A DNA stretch of 64,000 bases from Halorientalis sp. LT38. Lineage in GTDB: Archaea; Halobacteriota; Halobacteria; Halobacteriales; Haloarculaceae. The translations under genes and the position numbers were made by a program. Of the stretch, positions 1 through 64,000 are shown piece after piece. Under the pieces are notes generated by a model. That model was given only the letters and a program-made list of their open reading frames with translations. It was not told the origin of the DNA and ran no database searches. The stretch covers positions 496,001-560,000 of the forward strand of contig NZ_JAYEZN010000001.1 of the NCBI RefSeq assembly GCF_037031225.1. Direction: 5' to 3'. Positions within the stretch are counted from its first letter, which is position 1, and every line of letters starts with the position of its first letter.

Positions 1-1338
1 GATAAGGTAATCTTCGTCGACCCGTCGCTGGCGGAGAAACTCGCCGGCGCGTACGACCCCGACTCCTTCGAGAGCGTCGACCAGTTCGTGATCATGGGCG
101 ACGCCGTCCCCGACCTGCCCTACGACGCGGTCGACTACGAGTCGTTCATCGACGGGGAGGAGACCGACTACGACTGGCCGGTCGTCGGCGAGGACCAGCC
201 GGCCGGGATGTGTTACACCTCGGGCACCACGGGCAAGCCCAAGGGCGTCGAGTACACCCAGAAGATGCTCTGGAGCCACACGATGGCGACCATGACGCCC
301 CAGGGCCTGGGCATCGAAGACGACGACGTGGTGATGCCGGTCGTTCCGATGTTCCACGTCAACGCCTGGGGAATGCCGTTCTCGACGACCGCCGCGGGCG
401 CGAAACACGTCTACCCTGGCCCATCGCCCGAACCCGCCGACATCGCCCAGTTGATCGAAGAGGAGGGCGTCACCATCACCGCGGGCGTCCCGACCGTGTG
501 GCTCGGCCTCCAGGAGTACATGCAGGCCGGCAACGAGGTCGACCTCTCGGAACTCGAGACCGTGATCATCGGCGGCTCCGCCGCCCCGAAGGCCATGATC
601 GAGTGGTTCGACCAGTACGACGTCTCGGTCACCCACGCGTGGGGCATGACGGAGATGTCGCCCATCGGCTCGGTCGCCCACCTCAAGTCCGGGCTGGCCG
701 AGGACCTCTCCTACGACGAGCAACTCGACCGCCGCGCCAAGCAGGGCCTGATCGTCCCCGGCCTCGAGTTCAAGGTCATCGACGACGACGGGAACGAGGT
801 CCCCTGGAACGGCGAGGACTTCGGCGAACTGTACGTCCGCGGCCCCTGGGTCACCCAGGAGTACTTCAAGAGACCCGAGGCCAACGAGACCGACTTCGAG
901 GGCAACTGGCTGAAGACCGGTGACGTGGTCACCGTCGACGAGGACGGCTACCTCCAGATCGTCGACCGCGCGAAGGACGTGATCAAGTCGGGCGGGGAGT
1001 GGATCTCCTCGGTCGAACTCGAGAACGCCATCATGGCCCACGACGACGTGGCCGAGGCCGCCGTGGTCGGCGTCCCCCACGAGCGCTGGCAGGAGCGACC
1101 CGTCGCCTTCATCGTCCCGACGGAGGGCACAGATCCGGACGTCCTCGCCGACGAGTTGCGCGAGATGATCTCCGCGGACTACCCCAAGTGGTGGCTCCCG
1201 GACGACTTCATCCAGATCGACGAAGTGCCAAAGACCGCCACCGGGAAGTTCTCGAAGAAGGACCTCCGCGAGGAGTACGCCGACGAGAACCTGGTCGAGG
1301 GCCAGGTGCCCGAGGACGCCGCGCCCGAGAGCGAATAG
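1..1338 (+). CDS. AMP-dependent acyl-CoA synthetase, 5' end outside window
   Basis: The reading frame is open from the first base, so the N-terminus lies upstream of the window. The visible part carries the adenylate-forming signature TSGTTGKPKG, a YxxTE-like core (HAWGMTEMSP), the hinge region LKTGDVVTVDEDGYLQIVDR and the C-terminal lysine motif TATGKFSKKDLRE. The family activates a carboxylic acid with ATP to an acyl-AMP and then to an acyl-CoA in the cytoplasm. The motif spacing matches the medium/long-chain fatty-acid-CoA ligase branch found repeatedly in haloarchaea. The substrate cannot be read from sequence. It lies near acyl-CoA dehydrogenase and SDR genes, in keeping with fatty-acid catabolism. 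The C-terminus is acidic (residues after the last lysine motif). Confidence 0.93.
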   Translation, partial: DKVIFVDPSLAEKLAGAYDPDSFESVDQFVIMGDAVPDLPYDAVDYESFIDGEETDYDWPVVGEDQPAGMCYTSGTTGKPKGVEYTQKMLWSHTMATMTPQGLGIEDDDVVMPVVPMFHVNAWGMPFSTTAAGAKHVYPGPSPEPADIAQLIEEEGVTITAGVPTVWLGLQEYMQAGNEVDLSELETVIIGGSAAPKAMIEWFDQYDVSVTHAWGMTEMSPIGSVAHLKSGLAEDLSYDEQLDRRAKQGLIVPGLEFKVIDDDGNEVPWNGEDFGELYVRGPWVTQEYFKRPEANETDFEGNWLKTGDVVTVDEDGYLQIVDRAKDVIKSGGEWISSVELENAIMAHDDVAEAAVVGVPHERWQERPVAFIVPTEGTDPDVLADELREMISADYPKWWLPDDFIQIDEVPKTATGKFSKKDLREEYADENLVEGQVPEDAAPESE

Positions 1339-1366
1339 ACCGGGCGCCCGCATCGCGACGGTTTTC

Positions 1367-1382
1367 ACCGATCGGTATTTTT
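1367..1382 (+). terminator. possible terminator: palindrome followed by T5
   Basis: A perfect 10-bp palindrome (ACCGATCGGT, 1367-1376) is followed at once by ATTTTT. It sits 29 nt after the acyl-CoA synthetase stop and before the convergent histidine kinase end. Haloarchaeal termination mostly needs a T-run. The stem is short, so this is tentative. Confidence 0.3.
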
Positions 1383-1473
1383 CGGAGCCGGTTGCAGGGT
1401 GTCGACGACGGGTGCGGTTTGTGTGGCCATCGCGCGAACTGGAACTGACACGGGTGAGACTCTCCCGCGCTGT

Positions 1474-2502
1474 TCACTCCGCCTTCGGGAGTTGCACGAC
1501 GAACACCGATCCCTCGGGCTCGTTGTCTTCGACCCACACCGACCCGGAATAGCTCGTGACGAGCGAGTCGACGAGATACAGACCGATCCCGGTTCCCGCG
1601 CTGTTGAGGTTCCGTTCACCCTTTCCGAAAATGGCCTCCTTCTGGTCGTCGGCGACGCCGGGGCCGTTGTCGGCGATCCGTACTGTCACCGTCTCGTCGT
1701 CCTCGGTCACCGAGACGGTTACCTCTGCCATCGGCTTGTCGTTGTGCTGAATGGCGTTTTTCAGCAAGTTCCGAAACACGGAGGCGATCATCTCGTTTGC
1801 CTGCACCCTGACTGCGGGAATTGGCGTCTCACAGGTGATAGCCGCCTCGGAGTACGACGACCGGATTTCGGAGACTTCTTTCTCGAGACGCCGCTGCAGG
1901 TCGATCAGTTGCTCGTCCAGCGTCACCGAGCGCATCACGTCGGCGATCTCCCGTGCCGTGTCCGTGAGTTCGACGGCGTGGTCGGCACTGGTAGCGATCT
2001 TCTCGAGATACTCCGCTTCCTGCGCAGTATCGCAGTTGTCCGCGAGCAGATCGGTGTAGGCAGTCACCAGTTGCAGGTCGTTCCGAACGTCGTGTCGAAG
2101 GACCTGATTCAGGATTTCGAGGTTCTCGAGCTGGTTCTCGAGCCGCCGCTCGTGCTCTTTCTGTTCGCTGATATCCTGGACGTAGGCCACGAAGCGGTCG
2201 TCGTCGAGCGTAGCAGCCTCGATTCGCACCTCGATCACGGTACCGTCTTTCCGGCGAATCGCGCCGTCGGTTCGGATCGCTCCCGCTTCGCTGACGTCGG
2301 TGAACGACGGGAGGTCACCGAAGTCGTCCCCTTCCGGGGCCAGGTCGGTAATCGACATCCCGTGGAGTTCCTCCCGGGAGTAGCCGACCAGTTCACAGGC
2401 GAACGGATTTGCATCCACGTACTCACACTGATCGTCCAGCTCGAAAATGCCGATCGGTGCCCGCTCGAAGTGCGGGCGATACGACAGGTCATCCGGCGTC
2501 AT
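1474..2502 (-). CDS. PAS-domain sensor histidine kinase (342 aa)
   Basis: Soluble two-component kinase with no membrane segment. A single PAS domain spans about residues 12-113, a short coiled linker about 113-130, and the H-box (VLRHDVRND) contains the phospho-acceptor His137. The C-terminal HATPase has an N-box (NLLKNAIQHND) and a G-box (DNGPGV), with GIGLYLV near the end. The start ATG at 2502 leaves 39 bp to the stop of the upstream kinase on the same strand, so both are probably co-transcribed. The PAS domain lacks flavin-binding LOV residues, and its ligand is unknown. No response regulator is adjacent, as is common for orphan haloarchaeal kinases. Confidence 0.92.
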   Translation of the reverse strand: MTPDDLSYRPHFERAPIGIFELDDQCEYVDANPFACELVGYSREELHGMSITDLAPEGDDFGDLPSFTDVSEAGAIRTDGAIRRKDGTVIEVRIEAATLDDDRFVAYVQDISEQKEHERRLENQLENLEILNQVLRHDVRNDLQLVTAYTDLLADNCDTAQEAEYLEKIATSADHAVELTDTAREIADVMRSVTLDEQLIDLQRRLEKEVSEIRSSYSEAAITCETPIPAVRVQANEMIASVFRNLLKNAIQHNDKPMAEVTVSVTEDDETVTVRIADNGPGVADDQKEAIFGKGERNLNSAGTGIGLYLVDSLVTSYSGSVWVEDNEPEGSVFVVQLPKAE

Positions 2503-2541
2503 GTCACTGAATTACTCTATGGGCCCCCACGAAGCAGTGGT

Positions 2542-4293
2542 TTACGGATTCACGTCGCGACTCACACCCGGTAGCTGGAGGGTTACGATACTCCCCCGAG
2601 GGTCGTTGTCGGACACCAGCAGCTCGCCACCGAGTGTCGTCATCACCCACTCCATCAGCCAGAATCCGACGCCGAGACTGTGATTCAGGGGCGCCTCCTC
2701 CCCACGTTCGATCGCGTGCCGTTCGAAGTCCGGAATCCCGGGCCCAGTATCTGCGACCGAGATGCAGAGCATGCTCTCTTCCGGGTCCCGTTGCAGCGAA
2801 ATCGCGATTTCTGGATGGGGCTGCTGGACGTGGACGATCGCGTTATCGACAGCCTCGTCCAGGGCGAGTTCGAGCAGATCCGCGTTCCGAACGTGAATCG
2901 TCCCGTCGTCGTCGATCTGCGCGGTAATCTCCGCGTCCGGGTACCGGGCCTGATACGTCTCGACGAGCGCCTCGATATCGAACCGCTCCCAGGTCTGGTG
3001 GTCTTCGGTCGGGTCCCAGATCGATCGGATGGCCGCCGTCTTCTCGGCGATTTTCAGCATCTTTCTGGCGCCGTCCCGGATCGCTTCGACGGAGGCCTCC
3101 CGTGCGTCCGGTTCCAGCTCCGCGGACTCGAGCACTTCCGCGTGCCCGTCGATCACGTTCAACGTGTTTCGTAAATTGTGTCGCAACACCCGATTGAGCA
3201 CGTTGAGCGTCTGTGTCTTGAGCAGCTTCTGGGTGATGTCCTGTTCGATCGCCACGAACTGCGTGACGGTCCCGTGGCTGTCCGTGACGGGGATGATCTT
3301 CTGTGCGACTTCGAACAGCTCTCCGTGTTTGGTCTGATTCGTCAGTTCGGCCTCCCACACCTCGCCGGCGGTGATCTGCTCCCACAGATGTTCGTAGAAT
3401 TCCTCGTCCTGTTGTCCGGATTTCAGGATGCGGGGCGTCCGTCCGATCGCCTCGTCGGCGGTGTATCCGGTCAACTCCTCGAAGGCGGGATTGACGTACC
3501 TGATCGTCCCATCCGGATCGGTCGTGAAGATGGCCTTGTCGGAACCGTCGGCCTGTTCTTTGAAGAGGGTGAGATCTTGCTCGAATCGCTTTTCGGCGGT
3601 CACGTCCTGCTGGTACCCGAGGTAGTTGGTGACCGCACCCGACTCGGATCGGATCGGGACGATCGTGACCCGATTCCAGAACATCGAGCCGTCTTTGCGA
3701 TAGTTACGGAGTTGGACGGTGACGGCTTCCTCGGCCTCGATCGCGGCTCGCATTCGCGCCACTGGCTCGTCGCGCGTCGACTCGCCCTGTAGAAACCGAC
3801 AGTTCCGGCCGAGGACGCCCTCCCGAGAATAACCGGTGAGTTCGCAAAATCCATCGTTGACGTAGACGAGCGGTTCGTCGGCTCGAGTCGCGTCCGCGAT
3901 CGTGATGCCGATCGGCGCTTCGTCCATCGCTCTCTCGCGGAGCAAACGACCAGTCGTGGAGTCCACTTCGGCGATCGGGAGGACCGAAGTCTGGATTCGC
4001 TGGGCCCCGTCCCACTCGATCAGCGAACTCGTGACGATCACACGCTGGGGCTGGCCGGTACCCATCTGGAGTTCGACTTCGAGGCCGAGTGCGCGCGCCT
4101 CTCCGGTTTCGATTCGCGCCATCTGATCAGAGAGCGCCCCGCTGTACTCGGGCGTCACGAGGTCCGTCAGTGCCAGCCCCAGAACCGCGTCCTGTGATTC
4201 GATCCCGAGCAGTGTACAGAAGGCGGGGTCCGCGTAGACGATTTCGAGGCCGTCGTGAACGACAATCGAATCCATCGTCTCGTCCGATCGCAT
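2542..4293 (-). CDS. LOV/PAS sensor histidine kinase, probable blue-light receptor (583 aa)
   Basis: Predicted soluble kinase with three PAS modules: PAS at about 5-110, a LOV-type PAS at about 125-237, PAS at about 250-357, then H-box His372 (VLRHNLRN) and HATPase at about 465-578 (N484, DTGPGI 515-520, GVGFWL 541-546). The second PAS has the full flavin-binding signature of LOV domains: GRNCRFLQ at 162-169 with the adduct Cys165, Asn197 in NYRKDG, Asn207 in FWN and Gln228 in GYQQDV. LOV domains bind FMN and form a cysteinyl adduct in blue light. The ATG at 4293 was chosen because a longer in-frame extension would run into the oppositely oriented dehydrogenase and has no domain similarity. 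It likely forms a two-gene unit with the next kinase. Confidence 0.92.
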   Translation of the reverse strand: MRSDETMDSIVVHDGLEIVYADPAFCTLLGIESQDAVLGLALTDLVTPEYSGALSDQMARIETGEARALGLEVELQMGTGQPQRVIVTSSLIEWDGAQRIQTSVLPIAEVDSTTGRLLRERAMDEAPIGITIADATRADEPLVYVNDGFCELTGYSREGVLGRNCRFLQGESTRDEPVARMRAAIEAEEAVTVQLRNYRKDGSMFWNRVTIVPIRSESGAVTNYLGYQQDVTAEKRFEQDLTLFKEQADGSDKAIFTTDPDGTIRYVNPAFEELTGYTADEAIGRTPRILKSGQQDEEFYEHLWEQITAGEVWEAELTNQTKHGELFEVAQKIIPVTDSHGTVTQFVAIEQDITQKLLKTQTLNVLNRVLRHNLRNTLNVIDGHAEVLESAELEPDAREASVEAIRDGARKMLKIAEKTAAIRSIWDPTEDHQTWERFDIEALVETYQARYPDAEITAQIDDDGTIHVRNADLLELALDEAVDNAIVHVQQPHPEIAISLQRDPEESMLCISVADTGPGIPDFERHAIERGEEAPLNHSLGVGFWLMEWVMTTLGGELLVSDNDPRGSIVTLQLPGVSRDVNP

Positions 4294-4308
4294 TAGGCGG
4301 CGGTAGTT

Positions 4309-4318
4309 CTTAAAAAGC
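4309..4318 (-). promoter_or_regulatory. TATA-like box of the LOV kinase
   Basis: On the minus strand an A/T-rich element (CTTTTTAAGA) lies about 20 nt before the ATG at 4293. This fits a leaderless or near-leaderless haloarchaeal promoter. The spacing is slightly short, and a second A/T-rich patch at 4330-4345 is an alternative. Confidence 0.4.
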
Positions 4319-4519
4319 CATAAAGCTGTGGATATGATGTTATATGTTCGGGCGGTCCGGAGTCGAGTCGGAGCCCGCTCTGGTATATCGAATCCCCTCC
4401 GATCCGAGAACGGTCGCCACAGTGTGTGAGTTTCGACGGCGCCGGGAGGTTGTATGTGGAGGGAGTCCGGCTCCGGGGGTCCGCATTCTTCATAGCCCCG
4501 GGAGGCGTTGACCGACTCC

Positions 4520-5533
4520 ATGCGCGTCGCTGCGTTCAGTGAACTGACCGGCCCGGACGGAGTCTCGATCGTGGACCGACCGACGCCCGAACCCGCACGC
4601 GGAGAGGCGGTCGTCGGCGTCGAGGCGTGCGCGATCAACCGCCACGACCTCTGGATCCTCGAAGGCGATTCGGCGATGGTCGACACGGACGATCTGCCCT
4701 TCGTCAGCGGCCTCGACGTCGCCGGGACCGTCGAGGCGGTCGGCGAGGGTGTCACCGGCGCCGAACCGGGAGACCGCGTGGTGCTCTGCCCGAACGATAC
4801 CTGCGGAACCTGTCGATACTGCCGGGAGGGCCCGGAGAACCTGTGTGAGAACTACTCGCTGTTCCACGGCGGCCTCGCCGACCAGGCCCGCGTGCAGGCC
4901 GACCGCCTCGTCGCGCTCCCCGAGGACGTGGGGACGGTCGAGGCCGCTGCGCTGCCGACGGCCTACATGACCGCCTGGCACATGCTCCGCAGGATCGACG
5001 CCGCAGCCGGCGACGTGGTATGTATCCCGGGCGTGACCGGCGGCGTCGGCGTCGCGGGCGTGCAACTCGCGACCACGCTCGGCGCCCACAGCGTGGGGAC
5101 GTCGTCCGCCCGCGCGAAACTCGATCGCGTCGAGTCGCTGGGCCTCGACCACGCGATCGAGAGCACCGACCCGGACGAGATACGATCCCAGGTCGCCGAC
5201 GTCGGGCCGGTCGACGGCGTGCTCAACCACCTCGGGGGCGAGTACACCCAGCTGGGGCTCGACGTCCTGCGACGCGACGGCCGGATGGCGGTCTGTGGGC
5301 GGACCGCGGGGCAGACATCCGAGATCGACATTCCCGACCTCTTCCTGGGCCACAAACGCGTCATCGGGAGCACGATGGGGACGCAGGCCGACCTCGAACG
5401 GATCGTCGGGTTCGTCGCCGACGGCGCGTTCACCCCGGAGATCGACGTGACCTACCCGCTCGCGGAGACCGGTGCGGCGTTCGCGGCGATGCAGGACCGC
5501 GAGAGCGTCGGGAAGCTCGTCGTCACGCCCTAG
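4520..5533 (+). CDS. medium-chain dehydrogenase/reductase, quinone-oxidoreductase-like (337 aa)
   Basis: Zinc-type MDR family oxidoreductase. Four cysteines at 95, 98, 101 and 109 form the structural zinc lobe. Cys37 (EACAINRHD) is at the first catalytic-zinc position, but the usual GHE histidine is replaced (SGLDVAG, about 63-69). Catalytic zinc binding is therefore doubtful, and the protein may act more like a quinone oxidoreductase or enoyl reductase. The NAD(P)-binding glycine motif GVTGGVGVAGVQ is at about 171-182. The ATG at 4520 was preferred over an in-frame TTG four codons upstream. It is divergent from the LOV kinase and convergent with the SDR gene. The substrate is not predictable. 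Confidence 0.88.
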   Translation: MRVAAFSELTGPDGVSIVDRPTPEPARGEAVVGVEACAINRHDLWILEGDSAMVDTDDLPFVSGLDVAGTVEAVGEGVTGAEPGDRVVLCPNDTCGTCRYCREGPENLCENYSLFHGGLADQARVQADRLVALPEDVGTVEAAALPTAYMTAWHMLRRIDAAAGDVVCIPGVTGGVGVAGVQLATTLGAHSVGTSSARAKLDRVESLGLDHAIESTDPDEIRSQVADVGPVDGVLNHLGGEYTQLGLDVLRRDGRMAVCGRTAGQTSEIDIPDLFLGHKRVIGSTMGTQADLERIVGFVADGAFTPEIDVTYPLAETGAAFAAMQDRESVGKLVVTP

Positions 5534-5566
5534 TCCAGCCCCGCCTCGTCGGAACTGGCGCCGTTC

Positions 5567-6442
5567 TCACTCCAGCAGTTCGTGGAACCGCTCGCCGAGT
5601 TTGGCGACCGTCCAGCCCTCCGGGTCGACCAGCGACGCCTCGTCGGTCGGGTTCGAGACGAGCGACACCATGTCGCCCTGCGCCCGGACCGTCCGGCCGG
5701 TGACGCCCTCGGCGGCCTCGCCGACGAGGTAGCCGACCACGGGTGCCACCTTCTCCGGCGGGAGCTCGTCCTCGCCGAAGGGGCGTTTCTCCTCGGGGAT
5801 GTCCTCGATCATCCGGGTGTAGGCGACCGGCAGCAACGCGTTGGCGCGGGCGTCGTACCGGCGCAGTTCCGCCGACGCGGTGCGGACCAGTCCCAGCACG
5901 CCGGCCTTGGCGGCCGAATAGTTCGCCTGGCCGGCGTTACCCAGCGCCGAGGGGCTCGTGACGCCGACGAAGGATCGCTCGGCGTCGGCGTCCTCGGCGG
6001 TCTCCTGCCAGTGGCGCGCGAGGTTCCTGAGGAGTGCGAAGTGCCCGCGCAGGTGGACGTCGATAACCGTGTCCCACTCCTCGCCGGTCATCTCGGTGAG
6101 GTAGGCGTCCCGGAGGACGCCCGCGAAGTTGACGCAGGCGTCGACGCGCCCGTACTCGGCGACGGTGTCGGCGACGAGTTCCTCGGTGTAGTCGAGATCG
6201 GTCACGTCGCCGAAGTGGGCCGTCGCGGTGCCGCCAGCCTCGCGGATGGCCTCGACGGTCTCCTCGGCGGGTTCGGCGCTCTGGCCCTCCCCCGAGAGGT
6301 CGGTGCCGAGGTCGTTCACGACGACCGACGCACCCTCGTCCGCCAGGTGTTTCGCCGTGGCAGCGCCCAGTCCCCGGCCGCCACCGGTCACGATACAGAT
6401 CCGCCCCTCGAGTTCCGAACTGCCCGTCATCCCATGAGTCAC
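5567..6442 (-). CDS. SDR family oxidoreductase, FabG-like (291 aa)
   Basis: Classical short-chain dehydrogenase. The NAD(P) motif TGGGRGLG is at 19-26, NFAG at 105-108, and the catalytic set includes Ser163/Ser165 (VTSPS), Tyr175 and Lys179 (YSAAK). The family interconverts alcohols and ketones using NAD(P)H. The divergent acyl-CoA dehydrogenase suggests a 3-hydroxyacyl or related acyl substrate, which is inference. The ATG at 6442 was chosen because an A/T-rich box lies about 26 nt upstream. A second ATG at 6430 is possible. The protein is about 35-40 residues longer than minimal FabG, because of a longer C-terminal segment. Confidence 0.9.
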   Translation of the reverse strand: MTHGMTGSSELEGRICIVTGGGRGLGAATAKHLADEGASVVVNDLGTDLSGEGQSAEPAEETVEAIREAGGTATAHFGDVTDLDYTEELVADTVAEYGRVDACVNFAGVLRDAYLTEMTGEEWDTVIDVHLRGHFALLRNLARHWQETAEDADAERSFVGVTSPSALGNAGQANYSAAKAGVLGLVRTASAELRRYDARANALLPVAYTRMIEDIPEEKRPFGEDELPPEKVAPVVGYLVGEAAEGVTGRTVRAQGDMVSLVSNPTDEASLVDPEGWTVAKLGERFHELLE

Positions 6443-6463
6443 CGTCCGGACCCATCAAATGGC

Positions 6464-6473
6464 TGTCGGCAGC
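6464..6473 (-). promoter_or_regulatory. TATA-like box of the SDR gene
   Basis: The minus-strand element CCATTTGATG is centred about 26 nt before the ATG at 6442, the usual distance for a leaderless haloarchaeal transcript. Confidence 0.4.
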
Positions 6474-6591
6474 GAGCCGCCAGTTCACGTGACCCGACAG
6501 ATCAGCGTTTCGAGTATAAACGACAACCCCGTTTTGAATTTACAATATTCCACATCCCTTTTGGAACTGGAAGCCTCGTTAACTCGTGGTC

Positions 6592-7740
6592 ATGGACCTG
6601 CTTACGGAGGACGTGGTCCCCGAGAGTGCCCGTGACGTGAAACAGGAGGCGCGGGAGTTCGCGGCCGAGCACATCGAACCGGTCGCGGCGGAGTACTACG
6701 AGTCCGGCGACTACCCCTGGGAGGTGCTCGAAGCCGGCATGGACGCCGGCCTGGTCGCCCAGGACGTGAGCGAGGAGTATGGTGGACGCGGGTTCTCGCT
6801 AGAAGAGGTGCTGGCGATCGCAGAGGAGTTCTACCGCGCGGACGCAGGGATCGCGCTGACCCTCCAGCTTGCGAGTTTCGGGGCGGCCATCCTCGAGGAG
6901 TACGGCGAGGAGGGCCAGAAAGAGGAGTTCCTCCGGCCGGTCGGCGAGAACGACCAGATCTCCGGACTCGCCGTCTCCGAACCCGAGACCGGCAGCGACC
7001 TCGCGGGGATGCAGACCCGCGCGGAGAAGGAGGGCGACGAGTGGGTGCTGAACGGCGAGAAGTACTGGATCGGCAACGGCGTCGAGGCCGACTGGGTGAC
7101 GCTGTACGCCCGCACCGGCGACGACGAGGACAATCGGTACGGCAACTTCTCCCTGTTCGTCGTCCCCACCGATATCGACGGCTACGAGGCCGAGCACATC
7201 CCCGAGAAGATGGGCTTTCGCGCCTCCAAGCAGGCCCACGTCGAACTGAACGACGCCCGGATCCCCGAGGACCACCTCATCGGCACCGAGGGGACCGGCT
7301 TCTACATGCTCGCGGACTTCTTCAACCACGGGCGCGTCGTCGTCGGCGGCCACGGCCTCGGCCTCGCGGCGGCAGCGATCGAGGAAGCCTACGACTTCGT
7401 CCACGGCCGGCAGGCCTTCGGGCGGGACGTCAGCGAGTTCCAGAAGGTCCAGCACGTCCTCGCGGACATGCGCACGGAGTTCGAGGCCGCCCGGTCGCTC
7501 AACTGGCGCGCCGCCGAGAAGGTCGAATCGGACGACCGGGCCGGCTTCTGGGCGGCCCAGGCGAAGGTGAAGTCCACGGAGACGGCGACGATGTGCGCCG
7601 AACGCGGGATGCAACTCCACGGCGGGCGCTCCGTCCTGACCGAGAACCGCATCTCGCGGGTCTATCGGGACGTCCGCATCCCGGTGATCTACGAGGGCGC
7701 GAACGAGATCCAGCGGAACCTGATCTACGGCCAGTGGTGA
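6592..7740 (+). CDS. acyl-CoA dehydrogenase (382 aa)
   Basis: FAD-dependent acyl-CoA dehydrogenase catalysing the first alpha,beta-desaturation of fatty-acid oxidation, with electrons passing to ETF. Visible family motifs are LAVSEPETGSDLAGM in the middle beta domain, GRQAFGRDVSEFQKVQH and the C-terminal YEGANEIQRNLI, which carries the catalytic glutamate in the YEG position. The length is normal for the family. The start at ATG 6592 is preferred over the GTG two codons upstream. It is divergent from the SDR gene across a 149-bp gap that is A/T-rich near 6533-6552. Short- versus branched-chain preference cannot be decided. Confidence 0.95.
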   Translation: MDLLTEDVVPESARDVKQEAREFAAEHIEPVAAEYYESGDYPWEVLEAGMDAGLVAQDVSEEYGGRGFSLEEVLAIAEEFYRADAGIALTLQLASFGAAILEEYGEEGQKEEFLRPVGENDQISGLAVSEPETGSDLAGMQTRAEKEGDEWVLNGEKYWIGNGVEADWVTLYARTGDDEDNRYGNFSLFVVPTDIDGYEAEHIPEKMGFRASKQAHVELNDARIPEDHLIGTEGTGFYMLADFFNHGRVVVGGHGLGLAAAAIEEAYDFVHGRQAFGRDVSEFQKVQHVLADMRTEFEAARSLNWRAAEKVESDDRAGFWAAQAKVKSTETATMCAERGMQLHGGRSVLTENRISRVYRDVRIPVIYEGANEIQRNLIYGQW

Positions 7741-7744
7741 CCGG

Positions 7745-8296
7745 TCAGGGCTTCGACCGCAGGTAACCGCCGGTCCCCAGCGCGAGCACGCCGGCCAGGA
7801 CCGACAGCAGGCGGGTCAGGTTGCCGGTATCACCCAGCGGCGGTTCGTCGGTCCGGGTACTCATTAGATCGTACTGGGTCCGCATCTGCGGATCGTCCCG
7901 GGCGCCGCCGCGCGGCCCCCGCTGTTCGCTCTCCGGCAGATTCGAGTCCGTCGGTCGTTCGATCGCGACGGCGCCCAGCGACGTCCGCCGGCGAACGCCG
8001 TCGTCGTCGCTCTCGAGTTCGGCCGGATAGTCGAACTCCTCGGCACCGGCCCCGCCCGAAACGACGTATTGCCCGCCGTTCCGCAACGTCGCCTCGTAGT
8101 ACCGCTGTCCGCGATCCGAGAGGTTCTCGTAGGCGATCACCTCGATCCCCTCGGTTTCGAGTTGGGTCTCGTTCGCGAGCGTCGTCCCCCGCAGGTCGTG
8201 ATAGAGCACGGGCTGGACCGGCGCGATAGCGGGGGCGAGCAACAGTATGGCCGCGAGCACGAGCAGCGCGGTCGAGACGATAGAGCGATCGATCAC
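7745..8296 (-). CDS. membrane-anchored accessory protein of ABC exporter (183 aa, unknown family)
   Basis: Not recognised as a named family. An N-terminal membrane helix (about 7-27) and a C-terminal helix (about 161-178) flank a hydrophilic, probably extracellular domain of about 130 residues containing several acidic and Asn/Gly-rich stretches and no cysteine. Its ATG overlaps the permease stop by 4 nt, so it is the third cistron of the ABC operon. It probably works with that exporter, perhaps as an external domain. That role is inferred only from position. A membrane protein at 40406-41089 has a similar two-helix layout. Confidence 0.75.
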   Translation of the reverse strand: MIDRSIVSTALLVLAAILLLAPAIAPVQPVLYHDLRGTTLANETQLETEGIEVIAYENLSDRGQRYYEATLRNGGQYVVSGGAGAEEFDYPAELESDDDGVRRRTSLGAVAIERPTDSNLPESEQRGPRGGARDDPQMRTQYDLMSTRTDEPPLGDTGNLTRLLSVLAGVLALGTGGYLRSKP

Positions 8297-9141
8297 TGCA
8301 GATCACTCCGCTCGAAGCGGACGTAGCCCAGGAAAAGCGGAATCGCCAGCCACGCGGCGAAGACGACGAGCGCGAACTCGTCGGTGAGGTACGTCGGCAG
8401 GTCGCTCGACGCCTCCAGGCTGCGTCTGAACACCGGTCGCTGGATCTCCTCGGGGAGCACGAGATGGATCGCCTTCTGGTAGGCGGTGTAGGGACTGAGG
8501 TAATCGACGGCGTCGTAGAGGTGCGGGTTCGGCTCCATCCCCAGCACCGTATCGTGGACCAGGCTGACCACCCGGGAGAACCCGAAGATTGTGTTGAGGA
8601 TCACCAAGATGAAGTAGGACCCGACGGCCGCCGCGACGGCCTGGCTCCGGCTCGCCACCGACGCGGAGAAGGCCACCGCGAGCCCGACGAACACCCAGCA
8701 GTAGAGCAGCGAGACGGCGAACACGCCGATCGCGACGCCGAGCGGGACGGTGCCGTACTTGGCGGCGATGATACTCGTCGCGGCCAGGAACATGAACCCG
8801 AGGCCGACCGTGACCACGGCCAGACGGCTAAGCAGTTTCCCGACGAAGACGTCCCGGCGGGTGTTCGGAAAGGCGAGGAGGAACTTGATCCCGCCGCTCT
8901 CGCGCTCGCCGGCGATCGACATGTAGCTGGCGACCAGTGCGACCGCTGGCAACAGGACGCCGATCACGCCGACTAGCAGCCCGTAGGCGTCCTGTGCCTC
9001 GCGCTGAGGGGCGACGCCGAAGCCGACCTTCGAGTACACCACCAGCGCCGCGAGCAGCGCGAGGACCGTCGCGACGCCCCAGAGGGCACGAGAGCGCCGG
9101 ACGCTCGTGACGTCCTTCCCGACGACGCTCTGGAGGCTCAC
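8293..9141 (-). CDS. ABC-2 type transporter permease (282 aa)
   Basis: Polytopic inner-membrane protein with about six hydrophobic helices (N-terminal helix near residues 20-38, others between 55 and 200, and one near the C-terminus). A short motif, AGERESGGIKFLLAFPNTR, lies in the first large loop, as in NatB/CcmB-like ABC-2 permeases. The family pairs with a separate ATPase to export lipids, peptides, drugs or ions. It overlaps the upstream ATPase gene by 4 nt and the downstream membrane protein gene by 4 nt, indicating translational coupling. The exported substrate is unknown. Confidence 0.9.
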   Translation of the reverse strand: MSLQSVVGKDVTSVRRSRALWGVATVLALLAALVVYSKVGFGVAPQREAQDAYGLLVGVIGVLLPAVALVASYMSIAGERESGGIKFLLAFPNTRRDVFVGKLLSRLAVVTVGLGFMFLAATSIIAAKYGTVPLGVAIGVFAVSLLYCWVFVGLAVAFSASVASRSQAVAAAVGSYFILVILNTIFGFSRVVSLVHDTVLGMEPNPHLYDAVDYLSPYTAYQKAIHLVLPEEIQRPVFRRSLEASSDLPTYLTDEFALVVFAAWLAIPLFLGYVRFERSDLQ

Positions 9142-10073
9142 TGGACCACCTCCGCCGCGGCCTCGTCCTCGCCGCGACCGCCGTTTGTCAGCTCGTTGAA
9201 CAGCGTCTCGAGCGACACCGTCGAGGAGAGCACGTCAACGACCTCGGCCCGGTCCGCGACGTGTGTGACCACGTCGACCTTCCGCGCGGGATCCGCGCAG
9301 GTGACCCTAAGCCTGTGGTCCTCGACGGTCACGTCGACGACGCCGTCGAGCGTCTCGACGCCGAGGTCCGTGGGCGGCTCGGCGCACTCGAGGTCGATCG
9401 TGGCGTGACCGCCGGCGTCCCGCCGGAGGCCCTCGATGGAGTCGAGCGCGACCAGTTCGCCCTCGTTCATCACGCCGACGCGGTCACAGACCGCCTCGAC
9501 CTCGGCGAGGTGGTGACTGGAGAAAAAGACCGTCGTGCCGGCGGCGGCCTGCTCCCTGACGATCTCGCGCATGTCCTGGACCCCGTTGGGGTCGAGGCCG
9601 GTCGAGGGCTCGTCGAGGAGCAACAGGTCCGGGTCACCGACGAGCGCCATCGCGAACGCCAGGCGCTGTTGCATCCCCTTCGAGTAGCTCTTGGCCAGCC
9701 GGTCCGCGTCGTCGGTCAGGCTCACCAGGTCGAGTTTTTCGTCGGGGTCGTCGGCGGCGTCTTTCGTCCGAATCGCCCATTCGAGATACTCCCGGCCGGT
9801 CAGCGGGTCGTTGAACCCGTAGCCCTCGGGGAGGACGCCGACGCGTTCGCGGATCCGCGCCGGGTGTTCCTGGGCGTCGATGCCGAACACCTCGACGCGG
9901 CCGCTCGTGGGCCGGATGTAGTCGAGCAGGAGGTTGATCGTCGTCGACTTCCCCGCGCCGTTCGGGCCGAGGAAGCCGAACACCTCGCCCTCGCCGACCG
10001 AGAGGTCGAGGTCGACGACGGCGTCGACGTCGCCGAAGCGCTTGGTCAGGCCGTCCGTCTCGATCACCGTCAC
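9138..10073 (-). CDS. ABC transporter ATP-binding protein (311 aa)
   Basis: ABC-2 exporter ATPase. Walker A GPNGAGKS is at 36-43, followed by the Q-loop region, the signature SKGMQQRLAFAMAL and Walker B LLLLDEPSTGLD, with the switch histidine in FFSSHH. The C-terminal 80 residues form the extra domain common to NatA/CcmA-type subunits. First gene of a three-gene operon with 4-nt overlaps. It energises the membrane partner encoded directly downstream. Confidence 0.95.
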   Translation of the reverse strand: MTVIETDGLTKRFGDVDAVVDLDLSVGEGEVFGFLGPNGAGKSTTINLLLDYIRPTSGRVEVFGIDAQEHPARIRERVGVLPEGYGFNDPLTGREYLEWAIRTKDAADDPDEKLDLVSLTDDADRLAKSYSKGMQQRLAFAMALVGDPDLLLLDEPSTGLDPNGVQDMREIVREQAAAGTTVFFSSHHLAEVEAVCDRVGVMNEGELVALDSIEGLRRDAGGHATIDLECAEPPTDLGVETLDGVVDVTVEDHRLRVTCADPARKVDVVTHVADRAEVVDVLSSTVSLETLFNELTNGGRGEDEAAAEVVQ

Positions 10074-10225
10074 GGGCAGCCCACCTCCCGGTCACCGGGT
10101 TCGGGACGGGGCGGCGTAATCGCGGTCGAGTCGGCTGGAGGGGCGTCGCTGGACAGGGAACCGTCCATAGAACCGACACGTTCGGCGGCCCCGATATGGT
10201 TTCCGGTCCGTCCCGACGGCACAGG

Positions 10226-10987
10226 TCACTGCTCGAGGACGCCGTAGGTCGACTCGAGGTAGTCGACGATCCAGTCCACAGTATCGGGGTCGTAGGTCCA
10301 GAACCCGTAGAATTCGCGCGGTTCGCGCTCCTCGGCGACCAGCGCGCACTTCGCGTCGTCGGCGTCGCGGTCGCCGGCCTCGTCGATCCCCCCAGTCGTC
10401 GCGGACGCGCCGCCGTCGAACACGACGAACCAGCAGCGTTCGATCTCCTGCGCCCGTTCGAGGTGCAAGGTGAAGCCACCGGTGGCCGGCGGGTCCTCGT
10501 CCGGCGTGGCGTAGGCGTGGACGTCGAGGTTCTTCGAGGCCAGGCGCTCGTACACCGAGAGCTCGCCGCGCAGCGTCGAGAGGTACTGAAAGCCCGCGTG
10601 GAGCGATCCATCGCCGACGCGCCAGGCGCGGTCCTCGATCTCCCGGGAGGCGGCGACCATCTGGTCGATGCTCCAGGAGGTGAACATGGTCTCGTCCAGA
10701 TGGTCCAGGATCGGCCGGTAGGGGCTGTCCGAGAGGCCGATCGTGCCGTGTTCGTCGGCCATCATCCGTTCGAGGTCGGTGATGCTCGTGGCCGTCACCA
10801 CCTCGCCGTCCTCGCTGAGGGTGACGAACTCGCCGGGCTTGCCGCTGGGCGTCGACTCCCGCTCGACCGTCACGTTCCGGTCCGCGAACCGCTCGCGAAA
10901 CGCCGCGACCACGTCCGAGTCCGCGTTGAAGACCGTCAGCGTCTTCTCGTAGTCCTCGACCCCGGCGATGAGTTCCGAGAGGGACAT
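10226..10987 (-). CDS. DICT-domain sensory protein (253 aa)
   Basis: Soluble protein starting MSLSELI. It resembles the DICT sensory domain family that in haloarchaea and cyanobacteria occurs alone or attached to kinases and cyclases. Residues about 15-200 show the alternating hydrophobic pattern of that domain. The conserved-looking blocks LTVFNADSDVV and MFTSWSIDQMVAASREIE can be seen. No transmembrane helix, catalytic motif or DNA-binding segment is visible. The gene stands alone between the ABC operon and the divergent korA. Light or redox sensing has been suggested for DICT proteins, but the ligand is unknown here. The domain identification rests on my memory of the family. Confidence 0.75.
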   Translation of the reverse strand: MSLSELIAGVEDYEKTLTVFNADSDVVAAFRERFADRNVTVERESTPSGKPGEFVTLSEDGEVVTATSITDLERMMADEHGTIGLSDSPYRPILDHLDETMFTSWSIDQMVAASREIEDRAWRVGDGSLHAGFQYLSTLRGELSVYERLASKNLDVHAYATPDEDPPATGGFTLHLERAQEIERCWFVVFDGGASATTGGIDEAGDRDADDAKCALVAEEREPREFYGFWTYDPDTVDWIVDYLESTYGVLEQ

Positions 10988-11115
10988 TGGGTCGGTGTTG
11001 GCCAGGGCCTCGCCGCGTAAATCGTTTGTGCGCCAGCGACGGCGAAGCCAGCGGCCGAGGAAACCCCGATCCGGTTCCCGACGAACGACCGTGGTATATC
11101 CTATCCACTGTCATG

Positions 11116-11125
11116 ATTAATATAT
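11116..11125 (+). promoter_or_regulatory. probable TATA box of korA
   Basis: The element ATTAATATAT is the strongest A/T block in the 214-bp gap between the DICT gene and korA. It implies a transcript start near 11150 and a leader of about 50 nt. Confidence 0.45.
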
Positions 11126-11177
11126 GGTAACGGGTCGCAAACCCTTTTGTCGAGGCGGGCCGTTTTCCCGCTAGGGC

Positions 11178-11190
11178 GGCCGATTCGGCC
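11178..11190 (+). repeat. 13-bp palindrome upstream of korA
   Basis: GGCCGA-T-TCGGCC is a perfect inverted repeat ending 11 nt before the korA ATG, inside the predicted leader. It could be an operator or an mRNA hairpin. No function is known. Confidence 0.4.
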
Positions 11191-11201
11191 ACCGATTTAT
11201 C

Positions 11202-13106
11202 ATGACAGACCTGATGTGGCGCATCGCTGGCGGGTCCGGTGACGGGATCGATTCCACCAGCCAGAACTTCGCCAAGGCACTGATGCGCGCGGGACTAGAC
11301 GTATTCACACATCGACACTACCCCTCACGGATCAGGGGTGGCCACACGTACGTCGAGGTACGGGCCGACTCGGAGCCGGTCCGGTCGCGCGGCGACGGGT
11401 TCAACTTCCTGCTGGCGCTGGGCGACAGCTTCGCCCGGAACCCCCAGGCAGACGCGAACACGGTGTACGGTAACGAGGAGATCAAACCCCTCTCCGAGAA
11501 CCTCGACGACCTCAACGAGGGCGGGATCATCGTCTACGACGAGGGACTGCTGGACGAGGAGACGCTCGAACGGGCGGACATCGACCTCGAGGCCCGCGCC
11601 GAGGAGAACGACTGGCACGTCTTCCCCCTCGACCTGCGCGGCCTCGCCCGCGAGCACGGGCGCGAGGTCATGCGCAACACGGCCGGCGTCGGCGCGACCG
11701 CCGCGCTACTCGACATGGACCTCGAACACATCGAGGCCCTGATGGAGGACGCCATGACCGGCGACGTGCTCGAGGCGAACCTGGAGATCCTCGAACGGGC
11801 ATACGACACCGTGCGCGAGGACTACGAGTTCGACCACGACCTGCGTGTCCCGACGGGCGACCACGACGAACAGCAGGTGCTCATGTCCGGGAGCAACGCC
11901 GTGGCCTACGCGGCCATCGACGAGGGCTGCCGGTTCATCGCCGGCTACCCGATGACGCCGTGGACGGACGTGTTCACGATCCTCTCCCAGCACCTGCCGA
12001 AGTTCGGCGGCATCGCAGAACAGGTCGAAGACGAGATCGCGGCCGCCGCGCTCGCGGTCGGCGCGTCCCACGCCGGCGTCAAGTCGATGTCAGGCTCTTC
12101 CGGCGGCGGGTTCGCGCTGATGTCCGAGCCGCTCGGACTGGCCGAGATGACCGAGACGCCGATCGTCCTGCTCGAGGCGATGCGGGCCGGCCCCTCGACG
12201 GGGATGCCCACCAAACCCGAACAGGGCGACCTCGAACACGTCCTCTACACGAGTCAGGGCGACTCCTGTCGGGTCGTGTTCGCCCCCGCGAACGTCACGG
12301 AGTGTTACGAGCAGACCCGCGCGGCCTTCCGGCTGGCCTACGACTACCAGCTCCCGGCCGTCGTGGTCATCGACCAGAAGCTCTCCGGCGAGATGCGCAA
12401 CGCCGACGAGTCATTCTTCGACCGGGAGCCGAACACCGACCCCGGGAGCGTCCTCACCGAGGCGGAGATCAGCGAGGCCGCTCACCACGAGTCGGGGAAG
12501 TTCAAGCGCTACCAGCACGGCGCCGAGAACGGCGTCAGCCCGCGCTCGATTCCCGGCCAGAAGGACGGGCGCTTCCTGGCCTCCGGCAACGAGCACACGC
12601 CCGAGGGCCACATCAGCGAGAGCCCGACCAACCGCGTCGCCCAGATGGACCGCCGGATGCGCAAACTCGACGCCATCCGGGGCGAACTGGACGACGCCGA
12701 GAGCTCCCACCAGACGCAGTACGGCCCCGAAGATGCGGAGTACGGCCTGCTCGTGTGGGGCAGCCAGCAGGACACCGTCTTCGAGGCCGTCGACCAGTTG
12801 AACGACGCCGGCGAGTCCGTGAAGGCCCTCGGCGTCTCCGACCTCATGCCGTTCCCCGAGTCCGAGGTCGCGGCCTTCCTGGAGTCGGTGGAGTCCTGTA
12901 TGGTCGTCGAGATGAACGCCTCGGCGCAGTTCCGGGGCCTGGTCCAGCGGGAACTGGGCCGGTTCGGACCGAAGCTCAACAGCCTCCTGAAGTACAACGG
13001 CGAGTCGTTCGAGCCCCACGAGGTCGTCGACGGCTTCGAGCGGATCGTCTCTCAAGAGGCGTCGGTACCGGAGGGCACCAAATTCGTCCCAGCGGCAGGT
13101 GATTAA
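11202..13106 (+). CDS. korA: 2-oxoacid:ferredoxin oxidoreductase, alpha subunit (634 aa)
   Basis: Large subunit of a CoA-acylating 2-oxoacid:ferredoxin oxidoreductase that oxidatively decarboxylates pyruvate or 2-oxoglutarate to an acyl-CoA and reduces ferredoxin. The N-terminal about 200 residues are the gamma-type domain (GGSGDGIDSTSQNFA, IRGGHTYVEV). The alpha domain begins near residue 225 with SGSNAVAYAAIDEGCRFIAGYPMTP, followed by EDEIAAAALAVGAS and MSGSSGGGFALM. The gamma-alpha fusion with a separate beta subunit is the two-subunit form known from Halobacterium. The motif set resembles Halobacterium KorA (2-oxoglutarate) more than PorA, judged from memory only. korB follows after 3 nt. 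Confidence 0.93.
   Translation: MTDLMWRIAGGSGDGIDSTSQNFAKALMRAGLDVFTHRHYPSRIRGGHTYVEVRADSEPVRSRGDGFNFLLALGDSFARNPQADANTVYGNEEIKPLSENLDDLNEGGIIVYDEGLLDEETLERADIDLEARAEENDWHVFPLDLRGLAREHGREVMRNTAGVGATAALLDMDLEHIEALMEDAMTGDVLEANLEILERAYDTVREDYEFDHDLRVPTGDHDEQQVLMSGSNAVAYAAIDEGCRFIAGYPMTPWTDVFTILSQHLPKFGGIAEQVEDEIAAAALAVGASHAGVKSMSGSSGGGFALMSEPLGLAEMTETPIVLLEAMRAGPSTGMPTKPEQGDLEHVLYTSQGDSCRVVFAPANVTECYEQTRAAFRLAYDYQLPAVVVIDQKLSGEMRNADESFFDREPNTDPGSVLTEAEISEAAHHESGKFKRYQHGAENGVSPRSIPGQKDGRFLASGNEHTPEGHISESPTNRVAQMDRRMRKLDAIRGELDDAESSHQTQYGPEDAEYGLLVWGSQQDTVFEAVDQLNDAGESVKALGVSDLMPFPESEVAAFLESVESCMVVEMNASAQFRGLVQRELGRFGPKLNSLLKYNGESFEPHEVVDGFERIVSQEASVPEGTKFVPAAGD
13097..13103 (+). promoter_or_regulatory. 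Shine-Dalgarno site of korB
   Basis: AGGTGAT lies 6 nt before the korB ATG and overlaps the 3' end of korA. It matches the archaeal 16S 3'-terminal complement, so korB has a strong internal ribosome site, unlike most first genes here, which look leaderless. Confidence 0.6.
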
Positions 13107-13109
13107 CCA

Positions 13110-14045
13110 ATGAGTGTATTCTCAGCAATCGGCGAGGACCGCGAGATCGACCGCGACGAGTTCACACCCGGGATCGAACCCCAGGCGACGTGGTGTCCGG
13201 GCTGTGGCGACTTCGGCGTCCTGAAGGCGCTGAAGCAGGCCATGCCCGAGATCGGCCGCACCCCCGACGAGACCCTGCTGGTGACCGGCATCGGCTGTTC
13301 GGGCAAGCTCTCCTCCTACTTCGAGAGCTACGGCTTCCACTCCATCCACGGCCGGTCGCTCCCGGTCGCCCGCGCGGCCAAACTGGCAAACCCCGGCCTC
13401 GAGGTCATCGCCGCCGGTGGCGACGGCGACGGCTACGGGATCGGCGGCAACCACTTCATGCACACCGCCCGGGAGAACCACGACATGACCTACATAGTGT
13501 TCAACAACGAGATCTTCGGGCTCACGAAGGGGCAGACCTCCCCCACCAGCCCGAAGGGGCACAAATCCAAGACCCAGCCCCACGGCAGCGCCAAGGACCC
13601 CGTCCGGCCCATGTCGCTGTCGCTGGCCTCCGGGTCGTCGTACATCGCGCGCACGGCGGCGGTCAACCCCAACCAGGCGAAGGAGATCCTGGTCGAGGCG
13701 ATGGAACACGACGGGTTCGCCCACGTCGACTTCCTGACCCAGTGTCCGACTTGGAACAAGGACGCCAAACAGTACGTCCCCTACACCGACGTCCAGGACG
13801 ACGACGAGTTCGACTTCGACGTGACAGATCGCCGTGAGGCCGCCGACGCCATGTACGAGGCCGAGTCCCGACTCCACGAGGGCGAGGTCCTCACAGGACG
13901 GTTCTACGTGGACAGCGAGCGCCCGTCCTACGGCGAGGAGAAGCGCGCCACCGAGGAGATGCCCGAGGAGCCGCTCGCGGAGCGCTACCTCGACGAGGAC
14001 GCCGAGTGGGAGCGGTCGGCCGACCTGCTCCACCACCACCGCTGA
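13110..14045 (+). CDS. korB: 2-oxoacid:ferredoxin oxidoreductase, beta subunit (311 aa)
   Basis: Thiamine-diphosphate-binding beta subunit partnering the gene 3 nt upstream. The TPP/Mg motif GDGDGYGIGGNH is near residues 107-118. Cysteines 29 and 32 (WCPGCGDFG), 63 (GIGCSGK) and the one in LTQCPTWNKD fit the single [4Fe-4S] cluster of this family. QTSPTSPKGHKSKTQPHG is a highly conserved block of the archaeal group. The enzyme replaces the pyruvate or 2-oxoglutarate dehydrogenase complex in haloarchaea and supplies reduced ferredoxin. Confidence 0.95.
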   Translation: MSVFSAIGEDREIDRDEFTPGIEPQATWCPGCGDFGVLKALKQAMPEIGRTPDETLLVTGIGCSGKLSSYFESYGFHSIHGRSLPVARAAKLANPGLEVIAAGGDGDGYGIGGNHFMHTARENHDMTYIVFNNEIFGLTKGQTSPTSPKGHKSKTQPHGSAKDPVRPMSLSLASGSSYIARTAAVNPNQAKEILVEAMEHDGFAHVDFLTQCPTWNKDAKQYVPYTDVQDDDEFDFDVTDRREAADAMYEAESRLHEGEVLTGRFYVDSERPSYGEEKRATEEMPEEPLAERYLDEDAEWERSADLLHHHR

Positions 14046-14092
14046 CCGCGTCGGGAGCGCGGTCGCGGTGGTTGCAGATTGGTTGCGCTTTC

Positions 14093-14109
14093 GGTTCGTG
14101 ACACGAACC
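14093..14109 (+). promoter_or_regulatory. perfect 17-bp palindrome, candidate operator
   Basis: GGTTCGTG-A-CACGAACC is an exact inverted repeat with 8-bp arms. It lies 67 nt before the Lrp-type regulator ATG and about 40 nt upstream of its TATA box, and 48 nt after korB. The placement fits autoregulation by the Lrp/AsnC protein. Confidence 0.55.
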
Positions 14110-14143
14110 TTTCGTCTCGTTCGTCCCGTTTGCGGGTTCGGAA

Positions 14144-14154
14144 GATATTTTTTC
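14144..14154 (+). promoter_or_regulatory. TATA box of the Lrp-type regulator
   Basis: GATATTTTTTC is centred about 27 nt before the ATG at 14176, the leaderless spacing expected in haloarchaea. It shows that the regulator has its own promoter besides read-through from korAB. Confidence 0.6.
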
Positions 14155-14175
14155 TCGGACGCAAAACTATCCGGT

Positions 14176-14604
14176 ATGGCAGTTGAGTCCACGGAGGAGC
14201 GAATCCTGTCCGTCCTCGAAGAGGACGCCCAGGCCTCCTACGCCGAGATAGCCGAGCGGGCCGACGTCTCGAAGCCCACGGTTCGCAAGTACGTCCAGAA
14301 ACTCGAAGACGAGGGTGTCATCGTGGGCTACTCCGCCGACGTGGATCCGAAGAAACTCGCCTCCAAGTCCATCGCGCAGGTGGGGATCGACGTCGAGAGC
14401 GAACGCTACGTCGAGGTCACCCGCGAACTCAAGCAGGTCCCCGAGATCGAGTCCCTCTACACCTCGAGCGGCGACCACATGCTGATGGCGGAGGTCCACG
14501 CCGCCGACGGCGACGCCCTCGGGGACGTCATCAACGAACAGATCGTCTCGCGGGACGGCGTCGCGGCCGCACACCCCTCTTTCCTCCAGGAACGGCTGAA
14601 GTGA
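14176..14604 (+). CDS. Lrp/AsnC family transcriptional regulator (142 aa)
   Basis: Standard-length Lrp-type protein. A helix-turn-helix occupies about residues 5-52 (SYAEIAERADVSKPTVRKYVQKLEDEGVI), and the RAM/AsnC ligand-binding domain about 62-138 (QVGIDVESERYVEVTRELKQ, EIESLYTSSGDHMLMAEV). Such proteins form octamers and sense amino acids or energy state. The ATG at 14176 was chosen for the TATA spacing and the family-like N-terminus. It lies directly downstream of korAB, a setting in which a regulator of 2-oxoacid or amino-acid metabolism would make sense. Confidence 0.93.
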   Translation: MAVESTEERILSVLEEDAQASYAEIAERADVSKPTVRKYVQKLEDEGVIVGYSADVDPKKLASKSIAQVGIDVESERYVEVTRELKQVPEIESLYTSSGDHMLMAEVHAADGDALGDVINEQIVSRDGVAAAHPSFLQERLK

Positions 14605-14673
14605 CCGCGCTCGCCGTGGACCGGATCGCTCGCGAAATAAGAGCTTTTACCCGCTCGCCCGCGAGGGGGTGAC

Positions 14674-16272
14674 ATGGATACCCGGCTGGTCGTGGGGTGT
14701 GGGTCGGTCGGCCAGGACCTCGTGGCCGCGCTCGTTGATCGGCCGGGCGAGCTGACAGTCCTCGAGGAGAGCGAGCGCCGCGTCGAGCGCCTGCGCGAGG
14801 CCGGCGTCCCGGCGACCCACGTCGCGGAGATCGACGCCGCCGCGCTCAGCGAACACGGGGCCGAGGCGGACACGATCGTCGTCGCGGGCGACCAGCCGGC
14901 CGAGAACCGACGCCGGGCCGAGGTGGCCGCCGAGGCCGTCCCCGACGCGATGCTGTTCGCGTTCGCCGGGCTCGACCCCGACGAGGCGGTCCTCGCCGCC
15001 CTGCGAGCGCTCGCCGACACGCTGGTCGAGCCGGGCGCGGCGACGGCCGAGTTCCTCGACCGACGGATCGGCGACGACGGGCTCGAGGTCCGCCAGCTCC
15101 GACAGGCGTTCTGGGACGTCGAGGAACCGCTCGCCATCGTCACGCACGACAACCCCGATCCGGACGCCATCGCCAGCGCCGTGGCGCTCAAGCACGTCGC
15201 CGCGACGCTCGGCGTCGAGGCCGAGGTGTGTTACTACGGCCAGATCTCCCACCAGGAGAACCGCGCGTTCGTCAACCTGCTCGAGTTCGACCTGACCCAG
15301 CTGGAACCGGACGCGGACCTCTCGGCGTACGGCGGGTTCGCGCTGGTCGACCACTCCCGACCGGGGGTCAACGACCAGCTCCCCGAAGACACGCCGGTCG
15401 ACATCGTGATCGACCACCACCCGCCGCGCGCACCGGTCGACGCGGGGTTCGTCGACCTCCGGAGCAACGTCGGTGCGACGAGCACGCTGCTCGTGCAGTA
15501 CCTCGACAGTTTCGGCATCCCGATCGAGGGGACCGTCGCGACGGGACTGCTCTTCGGCATCCGGGTCGACACCAACGACTTCAGCCGCGAGGTGTCGACG
15601 GCGGACTTCGAGGCCGCGGCGGCGATCGTCTCCGCGGCGGACATGGGCGCGCTCGATCGCATCGAGTCGCCGTCGATCAGCGGGGACACCTTCGAGACCA
15701 TCGCCCGCGCCATCGGCAACCGCGACCGACGCGGCCCGGTCCTGACCAGCTTCGTCGGCGAGCTAACGGATCGCGACGCGCTGGCGCAGGCGGCCGACCG
15801 CCTGCTCGACCTCGAGGGAATCCAGGCGACCGTCGTCTACGGGCTGATGGACGGCGTGGTCTACGTCTCCGGACGCGCCCGCGGGACCGACCTCGACCTG
15901 GGGGAGACGCTCCGCTCGGCGTTCGACCAGATCGGCAGCGCCGGCGGTCACGCCGACATGGCCGGCGCGCAGATCCCGGTGACCGACACCGCGCTCGACC
16001 CGGCGAGCGAGACCGCCGTCGAGTCGAGCGACGCCGCGAGCGATGCCGAGTCGGCGGGCGAGGAGACGTATCGGGACGACGAGGCGGTCGAAACCGAGGC
16101 AGAGGACGCCGGTTCCGACGGGGACGGCCACCTGACGGCGGCGGCGATCGACCGCGACATCGAGGAGTTCGTCGCCGAGCGGTTCTTCGAGGCGATCCGC
16201 GAGCGTCCGCCGGGCGAGCGGTCGGGGCTGCGGCTGGGCGGGTCGTTCACCGAGGGCGAGACGGGCTGGTGA
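14674..16272 (+). CDS. Rossmann-like (TrkA-N type) + DHH/DHHA1 phosphoesterase fusion (532 aa)
   Basis: Residues 1-115 resemble the nucleotide-binding TrkA-N/RCK fold (VVGCGSVGQDLVAAL at 6-20). Residues about 150-300 are a DHH phosphoesterase with metal ligands H158, D162 and D164 (HDNPDPD), D226-H227, D247-H248-H249 and probably D299. The DHHA1 domain ends with GGHADMAGAQIP (424-435). A low-complexity acidic segment (about 440-480) precedes a short C-terminal tail. DHH/DHHA1 enzymes hydrolyse nanoRNA, pAp or cyclic di-AMP, so a role in nucleotide second-messenger turnover is plausible but inferred. The gene stands before a CBS-ParB gene on the same strand. Confidence 0.88.
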   Translation: MDTRLVVGCGSVGQDLVAALVDRPGELTVLEESERRVERLREAGVPATHVAEIDAAALSEHGAEADTIVVAGDQPAENRRRAEVAAEAVPDAMLFAFAGLDPDEAVLAALRALADTLVEPGAATAEFLDRRIGDDGLEVRQLRQAFWDVEEPLAIVTHDNPDPDAIASAVALKHVAATLGVEAEVCYYGQISHQENRAFVNLLEFDLTQLEPDADLSAYGGFALVDHSRPGVNDQLPEDTPVDIVIDHHPPRAPVDAGFVDLRSNVGATSTLLVQYLDSFGIPIEGTVATGLLFGIRVDTNDFSREVSTADFEAAAAIVSAADMGALDRIESPSISGDTFETIARAIGNRDRRGPVLTSFVGELTDRDALAQAADRLLDLEGIQATVVYGLMDGVVYVSGRARGTDLDLGETLRSAFDQIGSAGGHADMAGAQIPVTDTALDPASETAVESSDAASDAESAGEETYRDDEAVETEAEDAGSDGDGHLTAAAIDRDIEEFVAERFFEAIRERPPGERSGLRLGGSFTEGETGW

Positions 16273-16336
16273 GCGAGGGGGCGAGACGCGGGGCTCGACG
16301 AAGGGGTTTTCACCGCCGGGGGAGATGTCACGGGTA

Positions 16337-17143
16337 ATGGATTCCGAGGACGCGAAGCCACGCGTCAGAGACTACATGACGAGGGACGTGGTGACCGTCT
16401 CGCCGGACGAGCGCGTCGAGGCCGTCGCCCGCCGGATCGCCGAGAGCGACGACACCCACAGCGGATTCCCGGTCTGCGACGGCCGGCACGTCGAGGGGTT
16501 CGTCAGCGCCCGCGACCTCCTCCTGGCCGGCGATCACGAGCCCATCTTCAAGGTCATGACCCAGGACCTGCTGGTCGCCCACCCCGACATGAAGCTCAAC
16601 GACGCCGGGCGCGTGATCCTCCGGTCGGGCATCCAGCGCCTCCCCGTCGTCGACGACGCCGGCAACCTCGTGGGGATCATCAGCAACGCCGACGTGATCC
16701 GCAGCCAGATCGAGCGCGCGACGCCCGGCAAGGTCGAGAAACTCCAGCGCACCCTCGAGAGCATCCACGGCATCGAGGCCAGCGAAGACCGCCGCGACGT
16801 GTCCCTGGAGAAGCTCACGCCCACCCAGAGTCGCGTCTACGCGGACGAACTCGAGGGCCGGCGCTACGAACTGGAGCGGGGCCTGGCCGAACCGCTCGTC
16901 GTCATCGACAACGACGGGGAGTTCCTGCTGGCCGACGGCCACCACCGCGTGAAGGCCGCCGACAGCCTCGGGATCGAGGAGATGGACGCCTACGTCATCG
17001 TGATCGACGAGCGCGTCGACCTCGGGATGGCCAAGACCGCCGAAAAGGAGGACCTCGAGTCCATCGACGACATCGAGGAGGTCGAGTACGCCCACCACCC
17101 GCTCGTCGAGACGACCAAACGCCTGCAAGACGAGAGCGCCTGA
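16337..17143 (+). CDS. CBS-CBS-ParB/sulfiredoxin-like fusion protein (268 aa)
   Basis: Two CBS domains (about 9-62 and 73-127) bind adenine nucleotides in many proteins. They are followed by a ParB/Srx-type domain (about 154-225) with the characteristic GHHRVKAA at 201-208. ParB domains are now known to bind CTP or act as nucleases or kinases, and no catalytic role can be assigned here. The start at ATG 16337 fits the domain boundary. An in-frame ATG at 16325 next to a GGGGGAG run is the alternative. Located 64 bp after the DHH protein gene and possibly co-expressed. Adenylate sensing linked to a ParB-type activity is inference. Confidence 0.88.
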   Translation: MDSEDAKPRVRDYMTRDVVTVSPDERVEAVARRIAESDDTHSGFPVCDGRHVEGFVSARDLLLAGDHEPIFKVMTQDLLVAHPDMKLNDAGRVILRSGIQRLPVVDDAGNLVGIISNADVIRSQIERATPGKVEKLQRTLESIHGIEASEDRRDVSLEKLTPTQSRVYADELEGRRYELERGLAEPLVVIDNDGEFLLADGHHRVKAADSLGIEEMDAYVIVIDERVDLGMAKTAEKEDLESIDDIEEVEYAHHPLVETTKRLQDESA

Positions 17144-17191
17144 CCGGCGCCGGCCGAACCGTTAAGCGCTCCCCGCGTGTAAGTGACTGGC

Positions 17192-18892
<1,701 letters not shown>

Positions 18893-19047
18893 CCGTGGCC
18901 TCGCCAACGTCCTCGAGGAACTGAAGGATCCAGTACATTGATGCTCGCAGTCCGCCTTCCGGAAGACGTGAGCGAACGAACGTCCCGGATGGTGACGCGG
19001 CGGCCCCCGGAGTCGTGCGCCGCCTCGCCCGCGCCGCCGGGATAGCC

Positions 19048-21420
19048 ATGGCCGGGAGCCTCGCGGTGCGCGTCGTCGCCGACGGGACCGAGACGTCCGA
19101 GTCCGTCCTGGACGCGCTGGCCACCGTCTACGAGCGGGTCGATCCCGCCGACGGTGACACAGGTGACGACTCGACGGTCGACTGCGTCGTGGCTGTCGCC
19201 CCGCTCGCCGACGCGGCGTGGCAGCGACTCGCCGACCGAGGCGACGCGCCGCTGGTCGTCCTCGCCTCCCCCGCAGACTCGGAGAGCCGTCACCGGGCGA
19301 CCGAAGCGGGGGCGACCGACGTGGTTATCGCGGACCACGACCGGTTCGCGGCCCTCGCACACAGGGTCCGTGGAGTGGTGGAGGGTCGTCGGTCCGCAAC
19401 GGGCCAGGGGCCGAGAGCCCTCGAGAGCGAGGCCGAGGAGCGGGCTGCCGACGGCCGCTACCTCCGGGACCTCTACGACGTGGCGACCGACGACGCCCTG
19501 TCCTTCGAGGCGAAGACCGAGCGCATCCTCGAGATCGGGCTGGATCGGCTGGGCGTGGAGAACGCCCACCTCTCGTCGATCGATCGCCGGCCCGAGCGCT
19601 ACGAGGTCGTCGCGAGCGTCGGCGACCTCCCGATCGAACCCGGCGTCCAGCTCGACCTGGCGACGACGTTCTGCAAGCGGACGATCCAGTCGGACGACGT
19701 GCTGGCGATCGATCACGCCGCCGAGCGGGGCTGGCGCGGCGATCCGGCCTACGAGGAAAACGACGTCGAGTGTTACCTCGGGGCGCGCGTCACCGTCGGC
19801 GGGTCGCTGTACGGCACCGTCTGCTTCATGGACCGGTCGCCGCGGCCCCCGTTCACCGAGGCCGAGCGGGCGTTCGTCAGCCTGGTCGCGCGGTGGCTCA
19901 GTCACGAACTCGAACGGCGGCGCCGTGAGACCGCGGTCGACGCGCTCCACGACGGGACCGCTCGCCTCCTGCGCGCCAAGACGACGGGGTCGGTCTGCGA
20001 GACGGCGACGGAAGTAGCCGCGGCGGTGCTCGACGCGCCGCGGACCCGCGTCTGGCTCGTCGACGACGACCCGGGGACGCGACTCCGCGCGGCGGCCGAT
20101 CACGCCTGCGAGGCCGATGCAGACCCGATCGAGCGCGGCGACGGCCGCGGCGACGCGCTCTGGGAGGCGCTGGACGACGGCGCGACCCGGCGGTCCGACG
20201 ATCCCGAGGGCGTGGACGGCACCGGGTTCGCGGAGCGGACGCGGAGCGCGCTCGTCACGCCGCTCGGGACCGACGGGGTTCTGATCGCGGGCTCCCCGAC
20301 CGCAGACGCGTTCGACGACGTCGACGACGTGATGGCCGGCATGGTCGGCTCGAACGTCGTTGCGGCGCTGGAACGGATCGACTGGATCGATCAGGTCAGG
20401 GACGCCCGCGAACGGTTCCAGCGCATCTTCGAGTCGGCCAGCGACGGCCTCCTCCTCGTCGACCCTGCGGCCGACGAGATCGCCGACTGCAACGACCGCC
20501 TCTGTGAGCTGCTCGGCTTCGACCGGGCGGAACTGCGAACGGTCGCGCCCTCGACGATCTGCCGGGACGACATCGAGGCGTTCAGACGGTTGCTCGTCCG
20601 GGCGCGGGAGGAAGGACGGGCGGGGGCGGACGAGCTGGTCTGTCGCGACCGGGGCGGCGGCCGCATCCCGGTGGCGGTGTCGGCGGCGGCGGTGGAACTC
20701 GACGGGCGCGACTACGTCCTCGCGAGCGTGCGCGACATCCGGGACCGCCTGCACCGCGAGCAGGCGCTGAGCGTCTTCAACCGCGTTCTCCGGCACAACA
20801 TCCGCAACGACATGAACGTCGTCATCGGGCGAGCCACGATGCTCCGGGGGGCGCTCGATGGGGCCGATCAGCGGGCCCACCTCGACCACATCGTCGAGAC
20901 CGCGCGGAAGCTGACGGAACTGGGGGAGAAGGCCAGGACCTTCAGGCGACTGGACGACCGAGAGCCAGAGGCCGACAGCGTCGCAGTGGGCGGGTTACTC
21001 GAACGCGTCCGGGAGTCGCTGGTCGGGGAGTACCCCGACGCCACCGTCACGATCCGGGGCGCGGACGACGCCACGGCGGCGGTCGCGCCAACGATCGACG
21101 TGGCCATGCGCGAGCTGCTGGAGAACGCGATCAAGCACGCGACCACCGACGACCCAGCGGTCACGGTGACGGTCGCCCGTGACGAAGACGGTGTGTCGGT
21201 CCGCGTCGCCGACGAAGGCCCCGGGCTCCCGGAGCAGGATCGTGCCGTGCTGGAAGGGGGCTACGAGACGCCGCTGAATCACGGGAGCGGGCTGGGGCTG
21301 TGGCTTGCCAACTGGGTCGTCACCGCGGCCGGCGGGTCTATCGCCGTGGTCGACGCGGGACCCGAGGGCACGACGATCGAGCTGTCGCTCCCGGCCGCCA
21401 CCGGCGCCGCCGAACCGTGA
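19048..21420 (+). CDS. GAF-GAF-PAS sensor histidine kinase (790 aa)
   Basis: Soluble multi-domain kinase. The N-terminal region (about 1-112) looks like a degenerate receiver-type fold without an obvious phospho-acceptor motif. GAF domain 1 spans about 150-290, a GAF-like domain about 295-445, PAS about 452-567, the H-box VLRHNIRND contains His583, and the HATPase covers about 650-782 (N693, DEGPGL 722-727, GSGLGLWL). The kinase core is close to that of the LOV kinase, including the PLNH/GLWL blocks. ATG 19048 was chosen. A GTG eleven codons upstream is also in frame. No partner regulator is adjacent. The ligands are unknown. Confidence 0.9.
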   Translation: MAGSLAVRVVADGTETSESVLDALATVYERVDPADGDTGDDSTVDCVVAVAPLADAAWQRLADRGDAPLVVLASPADSESRHRATEAGATDVVIADHDRFAALAHRVRGVVEGRRSATGQGPRALESEAEERAADGRYLRDLYDVATDDALSFEAKTERILEIGLDRLGVENAHLSSIDRRPERYEVVASVGDLPIEPGVQLDLATTFCKRTIQSDDVLAIDHAAERGWRGDPAYEENDVECYLGARVTVGGSLYGTVCFMDRSPRPPFTEAERAFVSLVARWLSHELERRRRETAVDALHDGTARLLRAKTTGSVCETATEVAAAVLDAPRTRVWLVDDDPGTRLRAAADHACEADADPIERGDGRGDALWEALDDGATRRSDDPEGVDGTGFAERTRSALVTPLGTDGVLIAGSPTADAFDDVDDVMAGMVGSNVVAALERIDWIDQVRDARERFQRIFESASDGLLLVDPAADEIADCNDRLCELLGFDRAELRTVAPSTICRDDIEAFRRLLVRAREEGRAGADELVCRDRGGGRIPVAVSAAAVELDGRDYVLASVRDIRDRLHREQALSVFNRVLRHNIRNDMNVVIGRATMLRGALDGADQRAHLDHIVETARKLTELGEKARTFRRLDDREPEADSVAVGGLLERVRESLVGEYPDATVTIRGADDATAAVAPTIDVAMRELLENAIKHATTDDPAVTVTVARDEDGVSVRVADEGPGLPEQDRAVLEGGYETPLNHGSGLGLWLANWVVTAAGGSIAVVDAGPEGTTIELSLPAATGAAEP

Positions 21421-21491
21421 TCCGGGCTCCGTCCCGCCGATTGGGAGCGTAGACAACTACTATTAGGTTTTCGACCGTGGTCGAAATTGCG

Positions 21492-23111
21492 ATGGAGAAA
21501 CCACTGCTGGTCACGGACTTCCTGGACCGGGCGCGTCGGCACTACGGCGACCGGGAGGCGGTCGTCGCGACGACCGGGGAGCGGTACAGCTACGACGAAC
21601 TGGGTGACCGTGCGGACCGGTTCGCCGCCGCCCTGCAGGACCGCGGGATCGAGAAGGGCGACCGCGTCGCCGTGCTCGACCCGAACACCCACTACCACCT
21701 CGAGGCGGCCTACGGGAGCTTCCAGACCGGCGCGATCCACACGCCGCTGAACTACCGGCTGACCCCGGACGACTTCGAGTACATCCTGACTGACGCCGAG
21801 GTCGACGCCGTCTACGCGGACTACGAGTACGCCGAGAAGATCGAGGGCGTCCGCGACGACGTGCCCACGACGACGTTCGTCACGAACGACGCCGACGGAG
21901 TAGACGGCGAGTGGGAGGATTTCGACGCAGTGGTCGCGGACGCGGGCGCGGACTACGACCGCCCGGAGATGAGCGAGGGCGACGACGTCACGATCAACTA
22001 CACGTCGGGTACGACAGGCGACCCGAAGGGCGTGGTCCGGACCCACAGGACCGAGACGCTCCACGCCTACCTGATCGCGCTCCACCAGGAACTCCGGGAC
22101 GACGACGTCTACCTCTGGACGCTCCCGATGTTTCACGTCAACGGCTGGGGCCACCTCTACGCCGTGACCGGGATGGGCGCGACCCACGTCTGCACCCGCG
22201 GGATCGACGCCGCGGAGATATTCGAGACCGTCGCCGCGGAGGACGTCTCGTACCTCTGTGGCGCGCCGACCGTGTTGAACCTGCTCTCCGAGTACTACGG
22301 GAGCGAGGACGGGGACCTGACGACGACCGGTGACGCTCCCGTCCGTATCGCCACCGCCGGGAGCGCCCCGCCGGAGGCGACCATCCGGACGGTCGAGGAC
22401 GAGTTCGGCTGGTACCTCAAACACGTCTACGGCGCGACTGAGACCGGGCCGCTGATCACCACCTCCGACGCCCGGCGCCTGTTCGACGCGGACGACGACG
22501 CCCGGTTTTCGGTCAAGAAGCGACAGGGCCTGGGCTACCTCGGGACCGACGTCCGCGTCGTCGACGAGGACGGCGCGGACGTCCCCCGCGACGACGAGAC
22601 CATCGGCGAAGTGGTCGTCCGCGGCAACCAGGTGATGGACCGCTACTGGAACAAGCCCGAGGCGACCGAGGAGGCCTTCACAGACCGGCGCGAGGGCTAC
22701 TACCACACGGGCGACCTGGCGACCGTCGACGAGCACGGGATGTTGGCCATCCAGGACCGGAAGAAAGACATCATCATCTCGGGCGGGGAGAACATCTCCA
22801 GCATCGAACTGGAGGACACCCTCTACGAGCACGACGCGGTCAGCCAGGTCGCGGTCATCCCCGCGCCCAGCGAGGAGTGGGGCGAGACGCCGAAAGCCTT
22901 CGTCGTCCCGTCGAACGGCGACCCCGAGAACCCGCCGGTCTCGACCGAGGACCTGACGGCCTTCTGTGAGTCCCGGTTGGCCGGCTACAAGGTCGTCCAC
23001 CGGTTCGAGTTCGTCGACGAGCTGCCCACGACGGCGACCGGAAAGATCCAGAAGTACGAGCTCAGGGAGGAGGAGTGGGAGGACGAAGAGGGGATGGTCG
23101 GGCAGGGATGA
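21492..23111 (+). CDS. long/medium-chain acyl-CoA synthetase, AMP-forming (539 aa)
   Basis: Full-length adenylate-forming ligase. AMP motif YTSGTTGDPKG, a YGATETGP core, YHTGDLATVDEHGMLAIQDRKKD hinge and the C-terminal TATGKIQKYELRE with the acyl-adenylation lysine. It belongs to the same branch as the truncated ligase at the left edge, but the two diverge clearly (for example in the regions before the AMP motif). It makes acyl-CoA for beta-oxidation or for branched-chain acids. ATG 21492 is preferred over the GTG five codons upstream, and an A/T-rich stretch (CTATTAGGTTTTCG, about 21459-21472) provides a promoter. Confidence 0.94.
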   Translation: MEKPLLVTDFLDRARRHYGDREAVVATTGERYSYDELGDRADRFAAALQDRGIEKGDRVAVLDPNTHYHLEAAYGSFQTGAIHTPLNYRLTPDDFEYILTDAEVDAVYADYEYAEKIEGVRDDVPTTTFVTNDADGVDGEWEDFDAVVADAGADYDRPEMSEGDDVTINYTSGTTGDPKGVVRTHRTETLHAYLIALHQELRDDDVYLWTLPMFHVNGWGHLYAVTGMGATHVCTRGIDAAEIFETVAAEDVSYLCGAPTVLNLLSEYYGSEDGDLTTTGDAPVRIATAGSAPPEATIRTVEDEFGWYLKHVYGATETGPLITTSDARRLFDADDDARFSVKKRQGLGYLGTDVRVVDEDGADVPRDDETIGEVVVRGNQVMDRYWNKPEATEEAFTDRREGYYHTGDLATVDEHGMLAIQDRKKDIIISGGENISSIELEDTLYEHDAVSQVAVIPAPSEEWGETPKAFVVPSNGDPENPPVSTEDLTAFCESRLAGYKVVHRFEFVDELPTTATGKIQKYELREEEWEDEEGMVGQG

Positions 23112-23139
23112 CCCGCCACCGGCGTCGGTCTATCCGCCT

Positions 23140-23412
23140 TCAGGCGTCCGGATACCGATCCGAGACGACGGTCACGAGCCAGAGGAACACGCCGAGACCG
23201 ACGGCGACGGTGAGCATGCCGTAGAGGGCGGTCCCGAGTGGCGTCGGGGGGAGCTGGATGACGCCGAACAGTTCGGGATCGAGGTCTTCCGGTCGCGCCG
23301 ATCCCAGGATGAACCCCATCACGCCCGCGATGACGACGATCGCGGCGTAGATAAACAGGACGACGCGGTTCCCCGGGCGACCGTCGGCCGAGCGGGTCGC
23401 GGTGTCTGTCAT
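23140..23412 (-). CDS. small two-helix membrane protein (90 aa)
   Basis: Two hydrophobic helices (about residues 17-37 and 60-82) joined by a short loop with PEDLDPELFG and LPPTPLG. No cysteine or histidine ligands. I recognise the type as a haloarchaeal membrane protein often seen beside halocyanin and terminal-oxidase genes, but cannot name a function. It is divergent from the 28-residue membrane protein gene, with one shared TATA element in the 54-bp gap. The start at the ATG at 23412 fits a leaderless transcript. Confidence 0.8.
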   Translation of the reverse strand: MTDTATRSADGRPGNRVVLFIYAAIVVIAGVMGFILGSARPEDLDPELFGVIQLPPTPLGTALYGMLTVAVGLGVFLWLVTVVSDRYPDA

Positions 23413-23434
23413 CGGTCGCGGTTCGAGACGAAGG

Positions 23435-23440
23435 TAATTA
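23435..23440. promoter_or_regulatory. shared bidirectional TATA element
   Basis: The palindromic TAATTA lies 26 nt before the minus-strand ATG (23412) and 29 nt before the plus-strand ATG (23467). It can act as the TATA box for both divergent leaderless genes. Confidence 0.55.
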
Positions 23441-23466
23441 GCCGTTTCAATTCCTACCCGTGACCG

Positions 23467-23553
23467 ATGAGCGAAAAAGACCTCCTCTTCCTCGTCCTCG
23501 CCGGGATCGCACTGTTGATGTTCGTCACCGGGTTCGTGCTGGTCGTGAGCTGA
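23467..23553 (+). CDS. 28-residue single-helix membrane protein
   Basis: ATG-initiated ORF of 29 codons with a TGA stop. Its product is MSEKD followed by one hydrophobic helix of about 22 residues ending VLVVS. An in-frame start at leaderless distance from a TATAA-like element and a position inside a respiratory accessory region argue that it is real. Small single-helix subunits are known in haloarchaeal ba3-type oxidases, so it may be an oxidase or electron-transfer micro-subunit. That is inference. It could also be a chance ORF, although codon choice (GCC, CTC, GTC-rich) matches its neighbours. Confidence 0.6.
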   Translation: MSEKDLLFLVLAGIALLMFVTGFVLVVS

Positions 23554-23605
23554 GACGCCCCCGCCGAACCCCGTCGAATCGACGCAAAAACCGCCGCGCT
23601 GTGAG

Positions 23606-24124
23606 CTACTCTTCCTGGACGATGACGGCACCGTGCATGCCCGATCCCTGGTGCGGGAAGCAGTAGTACAGGTAGTTGCCCGGTTCGTCGAAGGTCTGCT
23701 CGAAGGTCTCGCTGCCGCTGTCGACCGCGTCGCCGCTGCGGAACTCCGCGTCGGACGCATCGGCCGATTCCACGTTGTGGGCACCGCCGTTGCCGGTCCA
23801 CCGCCAGGTGATGGTCGTCCCCGGCGTCACGACTACCGCCGGCGGGTCGAACGCGAAGTTGGTGCTGCCGGCACCGACGGCGATATTGACGTTGTCGCTG
23901 CCGGTCTCGTCGACGGCCTCCCCCTCGTAGAGCCGCGCGTTGTTGTCCGAGAGGTAGGTGTCGACTTCGTCCGGGACGCTCACGCCACTCCCGCTGTCGC
24001 CATCGTCGCCACCGCCGTCGGTTCCGCCGTTATCGCCGTCGCCGTTGCCACCGCCCGAACAGCCGGCCACTGCGCCGGCGACTGTCACCGCTCCGATACC
24101 ACGCACGAACGTCCGTCGCTCCAT
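23606..24124 (-). CDS. halocyanin, lipid-anchored blue copper protein (172 aa)
   Basis: Exported electron carrier. Residues 1-22 contain a Tat-type RRTFVRG and a lipobox ending at Cys22, followed by a Gly/Asp-rich linker (23-48) that would tether it to the outer membrane face. The cupredoxin domain has the type-1 copper set H116, C155, H158 and M163. It shuttles electrons in the haloarchaeal respiratory chain. The start at ATG 24124 removes four residues from a GTG start. It is divergent from the AhbC-like gene across 119 bp holding an imperfect palindrome. Confidence 0.93.
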   Translation of the reverse strand: MERRTFVRGIGAVTVAGAVAGCSGGGNGDGDNGGTDGGGDDGDSGSGVSVPDEVDTYLSDNNARLYEGEAVDETGSDNVNIAVGAGSTNFAFDPPAVVVTPGTTITWRWTGNGGAHNVESADASDAEFRSGDAVDSGSETFEQTFDEPGNYLYYCFPHQGSGMHGAVIVQEE

Positions 24125-24178
24125 CTCTCTGGTCACCTCGTTTTTGGGTCGGGGATAGACCGGGATAAGCTACCGGAC

Positions 24179-24201
24179 GCGTTCTCACGAGGTGGGAACG
24201 C
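24179..24201. promoter_or_regulatory. 23-bp imperfect palindrome in divergent promoter region
   Basis: GCGTTCTCAC-GAG-GTGGGAACGC has 10-bp arms with one mismatch (a T/G pair in RNA). A related GTGAAC/GTGTTCCC pair follows at 24215-24228. The site lies between the halocyanin and radical SAM genes, so it may control both. Confidence 0.45.
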
Positions 24202-24243
24202 TCCCTAGCCGTTTGTGAACGTGTTCCCTTCGTGCTGGTAGGC

Positions 24244-25464
24244 ATGATCTCGGTCAGCAAACTCCTCTGTGATCTGGACGCGGAAGGCGACGGCCTGCGC
24301 TACGACGCCGCCGACGAGTCCGACCGCGAGCAGATCCGCGAGGCCAAACAGCGCCGGCCCGTCGTCGTCTGGAACACGACCAAACAGTGCAACCTCTACT
24401 GCGACCACTGCTACGCCGCCGCCGACACCGAGTGCGCCCCGGGGGAGCTCTCTACAGTCGAAGGCAAACGCTTGCTCGACGACCTCGCCGAGTACGGCGT
24501 CCCCGTCGTTCTCTTCTCCGGCGGCGAACCCCTCGTCCGCGACGACCTCGAGGAACTGGTCGCCTACGCGGCCGACCGGGGGATCCGACCAGTCCTCTCG
24601 ACCAACGGGACGCTGATCACCGAGGAGCGCGCCCGCGACCTGCAATCCGCGGGCCTGCAGTACGCCGGCGTCTCGGTCGACGGCCTCCCCCAGCGCAACG
24701 ACGCCTTCCGCGGGAAGGAGGGTGCCTTCGACGCCGCGCTCCGCGGCATCGAGGCCTGTCAGGCCGCCGGGCTCAAGACCGGGCTGCGCTACACCATCAC
24801 GAAGCACAACGCCGACGACCTCGAGGACGTGGTCGCGCTGCTCCACGAGGCCGGCCTCGACCGGTTCTGCTTCTACCACCTCGACTACGGCGGCCGGGGG
24901 AACGAGATCCGCGACGTGGACCTCACCCCCGAAAAGCGCCGCGAGGCCGTCCGCACCGTCTGCGACATGACCCGGGAGTACCACGCTCGCGGCGACGAGA
25001 TCGAGACGCTGCTCGTGGGGAACTACGCCGACGCCGGCTACCTCGTCGAGTACGCCAGCGAGCACCTGAGTGAGGCGGCCGCAGAGCGGATCTACCGCTA
25101 CCTGGAGGTCAACGGCGGCGATCCGACCGGCGAACGCGTCGCGGACGTGGACTACCAGGGCAACGTCCACCTCACGCAGTTCTGGCAGGGCTACTCGCTG
25201 GGCAACGTCCGCGACCGCCCGTTCGGCGCCATCTGGGAGGACGAGTCCAATCCCCTCCTCGAACGCCTCCGGAACCGCGAGGATCACCTCACGGGGAAGT
25301 GTGCCGACTGCGCCTACCAGTCGATCTGTCGCGGCGGGTCGCGACTCCGCGCCCTGTCGGTCCACGACGATCCGTTCGCGCCCGATCCGCAGTGTTACCT
25401 CCGCGACGACGAGATCGGCGGCTCGAACCCGGTCTTCGACACCGGACCGGAGCCGGCCGACTGA
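24244..25464 (+). CDS. ahbC: radical SAM/SPASM protein, AhbC (NirJ)-like haem biosynthesis enzyme (406 aa)
   Basis: Radical SAM enzyme with the [4Fe-4S] motif C49-x3-C53-x2-C56 (CNLYCDHCY) in a TIM barrel, the GGE-like FSGGEPL block, and a C-terminal SPASM region with cysteines in GKCADCAYQSICRGG and PQCYL. The N-terminus (MISVSKLLCD, then RPVVVWNTTKQC) and the block RGIRPVLSTNGTLI resemble 12,18-didecarboxysiroheme deacetylase of the archaeal siroheme-dependent haem pathway. This is judged from memory, so AhbD or another SPASM maturase remain alternatives. ATG 24244 is preferred to the GTG four codons upstream. Convergent with the flavoprotein gene (3-bp gap). Haem supply would suit the copper/respiratory neighbours. 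Confidence 0.78.
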   Translation: MISVSKLLCDLDAEGDGLRYDAADESDREQIREAKQRRPVVVWNTTKQCNLYCDHCYAAADTECAPGELSTVEGKRLLDDLAEYGVPVVLFSGGEPLVRDDLEELVAYAADRGIRPVLSTNGTLITEERARDLQSAGLQYAGVSVDGLPQRNDAFRGKEGAFDAALRGIEACQAAGLKTGLRYTITKHNADDLEDVVALLHEAGLDRFCFYHLDYGGRGNEIRDVDLTPEKRREAVRTVCDMTREYHARGDEIETLLVGNYADAGYLVEYASEHLSEAAAERIYRYLEVNGGDPTGERVADVDYQGNVHLTQFWQGYSLGNVRDRPFGAIWEDESNPLLERLRNREDHLTGKCADCAYQSICRGGSRLRALSVHDDPFAPDPQCYLRDDEIGGSNPVFDTGPEPAD

Positions 25465-25467
25465 GCG

Positions 25468-26499
25468 CTACGCGACGACGCGCTCCCTGATCGTCTCGGC
25501 CGCCGCCAGTCCGGTCCGGAGGGCGGCGTACGTCCGGCCAGCGCCGGCGACCCAGTCGCCCGCGACCGCCAGGTCGTGGTAGCGCGTGCGAGCGATCAGA
25601 TCCGGGTCGGCGCCGTACTCCGGGACGGCCGCGGTGAACCGGGCGTGATCGATCCAGTCGGCGTTCAAAACGCGATCGTCGCCGAGCAGGTCGTGCGCGC
25701 CGGACCGGGCGACCTCGGCGATTTCATCACTGTGCGCGTCGGGGTGCGTCGCGGTCCACTGGGGATTCAACTGGACCACCAGCAGGCTCTCGCCGTCCGG
25801 AACGTGTCCGGGTTTGCACTCCTCGCGGGAGCACCAGCCCACGTCGTGGCCCCCTTCGCTGGCCACGAGGGCGTAGTACGGCTTCTCGATCCGCTCCGGG
25901 TAGTGACAGACGACGCTGTCGACGGGGCGGTGGGGGACGCCCTCCGCCGCGACCAGCAGGTCGTCTTTCAGCGGGTGGCCCCACTCGGCGTCGGCGAGCT
26001 GGCTCGCCGTCTCGCCCGCCGGGAGGGCCAGCACCAGGCCGTCGACGCGTTCTTCCCGCCCGCCTGTGGTCGCGAGCCGCCAGCCGTCGCCGCGGCGGTC
26101 GAGGTGCCCGACCCGGGTGTCCGTCGCCACGGTCGCGCCGCTCTCGCGGGCGAACGCCTCGACGATGCCCCGGACGCCTCGCCGGGTCGTGTACTTGGGC
26201 GCCTGGTCCGCCCGGCCCGCCGAGATCGTCCCGTCGGCGTCGAACACCCGCGTCTCGCCGTCGACGGTCACGAGGTCGTCGCCCGCGGCCGCGCGGAGAA
26301 TCGTCGCGATCCGCGCCTCGTCGGCCTTCACGAAGTTGGCCCCGTAGTCGTAGGTGCAGCCGTCGCGTTCGCGCGTGACCATCCGGCCGCCGAGCCGGTC
26401 GCTCGCCTCGAACAGCGTCACTGCCACCGGGTCGTCCCGCAGCGCGAACGCGGCCGCGGCCCCCGCGATCCCCCCGCCGACGATGCCGACGCTTGCCAT
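25468..26499 (-). CDS. FAD-dependent amine-oxidase/renalase-like oxidoreductase (343 aa)
   Basis: Flavoprotein with the N-terminal FAD dinucleotide motif GGGIAGAAAAFAL (about 8-20) and EASDRLGGRM, plus a GANF block characteristic of renalase-type monoamine oxidases. The C-terminal half ends with the GDWVAGAGRTYAALRTGLAAA flavin-contact segment. The family oxidises amines or reduced nicotinamide isomers. The true substrate is unknown. The length is normal. Convergent with the radical SAM gene and 62 bp downstream of the helicase stop on the same strand. Confidence 0.88.
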   Translation of the reverse strand: MASVGIVGGGIAGAAAAFALRDDPVAVTLFEASDRLGGRMVTRERDGCTYDYGANFVKADEARIATILRAAAGDDLVTVDGETRVFDADGTISAGRADQAPKYTTRRGVRGIVEAFARESGATVATDTRVGHLDRRGDGWRLATTGGREERVDGLVLALPAGETASQLADAEWGHPLKDDLLVAAEGVPHRPVDSVVCHYPERIEKPYYALVASEGGHDVGWCSREECKPGHVPDGESLLVVQLNPQWTATHPDAHSDEIAEVARSGAHDLLGDDRVLNADWIDHARFTAAVPEYGADPDLIARTRYHDLAVAGDWVAGAGRTYAALRTGLAAAETIRERVVA

Positions 26500-26561
26500 G
26501 CGAGGGGGTTGTGCGGCATCCCTGATAACTCCGGGTGCCGCTCGACGCCGACCGGGTGCCG

Positions 26562-28910
26562 TCAGTCCTCGAGCGCCTCGAGCAGGGTCAGCGCGAGCGC
26601 CTTGTCCAGCGGGTCGTTGGCGTTCCCGCAGTGAGGCGACTGGACGCAGGCCGGGCAGCCGTCGGCGCAGTCGCAGGAGGCGACCATCTTCCGGGTGGTC
26701 GACAGCAGCGACCCGACGTCGGCGTAGGCCCGCTCGGTCAGCCCGACGCCGCCCGGATAGCCGTCGTAGATGAAGATGGTCGATTTGCCGGTGTGTGGGT
26801 GCAAGGGCGTCGAGAGCCCGCCGACGTCCCGGCGGTCGCAGAGCAACTCGGCAGGCATCATCGCGATCATCGCGTGCTCGGCAGCGTGGATGCCGCCCCC
26901 GAACGCCTCGTCTTCGTCCGCGAGCGCGTCCCGGTCCGCCGCCTGTTCGCGCATCCGGCGCTCGACCGGTTCGGGGACGGTGTAGTAGAAGGCCCGGGTC
27001 GAAAGCGTCGTCTCGGGCAGGTCCAGCGCGAACTGGCCGACGGGTTCGCCGGTCTTGCCGTCGCGACGTTCGTAGCCCGTGATCTGCTTGCGCATCGTGA
27101 CGTCGGCCAGCCGCAGCGTGCTGTCCTGGTGACCGGGCATCCGCGTCTCCGCGTGATCGCGCTCGACGGTGATCGTCTTGTCGTGGAGCACCTGCGTGTA
27201 GTAGTCCGCGTGCGTCTGTGAGAGTTCGGCGACGCCGAGGTCCAGATCCAGATCGACCACCTCGTAGCGCCGGCCCTGGTGGTGGTAGATCGCGCCCGGG
27301 TGGGCGTCACGTAGCGCGTCGCCGAAGGGGAGTTCCGCCACCGTCTCGCCGCTGGCGCGGTCCCTGAGCTGGACCTGCCGGTCGTCGACCGTCCGGAGAT
27401 TCATCTCGTGCTGGGGGCTCCCGTCGCCGTCGTAGAGCCAGCGGATGCCGGCGTCGGTCTCCCGGCGAGAGAGTTCGCCGGATTCGGTGAGGGCGGCGAC
27501 CACGTCGGGAAAGGGGTCGCCGAAGTGGTCGTCGTCCGTGGGTGTGAGCCAGGTCTCCCGCGCGGCCGAGAGGACGTGATCGGGCAGCAGCGTCCGGTTC
27601 TGGGGGTTGGAGATGGCTCGTTCCGGCTCGCCGTCGAAGAACTCGTCGGGGTTTCGCATGAAGTACTGGTCGAGCTGATCCTCGCCGCCGACCACGATCA
27701 CGAGGCTCGGGTCCGTCCCGCGACCGGCTCGGCCGGCCTGCTGGAACGCGCCCATCCGGGTGCCCGGATAACCGTCCAGCAACACGGCGTCGAGTCCGCC
27801 GACGTCGACGCCGAGTTCGAGGGCCTTCGTGCTCCAGACCCCGCGGATCTCGCCCGACGAGAGCCCCTCCTCGACCGTCCGCCGGCGGTCGCCGGTCAGT
27901 GCGGCCTGGTAGGCCGTGACGCCCTCGGCGACGTCGTGTTCGCCCCGGCGGCGCAACTCGTCGGCGCTCTCGGTCGCGTAGCGTTCGGCGGTCTGGCGCG
28001 ACCGCGTGAACGCCACGGTCTGGTAGCCCCTGGTCAGGAGGTCGACGAACAGCCGCTTCGTCTCGACGTGGCTCGACTTCCGCCGGCCGCTCCCCCAGCC
28101 GTCGCCGTCCTCGTACTCCGGCGGGTTCCAGAACAGCCAGTGGGTCGGTCCCGTCGCGCTCTGGTCTTCGGTGATCGCCGCGTAGTTCGTTTCCGGGCGT
28201 CCGGTGACCGTCGCCGCGTGCTCGACGGGATTGCCGATCGTCGCCGAACAGCAGACGTACTGCGGATCGGCGTCGAACCGCTCGCAGACGCGGTTCAGCC
28301 GGCGGAGAACGAGGCCGACCTGGCTCCCGAACACGCCGCGGTACTCGTGGACCTCGTCGACGACGACGGTCTCGAGACGCTCGAAGAACCAGTCCCAGAG
28401 CCGGTGCCCGTGGGGGAGGATCCCGTAGTGGAGCATGTCCGGCGTCGTCAGTAGAACCGTGGGCTGGCGCTCGCGGATCTCGGCCTTCTCGGATTTGGAC
28501 TGCCGGCCGGTGTACTGGGCGACCGTGACGCGGCTGCCGAAGCCCAGTCCGTGGGCGAGGTCCTGCAGCGTCTCGGTCTGGTCGTTGATGAGCGCGACCT
28601 GCGGCGCGATATAGAGGGTACAGCCAGTGTGGTCCAGCGCGCGCTCGAACGCGGGGACGGTATAGGCGAGGCTCTTGCCGCTGGCGGTGTCGGTAGCGAG
28701 GACCACGTCGTCACCGTCGCGGACGCGCTCGACGGCCGTCGCCTGGTGGTCGTACAGCCGCTCGATCCCCCGTTTTTCGAGTGCCGACGCCAGCCGATCG
28801 GAGAGGTCGAGGTCCGCGAACGTCGCCGCTCGGCCGGGAACCGTCTCGTGGTGAGTGACCTGTCCCTCGTAGTACGGGCGGTCCCGGAGCCAACTGATCG
28901 TCTCGTCCAC
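26562..28910 (-). CDS. DEAD/DEAH-box helicase with C-terminal Zn domain, Hrq1/MrfA type (782 aa)
   Basis: Superfamily 2 helicase. Walker A TDTASGKS at about 73-80, DEVH box in VVVDEVHEYRG, motif VI QQAGRAGRG. The C-terminal region carries the DUF1998/MZB type cysteine cluster CDCADGCPACVQSPHCG. This architecture matches the 3'-5' RecQ4-related Hrq1/MrfA helicases that help repair mitomycin-type crosslinks and alkylation damage. DNA repair is therefore the likely role, from family knowledge. The start ATG at 28910 gives MDETISWLRDRPYYEGQ, a family-typical N-terminus. Confidence 0.93.
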   Translation of the reverse strand: MDETISWLRDRPYYEGQVTHHETVPGRAATFADLDLSDRLASALEKRGIERLYDHQATAVERVRDGDDVVLATDTASGKSLAYTVPAFERALDHTGCTLYIAPQVALINDQTETLQDLAHGLGFGSRVTVAQYTGRQSKSEKAEIRERQPTVLLTTPDMLHYGILPHGHRLWDWFFERLETVVVDEVHEYRGVFGSQVGLVLRRLNRVCERFDADPQYVCCSATIGNPVEHAATVTGRPETNYAAITEDQSATGPTHWLFWNPPEYEDGDGWGSGRRKSSHVETKRLFVDLLTRGYQTVAFTRSRQTAERYATESADELRRRGEHDVAEGVTAYQAALTGDRRRTVEEGLSSGEIRGVWSTKALELGVDVGGLDAVLLDGYPGTRMGAFQQAGRAGRGTDPSLVIVVGGEDQLDQYFMRNPDEFFDGEPERAISNPQNRTLLPDHVLSAARETWLTPTDDDHFGDPFPDVVAALTESGELSRRETDAGIRWLYDGDGSPQHEMNLRTVDDRQVQLRDRASGETVAELPFGDALRDAHPGAIYHHQGRRYEVVDLDLDLGVAELSQTHADYYTQVLHDKTITVERDHAETRMPGHQDSTLRLADVTMRKQITGYERRDGKTGEPVGQFALDLPETTLSTRAFYYTVPEPVERRMREQAADRDALADEDEAFGGGIHAAEHAMIAMMPAELLCDRRDVGGLSTPLHPHTGKSTIFIYDGYPGGVGLTERAYADVGSLLSTTRKMVASCDCADGCPACVQSPHCGNANDPLDKALALTLLEALED

Positions 28911-28965
28911 GCCGGGAGTACTGGTGCGACGGTGCTAACGCTTTCGTCGAACGCGTTCCGAGGAC

Positions 28966-29655
28966 TCAGTCGTCCTGCGAGTCGATGCGCTCGAGCTTCC
29001 CGCTGCCGGAGTTTTCCGGGGCGCCCACCTTGTCCCGGTTGATCGCCAGGTGGATCGCGAACAGGATCGGCGAGAGCACGCCCAGCACGAGTGCGACGCC
29101 CATCGCGAGCAGGCCGTCGGTCAGGACCAGTTGGCCGCCGCCGTGTTCGCCGCCCTCACCGCCCCCGCCGCCACCGGTCGCCGCGTCGCCGACGACGACG
29201 ACGCCGCGCATGCCGGGGTCGTGCGGTTCGCAGTAGTACTTCACGACGCCCTCTTCCTCGAAGGTCTGCTCGAACGTGGTCCCCTGCTCGCTGACGGTGT
29301 CGCCGCTGCGGAACGCGCCGTCCTGTTCGACCACGTTGTGTGCGCCGCCGCTCCCGCTCCACTCCCAGGTGATCGTGGTTCCGGGATCGACCTGTACCGC
29401 CGCCGGACCGAACGAGACGCCGTTGCCCGCGCCGACGGTGATCGTCACCGAGTCCTGCCCGGTCTCGTCGACGACCTCGCCGTCGTAGTTCATCGCGTTG
29501 CTCATCCATCCGTCGAAGTCGGATCCCTCCTGTGCCGTCGCCGTCCCGCTCGCGCCGACCGCGACGCCGGCGGCCGCCGTCCCCGCCGCCGCCGTCCGCA
29601 GAAAGCCGCGTCGACTGGTCGCCGACCCGTCCGAAGCGTTCGAGTCCATCTCCAT
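28966..29655 (-). CDS. halocyanin-domain protein with C-terminal membrane anchor (229 aa)
   Basis: Exported blue copper protein. Twin-arginine signal SRRGFLR (14-20) is followed by a hydrophobic stretch and a likely cleavage region after residue 40. The cupredoxin domain has ligands H106, C142, H145 and M149. A Gly/His-rich linker (about 160-174) leads to a membrane helix (about 179-205) and a charged cytoplasmic tail. It is thus anchored by its C-terminus, unlike the lipid-anchored halocyanin at 23606. It probably donates electrons to a membrane oxidase. ATG 29655 is supported by a TATA box 27 nt upstream. Confidence 0.93.
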   Translation of the reverse strand: MEMDSNASDGSATSRRGFLRTAAAGTAAAGVAVGASGTATAQEGSDFDGWMSNAMNYDGEVVDETGQDSVTITVGAGNGVSFGPAAVQVDPGTTITWEWSGSGGAHNVVEQDGAFRSGDTVSEQGTTFEQTFEEEGVVKYYCEPHDPGMRGVVVVGDAATGGGGGGEGGEHGGGQLVLTDGLLAMGVALVLGVLSPILFAIHLAINRDKVGAPENSGSGKLERIDSQDD

Positions 29656-29676
29656 ACGCGTCGGTTTTTCGGCATC

Positions 29677-29686
29677 CTGTATAAGC
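29677..29686 (-). promoter_or_regulatory. TATA box of the C-anchored halocyanin
   Basis: The minus-strand GCTTATACAG is centred 27 nt before the ATG at 29655, giving a leaderless transcript. Confidence 0.6.
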
Positions 29687-29753
29687 CCGCCTATACGGTC
29701 CGGGGTTTGGGAACGGTTTCCACAGATCGTCGAGCGGTCCGGGACGCGCCGGC

Positions 29754-30191
29754 TCATCGCACGACGGTGACCGGACAGGGGGCCCGGCGGAGCACCGTCT
29801 CGGCGACGCTCCCGAGAAGCATCCGGGAGACGCCCGATCGGCCGTGACTCCCCATGACGACGTGGTCGACGGTCTCGGTCTCGGCGAACTCGACGATGCT
29901 TCGCGCCGGCCGGCCGACCGCCGTCTCCGTCCGGAGCGTCACGCCGTACTCGTCGGCGGTCTCCTGGGCGTCGGCGAACAGTTCCTCGGCCTGCTCCTCC
30001 TGGGTCTCGTACCAGTCCTCCCAGTAGCCCGGGAGGGAGGCCTCCATCGGCGCGCCGTAGCCGGCATCGACGAAGTCGAAGACGTGCAGGAGCGTGATCT
30101 CGGCCTCCTCGGCGTACTCTTCGAGCGCGAAGGTGAGCGCTCGCTCTGACAGCGGCGACGCGTCCGTCGGGACCAGCACGTGGTCGGTCAT
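29754..30191 (-). CDS. universal stress protein, UspA family (145 aa)
   Basis: Typical UspA fold. N-terminal HVLVPTDASPLS and the ATP-binding motif GSHGRSG-x-x-LLGS near the C-terminus, so it is of the nucleotide-binding type. Such proteins act in stress tolerance and signalling. The ATG at 30191 is supported by a TATA box about 28 nt upstream. A much longer in-frame extension overlaps the SCO gene and is not coding. Located between the halocyanin and the SCO protein, but the link to copper is only positional. Confidence 0.93.
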   Translation of the reverse strand: MTDHVLVPTDASPLSERALTFALEEYAEEAEITLLHVFDFVDAGYGAPMEASLPGYWEDWYETQEEQAEELFADAQETADEYGVTLRTETAVGRPARSIVEFAETETVDHVVMGSHGRSGVSRMLLGSVAETVLRRAPCPVTVVR

Positions 30192-30213
30192 GGTCGACCC
30201 TAGCGGCCCGGTG

Positions 30214-30224
30214 GGATTAATACC
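30214..30224 (-). promoter_or_regulatory. TATA box of the UspA gene
   Basis: The minus-strand GGTATTAATCC lies about 28 nt before the ATG at 30191, in the 117-bp divergent gap shared with the SCO gene. Confidence 0.6.
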
Positions 30225-30308
30225 CGCCGGGATTCTCACACGTCGAGAGCCCGGCGCGCCGCGGGGAGAACGCACCACTAAAGCCCGTCCGGTCGCAATG
30301 CCCGGGCA

Positions 30309-31109
30309 ATGGAGAGACGCCAGTACCTCCGGACCGCGGTGGGCGGTGCGGCCGGCACGCTCGCGCTCGCGGGCTGTCTGGGCTCGGGCGACGAGAACCC
30401 GAACGTGAAACTGTCGAAGCCCGACCTGCAGACCGATCCGGAGGACTACCCCTTCCCCGCCTGGGGCCAGCAGATCCCGTCCGTGACGGTCCCAGACGCC
30501 CTGGGCGGCGGGACGGTGACGACGACCGACTACGAGAAACCGCTCGCGCTGACCTTCGTCTTCAGCAACTGCCAGACGGCGTGTCCGATCCTGACCCGGG
30601 CGCTCGTCGCGGCCCAGCGCGAGGCGGCCGACGGCGGGTGGAGCGACGCCGTCGAGTTCGCCGAGATCACCTTCGATCCGGCCCGGGACACGCCCGAACG
30701 GCTGGCCGAGTACGCCGACGAACGCAGCGTCGACCTCGACGCCGGTAACTGGACCTTCCTCCGCCCCGAGTCCGAAGCCCGGGCGAAGACGGTGGTCCAG
30801 GACGAGTTCGGCGTGTTCTACGAGAAAATCCCGCCGGGAGAAATGTCGGGCGGGGACTCGACCGCGACGCCGGACGGTTCCGGGACGGCGACTGCCACGG
30901 AAACGGCGTCGGAGACCACCGAGGCGTCCGGCACCGAAACCGACGGGACCGTGGACGAAGATTCTGCGGGGTACATGTTCAGACACCTCTCCCTGATCCT
31001 GCTCGTGAACGGCGACGGCTACGTCGAGCGGACGTGGCGCGGCAGCGGTGGGATCGAGGCGGCAGCCGCGGAACTCCCGGACGCGATGGATCGGCTCAGA
31101 ACGGCCTGA
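30309..31109 (+). CDS. SCO1/SenC-like copper chaperone lipoprotein (266 aa)
   Basis: Thioredoxin-fold protein with a Tat/lipobox N-terminus (RRQYLR, then LALAGC with Cys23). The copper-binding set is C88-x3-C92 (SNCQTACPI) and His226 (FRHLSLIL). The family delivers copper to the CuA centre of cytochrome oxidase or acts as a redox protein. An insertion of about 45 residues (176-220), rich in Thr, Ser, Glu and Ala, separates the cysteine motif half from the histidine and is not part of the core fold. Divergent from UspA and close to two halocyanins. Confidence 0.92.
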   Translation: MERRQYLRTAVGGAAGTLALAGCLGSGDENPNVKLSKPDLQTDPEDYPFPAWGQQIPSVTVPDALGGGTVTTTDYEKPLALTFVFSNCQTACPILTRALVAAQREAADGGWSDAVEFAEITFDPARDTPERLAEYADERSVDLDAGNWTFLRPESEARAKTVVQDEFGVFYEKIPPGEMSGGDSTATPDGSGTATATETASETTEASGTETDGTVDEDSAGYMFRHLSLILLVNGDGYVERTWRGSGGIEAAAAELPDAMDRLRTA

Positions 31110-31127
31110 AACGCGGATTCCCGGCCC

Positions 31128-31421
31128 TTATCTGGCGTACAGCGAGTAGACGATGACGCCGAAGCCGAGCGCCATCAGGCCGGTCTCGGCGATGATGGCG
31201 TACTCGCGTTGCAGCGACAGCCCGAGGTCGAACACGCCGGCGATCAGGCCCCCGAGGGTCACGATCGCGAAGCCGAGCGCGAGCAGGCCGAGCGGTCGCG
31301 CGCCGGTCCGCCGGTAGGCCTTGTACGAGAAGAACGTGATCATCGCACCCAGCAGCAGCGTCACCGTCTTGAGCGCGGCGATCACCGTCGGCAGGTGGAT
31401 GAGGGGATAGTTTTCGATCAC
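31128..31421 (-). CDS. three-helix membrane protein coupled to upstream regulator (97 aa)
   Basis: Small membrane protein with three hydrophobic helices (about residues 10-32, 43-65 and 74-95) and short polar loops (KAYRRTGAR). The start is GTG at 31421. It overlaps the TGA stop of the winged-helix gene as GTGA, so translation is coupled. An ATG 24 nt upstream is also in frame but lies inside the regulator. Pairs of this kind (winged-helix protein plus small membrane protein) recur in haloarchaea. Function unknown. Convergent with the SCO gene (18-bp gap). Confidence 0.75.
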   Translation of the reverse strand: MIENYPLIHLPTVIAALKTVTLLLGAMITFFSYKAYRRTGARPLGLLALGFAIVTLGGLIAGVFDLGLSLQREYAIIAETGLMALGFGVIVYSLYAR

Positions 31422-31795
31422 GTTTCCTTGCGCACCTCCGACCATAGGTCCCGCAGTCGTTCGTCCGCGGTCCGCGGCACGCGGCTGATGCCGACCTCGA
31501 AGGTTCGGTTCTCGGCCAGCTGGACGACGACCTCCTCGAAGTCCACCTCGTACCGGCTGGCGTGTTGCCCGTCGGGACGGATCTCCATCCCCTCGCGGAG
31601 CAGCGACGCCTCGGTCAGCAGATCGAGTTTCCGGTAGGTGGTCGAGAGCGGCACGTCGCACGCCTCCGAGATCTGTTCGGCTGTCATGGGTTCGTCGAGG
31701 TTCCGGACGATGACTCGACACTTCGGGTCGTCGAGGGCGTCGAGCACCTCCTGGAGATCGGGTTGGTCCTCGTCCGCAAACGGGTCTCGGACCAT
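31418..31795 (-). CDS. winged helix-turn-helix transcriptional regulator (125 aa)
   Basis: ArsR/MarR-like winged-helix protein. Residues about 12-85 contain LQEVLDALDDPKCRVIVRNL and AEQISEACDVPLSTTYRKLDLLTEASLL, the latter a clear recognition helix. The C-terminal part (about 85-125) may form a dimer wing. No metal-binding cysteine cluster (one Cys only in the HTH). The start at ATG 31795 is fixed by a TATA box about 30 nt upstream. It is followed by the overlapping membrane protein gene and may sense a membrane-derived signal, which is inference. Confidence 0.88.
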   Translation of the reverse strand: MVRDPFADEDQPDLQEVLDALDDPKCRVIVRNLDEPMTAEQISEACDVPLSTTYRKLDLLTEASLLREGMEIRPDGQHASRYEVDFEEVVVQLAENRTFEVGISRVPRTADERLRDLWSEVRKET

Positions 31796-31819
31796 GTACC
31801 ACACCTCTCGACGCGGCAC

Positions 31820-31829
31820 GCTTATAATC
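31820..31829 (-). promoter_or_regulatory. TATA box of the winged-helix regulator
   Basis: The minus-strand GATTATAAGC is centred about 30 nt before the ATG at 31795. Confidence 0.55.
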
Positions 31830-32019
31830 GCTCCGACACGCGAACGCTCGCAGCGGCGACGCACCCGGGTTCTCCCACCGATTCGGGTAACATGTTCGCG
31901 TATCGGATCGGTCCGAGGCCAGCGTCGGCGACCCCCCGTGCTCGGAGGCCGGTGCGTTCCGCCCGCGCGGGCCGCTCCGGACCGGTTCGCTTTTGACAGG
32001 GCCGCGCAAACGCCCTGTC

Positions 32020-32703
32020 GTGCTCGCCGCCGAGTTGCACTGTCACTCGTCTGCGTCCCACGACGGCCGAGACCCCGTCGAACTGCTCCTGGGACAGGCC
32101 GAGGCCGTCGGGCTGGACGCGCTGGCCGTCACCGATCACGACGAGATCGAGGCCAGCCTCGACGCCGTCGAGAAGGCCGAGGAGTACGGGCTCGTCGGCA
32201 TCCCCGGCATGGAGGTCTCGACGGCCGCCGGCCACGTCCTCGCGCTGGGCGTCCGGGAGGCGATTCCGCCCGGCCTGTCCTTCGGCGAGACGCTCGATCG
32301 GATCCGCTCGCTCGGCGGCATCGCCGTCGTCCCGCATCCCTTTCAGGAGTCCCGCAGCGGCGTCCTCGCGAACATCTCCCAGGAGACGCTGACCGCTGCC
32401 GACGCCATCGAGGTGTACAACTCCCGGCTGCTCACCGGACGGGCGAACCGCCAGGCCGAACGCTACGCCCGACGTAACGGGCTGCCGATGACCGCCGGCA
32501 GCGACGCCCACATCAGCGAGATGGTCGGCCAGGCCGTCACCCGGATCGACGCCGCCGATCGGAGCGTCGAGGCCATCCTCGACGCGGTCCGCGAGGGTCG
32601 GACCGCGGTCGAGGGCAAGCGAACGCCCTGGCGGATCAGCTTCCGCCAGGCAGCCGGCGGCGTCAAGCGCCGCGTCCAGCGCCGACTCGACGAACTCCGA
32701 TGA
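32020..32703 (+). CDS. PHP domain phosphoesterase (227 aa)
   Basis: PHP-family metal-dependent phosphoesterase. Metal ligands H7 and H9 (ELHCHS), D15, H40 (VTDHD), E65 (GMEVS), an HPF block and the C-terminal AGSDAH. Such proteins hydrolyse phosphates in nucleic acids or small molecules, and the substrate here is unknown. The GTG start at 32020 gives a family-like MLAAELHCHS. A TTG nine codons upstream is less likely. Its stop overlaps the next gene's ATG (ATGA), so both form one translational unit. Confidence 0.85.
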   Translation: MLAAELHCHSSASHDGRDPVELLLGQAEAVGLDALAVTDHDEIEASLDAVEKAEEYGLVGIPGMEVSTAAGHVLALGVREAIPPGLSFGETLDRIRSLGGIAVVPHPFQESRSGVLANISQETLTAADAIEVYNSRLLTGRANRQAERYARRNGLPMTAGSDAHISEMVGQAVTRIDAADRSVEAILDAVREGRTAVEGKRTPWRISFRQAAGGVKRRVQRRLDELR

Positions 32704-33821
32704 TCGACGGGGTCGACCGGGCCAGCGTCCGCGCGGCCCGCGAGTCCGGCGACCCACTCCCCGGCACTGGGGGCTTCGCGGGCCAACTCACGGACCCCGG
32801 TTCGGGGCGATCCGCCCTCGTCCGCGACGTCCTCGGCCGGTATCCCTGTTTCTCCGAATCCGACGACCCCGGCGCGTGGAGTTTCGACCCGACCGACCTG
32901 TCCGATCCCGAACCGGTTCCGGCGGGCCACGTCCGCACCGCCGACGGTGACGAGCGCGTCTGGACGCTGCCCGATCCGCCGGCGGCGACCGACGACGCCG
33001 CCGCCGTCGACGCGGTTCGGGACGCCATCGCCGAGCGGACCGCAGCCGTCGACGCCGAGGGCCTCGCTGTCGCCTTCTCTGGCGGCGTCGACTCGGCGAT
33101 CCTCGCGGCCCGGCTGGACGCGCCGCTGTACGTGGTCGGCTTCCCGGACAGCCAGGACGTCGCGGCCGCCCGTTCGGCCGCCGCCCTGCTGGACCGCGAC
33201 CTGACCGTCGTGGAGTTGACCCACGACGATCTGGAACGGGCCGTCCCGGAGATCGTCCGCGCGACCGGCCGGACCAACGCCATGGACGTCCAGATCGCGC
33301 TCCCGCTCTATCTCGTCGCCCAGGCCGTCGCCGCCGACGGGTACGACCGGCTGGCCGTCGGTCAGGGGGCCGACGAACTGTTCGGCGGCTACGCGAAGGT
33401 GGCGAAGGCACCCGACGATCCCCGCCTCGACGCCGAGACGGTCCGCGGCGCTCGCCGCGAGGTCGTAGCGACGCTGCCCGACCAGCTGGAACGCGACGTC
33501 CTCGCACTGCGCGCGGCGGGCGTCGAACCCGTCGCGCCGCTCTTGCACGATCGGGTGGTGGAGTCGGCGCTGCCGCTGCCCGGACACATGCTGGTGGCCG
33601 AACCCGGACAGGGCGAGTCACGAGGCGAGAGCGAACGGAAGGTCGCACTCCGCCGGGCCGCGAGCGCGTGGCTCCCCGACGAGATCGCGAGGCGGGACAA
33701 GAAAGCGGTCCAGTACGGGAGTCTGGTCGCCCGCGAACTCGACCGACTGGCCCGGCAGGCCGGGTTCAAGCGGCGGATGGACGACCACGTCACGAAGTAC
33801 GTCGCATCGCTGGTCGAGTGA
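32700..33821 (+). CDS. asparagine-synthase-like PP-loop protein (373 aa)
   Basis: Contains the C-terminal ATP-pyrophosphatase domain of asparagine synthase, with SGGVDS at 127-132, GQGADELFGGY and a KKAVQYGS block near the end. It lacks the N-terminal class II glutaminase domain: the first 120 residues show no Cys1 and no NGE/YN motifs. It would adenylate a carboxylate and use another nitrogen source, or act on a different substrate. Haloarchaea carry such a gene next to the PHP gene, and the 4-nt overlap here supports joint function. Annotation as Asn synthase would be too specific. Confidence 0.85.
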   Translation: MIDGVDRASVRAARESGDPLPGTGGFAGQLTDPGSGRSALVRDVLGRYPCFSESDDPGAWSFDPTDLSDPEPVPAGHVRTADGDERVWTLPDPPAATDDAAAVDAVRDAIAERTAAVDAEGLAVAFSGGVDSAILAARLDAPLYVVGFPDSQDVAAARSAAALLDRDLTVVELTHDDLERAVPEIVRATGRTNAMDVQIALPLYLVAQAVAADGYDRLAVGQGADELFGGYAKVAKAPDDPRLDAETVRGARREVVATLPDQLERDVLALRAAGVEPVAPLLHDRVVESALPLPGHMLVAEPGQGESRGESERKVALRRAASAWLPDEIARRDKKAVQYGSLVARELDRLARQAGFKRRMDDHVTKYVASLVE

Positions 33822-33864
33822 CGGTGCTCGGCCGGGCGAAAATCGGTGCAGCGACGCGAAAGAG

Positions 33865-34860
33865 CTACTGCGGGGTGGTGTCCTCGGCTTCCAGCAGCTC
33901 GTGGTAACGGTTTCGGATAGTGACCTCGGAGATGTTCGCGACCTCGGAGACCGCCGACTGGGTCACCTTCTCGTTGGCCAGCAGCGAGGCGGCGTAGACG
34001 GCCGCCGCGGCGAGTCCCACCGGCGACTTGCCGGAGTGGACGCCCTGCTCTTTCGCCGAGCTCAGCAGTTCCCGGGCCCGGCGTTCGACCTCCTCGGAGA
34101 GGTCGAGATCCGAGGCGAAGCGGGGAACGTAGCTCTCGGGGTCGGCGGGCTGGATCTCCAGGCTGAGTTCGCGCACGACGTAGCGGTACGTGCGTGCGAT
34201 CTCGTCTTTGTCGACCCGGGAGACGGCCTCGATCTCGTCGAGGCTCCGCGGGGTGCCCGCCTGCCGCGCCGCGGCGTACAGCGAGGACGTGGCCACGCCC
34301 TCGATGGAGCGGCCGGGGAGGAGGTCCTCGTCGAGCGCGCGGCGGTAGATGACGCTGGCCGTCTCGCGAACGCTCTCGGGCAGGCCGAGCGCGGAGGCCA
34401 TCCGATCGATCTCACCGAGGGCCTGCTTGAGGTTGCGCTCCTTCGAATCACGCGTCCGGAATCGCTCGTTCCAGGTTCGCAGTCGCTGCATCTTCTCGCG
34501 CTGGCGCGAGGACAGGGAATTGCCGTAGGCGTCCTTGTCCTGCCAGCCGATGTTGGTCGAGAGGCCCTTGTCGTGCATCATGTTCGTCGTGGGCGCGCCG
34601 ACCCGCGACTTCTCGTCTTTCTCCGCGGCGTCGAAGGCGCGCCACTCCGGGCCGGGGTCGACCTCGTCCTCTGAGACCACGAGCCCGCAGTCCTCACAGA
34701 CCGTCTCGCCCCGTTCGGAATCGCTCACCAGCGACCCGCCACACTCCGGACAGACCACCGGCTCTTCGCGCTCCGATTCGGCCTCCTCGTTCTCGTCCGT
34801 CGGGCGTTCGTGCGACCGCTCGCGCTCGCCCGTGTACTCTCTGATGGTGGAATCGGTCAT
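33865..34860 (-). CDS. tfb: transcription initiation factor IIB (TFB, 331 aa)
   Basis: General archaeal transcription factor that bridges TBP-DNA and RNA polymerase. The N-terminal zinc ribbon has Cys37, Cys40, Cys55 and Cys58. The B-reader/linker region follows, and two cyclin-fold repeats span about 130-325 with the C-terminal helix-turn-helix (TQSAVSEVANISEVTIRNRY) that reads BRE. Haloarchaea encode several TFBs that direct different gene sets. This one has an acidic N-terminal extension before the ribbon. The A/T-rich TATAA-like site lies 48 nt upstream. Confidence 0.97.
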   Translation of the reverse strand: MTDSTIREYTGERERSHERPTDENEEAESEREEPVVCPECGGSLVSDSERGETVCEDCGLVVSEDEVDPGPEWRAFDAAEKDEKSRVGAPTTNMMHDKGLSTNIGWQDKDAYGNSLSSRQREKMQRLRTWNERFRTRDSKERNLKQALGEIDRMASALGLPESVRETASVIYRRALDEDLLPGRSIEGVATSSLYAAARQAGTPRSLDEIEAVSRVDKDEIARTYRYVVRELSLEIQPADPESYVPRFASDLDLSEEVERRARELLSSAKEQGVHSGKSPVGLAAAAVYAASLLANEKVTQSAVSEVANISEVTIRNRYHELLEAEDTTPQ

Positions 34861-34902
34861 TGGTTGGATCGGCGGGCGCGGACGCCCGGAAAACTCTCTA
34901 AT

Positions 34903-34913
34903 CCATAATTATG
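34903..34913 (-). promoter_or_regulatory. TATA box of tfb
   Basis: CATAATTATG(G), a palindromic A/T element, sits about 48 nt before the tfb ATG, so the transcript would carry a leader of about 20 nt. It shares the 224-bp gap with the gatC promoter. Confidence 0.5.
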
Positions 34914-35084
34914 TTGCGGCCCCGCCGACTTAAAGCTTCCGGCTGCCTGAGAGTTTCTACCGCCTGATTTCGGCGGATTATGCTTGCCGCCTGCGAGCGC
35001 GATGGTGGCGCCATCGACGGCGTCGGACCGTGGAAAAGCGCGCGTATCGAAACCCTTACCGCCGGTCCGGGCATCGCCGCGAAC

Positions 35085-35363
35085 ATGAGCGATTCGGCCG
35101 TCGAACCCGAGGACGTCCGCCACGTCGCCTCGCTGGCCCGCGTCGACCTCGACGACGAGGAGGTCGACCGGTTCGTCGAGCAGTTCGCGGACATCCTCGA
35201 CTACTTCGAGACGCTGGACGAGGTCCCCGAGGTCGACTCCGAGACGGACCTCGCGAACGTGATGCGGGCGGACGAGGTCCGCGACTCGCTGACCCAGGAC
35301 GAGGCCCTGCGCAACGCCCCCGACAGCGAGGACGGCTTCTTCAAGGGGCCGAAGGTCTCCTGA
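35085..35363 (+). CDS. gatC: glutamyl/aspartyl-tRNA amidotransferase subunit GatC (92 aa)
   Basis: Small belt subunit of GatCAB, which converts Glu-tRNA(Gln) and Asp-tRNA(Asn) to the amidated forms. Family block VRHVASLARVDLDDEEVDRFVEQFADILDYF spans the N-terminal half, and the C-terminus ends in DGFFKGPKV(S). The ATG at 35085 is the first plausible start. Its stop overlaps the gatA start as TGATG, so they form an operon. gatB is not in the window. Confidence 0.95.
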   Translation: MSDSAVEPEDVRHVASLARVDLDDEEVDRFVEQFADILDYFETLDEVPEVDSETDLANVMRADEVRDSLTQDEALRNAPDSEDGFFKGPKVS

Positions 35364-36643
35364 TGGCGCACAACGCCTACATCACCGACGAGCGCATCGA
35401 GGGGAGCGACGACGGCCCACTCGACGGGCGGACCGTCGCCGTCAAGGACAACATCTCCACCGCTGGCGTCCGGACCACCTGCGGGTCGGACTTGCTCTCC
35501 GACTACGTGCCGCCCTACGACGCGACGGTCGTCGACCGCCTGACCGCCGCCGGGGCGACGATCAGCGGCAAGACCAACATGGACGAGTTCGGGATGGGGA
35601 CGACGACCGAGACCTCGGCGTTCGGCCCGACCGAGAACCCCGCCGCACCGGGGCACGTCCCCGGCGGCTCCTCCGGCGGCTCCGCGGCAGCGGTCGCGGC
35701 CGGCGAAGCCGACCTCGCACTGGGGACCGACACTGGGGGCTCCGTCCGCTGTCCCGCCGCGTTCTGCGGCGTCGTCGGCATCAAGCCCACCTACGGGCTG
35801 GTCTCCCGGTACGGCCTGATCGCCTACGCCAACTCGCTCGAACAGATCGGCCCGATCGCCCCGTCCGTCGAGGAAGCCGCCGAGTTGCTGGAAGTGATCG
35901 CCGGCCCGGACGACCACGACGCGACGACCCGCGATCCCGCGGTGGAGGGCGCCGACACCGACTACGCGGGTGCCGCGGACGGCGACGTGGAGGGTATGGA
36001 GATCGGGATTCCGACGGAACTGGTCGACGGCGCCGACGACGAGGTAGTCGAGACGTTCTGGGACGCCATCGACGAACTGGAGGCGCAGGGAGCCAGCTAC
36101 CACGAGGTGGACCTGCCCTCCGTCGAGCACGCCGTCGAGGCCTACTACGTCATCGCGATGTCCGAGGCGTCCTCGAACCTGGCGCGGTTCGACGGCGTCC
36201 GCTACGGTCCCGAACCGGAGTACGAGGGCAACTGGAACGAGGAGTTCGCCGGCGTCCGCGAGGAGGGCTTCGGCGAGGAGGTCAAACGCCGAATCTTGCT
36301 GGGTACCTACGCCCTCTCCGCCGGGTACCACGACAAGTACTACAAGAAGGCCCAGGACGCCCGCGCGTGGGTGAAACAGGACTTCGACGACGCGCTCACC
36401 GAGGCGGACGTGCTGGCCTCGCCGACGATGCCCGTCCCGCCGATGGAGATGGGCGAGAGCCTGGACGATCCGCTGACGATGTACCTGGCCGACGCCAACA
36501 CGACCCCGGTCAACCTGGCGAACCTGCCCGCCATCTCCGTCCCCGCGGGCGAGACCGACGACGGACTCCCCGTGGGACTGCAGTTCGTCGGGCCCGCGTT
36601 CGGGGAAGTCGATATTATCCGCGCCGGCAGCGCGCTGGCGTAA
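35363..36643 (+). CDS. gatA: glutamyl/aspartyl-tRNA amidotransferase subunit GatA (426 aa)
   Basis: Amidase-signature glutaminase of GatCAB. The Ser-cis-Ser-Lys triad is visible as Lys28 (VAVKDN), Ser103 (GGSSGGS) and Ser127 (TDTGGS). The N-terminus is shorter than in bacterial GatA, as usual in archaea. The start codon at 35363 overlaps the gatC stop by one base. It releases ammonia from glutamine for the GatB kinase/transamidase, which must be encoded elsewhere. Confidence 0.95.
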   Translation: MAHNAYITDERIEGSDDGPLDGRTVAVKDNISTAGVRTTCGSDLLSDYVPPYDATVVDRLTAAGATISGKTNMDEFGMGTTTETSAFGPTENPAAPGHVPGGSSGGSAAAVAAGEADLALGTDTGGSVRCPAAFCGVVGIKPTYGLVSRYGLIAYANSLEQIGPIAPSVEEAAELLEVIAGPDDHDATTRDPAVEGADTDYAGAADGDVEGMEIGIPTELVDGADDEVVETFWDAIDELEAQGASYHEVDLPSVEHAVEAYYVIAMSEASSNLARFDGVRYGPEPEYEGNWNEEFAGVREEGFGEEVKRRILLGTYALSAGYHDKYYKKAQDARAWVKQDFDDALTEADVLASPTMPVPPMEMGESLDDPLTMYLADANTTPVNLANLPAISVPAGETDDGLPVGLQFVGPAFGEVDIIRAGSALA

Positions 36644-36670
36644 CCGCAGGCGGAAGCGTCCGCCGGACGT

Positions 36671-36793
36671 CTACGCGAGCGTAGTCTTCGCACTTCCGCA
36701 CTCCGGACACCGCCGAAACGCGTACGTCCCGAACTCGTCTGCCCCCGGCGCGGAGAATCGGGTCCCGCAGTCGTGGCAGTGATATCTCGGCAT
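36671..36793 (-). CDS. 40-residue zinc-ribbon protein
   Basis: Complete mini-protein with two CxxC knuckles (Cys6/Cys9 and Cys29/Cys32) spaced for one zinc ion. The first four residues are MPRY, and the C-terminus TTLA is a short tail. Convergent with gatA (27-bp gap) and divergent from a coiled-coil protein gene. Zinc-ribbon miniproteins are abundant in haloarchaea and often bind nucleic acid or protein. The start at ATG 36793 is the only one in frame. Too short for routine gene finders. Confidence 0.7.
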   Translation of the reverse strand: MPRYHCHDCGTRFSAPGADEFGTYAFRRCPECGSAKTTLA

Positions 36794-36908
36794 GCGCCTT
36801 CGAGTGGGGATTCCACACCGAGGGCCTTCGCTGTTCGTCCCGGTCCGAACGGTCGGTGGTTCCGCTCCCGACCGTCGACGACTGGCGGACCGGGAGGTGC
36901 CACGGTCA

Positions 36909-36916
36909 GGTTTATC
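36909..36916 (+). promoter_or_regulatory. TATA box of the 172-aa coiled-coil protein
   Basis: GGTTTATC lies about 29 nt before the ATG at 36942, supporting that start over the longer in-frame extension. Confidence 0.5.
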
Positions 36917-36941
36917 GGCGTGCGAATCGATACCAGAGGGC

Positions 36942-37460
36942 ATGGGGAGGGACCCGTCAGCCCCGAGCGCCGAGGATCGCGACCGGAACGCGGGGATCCG
37001 GAACGAGCTCCGGACGATCGCCTTTCGGCTCCGCGAGATGCAACGGTTACAGAGCATCCGACTCGAACAGGAGAACGTCCGGCTGGCGGCCGAGGGCCTC
37101 GAACCCGTCACCGACGCGGACTTCTTCAAGCGGACGGCGCGCCCGCGCGAGATCGAACCCGAGGCGATCACGAGGGCCGTCGAGACCCTCGGGGAGGCGT
37201 CCGTCGACGAGTACCTTTGGGTCACGCTGCTCGACGGCTCGCGGATCGAGGGCCACGCCGGGCCCATCGATTACGAGCCCGACGAACGGCTCCACGTCGA
37301 GTTGACGCCGACCCACGAGACGCGAATCCGGTACGAACTCCGGAGCTCCCGGGACGAGGACCGCTGGCGCCCGATCATCGTCCGGAAGTTCGAGCGGGGT
37401 GCCGAGGACTGGACCGAGCTCGCACAGGTCGCGGAAGTCCGCCTCGACGACGAGTCGTAG
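36942..37460 (+). CDS. unknown protein with N-terminal helical segment and beta-rich domain (172 aa)
   Basis: Not recognised. Residues about 18-52 are strongly helical with heptad-like charges (RNELRTIAFRLREMQRLQSIRLEQE), then a linker, and residues about 88-168 have alternating beta pattern (YLWVTLLDGSRIEGHAG, RIRYELRSSRDED) as in SH3- or Sm-like barrels. It may bind RNA or a protein partner. No cysteines. The start at ATG 36942 is supported by a TATA box, and a longer ORF beginning at 36792 would overlap the zinc-ribbon gene. Convergent with the antiporter gene. Confidence 0.7.
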   Translation: MGRDPSAPSAEDRDRNAGIRNELRTIAFRLREMQRLQSIRLEQENVRLAAEGLEPVTDADFFKRTARPREIEPEAITRAVETLGEASVDEYLWVTLLDGSRIEGHAGPIDYEPDERLHVELTPTHETRIRYELRSSRDEDRWRPIIVRKFERGAEDWTELAQVAEVRLDDES

Positions 37461-37477
37461 TCGCCGCCCGGACCCGG

Positions 37478-38776
37478 TCACTGCCAGCGGTCGAGCCTGT
37501 CCATGACGGGGCTCGCGCTGACGCCGTGCAGGAGGATCGACGCGAGGACGACGAACCCGACGAACGCCCAGAGCTCCTCGGCCGCGACGATGAGTTCGAT
37601 CTCCCGGAACGAGGACTCCGCCAGGGCGTGCGAGAGGTAGTAAAAGGAACCGATGCCGCGGATCCCGAAGAATCCGATCACGGCCCGCTCGGGCCACGAC
37701 GCCGAGGTGCCGACGAAGCTGAGGACGCCCGTCACCGGGCGGACGACGAGCAGCAGTGCCAGTCCGACGAGCGCCTCGATCGGGGTCAGCGGCCACAGGA
37801 GGCCGCCGGCGATCGTCCCCCCGAATAGCACGAGGACCGTCGCCATCGTGATCCGTTCGACGACGACCGCGAAGTCGTGCAGCTCCAGGTAGTAGTCGTG
37901 TTCCCACTCGAAGCGCCGCAGCGTGAGCGCGGCGACGAAGACGGCGATGAAGCCGTACCCGCCGAGGACCTCGGTCACGCCGTAGGCGATCAGCGTCGCG
38001 GCGAGCGCTTCGACCCCCGCCATCACCTCCTCCTCACCGCCGATGATGTCGACGACGCCCCCGGTTGCGGGCAACCGGAACAGAACGCGGGCGACGAGTT
38101 CCCCGATCAGATACCCGAGGACGGTGCCGACCCCGATCTTGAAGAGGACATCGACGAGCACCCACTCAGCCAGCCAGGCCCGGGACGCACCCGCCGCGAG
38201 CGACGCTCCGGCGGCGGCGATCGCGAGGTTCGTGAGCGGAAAGGCGAGGCCGTCGTTGAAGCCGGCCTCCGAGGTGAGCGCGAAGCGAACCGACCCCCAC
38301 TCGTAGCGGGGGTCCTGTTCCTCTTCGAGTTCCGTCAGGGGCGCCCCGGCTTCGACCCCGGAGGCGAGCACCGGGTCGGTCGGCGCGACGACGGCCCCGA
38401 GCAGGATCGCGGTCGCGGGGAGCAGACCGAGGAACTGCCACGCGAGCAGCGCCATGAGTCCCGCGGTGAGCGGCAGGGCGATCCCGAGCAGGCGCCAGGT
38501 GGCGGCCCACGTCCGGGTCGAGAACGGCCGGTCGATCTTCAGCCCGGCGCCCATCAGCGAGATTATCACGACGAACTCGGTGAGTCGTTCGACCAGGGCG
38601 GAGTTCTGGATCGGATCGAGCACGGGCGTCCCGGGAACGACGGCGAACAGGAGATAGCCAACACCGACGTAGATGATCGGGAATGAGAGCGGCCGATGTT
38701 CGAGCAGTCGCGGCAAGACCACGGTCCCAAGGAGTGCGATCCCGACGATGATCAGTCCGGTCTCGTAGGCTCCCAT
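37478..38776 (-). CDS. Na+/H+ antiporter, NhaP (CPA1) type (432 aa)
   Basis: Membrane exchanger with about 12-13 helices. Ion-binding residues of the CPA1 type are visible in VVAPTDPVLASG and TSEAGFNDGLAFP (the ND pair). The C-terminal region GIRGIGSFYYLSHAL and SASPVM is shared with the second antiporter at 59682. It extrudes Na+ (or other cations) using the proton gradient, which is needed for a salt-in halophile. Start MGAYETGLIIVG gives a natural membrane N-terminus. Confidence 0.94.
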   Translation of the reverse strand: MGAYETGLIIVGIALLGTVVLPRLLEHRPLSFPIIYVGVGYLLFAVVPGTPVLDPIQNSALVERLTEFVVIISLMGAGLKIDRPFSTRTWAATWRLLGIALPLTAGLMALLAWQFLGLLPATAILLGAVVAPTDPVLASGVEAGAPLTELEEEQDPRYEWGSVRFALTSEAGFNDGLAFPLTNLAIAAAGASLAAGASRAWLAEWVLVDVLFKIGVGTVLGYLIGELVARVLFRLPATGGVVDIIGGEEEVMAGVEALAATLIAYGVTEVLGGYGFIAVFVAALTLRRFEWEHDYYLELHDFAVVVERITMATVLVLFGGTIAGGLLWPLTPIEALVGLALLLVVRPVTGVLSFVGTSASWPERAVIGFFGIRGIGSFYYLSHALAESSFREIELIVAAEELWAFVGFVVLASILLHGVSASPVMDRLDRWQ

Positions 38777-38959
38777 CCGCCTCCCTCTCGGCGTTTGGTG
38801 ACCGAAAGCGACGGGTTTGCACCTGCCGGCTCCGTTCGGCCCCCGTCTGACTCCGGCCGGAGAGATGCCGATCCCCCGCCCCGGTCATGCGACGATCGGC
38901 GAGTCTCCGTCGGCCATCGTCTGGGCGCTCGTCGGGCCGACAGCGAGTTTCGCGGCCGC

Positions 38960-39205
38960 TCAGAGGACCAGGCGGTAGGGACACACCGGGCAGTAAAGCA
39001 GCCCGTGATCGAACAGCAGGTAGCTCCGGTCGCACCGCGGACACGGGTTGCCCATCGAAACCTTGGCCGACTTCGGCGCGATGGCGTTCACCGTGGTTTT
39101 CAGGAGGCGGAGCTCTCGTTCCGCGTCGTCGATGCGGTCCTGGACTCGATCGAGATCGGCCTCCAGCTGCCGAACCCGCTCCGGCTCTGTTGTACGAGAC
39201 GTCAT
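38960..39205 (-). CDS. small coiled-coil zinc-ribbon protein (81 aa)
   Basis: Residues about 7-38 form a charged helix with heptad spacing (ERVRQLEADLDRVQDRI). The C-terminal part has one zinc knuckle pair, Cys55/Cys58 (CPRC) and Cys72/Cys75 (CPVC). It may act as a small nucleic-acid or protein-binding factor. The start at ATG 39205 is preferred to a longer frame that starts at 39268. No partner is apparent in the surrounding genes. Confidence 0.72.
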   Translation of the reverse strand: MTSRTTEPERVRQLEADLDRVQDRIDDAERELRLLKTTVNAIAPKSAKVSMGNPCPRCDRSYLLFDHGLLYCPVCPYRLVL

Positions 39206-39356
39206 GGTCTTCCGACCCCGAGTTTTCTCCCGGTGCAGAAAACGGATCCGTCCCGTTACGTCCCCCACGGTGTCAGGTTGCGTTCGCCCGGGCGGCGGGC
39301 ACGGATTCAGTCCGCGGGGACCGGAGGTCGGCCGAGCGCGCGACCGTAAGGCGCGA

Positions 39357-40310
39357 TCACTCGGCGGGCGGGCGCTCTCGTCCGTCCGCGGCCGCCGTCG
39401 CGTCCTGCCGATCGAGGTACGTCACCGCGCCCGAGAAGTTCATCCGGAGTTCGCCGTACTCCAGGTCGTCGCTCCAGCCGCCGGGCACGTCGTTTTGCTC
39501 CAGCAGGAACTTGAAGGCCGCGCGGTCGTCCTCGTGTCGGCGTCGGGCCTGGGCGACCCGCGCCACCCACGCCTTCAGCACGTCGGCGTAGGCGTCGAGC
39601 GCGCCGTCTGCCTGGCGCGGGCCGAAGTGGCTGTACAGCAGCGTCTCGGCGCCGATCTCGCGGAGCAGGTCGACGTCCGCCAGACACTGGTCCAGATCGA
39701 ACGTCGGCGGCGGCGTCGCCACCCGGGCGGCGTCGAGCGGGTCGTAGAAACAGCCCAGCACGTCGGCGGTGAACACCGCGTCGTTGGCGGGGTCGTGGAG
39801 CACCGTCTGGTGGGTCGCGTGTCCGGGCGCGTGGTGGACCGCCAAGCGGTGGTCGCCCAGATCGACCGCGTCGCCGTCGGTCACCGTCCGGATCCGGTCT
39901 TCGGGCACCGGATCCGGCTCGGCGTAGAACTGCCACCCGCTCTCGCCGACCACCTGCTTCGTCCCGGCGACGAGCGTCGACGGATCGGCCAGGTGCGGTG
40001 CGCCCCGGTCGTGGACGACCACCTCGGCGTTCGGGCACGCTTCGGCGAGGGTTCCGGCCCCGCCGGCGTGATCGAGGTGGACGTGGGTGAGCGCGATCAC
40101 CTCGATCTCCTCGCGACCGATCCCCAGGTCGTCGATCGCCGAGAGGACGCGATCGGTGTGCTTGCCGATCCCGGTTTCGACGATAGCCGGCCGCTCGGCG
40201 TCCAGCACGTACACCGAGGTGTGACCCGGGACCTCGTACACCCCTGGGTCGACGTAGTACAGATCGGTACAACCCCCCGTCTCCACTCGGCTCGTGTCAC
40301 CAATCCCCAT
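39357..40310 (-). CDS. metallo-beta-lactamase-fold hydrolase (317 aa)
   Basis: MBL-fold hydrolase with the metal motif HVHLDH (THVHLDHAGG) and later ligands in HAPGH and a C-terminal YSHFG block. The first residues contain VYEVPGHTSVYVLD. The family includes thioesterases, lactonases and RNases, and the broad glyoxalase II-like subgroup fits here. Substrate unknown. It has its own promoter: GAATATGC lies about 26 nt before the ATG at 40310. Confidence 0.9.
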   Translation of the reverse strand: MGIGDTSRVETGGCTDLYYVDPGVYEVPGHTSVYVLDAERPAIVETGIGKHTDRVLSAIDDLGIGREEIEVIALTHVHLDHAGGAGTLAEACPNAEVVVHDRGAPHLADPSTLVAGTKQVVGESGWQFYAEPDPVPEDRIRTVTDGDAVDLGDHRLAVHHAPGHATHQTVLHDPANDAVFTADVLGCFYDPLDAARVATPPPTFDLDQCLADVDLLREIGAETLLYSHFGPRQADGALDAYADVLKAWVARVAQARRRHEDDRAAFKFLLEQNDVPGGWSDDLEYGELRMNFSGAVTYLDRQDATAAADGRERPPAE

Positions 40311-40405
40311 GCCGTCCAGTAAATTCGCCCTGCATATTCAATGTAATGAAGGCAGCAACCGCTGAACCGGGGCGAAACCGGCGTTTAAGTTACTCTATTG
40401 TCAGG

Positions 40406-41089
40406 TCACTCGTCCCGGGACTGACGCTCGAACGACAGCTGTCCGGCCTCGGCCAGCATGGCCAGTCCGAGCAACGTCCCGATGAACGAGAGCGCCCACC
40501 GGCCGGTGAACCCGTCCGTGGAGCCCGACCGTCCGGCGTAGTAGTAGCGGTCGCCGTCCCGAACGAGATAGCCCATCTCGATCCTGCGAAGGGACGTGGC
40601 GGACCCCTGACGGACCGCCTCGGCCAGTGGTTCGGGGGCGGATTCCACGTCGAGGCTTACGTTCGCCGCGACAGCTTCGGCGGTGACGGGATCGTACGAG
40701 ATGGTCGTCGACTCGTCGTCCCGCTCGACGTGGCGCCGGTAGAACCCGTCGTCGAAGTGGACGTACTTCGACGGCGGTGACTGGTGGTACTGGATGGAGT
40801 CGACCGTGACGTCGCCTGGTGCGACGCGTTCTTCGAGGTAACAGTGCCAGGGTTCGGACCAGTAGTCGCAGTCGACGCCGCTGACGCCGCTGAGCAGGAA
40901 TACGCGGGACCGGTCCTCGAAATGGAAGTCGTTCTCCGTCAGTTTCACGTCGTAGGCCTGGTACTCGTACCGACTCTCGCCGAGATCGTAAGCCTGCACG
41001 AGGAAGGGGTTCAGGACCAGCAGAAGACCGACGGCCAGGTAGAAGCCGATGCGCGTCCGTTCGGAGGGGGACCACCCGCGGGCGACCAT
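40406..41089 (-). CDS. two-helix membrane protein with large extracytoplasmic domain (227 aa)
   Basis: Not recognised. An N-terminal helix (about 15-31) and a C-terminal helix (about 196-213) bracket a polar domain of about 160 residues containing a cysteine pair in VSGVDCDYWSEPWHCYLEE that might form a disulfide outside the cell. The C-terminus is cytoplasmic and charged. Layout resembles the ABC-linked membrane protein at 7745, though sequence similarity is not evident. Flanked by a hydrolase and a winged-helix gene. Confidence 0.7.
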   Translation of the reverse strand: MVARGWSPSERTRIGFYLAVGLLLVLNPFLVQAYDLGESRYEYQAYDVKLTENDFHFEDRSRVFLLSGVSGVDCDYWSEPWHCYLEERVAPGDVTVDSIQYHQSPPSKYVHFDDGFYRRHVERDDESTTISYDPVTAEAVAANVSLDVESAPEPLAEAVRQGSATSLRRIEMGYLVRDGDRYYYAGRSGSTDGFTGRWALSFIGTLLGLAMLAEAGQLSFERQSRDE

Positions 41090-41129
41090 CGGGTCACGGT
41101 CGTCCCCGCTAACTCTTAAGCGTTGACAG

Positions 41130-41474
41130 TTACTCCTCGTAAGCGAGGTTCATGACCCACTGGGAGAAGGCGTCGGAGTGCGGGTCGACCTCCTCGTCGC
41201 CGATGAAGGGCGAGAGCATGTCGCCGGCCATCAGGAGCGAGAAGTCGAGGTCTCGCGGCGCGGGCGTGAGGTGGTAGGTGTTGTGTCCCTCGTAGACGGT
41301 CTCCTCGCGCTGGATGAGGCCCTTGTCGAAGAGGGACTCGACGATGCGACTGCCCTTCCGCGAGGAGACGTCGAGGTCCTTCCAGAACTCGCTCTGGTGG
41401 ATGCCGCCGGTCTCCCTGACGAGTTCCAGGCCGCTCCGCTCGTCCTCGGTGAGCTCCGTCTCGGGCGTAACCAT
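41130..41474 (-). CDS. winged helix-turn-helix protein, MarR-like (114 aa)
   Basis: Small DNA-binding protein. Residues about 8-60 form a winged helix (ERSGLELVRETGGIHQSEFWKDLDVSSRKGSRIVESLFDKGLI) with a wing at EETVYEGHNTYHL. The C-terminal half (SLLMAGDMLSPFIGDEEV) might bind a ligand or dimerise. The start codon is ATG at 41474. It lies 25 bp after the TANGO2-like gene's stop on the same strand and may share its transcript. Confidence 0.85.
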   Translation of the reverse strand: MVTPETELTEDERSGLELVRETGGIHQSEFWKDLDVSSRKGSRIVESLFDKGLIQREETVYEGHNTYHLTPAPRDLDFSLLMAGDMLSPFIGDEEVDPHSDAFSQWVMNLAYEE

Positions 41475-41499
41475 ACCCGTTTCTGGGACGGTCTGGGGT

Positions 41500-42240
41500 T
41501 TAAAGTTGGCTTTCGACGCGACGATACTCGGTCTCGCAGGGCGGGCCGTCCGCGAACCGGTGGCGGCTCCCCTCGGGACCGATCGTCACCAGCGACGACG
41601 ACCGGGTGCCGAAGTGGTCCTCGTGGACGCAGACGCCGTACTCGTGGTCCGAGATGACGTCTGCCGCCCGCTCCATCCACTCGCCGGCTCGCTCGCCGGG
41701 TTCGGGCTGGAGGGCGGTCCGGACCGCCCCGGCGTTCTCCGCCTGCTGCCGGCCGGCCTCGGCCCGCTCCTCGGGGATCCGGACGTCGCCGTCGGCGCCG
41801 ACGTTGACGACGACGTGGACGCCGGGCTGGAAGTTCCGGACCGCGAACTGGCCGTCCCACTCCAGGTACACCGCCGCGTTCGCGTCCGCGACGACGAGGT
41901 TGAACCCGTCGAACTCGTGGTCCCGGACTTCGCTCTCGACGAATCGGGCGGCGTCTTCTGCGCTCTCCTGCCGGAGGACGTCCCGGACGAGCAGGCCGCG
42001 AGAGCGGTCGCCAGCCAGGTCAGCGTCGGTCCAGCGATTGGTGATCCCCGCGAAGAGGCCGTGTTCGTTGTGCCCGATCCAGGTTCCGCCGGCCTCGGCG
42101 TCCAGCGGCGCGACGACGGCCGGTTCGTCGTCGATTAGCTGCGGGGGTTCGGAGGGCCGGTCGACCTGCTCGTCGCGGTTGGCCGCGACGGCGACGGGCG
42201 TGTCGGCGAACACCTGCCAGGCGAGAACGAGCGTGCACAC
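41500..42240 (-). CDS. NRDE/TANGO2-family protein (246 aa)
   Basis: N-terminal MCTLVLAW with Cys2 and the ANRDE motif at 20-24 mark the NRDE family that includes eukaryotic TANGO2. Cys2 fits the Ntn-like fold. TANGO2-type proteins are linked to haem handling and lipid stress in eukaryotes, but the biochemical role is not settled. No signal peptide. The residues downstream (SRGLLVRDVLRQ, GVHVVVNVG) are family-typical. It is 46 bp downstream of the J-domain/ferredoxin gene on the same strand and just upstream of a winged-helix gene. Confidence 0.88.
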   Translation of the reverse strand: MCTLVLAWQVFADTPVAVAANRDEQVDRPSEPPQLIDDEPAVVAPLDAEAGGTWIGHNEHGLFAGITNRWTDADLAGDRSRGLLVRDVLRQESAEDAARFVESEVRDHEFDGFNLVVADANAAVYLEWDGQFAVRNFQPGVHVVVNVGADGDVRIPEERAEAGRQQAENAGAVRTALQPEPGERAGEWMERAADVISDHEYGVCVHEDHFGTRSSSLVTIGPEGSRHRFADGPPCETEYRRVESQL

Positions 42241-42286
42241 GCGAGGGCGTAGGCCCCCCAGGCGGTTAAATCGTCGGTGGCGAGGG

Positions 42287-42961
42287 TCAGTCGGTCGTCG
42301 ACGCGCCCTCGAACCGGCTGGCCGGCAGGAGGAGTTCGTTGACGCCGGGGAGGTACTTGACGTTGAAGACGACCTGCGTGTCCGCCGTGACGGGGGCGCT
42401 GATGCATGAGAGGCGGATGCCGCGGTCGACCATCTCCTGGGGGAGGACGTGGCTGGTCGGCGGCGGGACCTCGCCGTCGAGGACCGCGACCGCGCAGTTG
42501 GTGCAGGCCCCGCCGCGGCAGGCGAACGGCCAGGCGTGGCCGTCGTCCTCGGCCGCCTCGAGCAGCGACTGGTTGGACTCGACGCGCAACTCGCCGAAGG
42601 CCTCCTCGTCGAGGCCGGCCCGGGCGGCCTTCTCGAAGAGGTCGTCGTCGGTCAGTTCCCAGCCGTGATCGGTCAGGACCTCGTAGTCGAGGTACTCGAC
42701 GCGGTTGCCCGCCGGTTCTGGGTCGGGCTCCTCGCGTCCGTCGTCCGTCGGACCGCCGTTTTCGGAACCCAGTTCGCGACCCTCGCCGTCGGGCTCCCAC
42801 CCGTTCTTGATCCGTTCGTAGGCCCGTTTGACGCGCCGGAACTCGCCGGCGGAGCCGCCGTGGTCGGGGTGTGCCTCTTTCACCCGCTGCCGGTAGGCGT
42901 CGCGGACGGCCGCGTCGTCCGCGTCCGGCTCGAGACCGAGCACGTCGTATGGGGAAGCCAC
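42287..42961 (-). CDS. J-domain / [2Fe-2S] ferredoxin fusion (224 aa)
   Basis: Residues 1-57 are a J domain with HPD at 31-33, which stimulates Hsp70 ATPase. After an acidic linker (about 58-88) a plant-type ferredoxin domain has Cys148, Cys153, Cys156 and Cys186 (C-x4-C-x2-C-x29-C), the standard [2Fe-2S] ligands. The start is GTG at 42961 (VASPYDVLGL). A longer in-frame ORF adds 26 residues with no J-domain similarity. Haloarchaeal DnaJ-ferredoxin fusions exist in family knowledge. Role could be electron transfer tied to DnaK, or Fe-S assembly. Confidence 0.87.
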   Translation of the reverse strand: MASPYDVLGLEPDADDAAVRDAYRQRVKEAHPDHGGSAGEFRRVKRAYERIKNGWEPDGEGRELGSENGGPTDDGREEPDPEPAGNRVEYLDYEVLTDHGWELTDDDLFEKAARAGLDEEAFGELRVESNQSLLEAAEDDGHAWPFACRGGACTNCAVAVLDGEVPPPTSHVLPQEMVDRGIRLSCISAPVTADTQVVFNVKYLPGVNELLLPASRFEGASTTD

Positions 42962-43129
42962 GTCCGGTCTAGCCGTCGCGCGTATAAATCCCCTCGTCCC
43001 ACCACAACATCTGCTGGATGGGGGCTGGGCACACGACACACGGGGCGCCGACCGGCCGTCCGGCTGTCGGGCGCTGGTGACCTGATCGCCGATCCCGAAC
43101 GAGGTGCCCGAAAAGCGGGAACGCGACGT

Positions 43130-44110
43130 TCAGAGCGGCCAGAACTCGTCGTCGCGGGCCTGGAACCGCTCGCGGGTGTCGTCGGGGAGACTGTAGCGGT
43201 TACCCTCCCGTTCGACCTCGCCGGTGCGGGCCAGATGGTCGAGGTGGGCGCCGGCCTCGCCCGGGCCGTGGAGGACGTGGATGTTCTCGAGGTCGCCGAA
43301 CAGTTCGGCGCTGACCTCCCAGGCGGTCGACGGGCCGAGGTCGTCCAGCGCGCGGAGGACCCTGTAGGCTCGTTCCCCGTGGTGGTGGGAGATCTCCTCA
43401 GCGCGGGCCGTCGGGTCGTCGATGGGGTCGCGGTGGCCGGGCCAGGCGCGGTCGAAGTCGGCGTCGGCGATGCGGTCGAGCGTGTCGAGGTAGCGCTCCA
43501 GCGGCCGGTCGACCCGGACGTCCGCCCCGCCGACGTTGGGGGTGTAGACCGGCAGGATCGCGTCGCCGGTGAGTACCTCGTTCCGGTCGGTCATGACGAA
43601 GGTGGAGAGGCCGGCCGTGTGGCCGGGCGCGTGCAGCACTTCGAGCGTCGTCTCGCCCACGTCGAACCGATCGCCGTCGGCGAACTCGGTGACCTCAGCT
43701 CCGGCCTCGTGGTGGTCGACGCCTGCCGTCATGTACTCGAGCAGCGTCTCGCGTCGGTCTTCCGGCATGCCCCAGTCCTCGAAGGCCGCGCGCTGCTTTT
43801 GCCTGAGATCGTCCCTCGCGTCGTCGTCGCCCGCGACCAGGGCCGCGTCGTCGGGGTGGGCGTAGACCGTCGCGCCGCTCTCCTCCTGGATCCCGGCGGC
43901 GAGACCGGCGTGGTCGGCGTGGTAGTGGGTGAGAAAGATCGCGTCGAGATCGGCGAATTCGACGCCGTGGTCCGCGAGGCCGTCGGCCAGTTCCTCGCGG
44001 GTGTCGGTGGTCGCGATCCCCGTGTCGACGAGGACCGTCTCCGCGCCGGTGAACAGGTAGGCGTCGTTCTCGCCCTCGAAGTACGTGTTTCCGAGCGTGA
44101 TCCGGTGCAT
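43130..44110 (-). CDS. metallo-beta-lactamase-fold hydrolase, two-domain (326 aa)
   Basis: MBL-fold hydrolase with HYHADH (THYHADHAGL) plus HAPGHT and GHRDP metal-ligand blocks. The C-terminal about 90 residues (IHVLHGPGEAGAHLDHL) form the helical domain typical of the RNase Z/LACTB2-like lineage, with a winged-helix character near YRVLRALDDLG. Substrate unknown. ATG 44110 (MHRITLGNT) is chosen over a longer in-frame extension starting at 44215. Sequence differs clearly from the hydrolase at 39357. Confidence 0.9.
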   Translation of the reverse strand: MHRITLGNTYFEGENDAYLFTGAETVLVDTGIATTDTREELADGLADHGVEFADLDAIFLTHYHADHAGLAAGIQEESGATVYAHPDDAALVAGDDDARDDLRQKQRAAFEDWGMPEDRRETLLEYMTAGVDHHEAGAEVTEFADGDRFDVGETTLEVLHAPGHTAGLSTFVMTDRNEVLTGDAILPVYTPNVGGADVRVDRPLERYLDTLDRIADADFDRAWPGHRDPIDDPTARAEEISHHHGERAYRVLRALDDLGPSTAWEVSAELFGDLENIHVLHGPGEAGAHLDHLARTGEVEREGNRYSLPDDTRERFQARDDEFWPL

Positions 44111-44253
44111 GGAGTCCCCGTTCAGGCCCGAGTGCCTTAAATCGGCCCCGGACGGAAATCCGCGGCTGGGCGCCGCCGCTCTACGACGAGGGCCGCGCGC
44201 GCACCGTCGATGCACCGGCCGAGACGGGTTAACGTAGTTTCCGATACCCGGAA

Positions 44254-44263
44254 CTTATTTTTC
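44254..44263 (+). promoter_or_regulatory. TATA box of the second acyl-CoA dehydrogenase
   Basis: CTTATTTTTC lies about 28 nt before the ATG at 44286, the leaderless distance. It serves the dehydrogenase and probably the downstream hydrolase gene. Confidence 0.55.
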
Positions 44264-44285
44264 CAATGGTAGCGAAGGCCCGCCC

Positions 44286-45419
44286 ATGTCGTTCCGGCTG
44301 ACGGCCGAACAACGGGCCGTCCGGGATGCGGTCCGCGAGTTCGGCGAGAGCGAAATCCGGCCCATCGCGCGCGAGTACGAGGCCGCCGAGCGCTACCCAC
44401 AGGACCTCCTGGCGGCGGCCGCGGAGCTGGACTTGGTCGCCCCCGGCGTCCCCGAGGCGTACGGCGGGGCCGGGATGGACGCCGTGAGCGAACTCCTCGT
44501 CACGGAGGAACTGTGGCGCGCCGACCCCGGCGTCGGCGGCTCGATCGCGGCCGCCCGCTTCGGCACGGAGATGCTGCTCGAGTACGGCGACGAGTGGATG
44601 AAAGAGGAGTGGCTCCCGAAGATCACGGCGGGGGAGACGCCGATCTGTACCGGCATCTCCGAGCCAGCCCACGGATCGAACGTGGCCGGGATGGAAACCC
44701 GCGCCGAACGCGACGGCGACGAGTGGGTCGTGAACGGCCAGAAGATGTGGATCACGAACGGCACCGTCGCCGACGTGGCGATCATCATGGCCCGAACAGG
44801 AGAAGCGGGCCACGGCGGCATCTCCGCGCTGCTGACGCCGACGGACGTCGAGGGCTACGACGCCACGCGGATCGACGGCAAACTGGGCATCCGCGCGCAG
44901 GACACCGCCGAGATCGTGCTGGACGACCTGCGGATCCCCGAGGCGAACGTCGTCGGCGAGGTCGACGAGGGCTTCTACCAGTTGATGGAGTTCTTCGCGC
45001 CCGCCCGCGCAGACGTGGCCGCCCAGGCCACCGGCGTCGCGCAGGCGGCGCTAGACGCCGCGCTCGACTACGCCGGCGAACGCGAACAGTTCGGCCAGCC
45101 GATCGGCGAGTTCCAGGCCATCCAGCACAAGCTCGCCGAGATGGCGACGGACGTCGAGGCCGCGCGCTCTTTGGCCTACCGGGCCGGCGCGGCCATCGAG
45201 TCGGGCGATTCCGCGCTGGCGACGAAGCTCGCCAGCATGGCGAAACTGTTCGCCTCCGAGCACGCCGTCGACGTGACCGACGAGGCGCTCCAGGTCCACG
45301 GGGGCGCTGGCTACGTCACCGACCACCCCGTCGAGCGCTACTACCGCGACGCGCGGGTCACGAAGATCTACGACGGGACCAGCGAGATCCAGAAGTCGAT
45401 CATCGCCGATCACCTCTAA
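44286..45419 (+). CDS. acyl-CoA dehydrogenase (377 aa)
   Basis: FAD enzyme of the acyl-CoA dehydrogenase family. Motifs include GISEPAHGSNVAGM, EREQFGQPIGEFQAIQHKLAEM, QVHGGAGYV and the C-terminal YDGTSEIQKSII. The catalytic base position, normally Glu in YEG, is Asp here. The alternative Glu site of isovaleryl-CoA dehydrogenase (in helix G) is not evident, which may affect activity or substrate. The next gene starts 2 nt after its stop. Electron acceptor would be ETF. Confidence 0.93.
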   Translation: MSFRLTAEQRAVRDAVREFGESEIRPIAREYEAAERYPQDLLAAAAELDLVAPGVPEAYGGAGMDAVSELLVTEELWRADPGVGGSIAAARFGTEMLLEYGDEWMKEEWLPKITAGETPICTGISEPAHGSNVAGMETRAERDGDEWVVNGQKMWITNGTVADVAIIMARTGEAGHGGISALLTPTDVEGYDATRIDGKLGIRAQDTAEIVLDDLRIPEANVVGEVDEGFYQLMEFFAPARADVAAQATGVAQAALDAALDYAGEREQFGQPIGEFQAIQHKLAEMATDVEAARSLAYRAGAAIESGDSALATKLASMAKLFASEHAVDVTDEALQVHGGAGYVTDHPVERYYRDARVTKIYDGTSEIQKSIIADHL

Positions 45420-45421
45420 CC

Positions 45422-46297
45422 ATGGCAGAGACAGGCTATACGCACCACGAATGGGAGAGCGAGCAAGGCGAGACCGACGTGTCCGTCGACGGGCACGACC
45501 TGACCGTCGCCGTCTGGGACTCGGCCGACGACGGCGAGGCAGACACCGCGAACCAGGATCCGCCAGTGGTGTTCCTCCACGGGATCCCGACCTGGTCGTA
45601 CCTCTGGCGTGAGGTTGCGCCGGCAGTCGCCGAGGCGACCGACCGCCGGGTGCTCGTGCCCGACCTGCTCGGGTACGGCAACTCCTCGATGCGCGACGGC
45701 TTCGACCGGTCGGTGCGGGCCCAGGAGCTGATGCTCGAGGAGCTACTCGACGACCGCGGCGTCGACGAGTTCGCGCTGGTCGCCCACGACATCGGCGGCG
45801 GCGCGGCGGTCCGGTACGCCGCCCATCGGCCCGGCGAGGTGACCGACCTGGTGATGGCCAACGCGGTCTGCTACGACTCCTGGCCGGTCGAGTTCATCTC
45901 GAACCTCGGCCTGCCCGACACCGCCGACCAGGACCCCGCGGAGTTCCAGGGGATGCTCGAAGGAGCGTTCAGACAGGGGCTCTACGGGGACGACGCCGAC
46001 GAGACGTTCGTCGAGGGCATCAAGGCGCCCTGGACGGACGAGACCGGGCAACTATCGCTGTGCCGGAACGCGGTCGCGACCAACACCAACCACACGATAG
46101 AGATCGACTACGGGGCCATCGAGGCGGACCTGCTCTGTCTCTGGGGCGCCGACGACGTGATGCAGCCCCTCGAATACGGGGAGCGACTGGCCGACGAAGT
46201 CGGCGGCGAGGTCGTCGAACTCGACGCCTACCACTGGGTCGTCGAGGACCGTCCGGAGCGGTTCGCCGACGAAGTCGTGACGTTTATCTCGAAGTGA
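45422..46297 (+). CDS. alpha/beta hydrolase, haloalkane dehalogenase / epoxide hydrolase-like (291 aa)
   Basis: Alpha/beta-hydrolase fold. HGIPTWSYLWR (53-63) supplies the oxyanion region, the nucleophile elbow AHDIGGG makes Asp123 the nucleophile, an acid is likely D244 or D245 (WGADDV), and His271 (AYHWVVEDRPERF) is the base. An Asp nucleophile is typical of haloalkane dehalogenases, epoxide hydrolases and fluoroacetate dehalogenases rather than of esterases. The gene begins 2 nt after the dehydrogenase, so the two are in one operon. Its true substrate is unknown. Confidence 0.86.
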   Translation: MAETGYTHHEWESEQGETDVSVDGHDLTVAVWDSADDGEADTANQDPPVVFLHGIPTWSYLWREVAPAVAEATDRRVLVPDLLGYGNSSMRDGFDRSVRAQELMLEELLDDRGVDEFALVAHDIGGGAAVRYAAHRPGEVTDLVMANAVCYDSWPVEFISNLGLPDTADQDPAEFQGMLEGAFRQGLYGDDADETFVEGIKAPWTDETGQLSLCRNAVATNTNHTIEIDYGAIEADLLCLWGADDVMQPLEYGERLADEVGGEVVELDAYHWVVEDRPERFADEVVTFISK

Positions 46298-46348
46298 AAA
46301 AGTAAAAATGAACATACACACCACCACTCGAACGATGGAGGGAGACGG

Positions 46349-46870
46349 ATGACCGCGGATCGAACACCGCCGGACTGGGAGTTCAAGGAACGGGACGTGT
46401 TGATACTGCGCGAGCTGTCGCGGGACCCACAGCTGTCCTCGCGGGATCTGGCGCGGATCCTCGAGAACGACCACGACATCGAGGTGTCACACGTCACCGT
46501 CAGCGAGTCCATCCGCGGGATGCGCGAGGAGGGCGTCTTCCGGGAGGCGATCATCCCCAACGAGGAGTACTTCATCTTCGGGATGTTCGAGTTCAAGATC
46601 AACCCCGAGCAGTTCGAGGAGGGGTGGCGCGACGCCATGGAGTACATCCGGGACTCGCCGAACACGCTCATGTACTTCCTCTCGGACGGCGAGTACCAGT
46701 GGAAGTCCGTGATGATGTTCCCCGACCGGCAAACCGAGTCGAAGTGGATCCACGACTTCTACAAGGAACACGGCGAAGTGGTCCACAACATCCGCAACTC
46801 CGTCGTCCACAACGTCCTCAAGTTCCGGACCGACCCGGAGATCCTCGAGACGCTCCACGACGACGAGTGA
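46349..46870 (+). CDS. winged-helix transcriptional regulator, Lrp-like N-terminal (173 aa)
   Basis: Residues about 12-75 form an Lrp-type winged helix (DVLILRELSRDPQLSSRDLARIL, then HVTVSESIRGMREEGVF). The C-terminal part (about 80-165) has an alpha/beta pattern with the aromatic-rich EYFIFGMFEFKINPEQFEE, resembling a RAM-type dimer domain only loosely. Located 51 bp after the hydrolase gene and convergent with the MaoC operon. It might regulate the acyl-CoA dehydrogenase/hydrolase unit or the beta-oxidation operon, which is inference. Confidence 0.84.
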   Translation: MTADRTPPDWEFKERDVLILRELSRDPQLSSRDLARILENDHDIEVSHVTVSESIRGMREEGVFREAIIPNEEYFIFGMFEFKINPEQFEEGWRDAMEYIRDSPNTLMYFLSDGEYQWKSVMMFPDRQTESKWIHDFYKEHGEVVHNIRNSVVHNVLKFRTDPEILETLHDDE

Positions 46871-46904
46871 TGGGCGCGGCGGGGTCTCTCCCCGTCCGGT
46901 CCGC

Positions 46905-47351
46905 TCAGGCCAGCAGCGACAGCATCTCGCAGGAAAGCACGGTGTCGCCGTGCTGGTTCACCACGTCGACGTCGTAGCGGACGACGCCCGCGGCGACCGG
47001 GTGGTCGCGTTCCTCTGTCTCAAGCACCTCGATCTCGACGTGGATCGTGTCGCCGACGAACGTCGGGCCGACGAACCGCACGCGGTCGATGCCGTAGAAG
47101 GCGACGACGGCGTCCTGCTCTTCCTCGGAGCGGGACTGCCAGAGCAGGCCCGTCGCCACCGAGAACACGAGCATGCCGTGGGCGATCCGCTCGCCGAAGG
47201 ACGAGTCGGCCATCGCCTCCGCGTCGGTGTGGAGGTGGTTGAAGTCGCCGCTGACGCCGGCGAAGTTGACCACGTCCGCCTCGGTGATCGTCCGTCCTTT
47301 GGTCTCGCGCTGTTCCCCGACCTCGACCGTCTCGAAGTAGCTCTCCGTCAT
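46905..47351 (-). CDS. MaoC-like enoyl-CoA hydratase (148 aa)
   Basis: Hot-dog fold (R)-specific enoyl-CoA hydratase. The motif SGDFNHLHTDAEAM carries catalytic Asp36 and His41, followed by AHGMLVFSV. Its start overlaps the stop of the upstream PaaI gene by 4 nt, so it is the third cistron of a beta-oxidation operon. It hydrates 2-enoyl-CoA to (R)-3-hydroxyacyl-CoA, the opposite stereochemistry to the ECH domain of the fused enzyme, possibly for polyhydroxyalkanoate or side routes. Confidence 0.93.
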   Translation of the reverse strand: MTESYFETVEVGEQRETKGRTITEADVVNFAGVSGDFNHLHTDAEAMADSSFGERIAHGMLVFSVATGLLWQSRSEEEQDAVVAFYGIDRVRFVGPTFVGDTIHVEIEVLETEERDHPVAAGVVRYDVDVVNQHGDTVLSCEMLSLLA

Positions 47352-47830
47352 AGTTCGCTGTCCGTGAACAACCGGTAGGTCGTCGCGCCGATCGCGACGA
47401 TCTTTCGCTCGCCCGCGTCGGTCTCGCCGGTGACCGTCACCCGCGTGACGCCGGTGGATGTCCCCGACCGGATGACCTCCGCCTCGACCCTGATGTCCGA
47501 GGTCGCGGGCCGGACGTACTTCACGTCCAGGTCGGTCGTCGCCAGCGTCGTCTCCATCGGGTCGTCCATCGTCGTCCGGAGCGCGAAGGCGCTCGCGGTG
47601 TCGATCACCGTCGCCGTGACACCGCCGTGGATCGTCCCGGTCACCCAGTTCGCGAGTTTCTCCTGGTAGGGGAGCTCCATGACCGTCCGCCCCTCGCTCA
47701 GTTCCGCGACCGAGAGGTTCAGCCACGAGAGGTAGCCGTGTTCGCTCAGGACGACCTCCGCGACCTCGGCGCTGGGCGCGTCCGGGTCGATGTCGAGCGG
47801 GTCGTTCGAATCCTCGCCGTCGTCGCCCAT
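47348..47830 (-). CDS. PaaI-family hot-dog thioesterase (160 aa)
   Basis: Acyl-CoA thioesterase of the PaaI/YbgC type with the HGG motif (68-70) and Asp77 in VTATVIDTASAFAL, in the expected positions for the PaaI catalytic site. It hydrolyses acyl-CoA to free acid, often aromatic acyl-CoA. Middle gene of an operon: it begins next to the fused enzyme's stop and overlaps maoC by 4 nt. N-terminal residues 1-25 are an acidic extension with no fold. Confidence 0.9.
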   Translation of the reverse strand: MGDDGEDSNDPLDIDPDAPSAEVAEVVLSEHGYLSWLNLSVAELSEGRTVMELPYQEKLANWVTGTIHGGVTATVIDTASAFALRTTMDDPMETTLATTDLDVKYVRPATSDIRVEAEVIRSGTSTGVTRVTVTGETDAGERKIVAIGATTYRLFTDSEL

Positions 47831-49789
47831 CTATTTGCCCTCGAACTCGGGGTCGCGGTCTTCCGCGAACGCCGAGGTGCCCTCGAGGACGTCCTCCGTG
47901 CTGAGCAGGAGGCCGAAGCCCTGACTCTCCATCGTGAGGGCCGCTTCGAGGCTCGCGTCCTCGCCGCGGTTCATCACCTTCTTCGCGTAGTCGAGCGCGA
48001 CCGGCGGCCCCTCGACGATGTCGTCGACGAACTCGGCGCAGACGTCGTCGAACTCGTCGGGGTCGACGGCGCGGTTGATGAGGCCCCAGTCCTCGGCCTT
48101 CTCGGCGGAGATGCGCTCGCCGCGGAAGACCAGTTCCTTGGCCCGGGCCTCGCCGATCATCCGCATGGTGCGCTGGGTGCCGCCGCCGCCGGGCAGCAGG
48201 CCCAGATTGATCTCGGGGAAGCCGAACTCGGAGTCGGTGGTCGCGACCCGCATGTCACAGGCCAGCGCGAGTTCGTGGCCGCCGCCGAGACAGTAGCCGT
48301 CGACCTTCGCGATGGTGGGTCGCGGGAAGTCGTTGACCGTCTCGAACATCGAGGTGATCGTCCCGCGCTCCCACGGTTTCGCGCCCGCGAAGCCGCCGAT
48401 GTCGGCGCCGGCACAGAAGGCCCGGTCGCCCGCGCCCTCGAAGGTGACCACGCGGACCGTGTCGAGATCCGCGCTGTTCAGGACGTGTTCGATCTCGTCC
48501 ATCAGGTCCTCGTTGAGCGCGTTCATGCGCTCGGGCCGATCGAGCTCGATCGCGAGGACCTCCCCGTCTTCCAGGACGTTCAGCGTGCGGTACTCCCGGT
48601 CGCCGTCGGAGCCGCCGTACTCGTAGAAGCCCTGGCCGGCGTCCTCGCCGGTGTGGCCCTGGTTCACGAGTTCGACCAGGTAATCGGCGGGTTCGTACCG
48701 GTCGGCCTGTGTCTGTTCGTACAGCGTCTGGAGTTTGTCGAGGACGCGGTCGAGGCCGAGTTTGTCCGCGCGCCGGCAGGGGCCCTCGGGGAAGCCCGCG
48801 CCCAGGCGCATCCCGGTGTCGATGGCGTCGGGCGTGGCGACGTCGTCGCCGATGAGCTTCGCCGCCTCGTTGATCATCCTGGCCTCGATTCGGAGCCAGT
48901 CGAAGTCCTCGGTCACGTCGTCGTGGCCGTAGTCGGCGCCGTCACCGTCTTCGTAGTCGTAGTAGCCCTTGCCGGTCTTCTGCCCGAGTTCGTCGGCCTC
49001 GACCTTCTCCTCGACGATCGGTGGGACGGGCTTGCCCGCCTCCTTGCGGACGTGGTAGCCGATGTCGATGCCGGTGAGGTCGCCCAGCTCGAAGGGACCC
49101 ATCGGGTAGCCGCGCTCGTGGACCATCGTCGCGTCGGCCTCGCGGACGGTCGCCTCGTCGGCCGAGACCATCCAGCCGGCCTCGTCGCCGAACGGGCCGA
49201 GCACGGAGTTGACGACGAAGCCGTTGACGTCCTTGCGGACGTAGATCGGCGTCTTGTCGATGGCCTCGACGAACTCGTAGACCGTCTCCGCGGTCTCGTC
49301 GCTCGTCTCCGCGCCGTAGATGACCTCGACGAGGTCCATCTTCACGGGCGGGTTGAAAAAGTGCATCCCGACGACCGTGTCGGGCTTGTCCGTGGCCGTC
49401 GCGATCTCCGTGATCGACAGCGAGGAGGTGTTCGACGCGAGAATGGTCTCGGCGGGTGTGAACTCGTCGAGGTCGCCGTAGATCTCCTTCTTGAGGTCCA
49501 TCTGCTCGGGGGCGGCCTCGATCACGAGATCCACGTCCGAGACGGCCGTCTCCAGATCGACTTCGGTCTCGATCCGGGCCATGACGTCTCCGGGATCCTC
49601 GTCGATGAGTCCCTTCTCGCCGAGCTTCTCGAGGCTCCACTCGATGTCCTGGTAGCCCTCGTCGACGATCTCCTGTTCGATGTCCCGCATCACCACGTCG
49701 TAGCCGGCCATCGCCACGACCTCCGTGATGCCGTGGCCCATGTTTCCGGCGCCGAGCACCGCGACTCGATCGATGTCGTCCAGTGACAT
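47831..49789 (-). CDS. bifunctional 3-hydroxyacyl-CoA dehydrogenase / enoyl-CoA hydratase (652 aa)
   Basis: N-terminal NAD-dependent 3-hydroxyacyl-CoA dehydrogenase (dinucleotide motif GAGNMGHG at 13-20, catalytic MHFFNPPVKM block) up to about residue 380, then the crotonase domain (about 400-650) with FCAGADIGGF and GYCLGGGHELALACDM. The HAD-N, ECH-C order is the archaeal fused form. It does steps 2 and 3 of beta-oxidation in one protein. ATG 49789 was chosen, with a TATA box 27 nt upstream. First gene of an operon with paaI and maoC. Confidence 0.96.
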   Translation of the reverse strand: MSLDDIDRVAVLGAGNMGHGITEVVAMAGYDVVMRDIEQEIVDEGYQDIEWSLEKLGEKGLIDEDPGDVMARIETEVDLETAVSDVDLVIEAAPEQMDLKKEIYGDLDEFTPAETILASNTSSLSITEIATATDKPDTVVGMHFFNPPVKMDLVEVIYGAETSDETAETVYEFVEAIDKTPIYVRKDVNGFVVNSVLGPFGDEAGWMVSADEATVREADATMVHERGYPMGPFELGDLTGIDIGYHVRKEAGKPVPPIVEEKVEADELGQKTGKGYYDYEDGDGADYGHDDVTEDFDWLRIEARMINEAAKLIGDDVATPDAIDTGMRLGAGFPEGPCRRADKLGLDRVLDKLQTLYEQTQADRYEPADYLVELVNQGHTGEDAGQGFYEYGGSDGDREYRTLNVLEDGEVLAIELDRPERMNALNEDLMDEIEHVLNSADLDTVRVVTFEGAGDRAFCAGADIGGFAGAKPWERGTITSMFETVNDFPRPTIAKVDGYCLGGGHELALACDMRVATTDSEFGFPEINLGLLPGGGGTQRTMRMIGEARAKELVFRGERISAEKAEDWGLINRAVDPDEFDDVCAEFVDDIVEGPPVALDYAKKVMNRGEDASLEAALTMESQGFGLLLSTEDVLEGTSAFAEDRDPEFEGK

Positions 49790-49810
49790 GCGGGGTAGGT
49801 GTACGGCCAC

Positions 49811-49820
49811 CAGTATAACT
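49811..49820 (-). promoter_or_regulatory. TATA box of the fused beta-oxidation gene
   Basis: The minus-strand AGTTATACTG is centred about 27 nt before the ATG at 49789, giving a leaderless operon transcript. Confidence 0.6.
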
Positions 49821-49997
49821 TCACCGAAGGAGGCCACCAGCGTAAGCGGATGTCGCACCTAATTCGTTCGTCGTAAAGTGAGGGGCAGAAACACCGACTG
49901 GACGTTAACTCCGATACGAGGCGCCGGGGCCGATTGCGACAGCCGGAGAACCTGACCGGTAGCGAGCGAGCGGGCGGTGAAAACGCGGAAAGAGCGG

Positions 49998-50723
49998 TTA
50001 CTCGGCGTCGGCCTGGAGATCGGCGGGGACAGTGGGCGTGGTCCGGTTGTAGCCGCTGAACCACGTCACCATCGTCGCCCAGCCGCGATCACCGTCGTGG
50101 CGGAAGTCGAGCGTCATCTCGACCTTCAGGAGGCGGTCGGTCGACGCGTTCACGAGCAGGTCGTACGACCGACGGGTGATCGTCACCGACTCGGCGCTGT
50201 CGATCCCGTTGTTCGGCTGGGCGACCAGCATCGCCGCGAGCGTGCGGTTCTCGGGGACGAGCGAGACCTGCGAGAGCGTCCGGGTGCCGTCTCGACGCTC
50301 GGAGACGTCGGCGACCCGGGACTCGTTGAGCAGTTCGATCTGCTGGCGGGCGGGGAACCACGTCGTCTCGTCGCGGACGGGTTCGGTCTGCCAGTCCTCG
50401 CCGTCGGGGCGATAGACCTGCCCGTCGACGACGTAGGTCGTCTCGTTTCCGTCGGCGGTCGATACCGCCGCCGCTCCCATCGACCGGTTGACCGCGGCCG
50501 TCACGTTGGAGAACGCCCGGTCGCTGCCGACCGCCACGTCCACGTTCGTGTACGTCCGGTAGCTGTCGACCGACTGCAGCGCCTCGATCGCGTCCGACTG
50601 GGCCGTTACTTCCTGCTCGCCGACCGTGGAGGCACCGGACCCGGGGATGAGGCCGGCGCCGCTGCTGACGACGACGAGGAACGTCAGCACCGCTGAGAGA
50701 GTCGCGTGGTGGAGGGACGCCAT
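49998..50723 (-). CDS. secreted/membrane-anchored protein of unknown function (241 aa)
   Basis: A signal-like hydrophobic segment (about 10-25, ending in VVSSGAGLIPG) begins the protein and the rest is polar with alternating beta pattern (DSYRTYTNVDVAVGS, ETTYVVDGQVYRPDGEDW, LLNESRV, LLKVEMTLDF). That resembles lipoprotein-like beta-sandwich lipid carriers (LolA-type), but no lipobox cysteine is present. The start at ATG 50723 fits the signal. Isolated between the fused enzyme and UPF0058. Confidence 0.7.
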   Translation of the reverse strand: MASLHHATLSAVLTFLVVVSSGAGLIPGSGASTVGEQEVTAQSDAIEALQSVDSYRTYTNVDVAVGSDRAFSNVTAAVNRSMGAAAVSTADGNETTYVVDGQVYRPDGEDWQTEPVRDETTWFPARQQIELLNESRVADVSERRDGTRTLSQVSLVPENRTLAAMLVAQPNNGIDSAESVTITRRSYDLLVNASTDRLLKVEMTLDFRHDGDRGWATMVTWFSGYNRTTPTVPADLQADAE

Positions 50724-50850
50724 TTCGTTCGGGAGAACCGCCCGATCAGGTATGAACCTGTCGATGTGCGGACAGTTCAAACGAGAATGAACGTTCGAAC
50801 GGTTGACTCGCGTGTGGCCGCCGCCGGCGTCTCCTGGCCGGGTTCGACGA

Positions 50851-51129
50851 TTACAGTTTGCTCTCTGCGTCCTCGGCGAGTTCCTTCATGCGCTTGCCGA
50901 TCCGGCCGGCGTCGGAGAACTCGTCTTCGCTCATCGCGGTGGCCAGGGCGTTCCCGAGGACGAAGACGGCGTGTTTGTGTTCGCTCTTTGATTTGTGCAC
51001 GTCGTTCGGCGTGACGTCCAGTTCCTCGTAGGGATCGAACAGACCGGCGTCGACGTCCTCCAGATCCGCGAAGTAGTCCTTGATCTGGACCATGTGTTCG
51101 TGCAGTTCGAGCAGTTCGTCCTTGTGCAT
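50851..51129 (-). CDS. UPF0058 family protein (92 aa)
   Basis: Small archaeal protein with MHKDELLELHEHMVQIKDYF at the start and SEHKHAVFVLGNALATAMSE in the middle, a signature I recognise as UPF0058. Helical, histidine-rich, no catalytic motif known. Conserved across haloarchaea, function unknown. The ATG at 51129 has a TTAA-containing element about 33 nt upstream, so it is likely monocistronic. Confidence 0.88.
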   Translation of the reverse strand: MHKDELLELHEHMVQIKDYFADLEDVDAGLFDPYEELDVTPNDVHKSKSEHKHAVFVLGNALATAMSEDEFSDAGRIGKRMKELAEDAESKL

Positions 51130-51312
51130 CTCTACAGTGACATACGCAAACGGATCGGTTAAGGGTTTTCGACAACCTCTGGCACGGATATCGACGCGTG
51201 AAGGTCTGGCGGGCCGACGGGTCGGCGCTGCTGGGGTGGAGCCGTCGCTGGTGGTCGGGCCGCTGCGTAACGATTCCGGATCCGCACCGCCACCGCCCGC
51301 ACCCGGAACCGT

Positions 51313-51528
51313 TCAGAAGACGTACTCGTCGTCGTGACCCATCATCCCGTCGTCTTCGAGCCCCGCCTCCTCGTCGTCGTCGACCGGACCGCTCGTCTTG
51401 TACGCCTTGATTCCGGTCGAGAGGAGGTCTTCGATGGCCTCTTCGCGGTTCAGGAACTCCCCCTTCTCGACCAGCTGGGCGATCTGCATCTCGAGGTGCT
51501 CGGGGACCGTAATCTCTGCCTTCGGCAT
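51313..51528 (-). CDS. ribbon-helix-helix DNA-binding protein (71 aa)
   Basis: N-terminal MPKAEITVPEHLEMQIAQLVEKGEFLNREEAIEDLLSTG is a CopG/MetJ-like ribbon-helix-helix unit. The C-terminal 20 residues form an acidic tail (DDDEEAGLEDDGMMG). Likely a small transcription factor with broad haloarchaeal distribution. The ATG at 51528 is placed by a TATA box about 32 nt upstream. Convergent with nothing, and the next plus gene is 220 bp away. Confidence 0.82.
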   Translation of the reverse strand: MPKAEITVPEHLEMQIAQLVEKGEFLNREEAIEDLLSTGIKAYKTSGPVDDDEEAGLEDDGMMGHDDEYVF

Positions 51529-51554
51529 TTGGACAGTGGGGTTTTCGACTGAGG

Positions 51555-51564
51555 GGTATTTAAC
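51555..51564 (-). promoter_or_regulatory. TATA box of the ribbon-helix-helix gene
   Basis: The minus-strand GTTAAATACC is centred about 32 nt before the ATG at 51528. Confidence 0.5.
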
Positions 51565-51604
51565 TCTGACGGGGGTTCTTCGGGTCGCGTCAAACTTTTC
51601 GTCC

Positions 51605-51630
51605 CCTTGTGCGAACTTTCCTTGTGCGAA
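51605..51630 (+). repeat. tandem 11-bp direct repeat upstream of sulfite-oxidase-like gene
   Basis: CCTTGTGCGAA occurs at 51605-51615 and again at 51620-51630, 15 bp apart start to start. It lies in the 220-bp gap between the ribbon-helix-helix gene and the molybdoenzyme gene, in the promoter region of the latter. It could be paired regulator sites. Confidence 0.5.
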
Positions 51631-51748
51631 TCGGTCGTTCGGTTCCCGTCGAACGCACTGGCATTCCCGAAACTGCAAGCCGGGTCCGTCGGTCGCGACC
51701 CCGACCGGAGTCGGCACGCCTACGGTGCTGGACGGTCTCTCTCGAACC

Positions 51749-52345
51749 GTGCCAGTCGACGACGTCACGGACCTCTACCGGGAGTTCGGCGACGAGCGCC
51801 TCCCGCCCGGACAGCACGAGACGAGCGACTTCCCGGTCCTCTCGAAGGGGACGACCCCGAAGTGGGACCGCGAGTCGTGGGAGTTCCGGGTGAGCGGCGC
51901 CGTCGACGAGGAGTTGACCCTCTCGTGGGAGGAGTTCCAGGCCCTCCCCACGGTGACCCAGCGGCAGGACTTCCACTGCGTGACCGGGTGGAGCCGGTTC
52001 GACTGCGAGTTCACGGGCGTCCCGTTCCCGGAACTCGCCGAGCTCGCGGGCGTCCACGACGACGCCTGTCACGTCATGTTCGCCGCGCTCGACGACTACA
52101 CCACCGACCTGCCCCTGGACGCGTGCATGCGCGAGGAAGTACTGTTCGCCTCGGAGTTCGACGGCGAACCCCTGCCCGACGACCACGGCGGCCCGTTGCG
52201 CGTCGTGACGCCCCACCGGTACGCCTACAAGGGCGCGAAGTGGGTCTGCGGCGTCGAGTTCCTGACCGAACCCGAACGCGGGTTCTGGGAGCGCCGCGGC
52301 TACTCGGTCACGGCCGACCCCTGGGCGGAAGACCGTTACAGCTGA
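51749..52345 (+). CDS. sulfite-oxidase-family molybdopterin protein (198 aa)
   Basis: Single-domain molybdopterin-binding protein of the sulfite oxidase/YedY family. Cys77 in DFHCVTGWS is the likely Mo ligand. HRYAYKGAKWVCGVEF is the conserved C-terminal block. The protein lacks the haem b5 and dimerisation domains of sulfite oxidase. No Tat signal, so probably cytoplasmic. The GTG at 51749 gives a typical VPVDDVTDLYREFG start. Another in-frame GTG at 51725 is possible. Substrate unknown. Confidence 0.87.
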   Translation: MPVDDVTDLYREFGDERLPPGQHETSDFPVLSKGTTPKWDRESWEFRVSGAVDEELTLSWEEFQALPTVTQRQDFHCVTGWSRFDCEFTGVPFPELAELAGVHDDACHVMFAALDDYTTDLPLDACMREEVLFASEFDGEPLPDDHGGPLRVVTPHRYAYKGAKWVCGVEFLTEPERGFWERRGYSVTADPWAEDRYS

Positions 52346-52448
52346 CCGACCCGGGGACGGAACGGCCGCGTCCGGCGGGACGAACCGGCCGTTTTCGTCC
52401 GCGAGGGAAGGACACTCTCAAGGGGGACCAACCCTGAGATTCGGGTGA

Positions 52449-53789
52449 ATGGAACCGGCCCGACGGGAGGGGAGTGGGGGTCCACGCGCCGACGCGGTGC
52501 TGGTGAGCCGCACCTGCGAGATTCCGGACGTCTCCTATCGCGCGTTTCTCGCCAGCGAGCAGGCCCCCCGATTGCACTGGGCCGCACCCGACGGCCTCGA
52601 GGTCGTCGGCAGCGGCGCCGCGGTGACACTGACCGCTCGCGGCGAGAATCGGTTCGAGACGCTCCGGGAGGACGCCGAGACGGTCTTCCGGGAAATCGAC
52701 CGATCCGAGCCGACCGAGACGCGACCGCGGTTTCTCGGCGGCCTGGCGTTCAACGAGAACCACGATCCCCAACCGCCGTGGACGGGCTTTCCCGCCGCGG
52801 CGTTCGTCCTCCCCGAGATCCAGTTGACCCGGGCGGACGGGACGACATGGCTGACCGTGCGGGAGTACAGCACAGACGCGACGCCCGAGGCGGTCGCCGC
52901 CCGACTCGATTCGATCCGGGCCGAACTCGAGACGCTCCCGTCGATGTGCCCGAGCGGCGGCCCGCCGGGCGTCGAGCGCACGTCGGTCACCCCCACGAAA
53001 GCCGAGTGGACCGAACAGGTCGAGGGGGCGATCGCGCGGATCCGCGACGGCGACCTCAGGAAAGTCGTCCTCGCGACGGCGCTGTCGGTCGACCTCGCCG
53101 ACGCCGTCGTGGTCCCGGAAGTGCTCGAACGACTGCGCCGGACCTACCCGAACTGCTATCGCTTCCTCGTCCAGCCGACCGACGCGGCGGCCTTCTTCGG
53201 TCCGCCCCCGGAACGGCTCGTCGAGATGTCCGGGACGGAGGTGCGGACGGAGGCGCTGGCCGGCTCCGTCCCGCGCGGCGAGACGCCCGAGGCGGACGCC
53301 GAACTCGCCCAGTCGATGCTCGAAAGCGAGAAGTTACAGCACGAACAGCGCCTCGTCGTGGACGCCATCATGGCCCAGCTCACACCCCTCGGCGAGGTCG
53401 AGGAGGGCGAGCAAGGCGTCAGGAAACTCACGAACATCCAGCACCTGGAGACGCCGATCACGGCGACGCTCTCCGGGGACGAACACGTCCTCACCATCGT
53501 GGAGGCGCTCCACCCGACCCCCGCGGTCGGCGGGCTCCCGCCGGACCGGGCCTGGGAGGTCATCCGGGAGACGGAGACCTTCGAGCGTGGCTGGTACGCG
53601 GCCCCCGTCGGCTGGTTCGACGCCGCGGGCGACGGCGAGTTCGCCGTCGGCATCCGGTCCGGCGTGGTCGGCGGCCGGCAGGCGACGCTGTTCGCCGGCA
53701 ACGGCATCGTCGCCGATTCGGACCCCGACGAGGAGTGGGAGGAGGTCAAACACAAGTACCGGCCGATCCTCGACGAACTCGAACGCTGA
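52449..53789 (+). CDS. menF: isochorismate synthase (446 aa)
   Basis: Chorismate-binding enzyme of the menaquinone pathway converting chorismate to isochorismate. Family blocks LRKVVLATAL, CYRFLVQPTDAAAFFGPPPERLV, LAGSVPRGETPEADAE, KLTNIQHLETPI and FAVGIRSGVV with the catalytic region near the C-terminus are visible. First gene of the visible men cluster, followed 1 nt later by menD. The Glu and Lys residues of MenF/EntC catalysis are in the expected region, but I did not place them exactly. Confidence 0.94.
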   Translation: MEPARREGSGGPRADAVLVSRTCEIPDVSYRAFLASEQAPRLHWAAPDGLEVVGSGAAVTLTARGENRFETLREDAETVFREIDRSEPTETRPRFLGGLAFNENHDPQPPWTGFPAAAFVLPEIQLTRADGTTWLTVREYSTDATPEAVAARLDSIRAELETLPSMCPSGGPPGVERTSVTPTKAEWTEQVEGAIARIRDGDLRKVVLATALSVDLADAVVVPEVLERLRRTYPNCYRFLVQPTDAAAFFGPPPERLVEMSGTEVRTEALAGSVPRGETPEADAELAQSMLESEKLQHEQRLVVDAIMAQLTPLGEVEEGEQGVRKLTNIQHLETPITATLSGDEHVLTIVEALHPTPAVGGLPPDRAWEVIRETETFERGWYAAPVGWFDAAGDGEFAVGIRSGVVGGRQATLFAGNGIVADSDPDEEWEEVKHKYRPILDELER

Positions 53790-53790
53790 C

Positions 53791-55566
53791 ATGGTCGCTC
53801 CGAACCGAAACAGTTTGTGGGGTCGCGTGATCGCCGACGAACTCGCGAAGGCGGGCGTCACCGCCGCCGTGATCGCGCCCGGCAGTCGCTCGACGCCGCT
53901 GACGCTGGCCGTCGCCGACCACGCGGAGCTCGAGACGTTCTCCGTCCTCGACGAGCGGTCGGCGGCCTTCTTCGCCCTCGGCCGCGCGCGCCGCACCGGC
54001 GAGCCGACGGCCGTGATCTGTACCTCGGGCACCGCGGCGGCGAACTTCCACCCGGCAGTGATCGAGGCCAACCAGTCCCGCGTCCCGCTGCTCCTGCTGA
54101 CCGCCGATCGACCGCCGGAACTGGCAGACAGCGGCGCGAACCAGACGGTCGACCAGGAAGACCTGTACGGCGACGCGCTGCGGTGGGGCCGAACGCTCCC
54201 CGAACCGGAGCCGACGGCCCGCAAACTCCGGTCGCTCCGGACCTCGGTCGATCGGGCCGTGGGGGCCACGACCGGCACGCCGGCAGGACCGGTCCACCTC
54301 AACGTCCCGTTCCGGAAACCCCTGGAACCCGTAGAAGTCGAGGGCGACGTCCCCGCGGATCTCGCCGAGCGCGCACCCCTCGCCGTCGAGGGACGCGACG
54401 GCCCCTTCGTGGAACGGACCGAGGGCCGCCCGCAGCTGTCGGTCCCCGAGATCGAACGCGTCGCCGACGCCGTGGCCGGAGCGGATCGAGGGCTGCTCGT
54501 GGCCGGCCCGGCCGACGTGCCGGGACTCGACGCGGCGGCCGTCGCCGACCTCGCGGCGGCGACGGGGTTCCCGATCCTGGCCGATCCGCTCTCTGGCCTG
54601 CGCTTCGGCGAGCACGTCGCTCGGTCCGCCGTGACCGTCTGCGGCGGCTACGACTCCTACCTCGACGGCGCGGGCGCGTGGCCCGACCCCGAGGTCGTGA
54701 TCCGACTGGGGGCCTCGCCGACCTCGAAGGTGCTGCGTCACTACCTCCGCGACCGCGCCGACCGGCAGTTCGTCGTCGACCCGGCCGGCCAGTGGCGCGA
54801 GGCGGAGTTCACGGCCACCGACCTGCTCGTCGCCGATCCCTCGCGACTGGCCGGAGCGGTCGCGGATCTGATCGAGGAGGACGGCGAGAACGGAGACGGC
54901 GACGACTACCGCGAGCGGTTCGCCGCCGCCGAGCGCGACTACTGGGAGCTGGTCGACGACGCCCGGGACGACGAGACCTTCGAGGGACAGGTGCTGGCGA
55001 CGGTCGCCGAGAGCGCGCCGGACCCGGCGACGGTGTTCGTCTCCAACAGCATGCCCGTCCGGGACCTCGACCGGTTCGGCCGGCCGCGGGCCGCAGACCT
55101 GCGCGTGCTGGGCAACCGCGGGGCCAGCGGCATCGACGGCGTCACGAGCACGGCGCTGGGGGCCGGGAGTACGACCGACGACCCGCTCGTGCTCGTGACC
55201 GGCGATCTCGCCTACTTCCACGACTCGAACGGCCTGCTCTCGGTCGGTCGGTGCGGGGTCGACGCGACGATCGTCCTCGTCAACAACGACGGCGGCGGCA
55301 TCTTCCACCTGCTGCCCATCGAGGAGTTCGACCCGCCGTTCACCGAGCAGTTCGTGACGCCACACGGGCTGGACTTCGAACCGACGACCGAACTCTACGG
55401 CCTCGAGTTCCAGCGCGTCCCGCCAGAGGAGTTCGCCGAGACCTTCGGCGCTTCACGAGACCGTGACGGCGCGCAGGTGATCGAGGTGGTCTTCGACAGC
55501 GAGGCGAGCCACCGGACCCGGGAAGCGATCCACGAACGGGTCGACGGGACGATCCACGGCGAGTGA
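53791..55566 (+). CDS. menD: SEPHCHC synthase, MenD (591 aa)
   Basis: ThDP-dependent 2-succinyl-5-enolpyruvyl-6-hydroxy-3-cyclohexene-1-carboxylate synthase, joining isochorismate and 2-oxoglutarate. N-terminal PGSRSTPL (MenD substrate loop), ERSAAFFALGRAR with the catalytic Glu, ADRPPEL, and the ThDP-binding GDLAYFHDSNGLL (C-terminal) are visible. Start ATG 53791, directly after menF. The 2-oxoglutarate needed comes from central metabolism, and menH is not in the window. Confidence 0.95.
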   Translation: MVAPNRNSLWGRVIADELAKAGVTAAVIAPGSRSTPLTLAVADHAELETFSVLDERSAAFFALGRARRTGEPTAVICTSGTAAANFHPAVIEANQSRVPLLLLTADRPPELADSGANQTVDQEDLYGDALRWGRTLPEPEPTARKLRSLRTSVDRAVGATTGTPAGPVHLNVPFRKPLEPVEVEGDVPADLAERAPLAVEGRDGPFVERTEGRPQLSVPEIERVADAVAGADRGLLVAGPADVPGLDAAAVADLAAATGFPILADPLSGLRFGEHVARSAVTVCGGYDSYLDGAGAWPDPEVVIRLGASPTSKVLRHYLRDRADRQFVVDPAGQWREAEFTATDLLVADPSRLAGAVADLIEEDGENGDGDDYRERFAAAERDYWELVDDARDDETFEGQVLATVAESAPDPATVFVSNSMPVRDLDRFGRPRAADLRVLGNRGASGIDGVTSTALGAGSTTDDPLVLVTGDLAYFHDSNGLLSVGRCGVDATIVLVNNDGGGIFHLLPIEEFDPPFTEQFVTPHGLDFEPTTELYGLEFQRVPPEEFAETFGASRDRDGAQVIEVVFDSEASHRTREAIHERVDGTIHGE

Positions 55567-55793
55567 TCCGACGGCGACCGCTCACCCAGCGAGTCGGTCG
55601 CAAGGTCGAGCAAGCCACCACCATCCGCCACGGACGGTGACGGAAGTGGACCGCAGCGGATACGCGTCTGCGGAATAGCGTAATGGGAGTCCTTCGCATG
55701 GTTCGAAACGGATTTCGAGCGGCGTCACCGGGTGGCGGCCGAGTCGCGTCTCGTCGAGGGGTCGGGACGAACCGCGCGGAGTCCGGGATCACC

Positions 55794-56198
55794 ATGGTAT
55801 CGAGCGAAACCAGCGGAGAGATAGAGGAATATCTCGGCCAGGTGCCGAGCTTCATAGAAGCGCTCGCAGAGCCGGCGGCGGATCACAGCTGGGCGATGAT
55901 GCGCGACCTGGAACTGGCCGAAACCGAGCTGCCGAACCGGGAGAAGGCGCTCATTGGCCTGGGAGCGGCCGCGGCGATCGGCTGTCCCTACTGCATCCAC
56001 TTCCACAGGGCCGAATCGCGCCTCGAAGGGGTCAGCGAGGAGGGGCTCGACGAAGCCGTGAACGTCGCCGCCGGCGTCGAGTACTTCTCGGCGGTCCTCC
56101 ACGGTGCGGAGGTCGACGTGGACGAGTTCGAGCGAGAGACGTCCGAGATCGTGGCACACATCGAAGACCAGCGGGCCGCGGCGGCGGGAGACGACTGA
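55794..56198 (+). CDS. carboxymuconolactone decarboxylase / AhpD-like protein (134 aa)
   Basis: Small helical protein with the CxxC redox motif GCPYCIHFH (Cys64, Cys67, His71). This is the AhpD/CMD hallmark for peroxidase-type thiol chemistry. The acidic C-terminus ends in AAAAGDD. The start at ATG 55794 (MVSSETSG) was chosen for a family-like N-terminus. An in-frame ATG at 55683 would add 37 non-conserved residues. Lies 227 bp after menD with no visible link to menaquinone synthesis. Confidence 0.82.
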   Translation: MVSSETSGEIEEYLGQVPSFIEALAEPAADHSWAMMRDLELAETELPNREKALIGLGAAAAIGCPYCIHFHRAESRLEGVSEEGLDEAVNVAAGVEYFSAVLHGAEVDVDEFERETSEIVAHIEDQRAAAAGDD

Positions 56199-56244
56199 TC
56201 CCCCGCGGCCCCGCCCTCTTTCTTTGCGGGGTGGGCCCGATGCC

Positions 56245-57096
56245 CTAGGTCCTGAGCGCCATCCTGGTGAGGACCGAGAGGCCGAACGGGATCCAGCAGG
56301 CGGTCAGGGCGATCACGCCGAGCAGCGAGACGACGCCGACGCCGTCGAGGGCCACCAGCACGGCCGGCGCGAGGACGCCCCAGCCGCCGAAGACGACCAT
56401 CCCGACCTCGGGGATCGAGAGGAGGTAGCCGACCACCAGGATCGTACAGAGACCGACGACGAGGTTGACCGTCAGCGGGAACGCGGGGGCGAGCGAGGCG
56501 AACAGGAACACGGGGTAGAGGAAGACCATCGTCCCGATCTGGATGATCGAGCCGGGCGTCAGCGGCACCCGGATGCGGTCGAAAGACTGCTCTGTGTACT
56601 CCGTGCGGGTCGCGTAGCCGCCGGCCGTTGTCGCGCTGGCGCCGCCGGGTCGGGTCCCGGACTGGTCCCACGCGGCCGACCCACCGGACGCGGACTCGGC
56701 TGCGTTTGCGGTGTCTGCCGTATCGCCAGTCGTCGTCTCCCCGCCCGCTGACGCGCGTTCGTCGGTCGCCGTTTCGCCACCACCGGAATCGGAATCGGTG
56801 GCCGCGGCCTCGTCTGCCGCGTCGGCATCGTCTTCCGCGCCGGAATCGACCGCGAACCCGTCCGCGGTCTCGACGTATCGGGCGTGCCCCAGCCGGTCGT
56901 AGCGGGCCCGCTCCTCGGGGTCCGTCAGCACCGCTTTGGCCCGGGTGACGCGTTTGAACCGCGCCTCGGCCTCGGGGTGGTCGCTCACGTCGGGATGGGT
57001 CTCTTTGGCCTGCTCGCGGTAGGCCGCGCGGATCGTCTCCGCGTCGGCGTCGGGCGAGACGTCGAGCACGTCGTAGAAGTCGGGGTGGGAGGGCAT
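56245..57096 (-). CDS. membrane-bound J-domain protein (283 aa)
   Basis: N-terminal J domain (residues about 5-70) with HPD at 34-36 and RYDRLGH, a disordered acidic Ser/Ala/Glu-rich linker (about 85-170), and four hydrophobic segments in residues about 182-283. This suggests a DnaJ-like co-chaperone tethered to the membrane, which may recruit DnaK to membrane proteins. No partner Hsp70 is present. The ATG at 57096 begins MPSHPDFYDVLDVSPDAD, a clear J-domain start. Divergent from menB across a 162-bp gap with a hairpin. Confidence 0.85.
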   Translation of the reverse strand: MPSHPDFYDVLDVSPDADAETIRAAYREQAKETHPDVSDHPEAEARFKRVTRAKAVLTDPEERARYDRLGHARYVETADGFAVDSGAEDDADAADEAAATDSDSGGGETATDERASAGGETTTGDTADTANAAESASGGSAAWDQSGTRPGGASATTAGGYATRTEYTEQSFDRIRVPLTPGSIIQIGTMVFLYPVFLFASLAPAFPLTVNLVVGLCTILVVGYLLSIPEVGMVVFGGWGVLAPAVLVALDGVGVVSLLGVIALTACWIPFGLSVLTRMALRT

Positions 57097-57198
57097 CGGC
57101 GAGTCTTGGGGTCAGGGGGTGGAAGCGGGGAGGGATATTCGTGACGACCGGTTCACATGTCGTTGCGCCAGCGCGGCCATAAATCCACGCCCGGGTTC

Positions 57199-57220
57199 TC
57201 GGCGCCGAAAGCGGCGCCGA
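57199..57220. promoter_or_regulatory. 9-bp-arm inverted repeat upstream of menB
   Basis: T-CGGCGCCG-AAAG-CGGCGCCG-A: two self-complementary CGGCGCCG units form a perfect 9-bp-arm hairpin with a 4-nt loop. It ends 7 nt before the TATA box of menB and lies between divergent genes, so it could be a repressor or activator site. Confidence 0.5.
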
Positions 57221-57227
57221 CCGGGAA

Positions 57228-57236
57228 CCTATTTGA
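57228..57236 (+). promoter_or_regulatory. TATA box of menB
   Basis: CCTATTTGA is centred about 27 nt before the menB ATG at 57259, giving a leaderless transcript and fixing the start. Confidence 0.6.
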
Positions 57237-57258
57237 CGACACCGGCCGCAGGCGGCGT

Positions 57259-58134
57259 ATGGTCTCGGAGCTCTTCGACGGCGACCGCTGGGAGGCGGTC
57301 GACGCGTTCGATTTCGAGGATATCACCTACCACCGCGCCCGCGACACGGGCGCGGTCCGCATCGCCTTCGACCGGCCGGCGCTGCGCAACGCCTTCCGCC
57401 CGCCGACGGTCGACGAACTGTACGTCGCGCTCGACCACGCCAAGCGCCAGACCGACGTGGGCTGCGTCCTGCTGACCGGGAACGGCCCCTCGCCCGAGGA
57501 CGGCGGCTGGGCGTTCTGCTCGGGCGGCGACCAGACCGTGCGGGGGCCGGACGGGTATCAGTACGACGACGAAGGGAAGACCGGCCGCCTCCACATTCTG
57601 GAGGTTCAGCGGCTGATCCGGTTCATGCCCAAGCCCGTCATCTGCGTCGTCCCGGGGTGGGCCGTCGGCGGCGGCCACTCGTTGCACGTCGTCTGCGACA
57701 TGACGCTGGCCAGCGAGGAAGAGGCGAAGTTCCTCCAGACGGACCCGGACGTGGCCTCCTTCGACGCGGGCTTCGGCTCGGCGTATCTCGCCAGACAGAT
57801 CGGCCAGAAGAAGGCCCGCGAGGTGTTCTTCCTCGGGAAGACCTACGACGCCGACGAGGCCGAGGAGATGGGGATGGTCAACGAAGTGGTGCCTCACGAG
57901 GAACTAGAGGAAGTCGCGCTCGCGTGGGCGGAGGCGATCAACACCAAGTCCCCCACTGCCATCCGGATGCTGAAGTACGCCTTCAACCTCGCAGACGACG
58001 GGCTGGTGGGCCAGCAGATTTTCGCCGGCGAGGCCACGCGACTGGGCTACGGCACCGCCGAGGCCCAGGAGGGCCGGGACGCGTTCAACGAGAACCGGGA
58101 GCCGGACTTCTCCGAGTTCCCCTGGCACTACTGA
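57259..58134 (+). CDS. menB: 1,4-dihydroxy-2-naphthoyl-CoA synthase (291 aa)
   Basis: Crotonase-fold MenB, closing the naphthoquinone ring from o-succinylbenzoyl-CoA. Family blocks FRPPTVDELYVALDHA, FCSGGDQTVRG, GWAVGGGHSLHVVCDM, DPDVASFDAGFGSAYLARQIG with the catalytic Asp, and LGYGTAEAQEGRDAF are present. Start ATG 57259 was chosen by TATA spacing, shortening the open frame by 34 residues. Next gene on the strand is a MATE transporter, not a men gene. Confidence 0.96.
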   Translation: MVSELFDGDRWEAVDAFDFEDITYHRARDTGAVRIAFDRPALRNAFRPPTVDELYVALDHAKRQTDVGCVLLTGNGPSPEDGGWAFCSGGDQTVRGPDGYQYDDEGKTGRLHILEVQRLIRFMPKPVICVVPGWAVGGGHSLHVVCDMTLASEEEAKFLQTDPDVASFDAGFGSAYLARQIGQKKAREVFFLGKTYDADEAEEMGMVNEVVPHEELEEVALAWAEAINTKSPTAIRMLKYAFNLADDGLVGQQIFAGEATRLGYGTAEAQEGRDAFNENREPDFSEFPWHY

Positions 58135-58167
58135 CCGTCGCGGGGGCGACGCCAGAGAAAAAGAGAC

Positions 58168-59673
58168 TTGTTCGACCGGCCGCAGATTCCGATCGTGGAT
58201 TCTCGTCGCCGAGGCGTCCCGAATCCGATCCGTTCGCTCCTGCTCGCCGTCGGCGCGCTGCTCTCGTGGGTCGGCCTCGTCGACCGGCGCCGGACCGAGG
58301 AGACGACGGACCTGGCGTGGCCGCGCATCGTCACCGGGCTGGCGCGGATGTCGAAGTCGGCGGCGGACGTGGCGATGGTCGGCACCGCGCTCGGCTCGGC
58401 TGCGATCGCAGGCGTCGGGTTCGCGACGCCGTTCTGGGCGTTCGCGTTCGCCGTCGGCGGCGGCGTCGCCGGTGCCACGATCGCCCTCGTCTCCCAGCGC
58501 TACGGGGCCGACGCCGTGGACGCGGCGTCGCTGGCCGTGACGACGAGTTCGGCCGTGGTTCTCGTCGTCACGGTCCCGCTGGCCGCCGCCTTCTGGCTCG
58601 TTCCTGAACTGTTCGTCGGCCTCATCGCGGGGGAGGGGCCGGTGCTCGCCTACGGCACCGACTACCTCCACGTCGTGGCTCTCGGCGTCCCGTTCGCCGG
58701 GCTGAACCTCGTCGGGAGCCGCGCGCTCGTCGGCGCCGACGACGCCTGGACGCCGATGACGCTGCGCGCCGGCGGCGCCGTCGTCAACGTCGCGATCAAC
58801 GCCGTGCTCATCTTCGCGCTCGGGATGGGCGTCGTCGGGGCCGCGATCGGGACGGTCGTCGCGAACGTGGTCGTACTCGCCTGCTTCGTCGCCGGGTTCG
58901 CGGGCCTGCGGCTCCCCGTGATCGGATCCTTCCCGGTGACGCTCGATCGGTCGGCCCCGCCGGTGACGCTCTCGGAGCTCCGGGACGTCGTGACCATCGG
59001 CGCACCGCTCGTGTTCACGAACCTCGCGCGCCGGGGCGCGCAGATCCCGATGCTCGCCGTCGTGGCCCTCTTCGGTGCGGACGTGGCCGCCGCGTACGTC
59101 GTCGCGCGACGCGTCCGCGACCTCCTCGACACGCCCGGCTGGGGGTTCTCGCTGGCGTCGAGCAGCCTCGTCGGCCAGGTCCTCGGGACCGGGGACGAAC
59201 AGCGCGCGGACACGTACGCCCGTGAAGTGCTCGTCTTCGGGACTGCCGTGTACGCCGTCGGAGCGGCCCTCGTGCTGGTCCTCGCCAAACAGGTCGCGGG
59301 GCTGTTCGTCGACGATCCGGCGATGATCCCGCTGGTGACACCGTTCGTCGTGGTGGCGGCGATCAGCGTCGTCTTCCGGGGCATCAACGCCGGCACGACC
59401 GGGCCGCTCCGGGCCAGCGGCGACACGCGGTGGCCGTTCTACGGGCAGTTACTCGGGCTCTACGCGGTCACATTGCCGATCGCCTTCGCCGGCGCCGTCG
59501 CGCTCCCGCTCGGGCCGCTTTCCGACCTGACGCCCCTGGGGATCGAGGCCCTGTACGCCGCGCTCGTCCTCGAGACGCTCGTCCCCGCGGCCGTGACCTA
59601 CTACCGCTTCGACACCGGCTCCTGGAAGGTGATCAGTCGCGCCTACCGCCCCGAGACCTCGTGTGACGACTGA
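58168..59673 (+). CDS. MATE-family efflux transporter (501 aa)
   Basis: Multi-drug and toxin extrusion family transporter with about 12 membrane helices in two bundles. Blocks RMSKSAADVAMVGTALGS and PFAGLNLVGSRALVGADD, then LVFTNLARRGAQIPML start the second bundle. MATE pumps use Na+ or H+ gradients and export drugs or metabolites. The start could be TTG at 58168 or GTG at 58195 (nine codons later). Only 33 nt follow menB, so it may share that transcript. Substrate unknown. Confidence 0.9.
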   Translation: MFDRPQIPIVDSRRRGVPNPIRSLLLAVGALLSWVGLVDRRRTEETTDLAWPRIVTGLARMSKSAADVAMVGTALGSAAIAGVGFATPFWAFAFAVGGGVAGATIALVSQRYGADAVDAASLAVTTSSAVVLVVTVPLAAAFWLVPELFVGLIAGEGPVLAYGTDYLHVVALGVPFAGLNLVGSRALVGADDAWTPMTLRAGGAVVNVAINAVLIFALGMGVVGAAIGTVVANVVVLACFVAGFAGLRLPVIGSFPVTLDRSAPPVTLSELRDVVTIGAPLVFTNLARRGAQIPMLAVVALFGADVAAAYVVARRVRDLLDTPGWGFSLASSSLVGQVLGTGDEQRADTYAREVLVFGTAVYAVGAALVLVLAKQVAGLFVDDPAMIPLVTPFVVVAAISVVFRGINAGTTGPLRASGDTRWPFYGQLLGLYAVTLPIAFAGAVALPLGPLSDLTPLGIEALYAALVLETLVPAAVTYYRFDTGSWKVISRAYRPETSCDD

Positions 59674-59681
59674 TACGCGAT

Positions 59682-61100
59682 CTAATCGTGTTCCGATTCG
59701 GTCGGGGTGCGATCCTCCCACCGGTCGAACGCTGCCATCACCGGGCTGGCCGTGATCCCGTGGAGGACGATCGAGACGAGGACGACGAACCCGACCAGCG
59801 CCCAGAGCCGGTCGGCGGCGACGACGAGTTCCAGTTCGTCGAAGGAAGCCTCGTTCAGGGCGTAGGAGAGGTAGTAGAAGGAGCCGATGCCGCGGATGCC
59901 GTAGCCGGCGACGACGCCCCGCGACGGCCAGTCGAGTCCCGAACCCAGGAGTCCGATCAGGCCCGCGGCGGGGCGGACGACGAACAGGATCACCAGCCCG
60001 ATCCCGATCTCGACCGGCGTGATCGGGGCCAGCAGGCCGCCGGCGACGGCGCCGCCGAAGAGGACGAGGACGACCGCCATCAGCAGCCGTTCGACCATGA
60101 CGGCGAAGTCGTTCAGCGTCCGGTGGTAGTCCGACTCCCACTCGAAGTGCCGGAGGACGAGCGCGGCGACGAACACCGCGATGAACCCGTAGCCGCCGAG
60201 GACCTCCGTGACGCCGTAGACGACGAGGGTGGCCGCGAGCGCCTCCGCCCCCGCCATCGCGTCCGCGACGTGGGAGGAGGCGGGGAGCCGGAACACGACG
60301 AGCCCGCTGGCGTACCCCAGCACGTATCCCACGACGACGCCGACAGCGATCTCGTAGGCGACGTAGTAACCCAGCCACTCGCCCAGCCAGGAGAGGGAGG
60401 CCGGCGCGGACGCCGCCGCGAGCAGGATCGCCATGTTCGTAAAGGGGAAGGCGAGCCCGTCGTTGAGTCCGGCCTCCGAGGTGAGCGCGAAGCGGACGGA
60501 GCGCTCCTGGGGGTCCTCCGCGGCCGGCTCCGCAGCCTCTTCGTGGTCGACGCGGGTCGGGTCGAAGTCGACCCCCTCGTCGCCGGACGGGTCTAACCCC
60601 GCCGGCCGCTCCTCGTCGTCGGACTCGGTCAGAATATCCTCCTCTTCGACGTGCGTGAGGGGTTCCCCCGCGTCGACGTCCGAGGCCAGCACGGGGTCGG
60701 TCGGGGCGAGGACCGCCCCGAGGAGCACGGCGGTGGCGATGTGGAGTCCCAGGACGCCCCAGCCGATGAGCACCACGGCGCCGATGGAGAGCACCATCGT
60801 GACCCCTAGCAGTCGCCAGGTCGTCGACCAACCGCCCCAGGAGAACGGGCGGTCTATCTTCAGCCCGGCGCCGATCAGCGAGATGATGACCACCAGTTCC
60901 GTCAGGTGCTCGACGACCGCGGGGTTGTTCACCAGGTCGGGCGGGCCGACCCCGTGGGGCAGCGAGAAGAGGACGAATCCGGCGGCCACGTAGATGATCG
61001 GCAGGGAGAGTGGCTTCTCCATCAGGAGCCGCGGCAGCAGGACGGCCGCGAAAATCGCCAGTCCGACGATCACGAGCCCGACGAAGTATGTCTCGACCAT
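59682..61100 (-). CDS. Na+/H+ antiporter, NhaP (CPA1) type (472 aa)
   Basis: Second antiporter of the window with the same core as that at 37478 (GAVLAPTDPVLASDV, TSEAGLNDGLAFPFTNMAIL, GIRGIGSFYYLSYAL, ITASPVMAAFDRWEDRT). It is about 40 residues longer mainly because of an acidic insertion between TDPV and SEAG segments (about 150-195, rich in Asp/Glu with GLDPSGDEGVDF). This loop would lie in the cytoplasm. Convergent with the MATE gene (8-bp gap). It probably exchanges Na+ for H+. Confidence 0.93.
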   Translation of the reverse strand: MVETYFVGLVIVGLAIFAAVLLPRLLMEKPLSLPIIYVAAGFVLFSLPHGVGPPDLVNNPAVVEHLTELVVIISLIGAGLKIDRPFSWGGWSTTWRLLGVTMVLSIGAVVLIGWGVLGLHIATAVLLGAVLAPTDPVLASDVDAGEPLTHVEEEDILTESDDEERPAGLDPSGDEGVDFDPTRVDHEEAAEPAAEDPQERSVRFALTSEAGLNDGLAFPFTNMAILLAAASAPASLSWLGEWLGYYVAYEIAVGVVVGYVLGYASGLVVFRLPASSHVADAMAGAEALAATLVVYGVTEVLGGYGFIAVFVAALVLRHFEWESDYHRTLNDFAVMVERLLMAVVLVLFGGAVAGGLLAPITPVEIGIGLVILFVVRPAAGLIGLLGSGLDWPSRGVVAGYGIRGIGSFYYLSYALNEASFDELELVVAADRLWALVGFVVLVSIVLHGITASPVMAAFDRWEDRTPTESEHD

Positions 61101-61273
61101 CCGTCCCCACCGTCACCGCGTGACCGGGTAATTGCTCGGACGCGGCTCGCCACTCCGGTCGTATCGTGGATGGAGTCGGCACGGACTCGCATTCGATCCG
61201 CACGGATAGGCGTCCTCCAGTTTGCGACCCAGGGGTGACCGATTTCCGTCTGTCCGTCGTATCGTCGAGTCCG

Positions 61274-61807
61274 ATGTCCACCAAGATCCAGCGCCGGCTC
61301 GGCTACCGGTTCCGGAGCGCCGTCGGACCGTGGATCGACCGGGCCGCACAGACCGTCGGCGAGCCAGTGACGCGCGTCCGGGCCGCCGGATACGCCGGGA
61401 CGGCCCGCTGTCCCGTCCCAGACCTCGAACACGAACTCGCCGAGATGGGGTTCGCATGGGACCCGGTGGCGCTCTATCACTTCACGCCGATCGGAACGCC
61501 CGCCGACGGGAGCTGGGTCTACCGGGAGTCGCCATTTGCCGACCGACAGCTCCACGTCGTGCTGTTCGCCCAGCGGCGAGACCGCGTCGACCTGTACGCC
61601 CACGACGAGCCGAACTGGTACCGCCATCCCATCGCACACGCACGCCAGACCGACATCGATCACGAGCGGGGCGCCTCGGAGATGCGCCGGCACCTCGCCA
61701 CTGCCGACCTCGAGATCGAGCAAGAATCGCTGGTTCGCCGGAAGGTCAGCCACGCCGTCCAGCGGCTGCGCGACCCGGACGCCCGACGGATCCACCTGCC
61801 ACTCTGA
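61274..61807 (+). CDS. unknown protein (177 aa)
   Basis: Not recognised. Features: basic N-terminal 45 residues (RRLGYRFRSAVG), a central LHVVLFAQRRDRVDLYAHDEPNWYRHPIAHARQTDIDH with several histidines, and a basic C-terminus. No membrane segment or signal. It may be a haloarchaeal orphan or bind nucleic acid. The start at ATG 61274 (MSTKIQRR) is preferred to a longer in-frame extension beginning at 61166, which lies in the 173-bp gap divergent from the antiporter. It lies 103 bp before menA. Confidence 0.65.
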   Translation: MSTKIQRRLGYRFRSAVGPWIDRAAQTVGEPVTRVRAAGYAGTARCPVPDLEHELAEMGFAWDPVALYHFTPIGTPADGSWVYRESPFADRQLHVVLFAQRRDRVDLYAHDEPNWYRHPIAHARQTDIDHERGASEMRRHLATADLEIEQESLVRRKVSHAVQRLRDPDARRIHLPL

Positions 61808-61910
61808 GGACCGGGTGCCGTCGTGCGTCAGACTCCCGTCCGACGGACGTGGCACGCCGTCTCGTCCCGAGGGCTAACCTTCACACGGCTGGGCATCCAA
61901 CAGTCCCACG

Positions 61911-62861
61911 ATGGCAACGGCAGACGCGGAGGTATCGCGCACGAGGGCGTGGCTGATGGCCGCACGCCCCCAGACCCTGCCCGCGGGGGCCGCGCCGGTC
62001 GTCGTCGGGACCGGGCTGGCCCTCCACGACGGGGTGTTCGCACCCGCGGCCGCGGTAGCGGCGCTGCTGGGCGCGCTCCTCCTGCAGGTCGGCACCAACT
62101 TCGCGAACGACTACTACGACGCGGTCAAGGGGACCGACTCGGCCGACCGGGAGGGGTTCACCCGCGTCACCGCCGGCGGGCTGATCGAGCCGGCGCGCGT
62201 CAAGCAGGCGATGGCCGCCACCTACGCGCTCGCGGTCGTCGTGGGACTGTACCTCGTCTACGTCGGCGGGCTCCCGATCCTCGTCGTCGGCCTCTCGAGC
62301 ATCGCGGCCGGCATCGCCTACACGGGCGGCCCCTACCCCTACGGCTACCGCGGGCTGGGCGACCTGTTCGTCTTCCTCTACTTCGGCGTGATCGCCGTCG
62401 TCGGGACCTACTACGTCCAGGCGGCCTCGGCGCTCGCGTCGGTCGACCCGCTCGCCCTCGGGATCCCCGAGGGGACGGTGACCGCGGCGGCGCTGACCGC
62501 CAGTCTGCCCGTCGCCGGCCTCTCGACCGCAATCTTGATCGTGAACAACGTGCGGGACCGCGAGGAGGACGCGGCGGCGGGCAAGCGAACGCTCGCCGTT
62601 ATGTTCGGCTACGGGTTCAGCCGCGTCGAGTGGCTGGCGATGGTCGGGATGGCATACGTCGTCCCAGTCCTGTTCGCCCTGGACCCGGCGTTCGGGCTGT
62701 CGGCGCTGCTGCCGCTGGTGACGCTCCCGCTCGCCCTCGTCCTGACCATGATCGTGTTCTCCCGGACCGACGGGGAGGCACTGAACCCGGCGCTAGAGCG
62801 GACGGGACAGCTACTGGCGATCCACTCGGCGCTGTTCGCGATCGGCCTGGCACTCACATGA
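61911..62861 (+). CDS. menA: 1,4-dihydroxy-2-naphthoate polyprenyltransferase (316 aa)
   Basis: UbiA-superfamily membrane prenyltransferase attaching the polyprenyl tail to DHNA. Aspartate motif NFANDYYDAVKGTD (first Mg-binding site) and NNVRDREEDAAAGKRTLAV (second) are visible, within about eight membrane helices. The Gly/Pro-rich GGPYPYGYRGLGDLFVFLYFG block is MenA-typical. Its stop overlaps the menC start (ATGA), so menA-menC-menE form an operon. Confidence 0.95.
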   Translation: MATADAEVSRTRAWLMAARPQTLPAGAAPVVVGTGLALHDGVFAPAAAVAALLGALLLQVGTNFANDYYDAVKGTDSADREGFTRVTAGGLIEPARVKQAMAATYALAVVVGLYLVYVGGLPILVVGLSSIAAGIAYTGGPYPYGYRGLGDLFVFLYFGVIAVVGTYYVQAASALASVDPLALGIPEGTVTAAALTASLPVAGLSTAILIVNNVRDREEDAAAGKRTLAVMFGYGFSRVEWLAMVGMAYVVPVLFALDPAFGLSALLPLVTLPLALVLTMIVFSRTDGEALNPALERTGQLLAIHSALFAIGLALT

Positions 62862-63892
62862 TCGACATCCGACCGTACCACCTGGATCTGGCACGCCCGC
62901 TGGAGACCGCCCGCGGCACTATCGCCGAGCGCGAGGGCTTCCTCGTCAGGATCCGGTACGCCGATCGGTCGGGGCTGGGCGAGGCCGCGCCGCTACCCGG
63001 CTGGACCGAGTCCCTCGACGCCTGCCGGGAGGCCCTGGAGTGGGCACCGGACCTCGCCACCGACGAGGACTGGGGCGTCGCACTCGGCGAAACCTCCGCG
63101 CCGGCGGCGCGACACGCCCTGTCGCTCGCGCTCTCCGACGCGCGGGCGAAGTCCGACAACACGCCGCTCTACCGCTACCTCGGCAACGAGCGCCTCGTCC
63201 GCCGGGTGCCGGTCAACGCCACCGTCGGCGACGGCCCGCCGCAGGAGACCGCCCGACGAGTCGCCGAGGCCGTGGACCAGGGGTTCGACTGCGTGAAGGT
63301 CAAGGTCGGCGCACGGAGCGTCGACGAGGACGCCGCCCGCCTGCGTCGGGTCAGGGAAGTGGTCGGCGACGACGTCGTCCTCAGGGCCGACGCGAACGCG
63401 GCCTGGGACCGGGACGAAGCCGAACAGGCCATGGACGCATTCGACCCCCTGGACCTCGAGTACCTCGAACAGCCGATGGACGCGGACGAAGTGGCCGCCC
63501 ACGCCGGCCTCCGGAACGGCGGCAACGAGGTCCCTATCGCACTCGACGAGTCGCTCGCCAGTCGCCCCGTCGCGGACCTGCTGGCCGCCGAGGCCGCCGA
63601 CTACCTCGTCCTGAAGCCGATGGCGCTGGGCGGCCCCGACCGGGCGCGAGGGATCGCCCGGCAGGCCAGACAGGCGGGCGTGACGCCCGTGATCTCGACC
63701 ACGATCGACGGGGTCGTCGCCCGGACCGCCGCCGTCCACGTCGCCGCGGCCATCCCCGAGATACCGGCCTGCGGGCTGGCCACGGCCGACTGGCTCGCCG
63801 AGGACCTGGGGCCCGACCCCGCGCCGGTCGCGGACGGACAGATCGAAGTCCCCCAATCCAAGGGGCTGGGCGTCGACCTCGGTGACGAGTGA
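62858..63892 (+). CDS. menC: o-succinylbenzoate synthase (344 aa)
   Basis: Enolase-superfamily dehydratase converting SHCHC to o-succinylbenzoate. KxK motif Lys147/Lys149 (VKVKVG), metal ligands Asp178 (DAN), Glu204 (LEQP) and Asp230 (DES), and Lys253 (VLKPMAL) on the opposite face. This is the complete acid/base set of the MenC/MLE subgroup. Related dipeptide epimerases share the fold, but the men neighbours settle the role. Coupled to menA by ATGA and to menE by TGATG. Confidence 0.94.
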   Translation: MIDIRPYHLDLARPLETARGTIAEREGFLVRIRYADRSGLGEAAPLPGWTESLDACREALEWAPDLATDEDWGVALGETSAPAARHALSLALSDARAKSDNTPLYRYLGNERLVRRVPVNATVGDGPPQETARRVAEAVDQGFDCVKVKVGARSVDEDAARLRRVREVVGDDVVLRADANAAWDRDEAEQAMDAFDPLDLEYLEQPMDADEVAAHAGLRNGGNEVPIALDESLASRPVADLLAAEAADYLVLKPMALGGPDRARGIARQARQAGVTPVISTTIDGVVARTAAVHVAAAIPEIPACGLATADWLAEDLGPDPAPVADGQIEVPQSKGLGVDLGDE

Positions 63893-64000
63893 TGGACTGG
63901 CCGACCCGCGACCTCGTCGCCGCCCGCGCCGCCGCGACGCCCGACCGCACAGGCATATTCGACGCCGATACCGGTGAGAAAGTGGCCTATCGCGAGTACG
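63892..64000 (+). CDS. menE: o-succinylbenzoate-CoA ligase, 3' end outside window
   Basis: Only the first 36 codons are visible (MDWPTRDLVAARAAATPD, then an ATGEKVAYRE-like core DADTGEKVAYREY). The N-terminal pattern is that of an adenylate-forming ligase and the position directly after menC (start overlapping its TGA) points to MenE, which makes o-succinylbenzoyl-CoA for MenB. The AMP motif lies beyond the edge. Confidence 0.8.
   Translation, partial: MDWPTRDLVAARAAATPDRTGIFDADTGEKVAYREY

Follow-up and report, generated by a model that had tools for sequence, protein, structure and literature searches.

Gene and Domain Architecture

The window analyzed here, a stretch of 64,000 nucleotides from Halorientalis sp. 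LT38, contains a gene (2542–4293, minus strand) that most likely codes for a soluble haloarchaeal blue-light LOV histidine kinase. We assign a probability of about 0.85 to this reading, according to which the second PAS domain of the protein is a true LOV domain. Residues ~120–240 form a LOV-clade domain by sequence, by phylogeny, and by predicted structure. From these data we infer FMN binding, photochemistry, and light control of the kinase, and what can be said about the sign of this effect and about the target of the kinase is conditional in the same way. A preliminary description of the same DNA had arrived at this core reading, which is now supported by profile matches, a domain tree, a structural model, and the sequence boxes of the kinase. 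The reading is correct, and the kinase is of an ordinary kind that is already known and common in haloarchaea. What is new relative to the earlier description is the kinship of the third PAS domain with FAD-type PAS domains, the fixed length of two linkers, and a probable horizontal origin of the gene. The possible pairing of light and redox sensing is the part worth testing.

The coding sequence runs on the minus strand from an ATG at 4293 to position 2542 and specifies 583 residues followed by a stop codon. The plus strand contains four stops between 2542 and 4293 and was ruled out as the coding strand. Translation of the minus strand confirmed the kinase and the four residues that had been named for it, Cys165, Asn197 (NYRKDG), Asn207 (FWN), and Gln228 (GYQQD). 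Taken mechanically, the open reading frame extends upstream to a GTG at 4755, corresponding to a protein of 737 residues, but this start was dropped. The ATG at 4293 is preferred because it is preceded by a T-rich TATA-like stretch (tttttaag) about 20 bases ahead and because the alignment of close relatives opens at the same methionine.

The predicted soluble product has the domain order PAS1-LOV-PAS3-histidine kinase. Pfam recognizes three PAS domains and HATPase_c (E = 3.9e-13), with HisKA slightly under the cut-off (22.5 bits vs 26.9). In an AlphaFold2 model built on an alignment of 30 sequences the domains are well formed (mean pLDDT 79), with helices 232–249 and 354–388 connecting them; with a pTM of 0.52 the mutual arrangement of these domains is unreliable. 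PAS1 (residues ~1–109; 3967–4293, minus strand), as delimited by translation and model, is a sensor domain for which a sequence search of solved structures returned no match.

The LOV Domain

Residues 120–240 (3574–3936, minus strand) match YtvA-type LOV structures with E ~1e-31. Nearly all of the best PDB matches are LOV proteins, and YtvA (4gcz) is among the best solved relatives, so that the profile search proposed in the preliminary description puts this domain on the LOV side. The NCBIfam models for YtvA and LOV-HK also match the region; their scores stay under the cut-offs set for whole proteins, which a different architecture leads one to expect. The phylogeny, also proposed earlier, places the domain inside the LOV clade. 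A single branch (SH-aLRT 96) splits 37 LOV domains from the rows of PAS3 and MmoS FAD-type PAS domains, and within the LOV clade the window domain falls in a 16-member set of LOVs from haloarchaea (support 95), apart from PAS3. The modeled domain superimposes on LOV crystal structures with Z ~20 and an rmsd of 0.6–0.8 Å. It also matches the non-LOV PAS domain of EAG1 with Z 19. Therefore, the fold alone is no proof of a LOV domain, and it is the pocket residues that carry the assignment.

These residues are all in place. The motif GRNCRFLQ on Eα conforms to the pattern GxNCRFLQ and contains the adduct-forming Cys165, which is encoded together with the flavin-phosphate arginine Arg166 at 3796–3801 (minus strand). 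The FMN ligands Arg166, Gln169, Arg182, Asn197, and Asn207 and the signaling Gln228 on Iβ complete the set. We take Cys165, Arg166, Gln169, Arg182, Asn197, Asn207, and Gln228 to be equivalent to Cys450, Arg451, Gln454, Arg467, Asn482, Asn492, and Gln513 of AsLOV2; in the alignment with YtvA from the sequence search the photochemical residues also match one to one. Among 44 aligned full-length or near-full-length sequences (identity ~41–68%), Cys165, Arg166, Gln169, Arg182, and Gln228 are kept in 43. The earlier statement that the domain has every residue needed for FMN binding and photochemistry thus holds for the photochemical residues, but not for five pocket positions, which are non-canonical. 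Compared with the presumed AsLOV2 counterparts, Thr418 is replaced by Ala133, Asn425 by Glu140, Val416 by Thr131, Phe494 by Val209, and Phe509 by Tyr224. All five replacements are usual among the haloarchaeal relatives.

The window LOV domain carries Thr, Leu, and Met at AsLOV2 positions 416, 427, and 466 (Thr131, Leu142, and Met181), and Thr or Ser at position 416 is near-universal in the relatives. The V416T exchange alone makes recovery of AsLOV2 21-fold faster, and the N425S/I427L/I466M variant is fast as well (PMC3867380). By analogy, the three residues suggest fast dark recovery, which is a guess. Counter to this guess, slow cycling was reported for the haloarchaeal domain ALovD-1 (PMC12202551). 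Context therefore matters for the recovery rate.

The Third PAS Domain

PAS3 (residues 243–357; 3223–3567, minus strand) resembles a different class of flavoproteins. Its closest match is the FAD redox sensor MmoS (3ewk, E = 3e-27), NifL (2gj3) and Aer (8dik) were also matched, and the tree places PAS3 with MmoS. The likeness to these three extends from sequence and fold to a tryptophan in the Fα helix (Trp304 in helix 297–308, conserved in all 43 sequences with a letter at this position) and an asparagine in Gβ (Asn319, conserved in 44 of 44). Trp304 and Asn319 are the counterparts of Arg182 and Asn197 in the LOV domain. The reported FAD determinants of PAS domains are a Trp in Fα and a second residue, either Asn, as in clusters 4 and 14, or His, as in clusters 9 and 14 (PMC10468136). 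As second residue PAS3 has the Asn and not the His, and this Trp/Asn pair is a correlate of FAD binding only. Where MmoS and Aer have a His in the flavin pocket, PAS3 has Pro. Compared with LOV, PAS3 has Pro at the Cys position and Glu at the Gln position, in agreement with the earlier remark that the flanking PAS domains lack the cysteine motif. On these grounds, we see roughly even odds that PAS3 binds FAD as a redox sensor of the NifL/MmoS type.

A crude motif for LOV combined with a FAD-type PAS domain occurs in 36 of 40 haloarchaeal relatives vs none of 18 bacterial LOV matches, which is a hint only, given small samples picked by similarity. Tentatively, and with less confidence than in FAD binding itself, we propose a haloarchaeal kinase family in which an FMN-containing LOV domain and a FAD-containing redox PAS domain, set in series with a fixed-length helix between them, would act as a light-and-redox coincidence detector, some members having kept the redox half and lost the light half. 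If PAS3 does bind FAD, nature would have made logic gates for light plus redox in these kinases, and ones working in molar KCl.

Signal Transfer and Function

The kinase module (DHp and HATPase_c; 2545–3222, minus strand) was identified from translation, Pfam, and conservation. The H-box LNRVLRHN contains the phospho-acceptor His372, which is present in all 44 aligned sequences, and the HATPase_c boxes are represented by Asn484, Asp515/Gly517 (DxG), and Gly541/Gly543 (GxG). The distance from LOV Asp230 to PAS3 Asp259 is 29 residues in 44 of 44 sequences, and the distance from the end of PAS3 to His372 is likewise constant in all of them. The distances between PAS1 and LOV and between His and the N-box vary. 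Fixed LOV-PAS3 and PAS3-His372 linkers are what mechanical signal transfer through a helical register requires.

We surmise that blue light would induce a covalent adduct between FMN and Cys165, and that protonation of flavin N5 would cause Gln228 on Iβ to rearrange. This change could pass through the fixed-length post-LOV helix into PAS3 and from there through the second fixed-length helix to the DHp helix with His372. Autophosphorylation, and with it phosphotransfer to a response regulator, would be altered. With PAS3 as a FAD sensor between LOV and kinase, the output would merge light with the cellular redox or oxygen state.

The FAD-type character of PAS3 also speaks for another function, in which the LOV domain binds flavin but serves in vivo chiefly to sense redox state or flavin level, so that both flavin domains would serve a kinase that responds to redox state or oxygen. 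Two related proteins point in the same direction. A relative with 59% identity (L115; G142:C3:392364–394073) has an eroded LOV pocket (C165Y, R166Q, Q169Y, R182Q, and Q228H) and keeps PAS3, including its Asn, and the kinase intact; light sensing is therefore dispensable for some members of the family. The second LOV-like kinase in the same genome (GAF-PAS-LOV-HK, 706-codon frame; C1:1437031–1437399, corresponding to L003:1501–1869) reads GRNLRLLQ, with Cys replaced by Leu and the other FMN ligands kept, and LOV domains devoid of the cysteine can still signal through flavin photoreduction (PMC4682037). On the other hand, Cys165 is conserved in 43 of 44 sequences with identities of ~41–68%, and a selective pressure on redox sensing by itself would not call for this cysteine. 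We consider a predominantly redox-sensing role improbable. Far harder to defend is the idea that the domain is an ordinary PAS domain that has its cysteine by chance and lacks flavin chemistry. PAS kinases are indeed numerous in this genome (54 matching places), and the similarity to EAG1 counts for this idea, but the joint occurrence of all photochemical residues and the highly supported placement in the LOV clade leave it hardly any room. A blue-light LOV kinase is the reading that we retain, and the Cys-less and pocket-less relatives are ready-made natural controls for it.

Genomic Context

A second PAS-histidine kinase of 342 residues (1474–2502, minus strand), identified from the open reading frame list and by Pfam, starts 39 bp downstream of the LOV kinase gene. 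The two genes are probably co-transcribed, and a role of the second protein as a partner is only putative. That the two kinases work as a unit, for example by forming a heterodimer or by sharing a regulator, is unlikely in our view, if somewhat less so than a mainly redox-sensing role. The shared strand, the short gap, and a base composition that makes the pair jointly the lowest-GC stretch of the window favor this idea, as does one relative (L033) with a PAS kinase directly after its LOV kinase. Yet the neighbor in L033 is only 41% identical and has a different PAS domain, the other relatives lack a PAS kinase neighbor, which leaves L033 as the sole one with this layout, and the genes of the family that are closely homologous to the 1474–2502 kinase are not neighbors of LOV kinase homologues.

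The LOV kinase itself is probably a horizontally moving accessory gene. Three observations fit this view. The two-kinase segment (1474–4293) has a GC content of 61.2%, the lowest of 306 segments of the same length (mean 68.5 ± 2.1%). The nearest full-length relatives (59–68% identity) come from Natronosalvus, Natronorubrum (plasmid), Natronomonas, a Natrialbaceae MAG, Halorubrum, Halalkalirubrum, and others; most of these near relatives lie outside the genus and some on plasmids, while relatives within the genus reach only ~41% (L129 and L130). Finally, families are intermixed in the kinase tree. By their match figures, L031 and L114, L042 and L116, and L048 and L131 are pairwise the same proteins, which makes the family one that includes Natronomonas, Halomicroarcula, and Salinibaculum, taken here as Haloarculaceae. 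A clean empty site for the two-kinase cassette was sought in genomes of the genus and not found. The genes flanking the cassette (an AMP-binding enzyme and ADH) are kept in the genus and lie far apart where they share a contig (e.g., G080 and G075). Across 20 relatives no conserved operon or neighbor of the LOV kinase emerged, the exceptions being L033 with its PAS kinase and two pairs of close genomes (L036/L044 and L038/L039) with shared flanks.

No response regulator adjoins the LOV kinase at this locus. A DICT-domain protein is encoded ~6 kb away (10229–10987, minus strand); DICT domains putatively have a sensory function in two-component and diguanylate systems. A large multidomain histidine kinase, which looks like GAF-GAF-PAS-HK, occupies 19015–21420 (plus strand), and its kinase part is 37% identical to the LOV kinase. 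Elsewhere, the genome contains three microbial rhodopsin genes (C1:1865690, C1:3308977, and C1:3258127; L111–L113). Input from a LOV domain would therefore add to retinal-based light use or sensing, as the preliminary description had anticipated.

Occurrence and Related Systems

The same description called LOV kinases rare in archaea, which is wrong at least for haloarchaea. The strict GxNCRFLQ motif is present in 113 of 146 genomes and in 21 of 22 genera of the family to which the window belongs; a reversed-pattern control was almost empty. Haloarchaeal light biology has been read almost wholly through rhodopsins, though LOV motifs are present in most genomes of this family. According to a survey from 2014, 167 archaeal LOV proteins had been cataloged, many of them kinases, and those from Halobacteria are, as here, joined only to PAS, GAF, or response regulator units and a histidine kinase (PMC4844311). 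The survey gives no individual functions, and the section consulted does not mention a conserved pairing of LOV with a FAD-type PAS domain.

One such protein has been measured. ALovD-1 belongs to a Halonotius histidine kinase (Ga0151614_185661/WP_120100563), where it is the middle one of three PAS domains, and photocycles in up to 3 M salt, as reported in 2025 (PMC12202551). The Halonotius protein shares with the window kinase the three-PAS layout, the LOV domain in second position, and a GxNCR-type motif. Tyr224 of the window domain, where other LOVs carry Phe, corresponds to the Trp/Tyr hallmark described in that study. Differences include a Tyr in ALovD-1 at the position of Phe167, a length of 726 residues vs 583, and a third PAS domain that the available text does not describe as FAD-type. 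In its available portions, the cited literature names a target for none of the archaeal LOV kinases.

The Brucella LOV-HK (6ph4) and Erythrobacter EL346 (4r3a) were both matched in the structure search and share the LOV(-PAS)-kinase layout. These two are HWE-type kinases, whereas the window protein has a haloarchaeal kinase with an RHN H-box, an extra N-terminal PAS domain, and the FAD-type PAS3. The closest named LOV domain by sequence is that of B. subtilis YtvA, which shares all photochemical residues; its output domain is STAS and not a kinase. As a side observation, a canonical LOV motif (GKNCRFLQ) was found in a MAG assigned to Woesearchaeota (DPANN; L069:6001–6399), where it may stem from contamination. 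This lineage lies outside the two archaeal classes listed for LOV in the 2014 survey (PMC4844311).

Follow-up and report, generated by a model that had tools for sequence, protein, structure and literature searches.

The window, i.e., the whole stretch of 64,000 nucleotides of Halorientalis sp. LT38 analysed here, encodes on its minus strand a protein, which we call J-Fer, made of an N-terminal J domain followed in one chain by a ferredoxin domain of the haloarchaeal [2Fe-2S] type. We propose, while giving this reading somewhat less than an even chance, that J-Fer is a specialised class C co-chaperone of DnaK, whose ferredoxin arm would set where and when DnaK engages. The initial annotation had recognized the fusion and given no strand; Pfam DnaJ and Fer2 matches, both above their cut-offs, bear it out. 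On the plus strand, the interval 42287-42961 contains an internal stop in the same frame. The gene is organized as follows (counts refer to the 57 family members described below):

42287 to 42961, minus strand: J-Fer gene, 224 amino acids plus stop codon (42287-42289), GTG start; homologues share its domain order.
42983 to 42988, minus strand: TATA-box-like sequence TTTATA, beginning 27 nt ahead of the J-Fer start codon, with a TA at -10.
42800 to 42961, minus strand: J domain, residues 1-54 (Pfam DnaJ match 4-51; model helices 4-8, 16-30 and 38-52).
42863 to 42871, minus strand: HPD tripeptide, residues 31-33, invariant in 57/57.
42704 to 42799, minus strand: acidic linker, residues 55-86 (residues 60-74 with pLDDT <50 in the model).
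42335 to 42703, minus strand: haloarchaeal-type [2Fe-2S] ferredoxin domain with the haloarchaeal N-terminal stretch, residues 87-209 (NF041393, Fer2 and 1doi fold match).
42494 to 42520, minus strand: cluster loop C148-R-G-G-A-C153-T-N-C156, three cysteines invariant in 57/57.
42404 to 42406, minus strand: fourth ligand Cys186, invariant in 57/57.
42302 to 42352, minus strand: C-terminal tail, residues 204-220 (LPGVNELLLPASRFEGA), with L210 and L212 found in 57/57 sequences and P205 in 55/57.

Residues 4-51 match Pfam DnaJ (PF00226) with 40.0 bits, for a gathering cut-off of 27.8, and residues 125-190 match Fer2 with 50.3 bits, for a cut-off of 21; both families match 29/29 members of alignment A1 (E<=0.01 for DnaJ), the 29-member J-Fer profile that divides the fusion from plain ferredoxins. 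Among the ferredoxin families of Pfam, Fer2 alone matches (E<=1), and the NCBIfam model NF041393, "ferredoxin Fer", recognizes residues 87-209 (161.2 bits, cut-off 150). By its CX4CX2C...C ligand pattern and its fold, the ferredoxin half is of the haloarchaeal [2Fe-2S] type, and cluster binding is predicted. On the other side, the DnaJ domain, the HPD tripeptide and the Hsp70 partner encoded in the genome place J-Fer, by sequence, among the class C J-domain proteins; no zinc-finger or DnaJ_C domain is matched in Pfam, so that J-Fer is not a class A DnaJ proper, and no HSCB_C domain is matched either (Pfam, E<=1). An AlphaFold2 model built on a 29-row alignment (mean pLDDT 84.9, pTM 0.62) is consistent with two domains joined by a tether: the J helices (block pLDDT 90-96 over residues 1-50) and the ferredoxin are confidently modelled, residues 60-74 and 221-224 poorly, and the J domain is modelled without the extra helix that full-length J domains have next. 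The closest solved structures are the ferredoxins 1e0z (Halobacterium salinarum) and 1doi (Haloarcula marismortui), the ferredoxin half being placed on 1doi with a Z of 22.3 and an rmsd of 1.4 over 127 residues. The listed rows of this structure search cover the ferredoxin half, and the J fold was assigned from Pfam and from the helices of the model.

To describe the family, we used 57 non-redundant J-Fer sequences, the window included, obtained by greedily thinning 69 long-flank loci at 85% BLAST identity. Their pairwise identity is 55% on average (minimum 41%, maximum 86%), and the closest relatives of the window protein (74-76%) come from four genomes of the same genus. H31, P32, D33, C148, C153, C156 and C186 are present in every one of them: the HPD and the four cysteines that the initial annotation had described as intact stand at exactly the positions that it gave. 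Other J-domain positions are conserved as well (Y23 in 55/57, R24 in 56/57, F41 and A47 in 57/57), and we take their counterparts in DnaJ to contact DnaK; residue 20, aligned here with DnaJ R22, presumably a DnaK contact too, is variable among the 57 sequences. The linker, measured in 56 of the 57, varies from 20 to 80 residues with a median of 34. The ligand cysteines are the sole cysteines of 43 members and a fifth one is found in the 14 others, a distribution that speaks against a family-wide thiol switch.

Upstream of the gene, a TATA-like box and a TA are disposed as in leaderless haloarchaeal promoters, and this layout recurs. Indeed, an A/T-rich hexamer is found at -24..-34 in 51/57 loci, versus 16/57 at a control position, and a TA at -9..-11 in 44/57; when a strict TATA string is required at -24 to -36, 14/57 loci have one, versus 1.1% in shuffled upstream sequence. 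The start codons, as assigned, are GTG in 49 cases and ATG in 7, the remaining sequence (L103, whose start is misplaced) having none. The layout supports a GTG start and an independent transcript for J-Fer. Because the HPD and the four cysteines are invariant in 57 sequences and the promoter layout recurs, J-Fer is a real conserved gene and no chance frame. In one draft contig (C1 of G152, locus L172), the J-Fer frame is broken right after the HPD, perhaps by sequencing error or by decay.

We then counted J-Fer by profile search. With A1, no best match of a Halobacteria genome falls between 6.4e-74 and 9.4e-56, and J-Fer is present in 279 of the 391 Halobacteria genomes (hand count), a number that includes two incomplete copies (G152, interrupted as described above, and G301, matched by the profile up to position 194) and for part of which the matched ranges were seen. 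Among the 112 genomes devoid of it, 81 belong to family f3, 13 to f1, 10 to f2, 3 to f4 and 5 to others; in f3, only 20 of the 101 sampled genomes carry J-Fer and 81 do not. In a phylum sample of 392 genomes (81 of them Halobacteria by row count), J-Fer was counted in none of the 311 non-Halobacteria genomes, those with no match at all being listed in part; their best match is at 3.1e-13, which we interpret as matching a single domain. The distribution check that had been suggested was hence carried to the scale of the phylum, and the "unusual combination" of the initial annotation holds for biology at large and fails within Halobacteria, where the fusion is common, J-ferredoxin fusions being moreover known in plants and Thaumarchaeota according to passages of PMC3564930. 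J-Fer is dispensable, since it is missing in 112/391 Halobacteria and since, in the family to which the window belongs, all 13 genomes devoid of it retain DnaK. It occurs in Haloferax profundi, H. mucosum, H. marinum and H. larsenii. The gene can also reside on large haloarchaeal plasmids: 21 plasmid records match J-Fer and 11 of them cover at least 80% of the query. A mobile-element origin was considered and no sign of it was seen; viral contigs gave 11 pattern matches and no relative. Two genomes of genus g4 harbour two diverged J-Fer copies each (L084/L085 in G044; L102/L103 in G043, on different contigs).

The ferredoxin half can be compared with the haloarchaeal ferredoxins Fer/Fdx (1doi, 1e0z; NF041393), with which it shares the fold, the four ligands and the haloarchaeal N-terminal stretch, and from which it differs by the added J domain and linker, by a separate clade, by CRGGAC instead of CRAGAC in the cluster loop and by a longer LxL tail instead of QNRVI. 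The window genome itself also encodes a housekeeping-type ferredoxin (L116), 46% identical to the ferredoxin half of J-Fer and showing no J domain within its 138-residue open frame; J-Fer is therefore not the sole ferredoxin copy of this genome. We built a FastTree phylogeny of the ferredoxin halves of the 57 fusions, 15 housekeeping-type ferredoxins and the ferredoxin of L159, rooted on L116. All 57 J-Fer halves form one clade (support 0.855), separate from the 15 sampled housekeeping-type ferredoxins, and the L159 ferredoxin, located behind an HTH-like region, groups with them (support 0.93). Compared with the housekeeping form, J-Fer has near-fixed differences, i.e., CRGGAC for CRAGAC, S185 (55/57) for T, and a new tail, that of the 15 sampled housekeeping ferredoxins being shorter and typically HLDYLQNRVI. 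As the ligands are kept yet these near-fixed positions differ, the ferredoxin half probably serves a purpose other than bulk metabolism; conservation for electron transfer would look identical to conservation for sensing. The J half, which is similar to other short J domains of haloarchaea, is less informative: in a tree of about 54 residues, of poor resolution and in which L073 and L075 gave no segment, J-Fer monophyly was not recovered, the smallest clade with the 57 J-Fer J domains having 62 tips (support 0.758) and also taking in the short haloarchaeal J domains L070, L071, L074, L117 and L118. These data make the fusion look like a haloarchaeal product.

Related ferredoxin domains are also found behind other partners. 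In L159:388-1185 (minus strand) and L174:699-1496 (plus strand), a J-Fer-like ferredoxin lies C-terminal to a region with weak HTH matches, below the Pfam cut-offs, so that the HTH assignment is tentative and an Fe-S transcription regulator possible; this fusion is present in 11/242 Halobacteria genomes of two genera, all 11 of which also have J-Fer. In L175:181-1407 (plus), L176:941-2152 (minus) and L178:1095-2264 (minus), two tandem UspA (universal stress protein) domains are joined to a haloarchaeal [2Fe-2S] ferredoxin. The UspA-ferredoxin fusion is found in 13/242 genomes, of which 12 are devoid of J-Fer and one (G186) has both; we do not claim that it functionally replaces J-Fer, 12 of the 13 genomes belonging to f3, which mostly lacks J-Fer anyway. 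Finally, L177:2-1495 (plus) contains in one frame part of a protein kinase, truncated at the edge of the retrieved sequence, a winged-helix region (HrcA-like match) and a ferredoxin. As far as these domain matches tell, the partners (HTH-like, tandem UspA, kinase/winged-helix) share a theme of regulation and stress, which suggests that the related ferredoxin domains form a portable unit for iron-sulfur sensing or for docking.

It is because the sister fusions share this theme that we place the co-chaperone reading first. The J domain of J-Fer would bind DnaK and trigger ATP hydrolysis, and Hsp70 triggering is what best accounts for an invariant HPD. The ferredoxin arm would, less certainly, supply the specificity: it may dock on ferredoxin-partner or Fe-S proteins and/or report whether its cluster is oxidised, reduced or lost. 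DnaK would in this manner be engaged at redox or Fe-S proteins, chiefly under oxidative or metal stress, and J-Fer might work by analogy like CDJ3 and CDJ4 of the Chlamydomonas chloroplast, which passages of PMC6006212 describe as binding a [4Fe-4S] cluster and interacting with ATP-bound HSP70B.

The DnaK that this co-chaperone would need is there. We found it in the window genome (G000:C1:758550-760295, E 1.7e-241), in 141/146 genomes of the window's family and in 96/96 of the good-quality ones; the partner assumed by the initial annotation thus exists. The window genome contains six J-domain matches, among them J-Fer itself and, about 2 kb away from DnaK, a DnaJ-like gene; at L124 lies the coding sequence of a DnaJ-like protein that is distinct from J-Fer and has cysteine repeats. 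A second J-domain protein lies in the window itself (56245-57096, minus strand, 283 aa), with an N-terminal J domain carrying the HPD and a hydrophobic C-terminal half. The proximity of J-Fer to dnaK is weak: grpE-dnaK is within 8 kb in 2/57 loci for about 0.28 expected, i.e., a simple Poisson P of about 0.03, computed without correcting for relatedness among the genomes or for our having chosen to look there. In one of the two (G003), J-Fer is the next gene on the same strand, about 580 bases after grpE-dnaK and with its own promoter-like sequence, dnaJ being elsewhere on the same contig (at 145760); in the other (G341), J-Fer and dnaK are about 5 kb apart on opposite strands. No neighbour family holds a fixed position near J-Fer over the 57 loci (up to 8 kb per side, some cut by contig ends). 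The commonest family is seen in 14 loci and the next two in 6 each; all three are scattered in distance and on both strands, and the rest occur in at most 4 loci, mostly of near relatives, antisense shadow frames of J-Fer having been set aside. The genome context of these 57 loci names no client for J-Fer.

Another way to put the two domains together, less probable in our opinion than the co-chaperone reading and yet its closest competitor, is to see J-Fer as a donor of electrons or clusters carried by the chaperone, as the initial annotation had envisaged. The J domain would bring DnaK to a scaffold or acceptor and the ferredoxin would supply the electron for Fe-S assembly, combining HscB-like and Fdx-like roles in one chain. 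In the ISC pathway, HscB (Hsc20), a J protein, and Fdx, a [2Fe-2S] ferredoxin, work with an Hsp70 and are encoded by separate genes. The window genome encodes a NifU_N/IscU-type scaffold and has no HSCB_C match (E<=0.001), which leaves the HscB slot open, and the ferredoxin fold and ligands of J-Fer are intact. However, HscB has an HSCB_C domain and J-Fer possesses no such scaffold-binding domain; its ferredoxin is of the plant type and not of the adrenodoxin type to which the isc operon ferredoxins belong; and the lack of a neighbour family common to the 57 loci, together with the 112 Halobacteria genomes without J-Fer, also speaks against this role. Elsewhere, dedicated J proteins of Fe-S assembly exist (PMC9596805), and CDJ3-5 recruit HSP70B to cluster biogenesis, according to a review (PMC9407819); both points favour the donor role.

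Going further along the lines of the sister fusions, the [2Fe-2S] ferredoxin could be a portable C-terminal redox or Fe-S sensor placed on several stress outputs (J/DnaK, HTH, tandem UspA, kinase/winged helix), J-Fer being then a redox-gated Hsp70 switch in which the cluster state would decide whether, or on which proteins, DnaK fires. We regard this general form as doubtful, a little more so than electron donation.

Covalent linkage of the two domains through a variable linker would also suit protection in cis, the other role that the initial annotation had envisaged, the J domain holding DnaK near to help its own ferredoxin fold or re-acquire its cluster, so that the ferredoxin would be the client. 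This seems quite improbable, as the housekeeping ferredoxin L116 manages without any J domain and as pure self-protection would not need the near-fixed tail and cluster-loop differences of J-Fer.

The resemblance with DnaJ-Fer, which includes CDJ3-5 of Chlamydomonas, is clear: in both cases a J domain and a ferredoxin domain are fused in one chain and DnaK/Hsp70 is present. DnaJ-Fer occurs in archaea and chloroplasts, J-Fer in archaea. Petitjean et al. 2012 (PMC3564930) reported DnaJ-Fer from Thaumarchaeota and Viridiplantae alone and stated that it was contained in no further lineage; the haloarchaeal fusion was hence not counted there and looks independent. Indeed, the ferredoxin types differ, CDJ3 and CDJ4 having the [4Fe-4S] bacterial type and J-Fer the haloarchaeal plant-type [2Fe-2S] domain, which is why J-Fer looks like an independent fusion set apart by its ferredoxin. 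That it would be a vertical or horizontal relative of the plant and Thaumarchaeota proteins is very unlikely, since, compared by ferredoxin type, the tested DnaJ-Fer members are [4Fe-4S] whereas J-Fer matches Fer2, 1doi and NF041393. A looser parallel is found in Synechocystis, where the ferredoxin Fed7 and the DnaJ-like Sll1384 interact in a two-hybrid test and the ferredoxin domain of eukaryotic DnaJ-Fed has Fed7 as its nearest homologue (both from passages of PMC4284462); these are two separate proteins and J-Fer is one chain. As for an annotation or assembly artefact, i.e., two genes wrongly read as one, or a frame arisen by chance in a genome rich in GC and in spurious open frames, it can practically be discarded, the fusion recurring in many families of the order with both domains passing curated scores and promoter-like sequence lying upstream of the J domain.

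Current gene names hide the fusion. All 11 plasmid records with a full-length J-Fer (at least 80% of the query) are named "ferredoxin Fer"; we also observed that the plasmid records use this one name for full-length J-Fer and ferredoxin-only matches alike. The J domain vanishes from the name because the NF041393 equivalog matches the ferredoxin half alone. Some curated haloarchaeal genomes, we believe, label such genes as DnaJ N-terminal domain/ferredoxin fusions. Full-text searches of the open-licence literature gave, among the matches listed, no description of the haloarchaeal J-ferredoxin fusion, and it is not mentioned in passages of PMC7601130, PMC8305020, PMC6267482 and PMC4500146 or in a term search of PMC3287961. 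The combination is thus already known in kind, and the ferredoxin type, the lineage and the sister fusions of the haloarchaeal version are absent among the literature matches listed.

It would hence seem that ferredoxins of unrelated types were joined to a J domain on two occasions or more. In that case, the coupling of Hsp70 with an iron-sulfur protein would be a recurrent solution and not a plant oddity. Moreover, Haloferax is a genus with genetic tools, so that the role of J-ferredoxin proteins would be testable in a fast-growing single cell.
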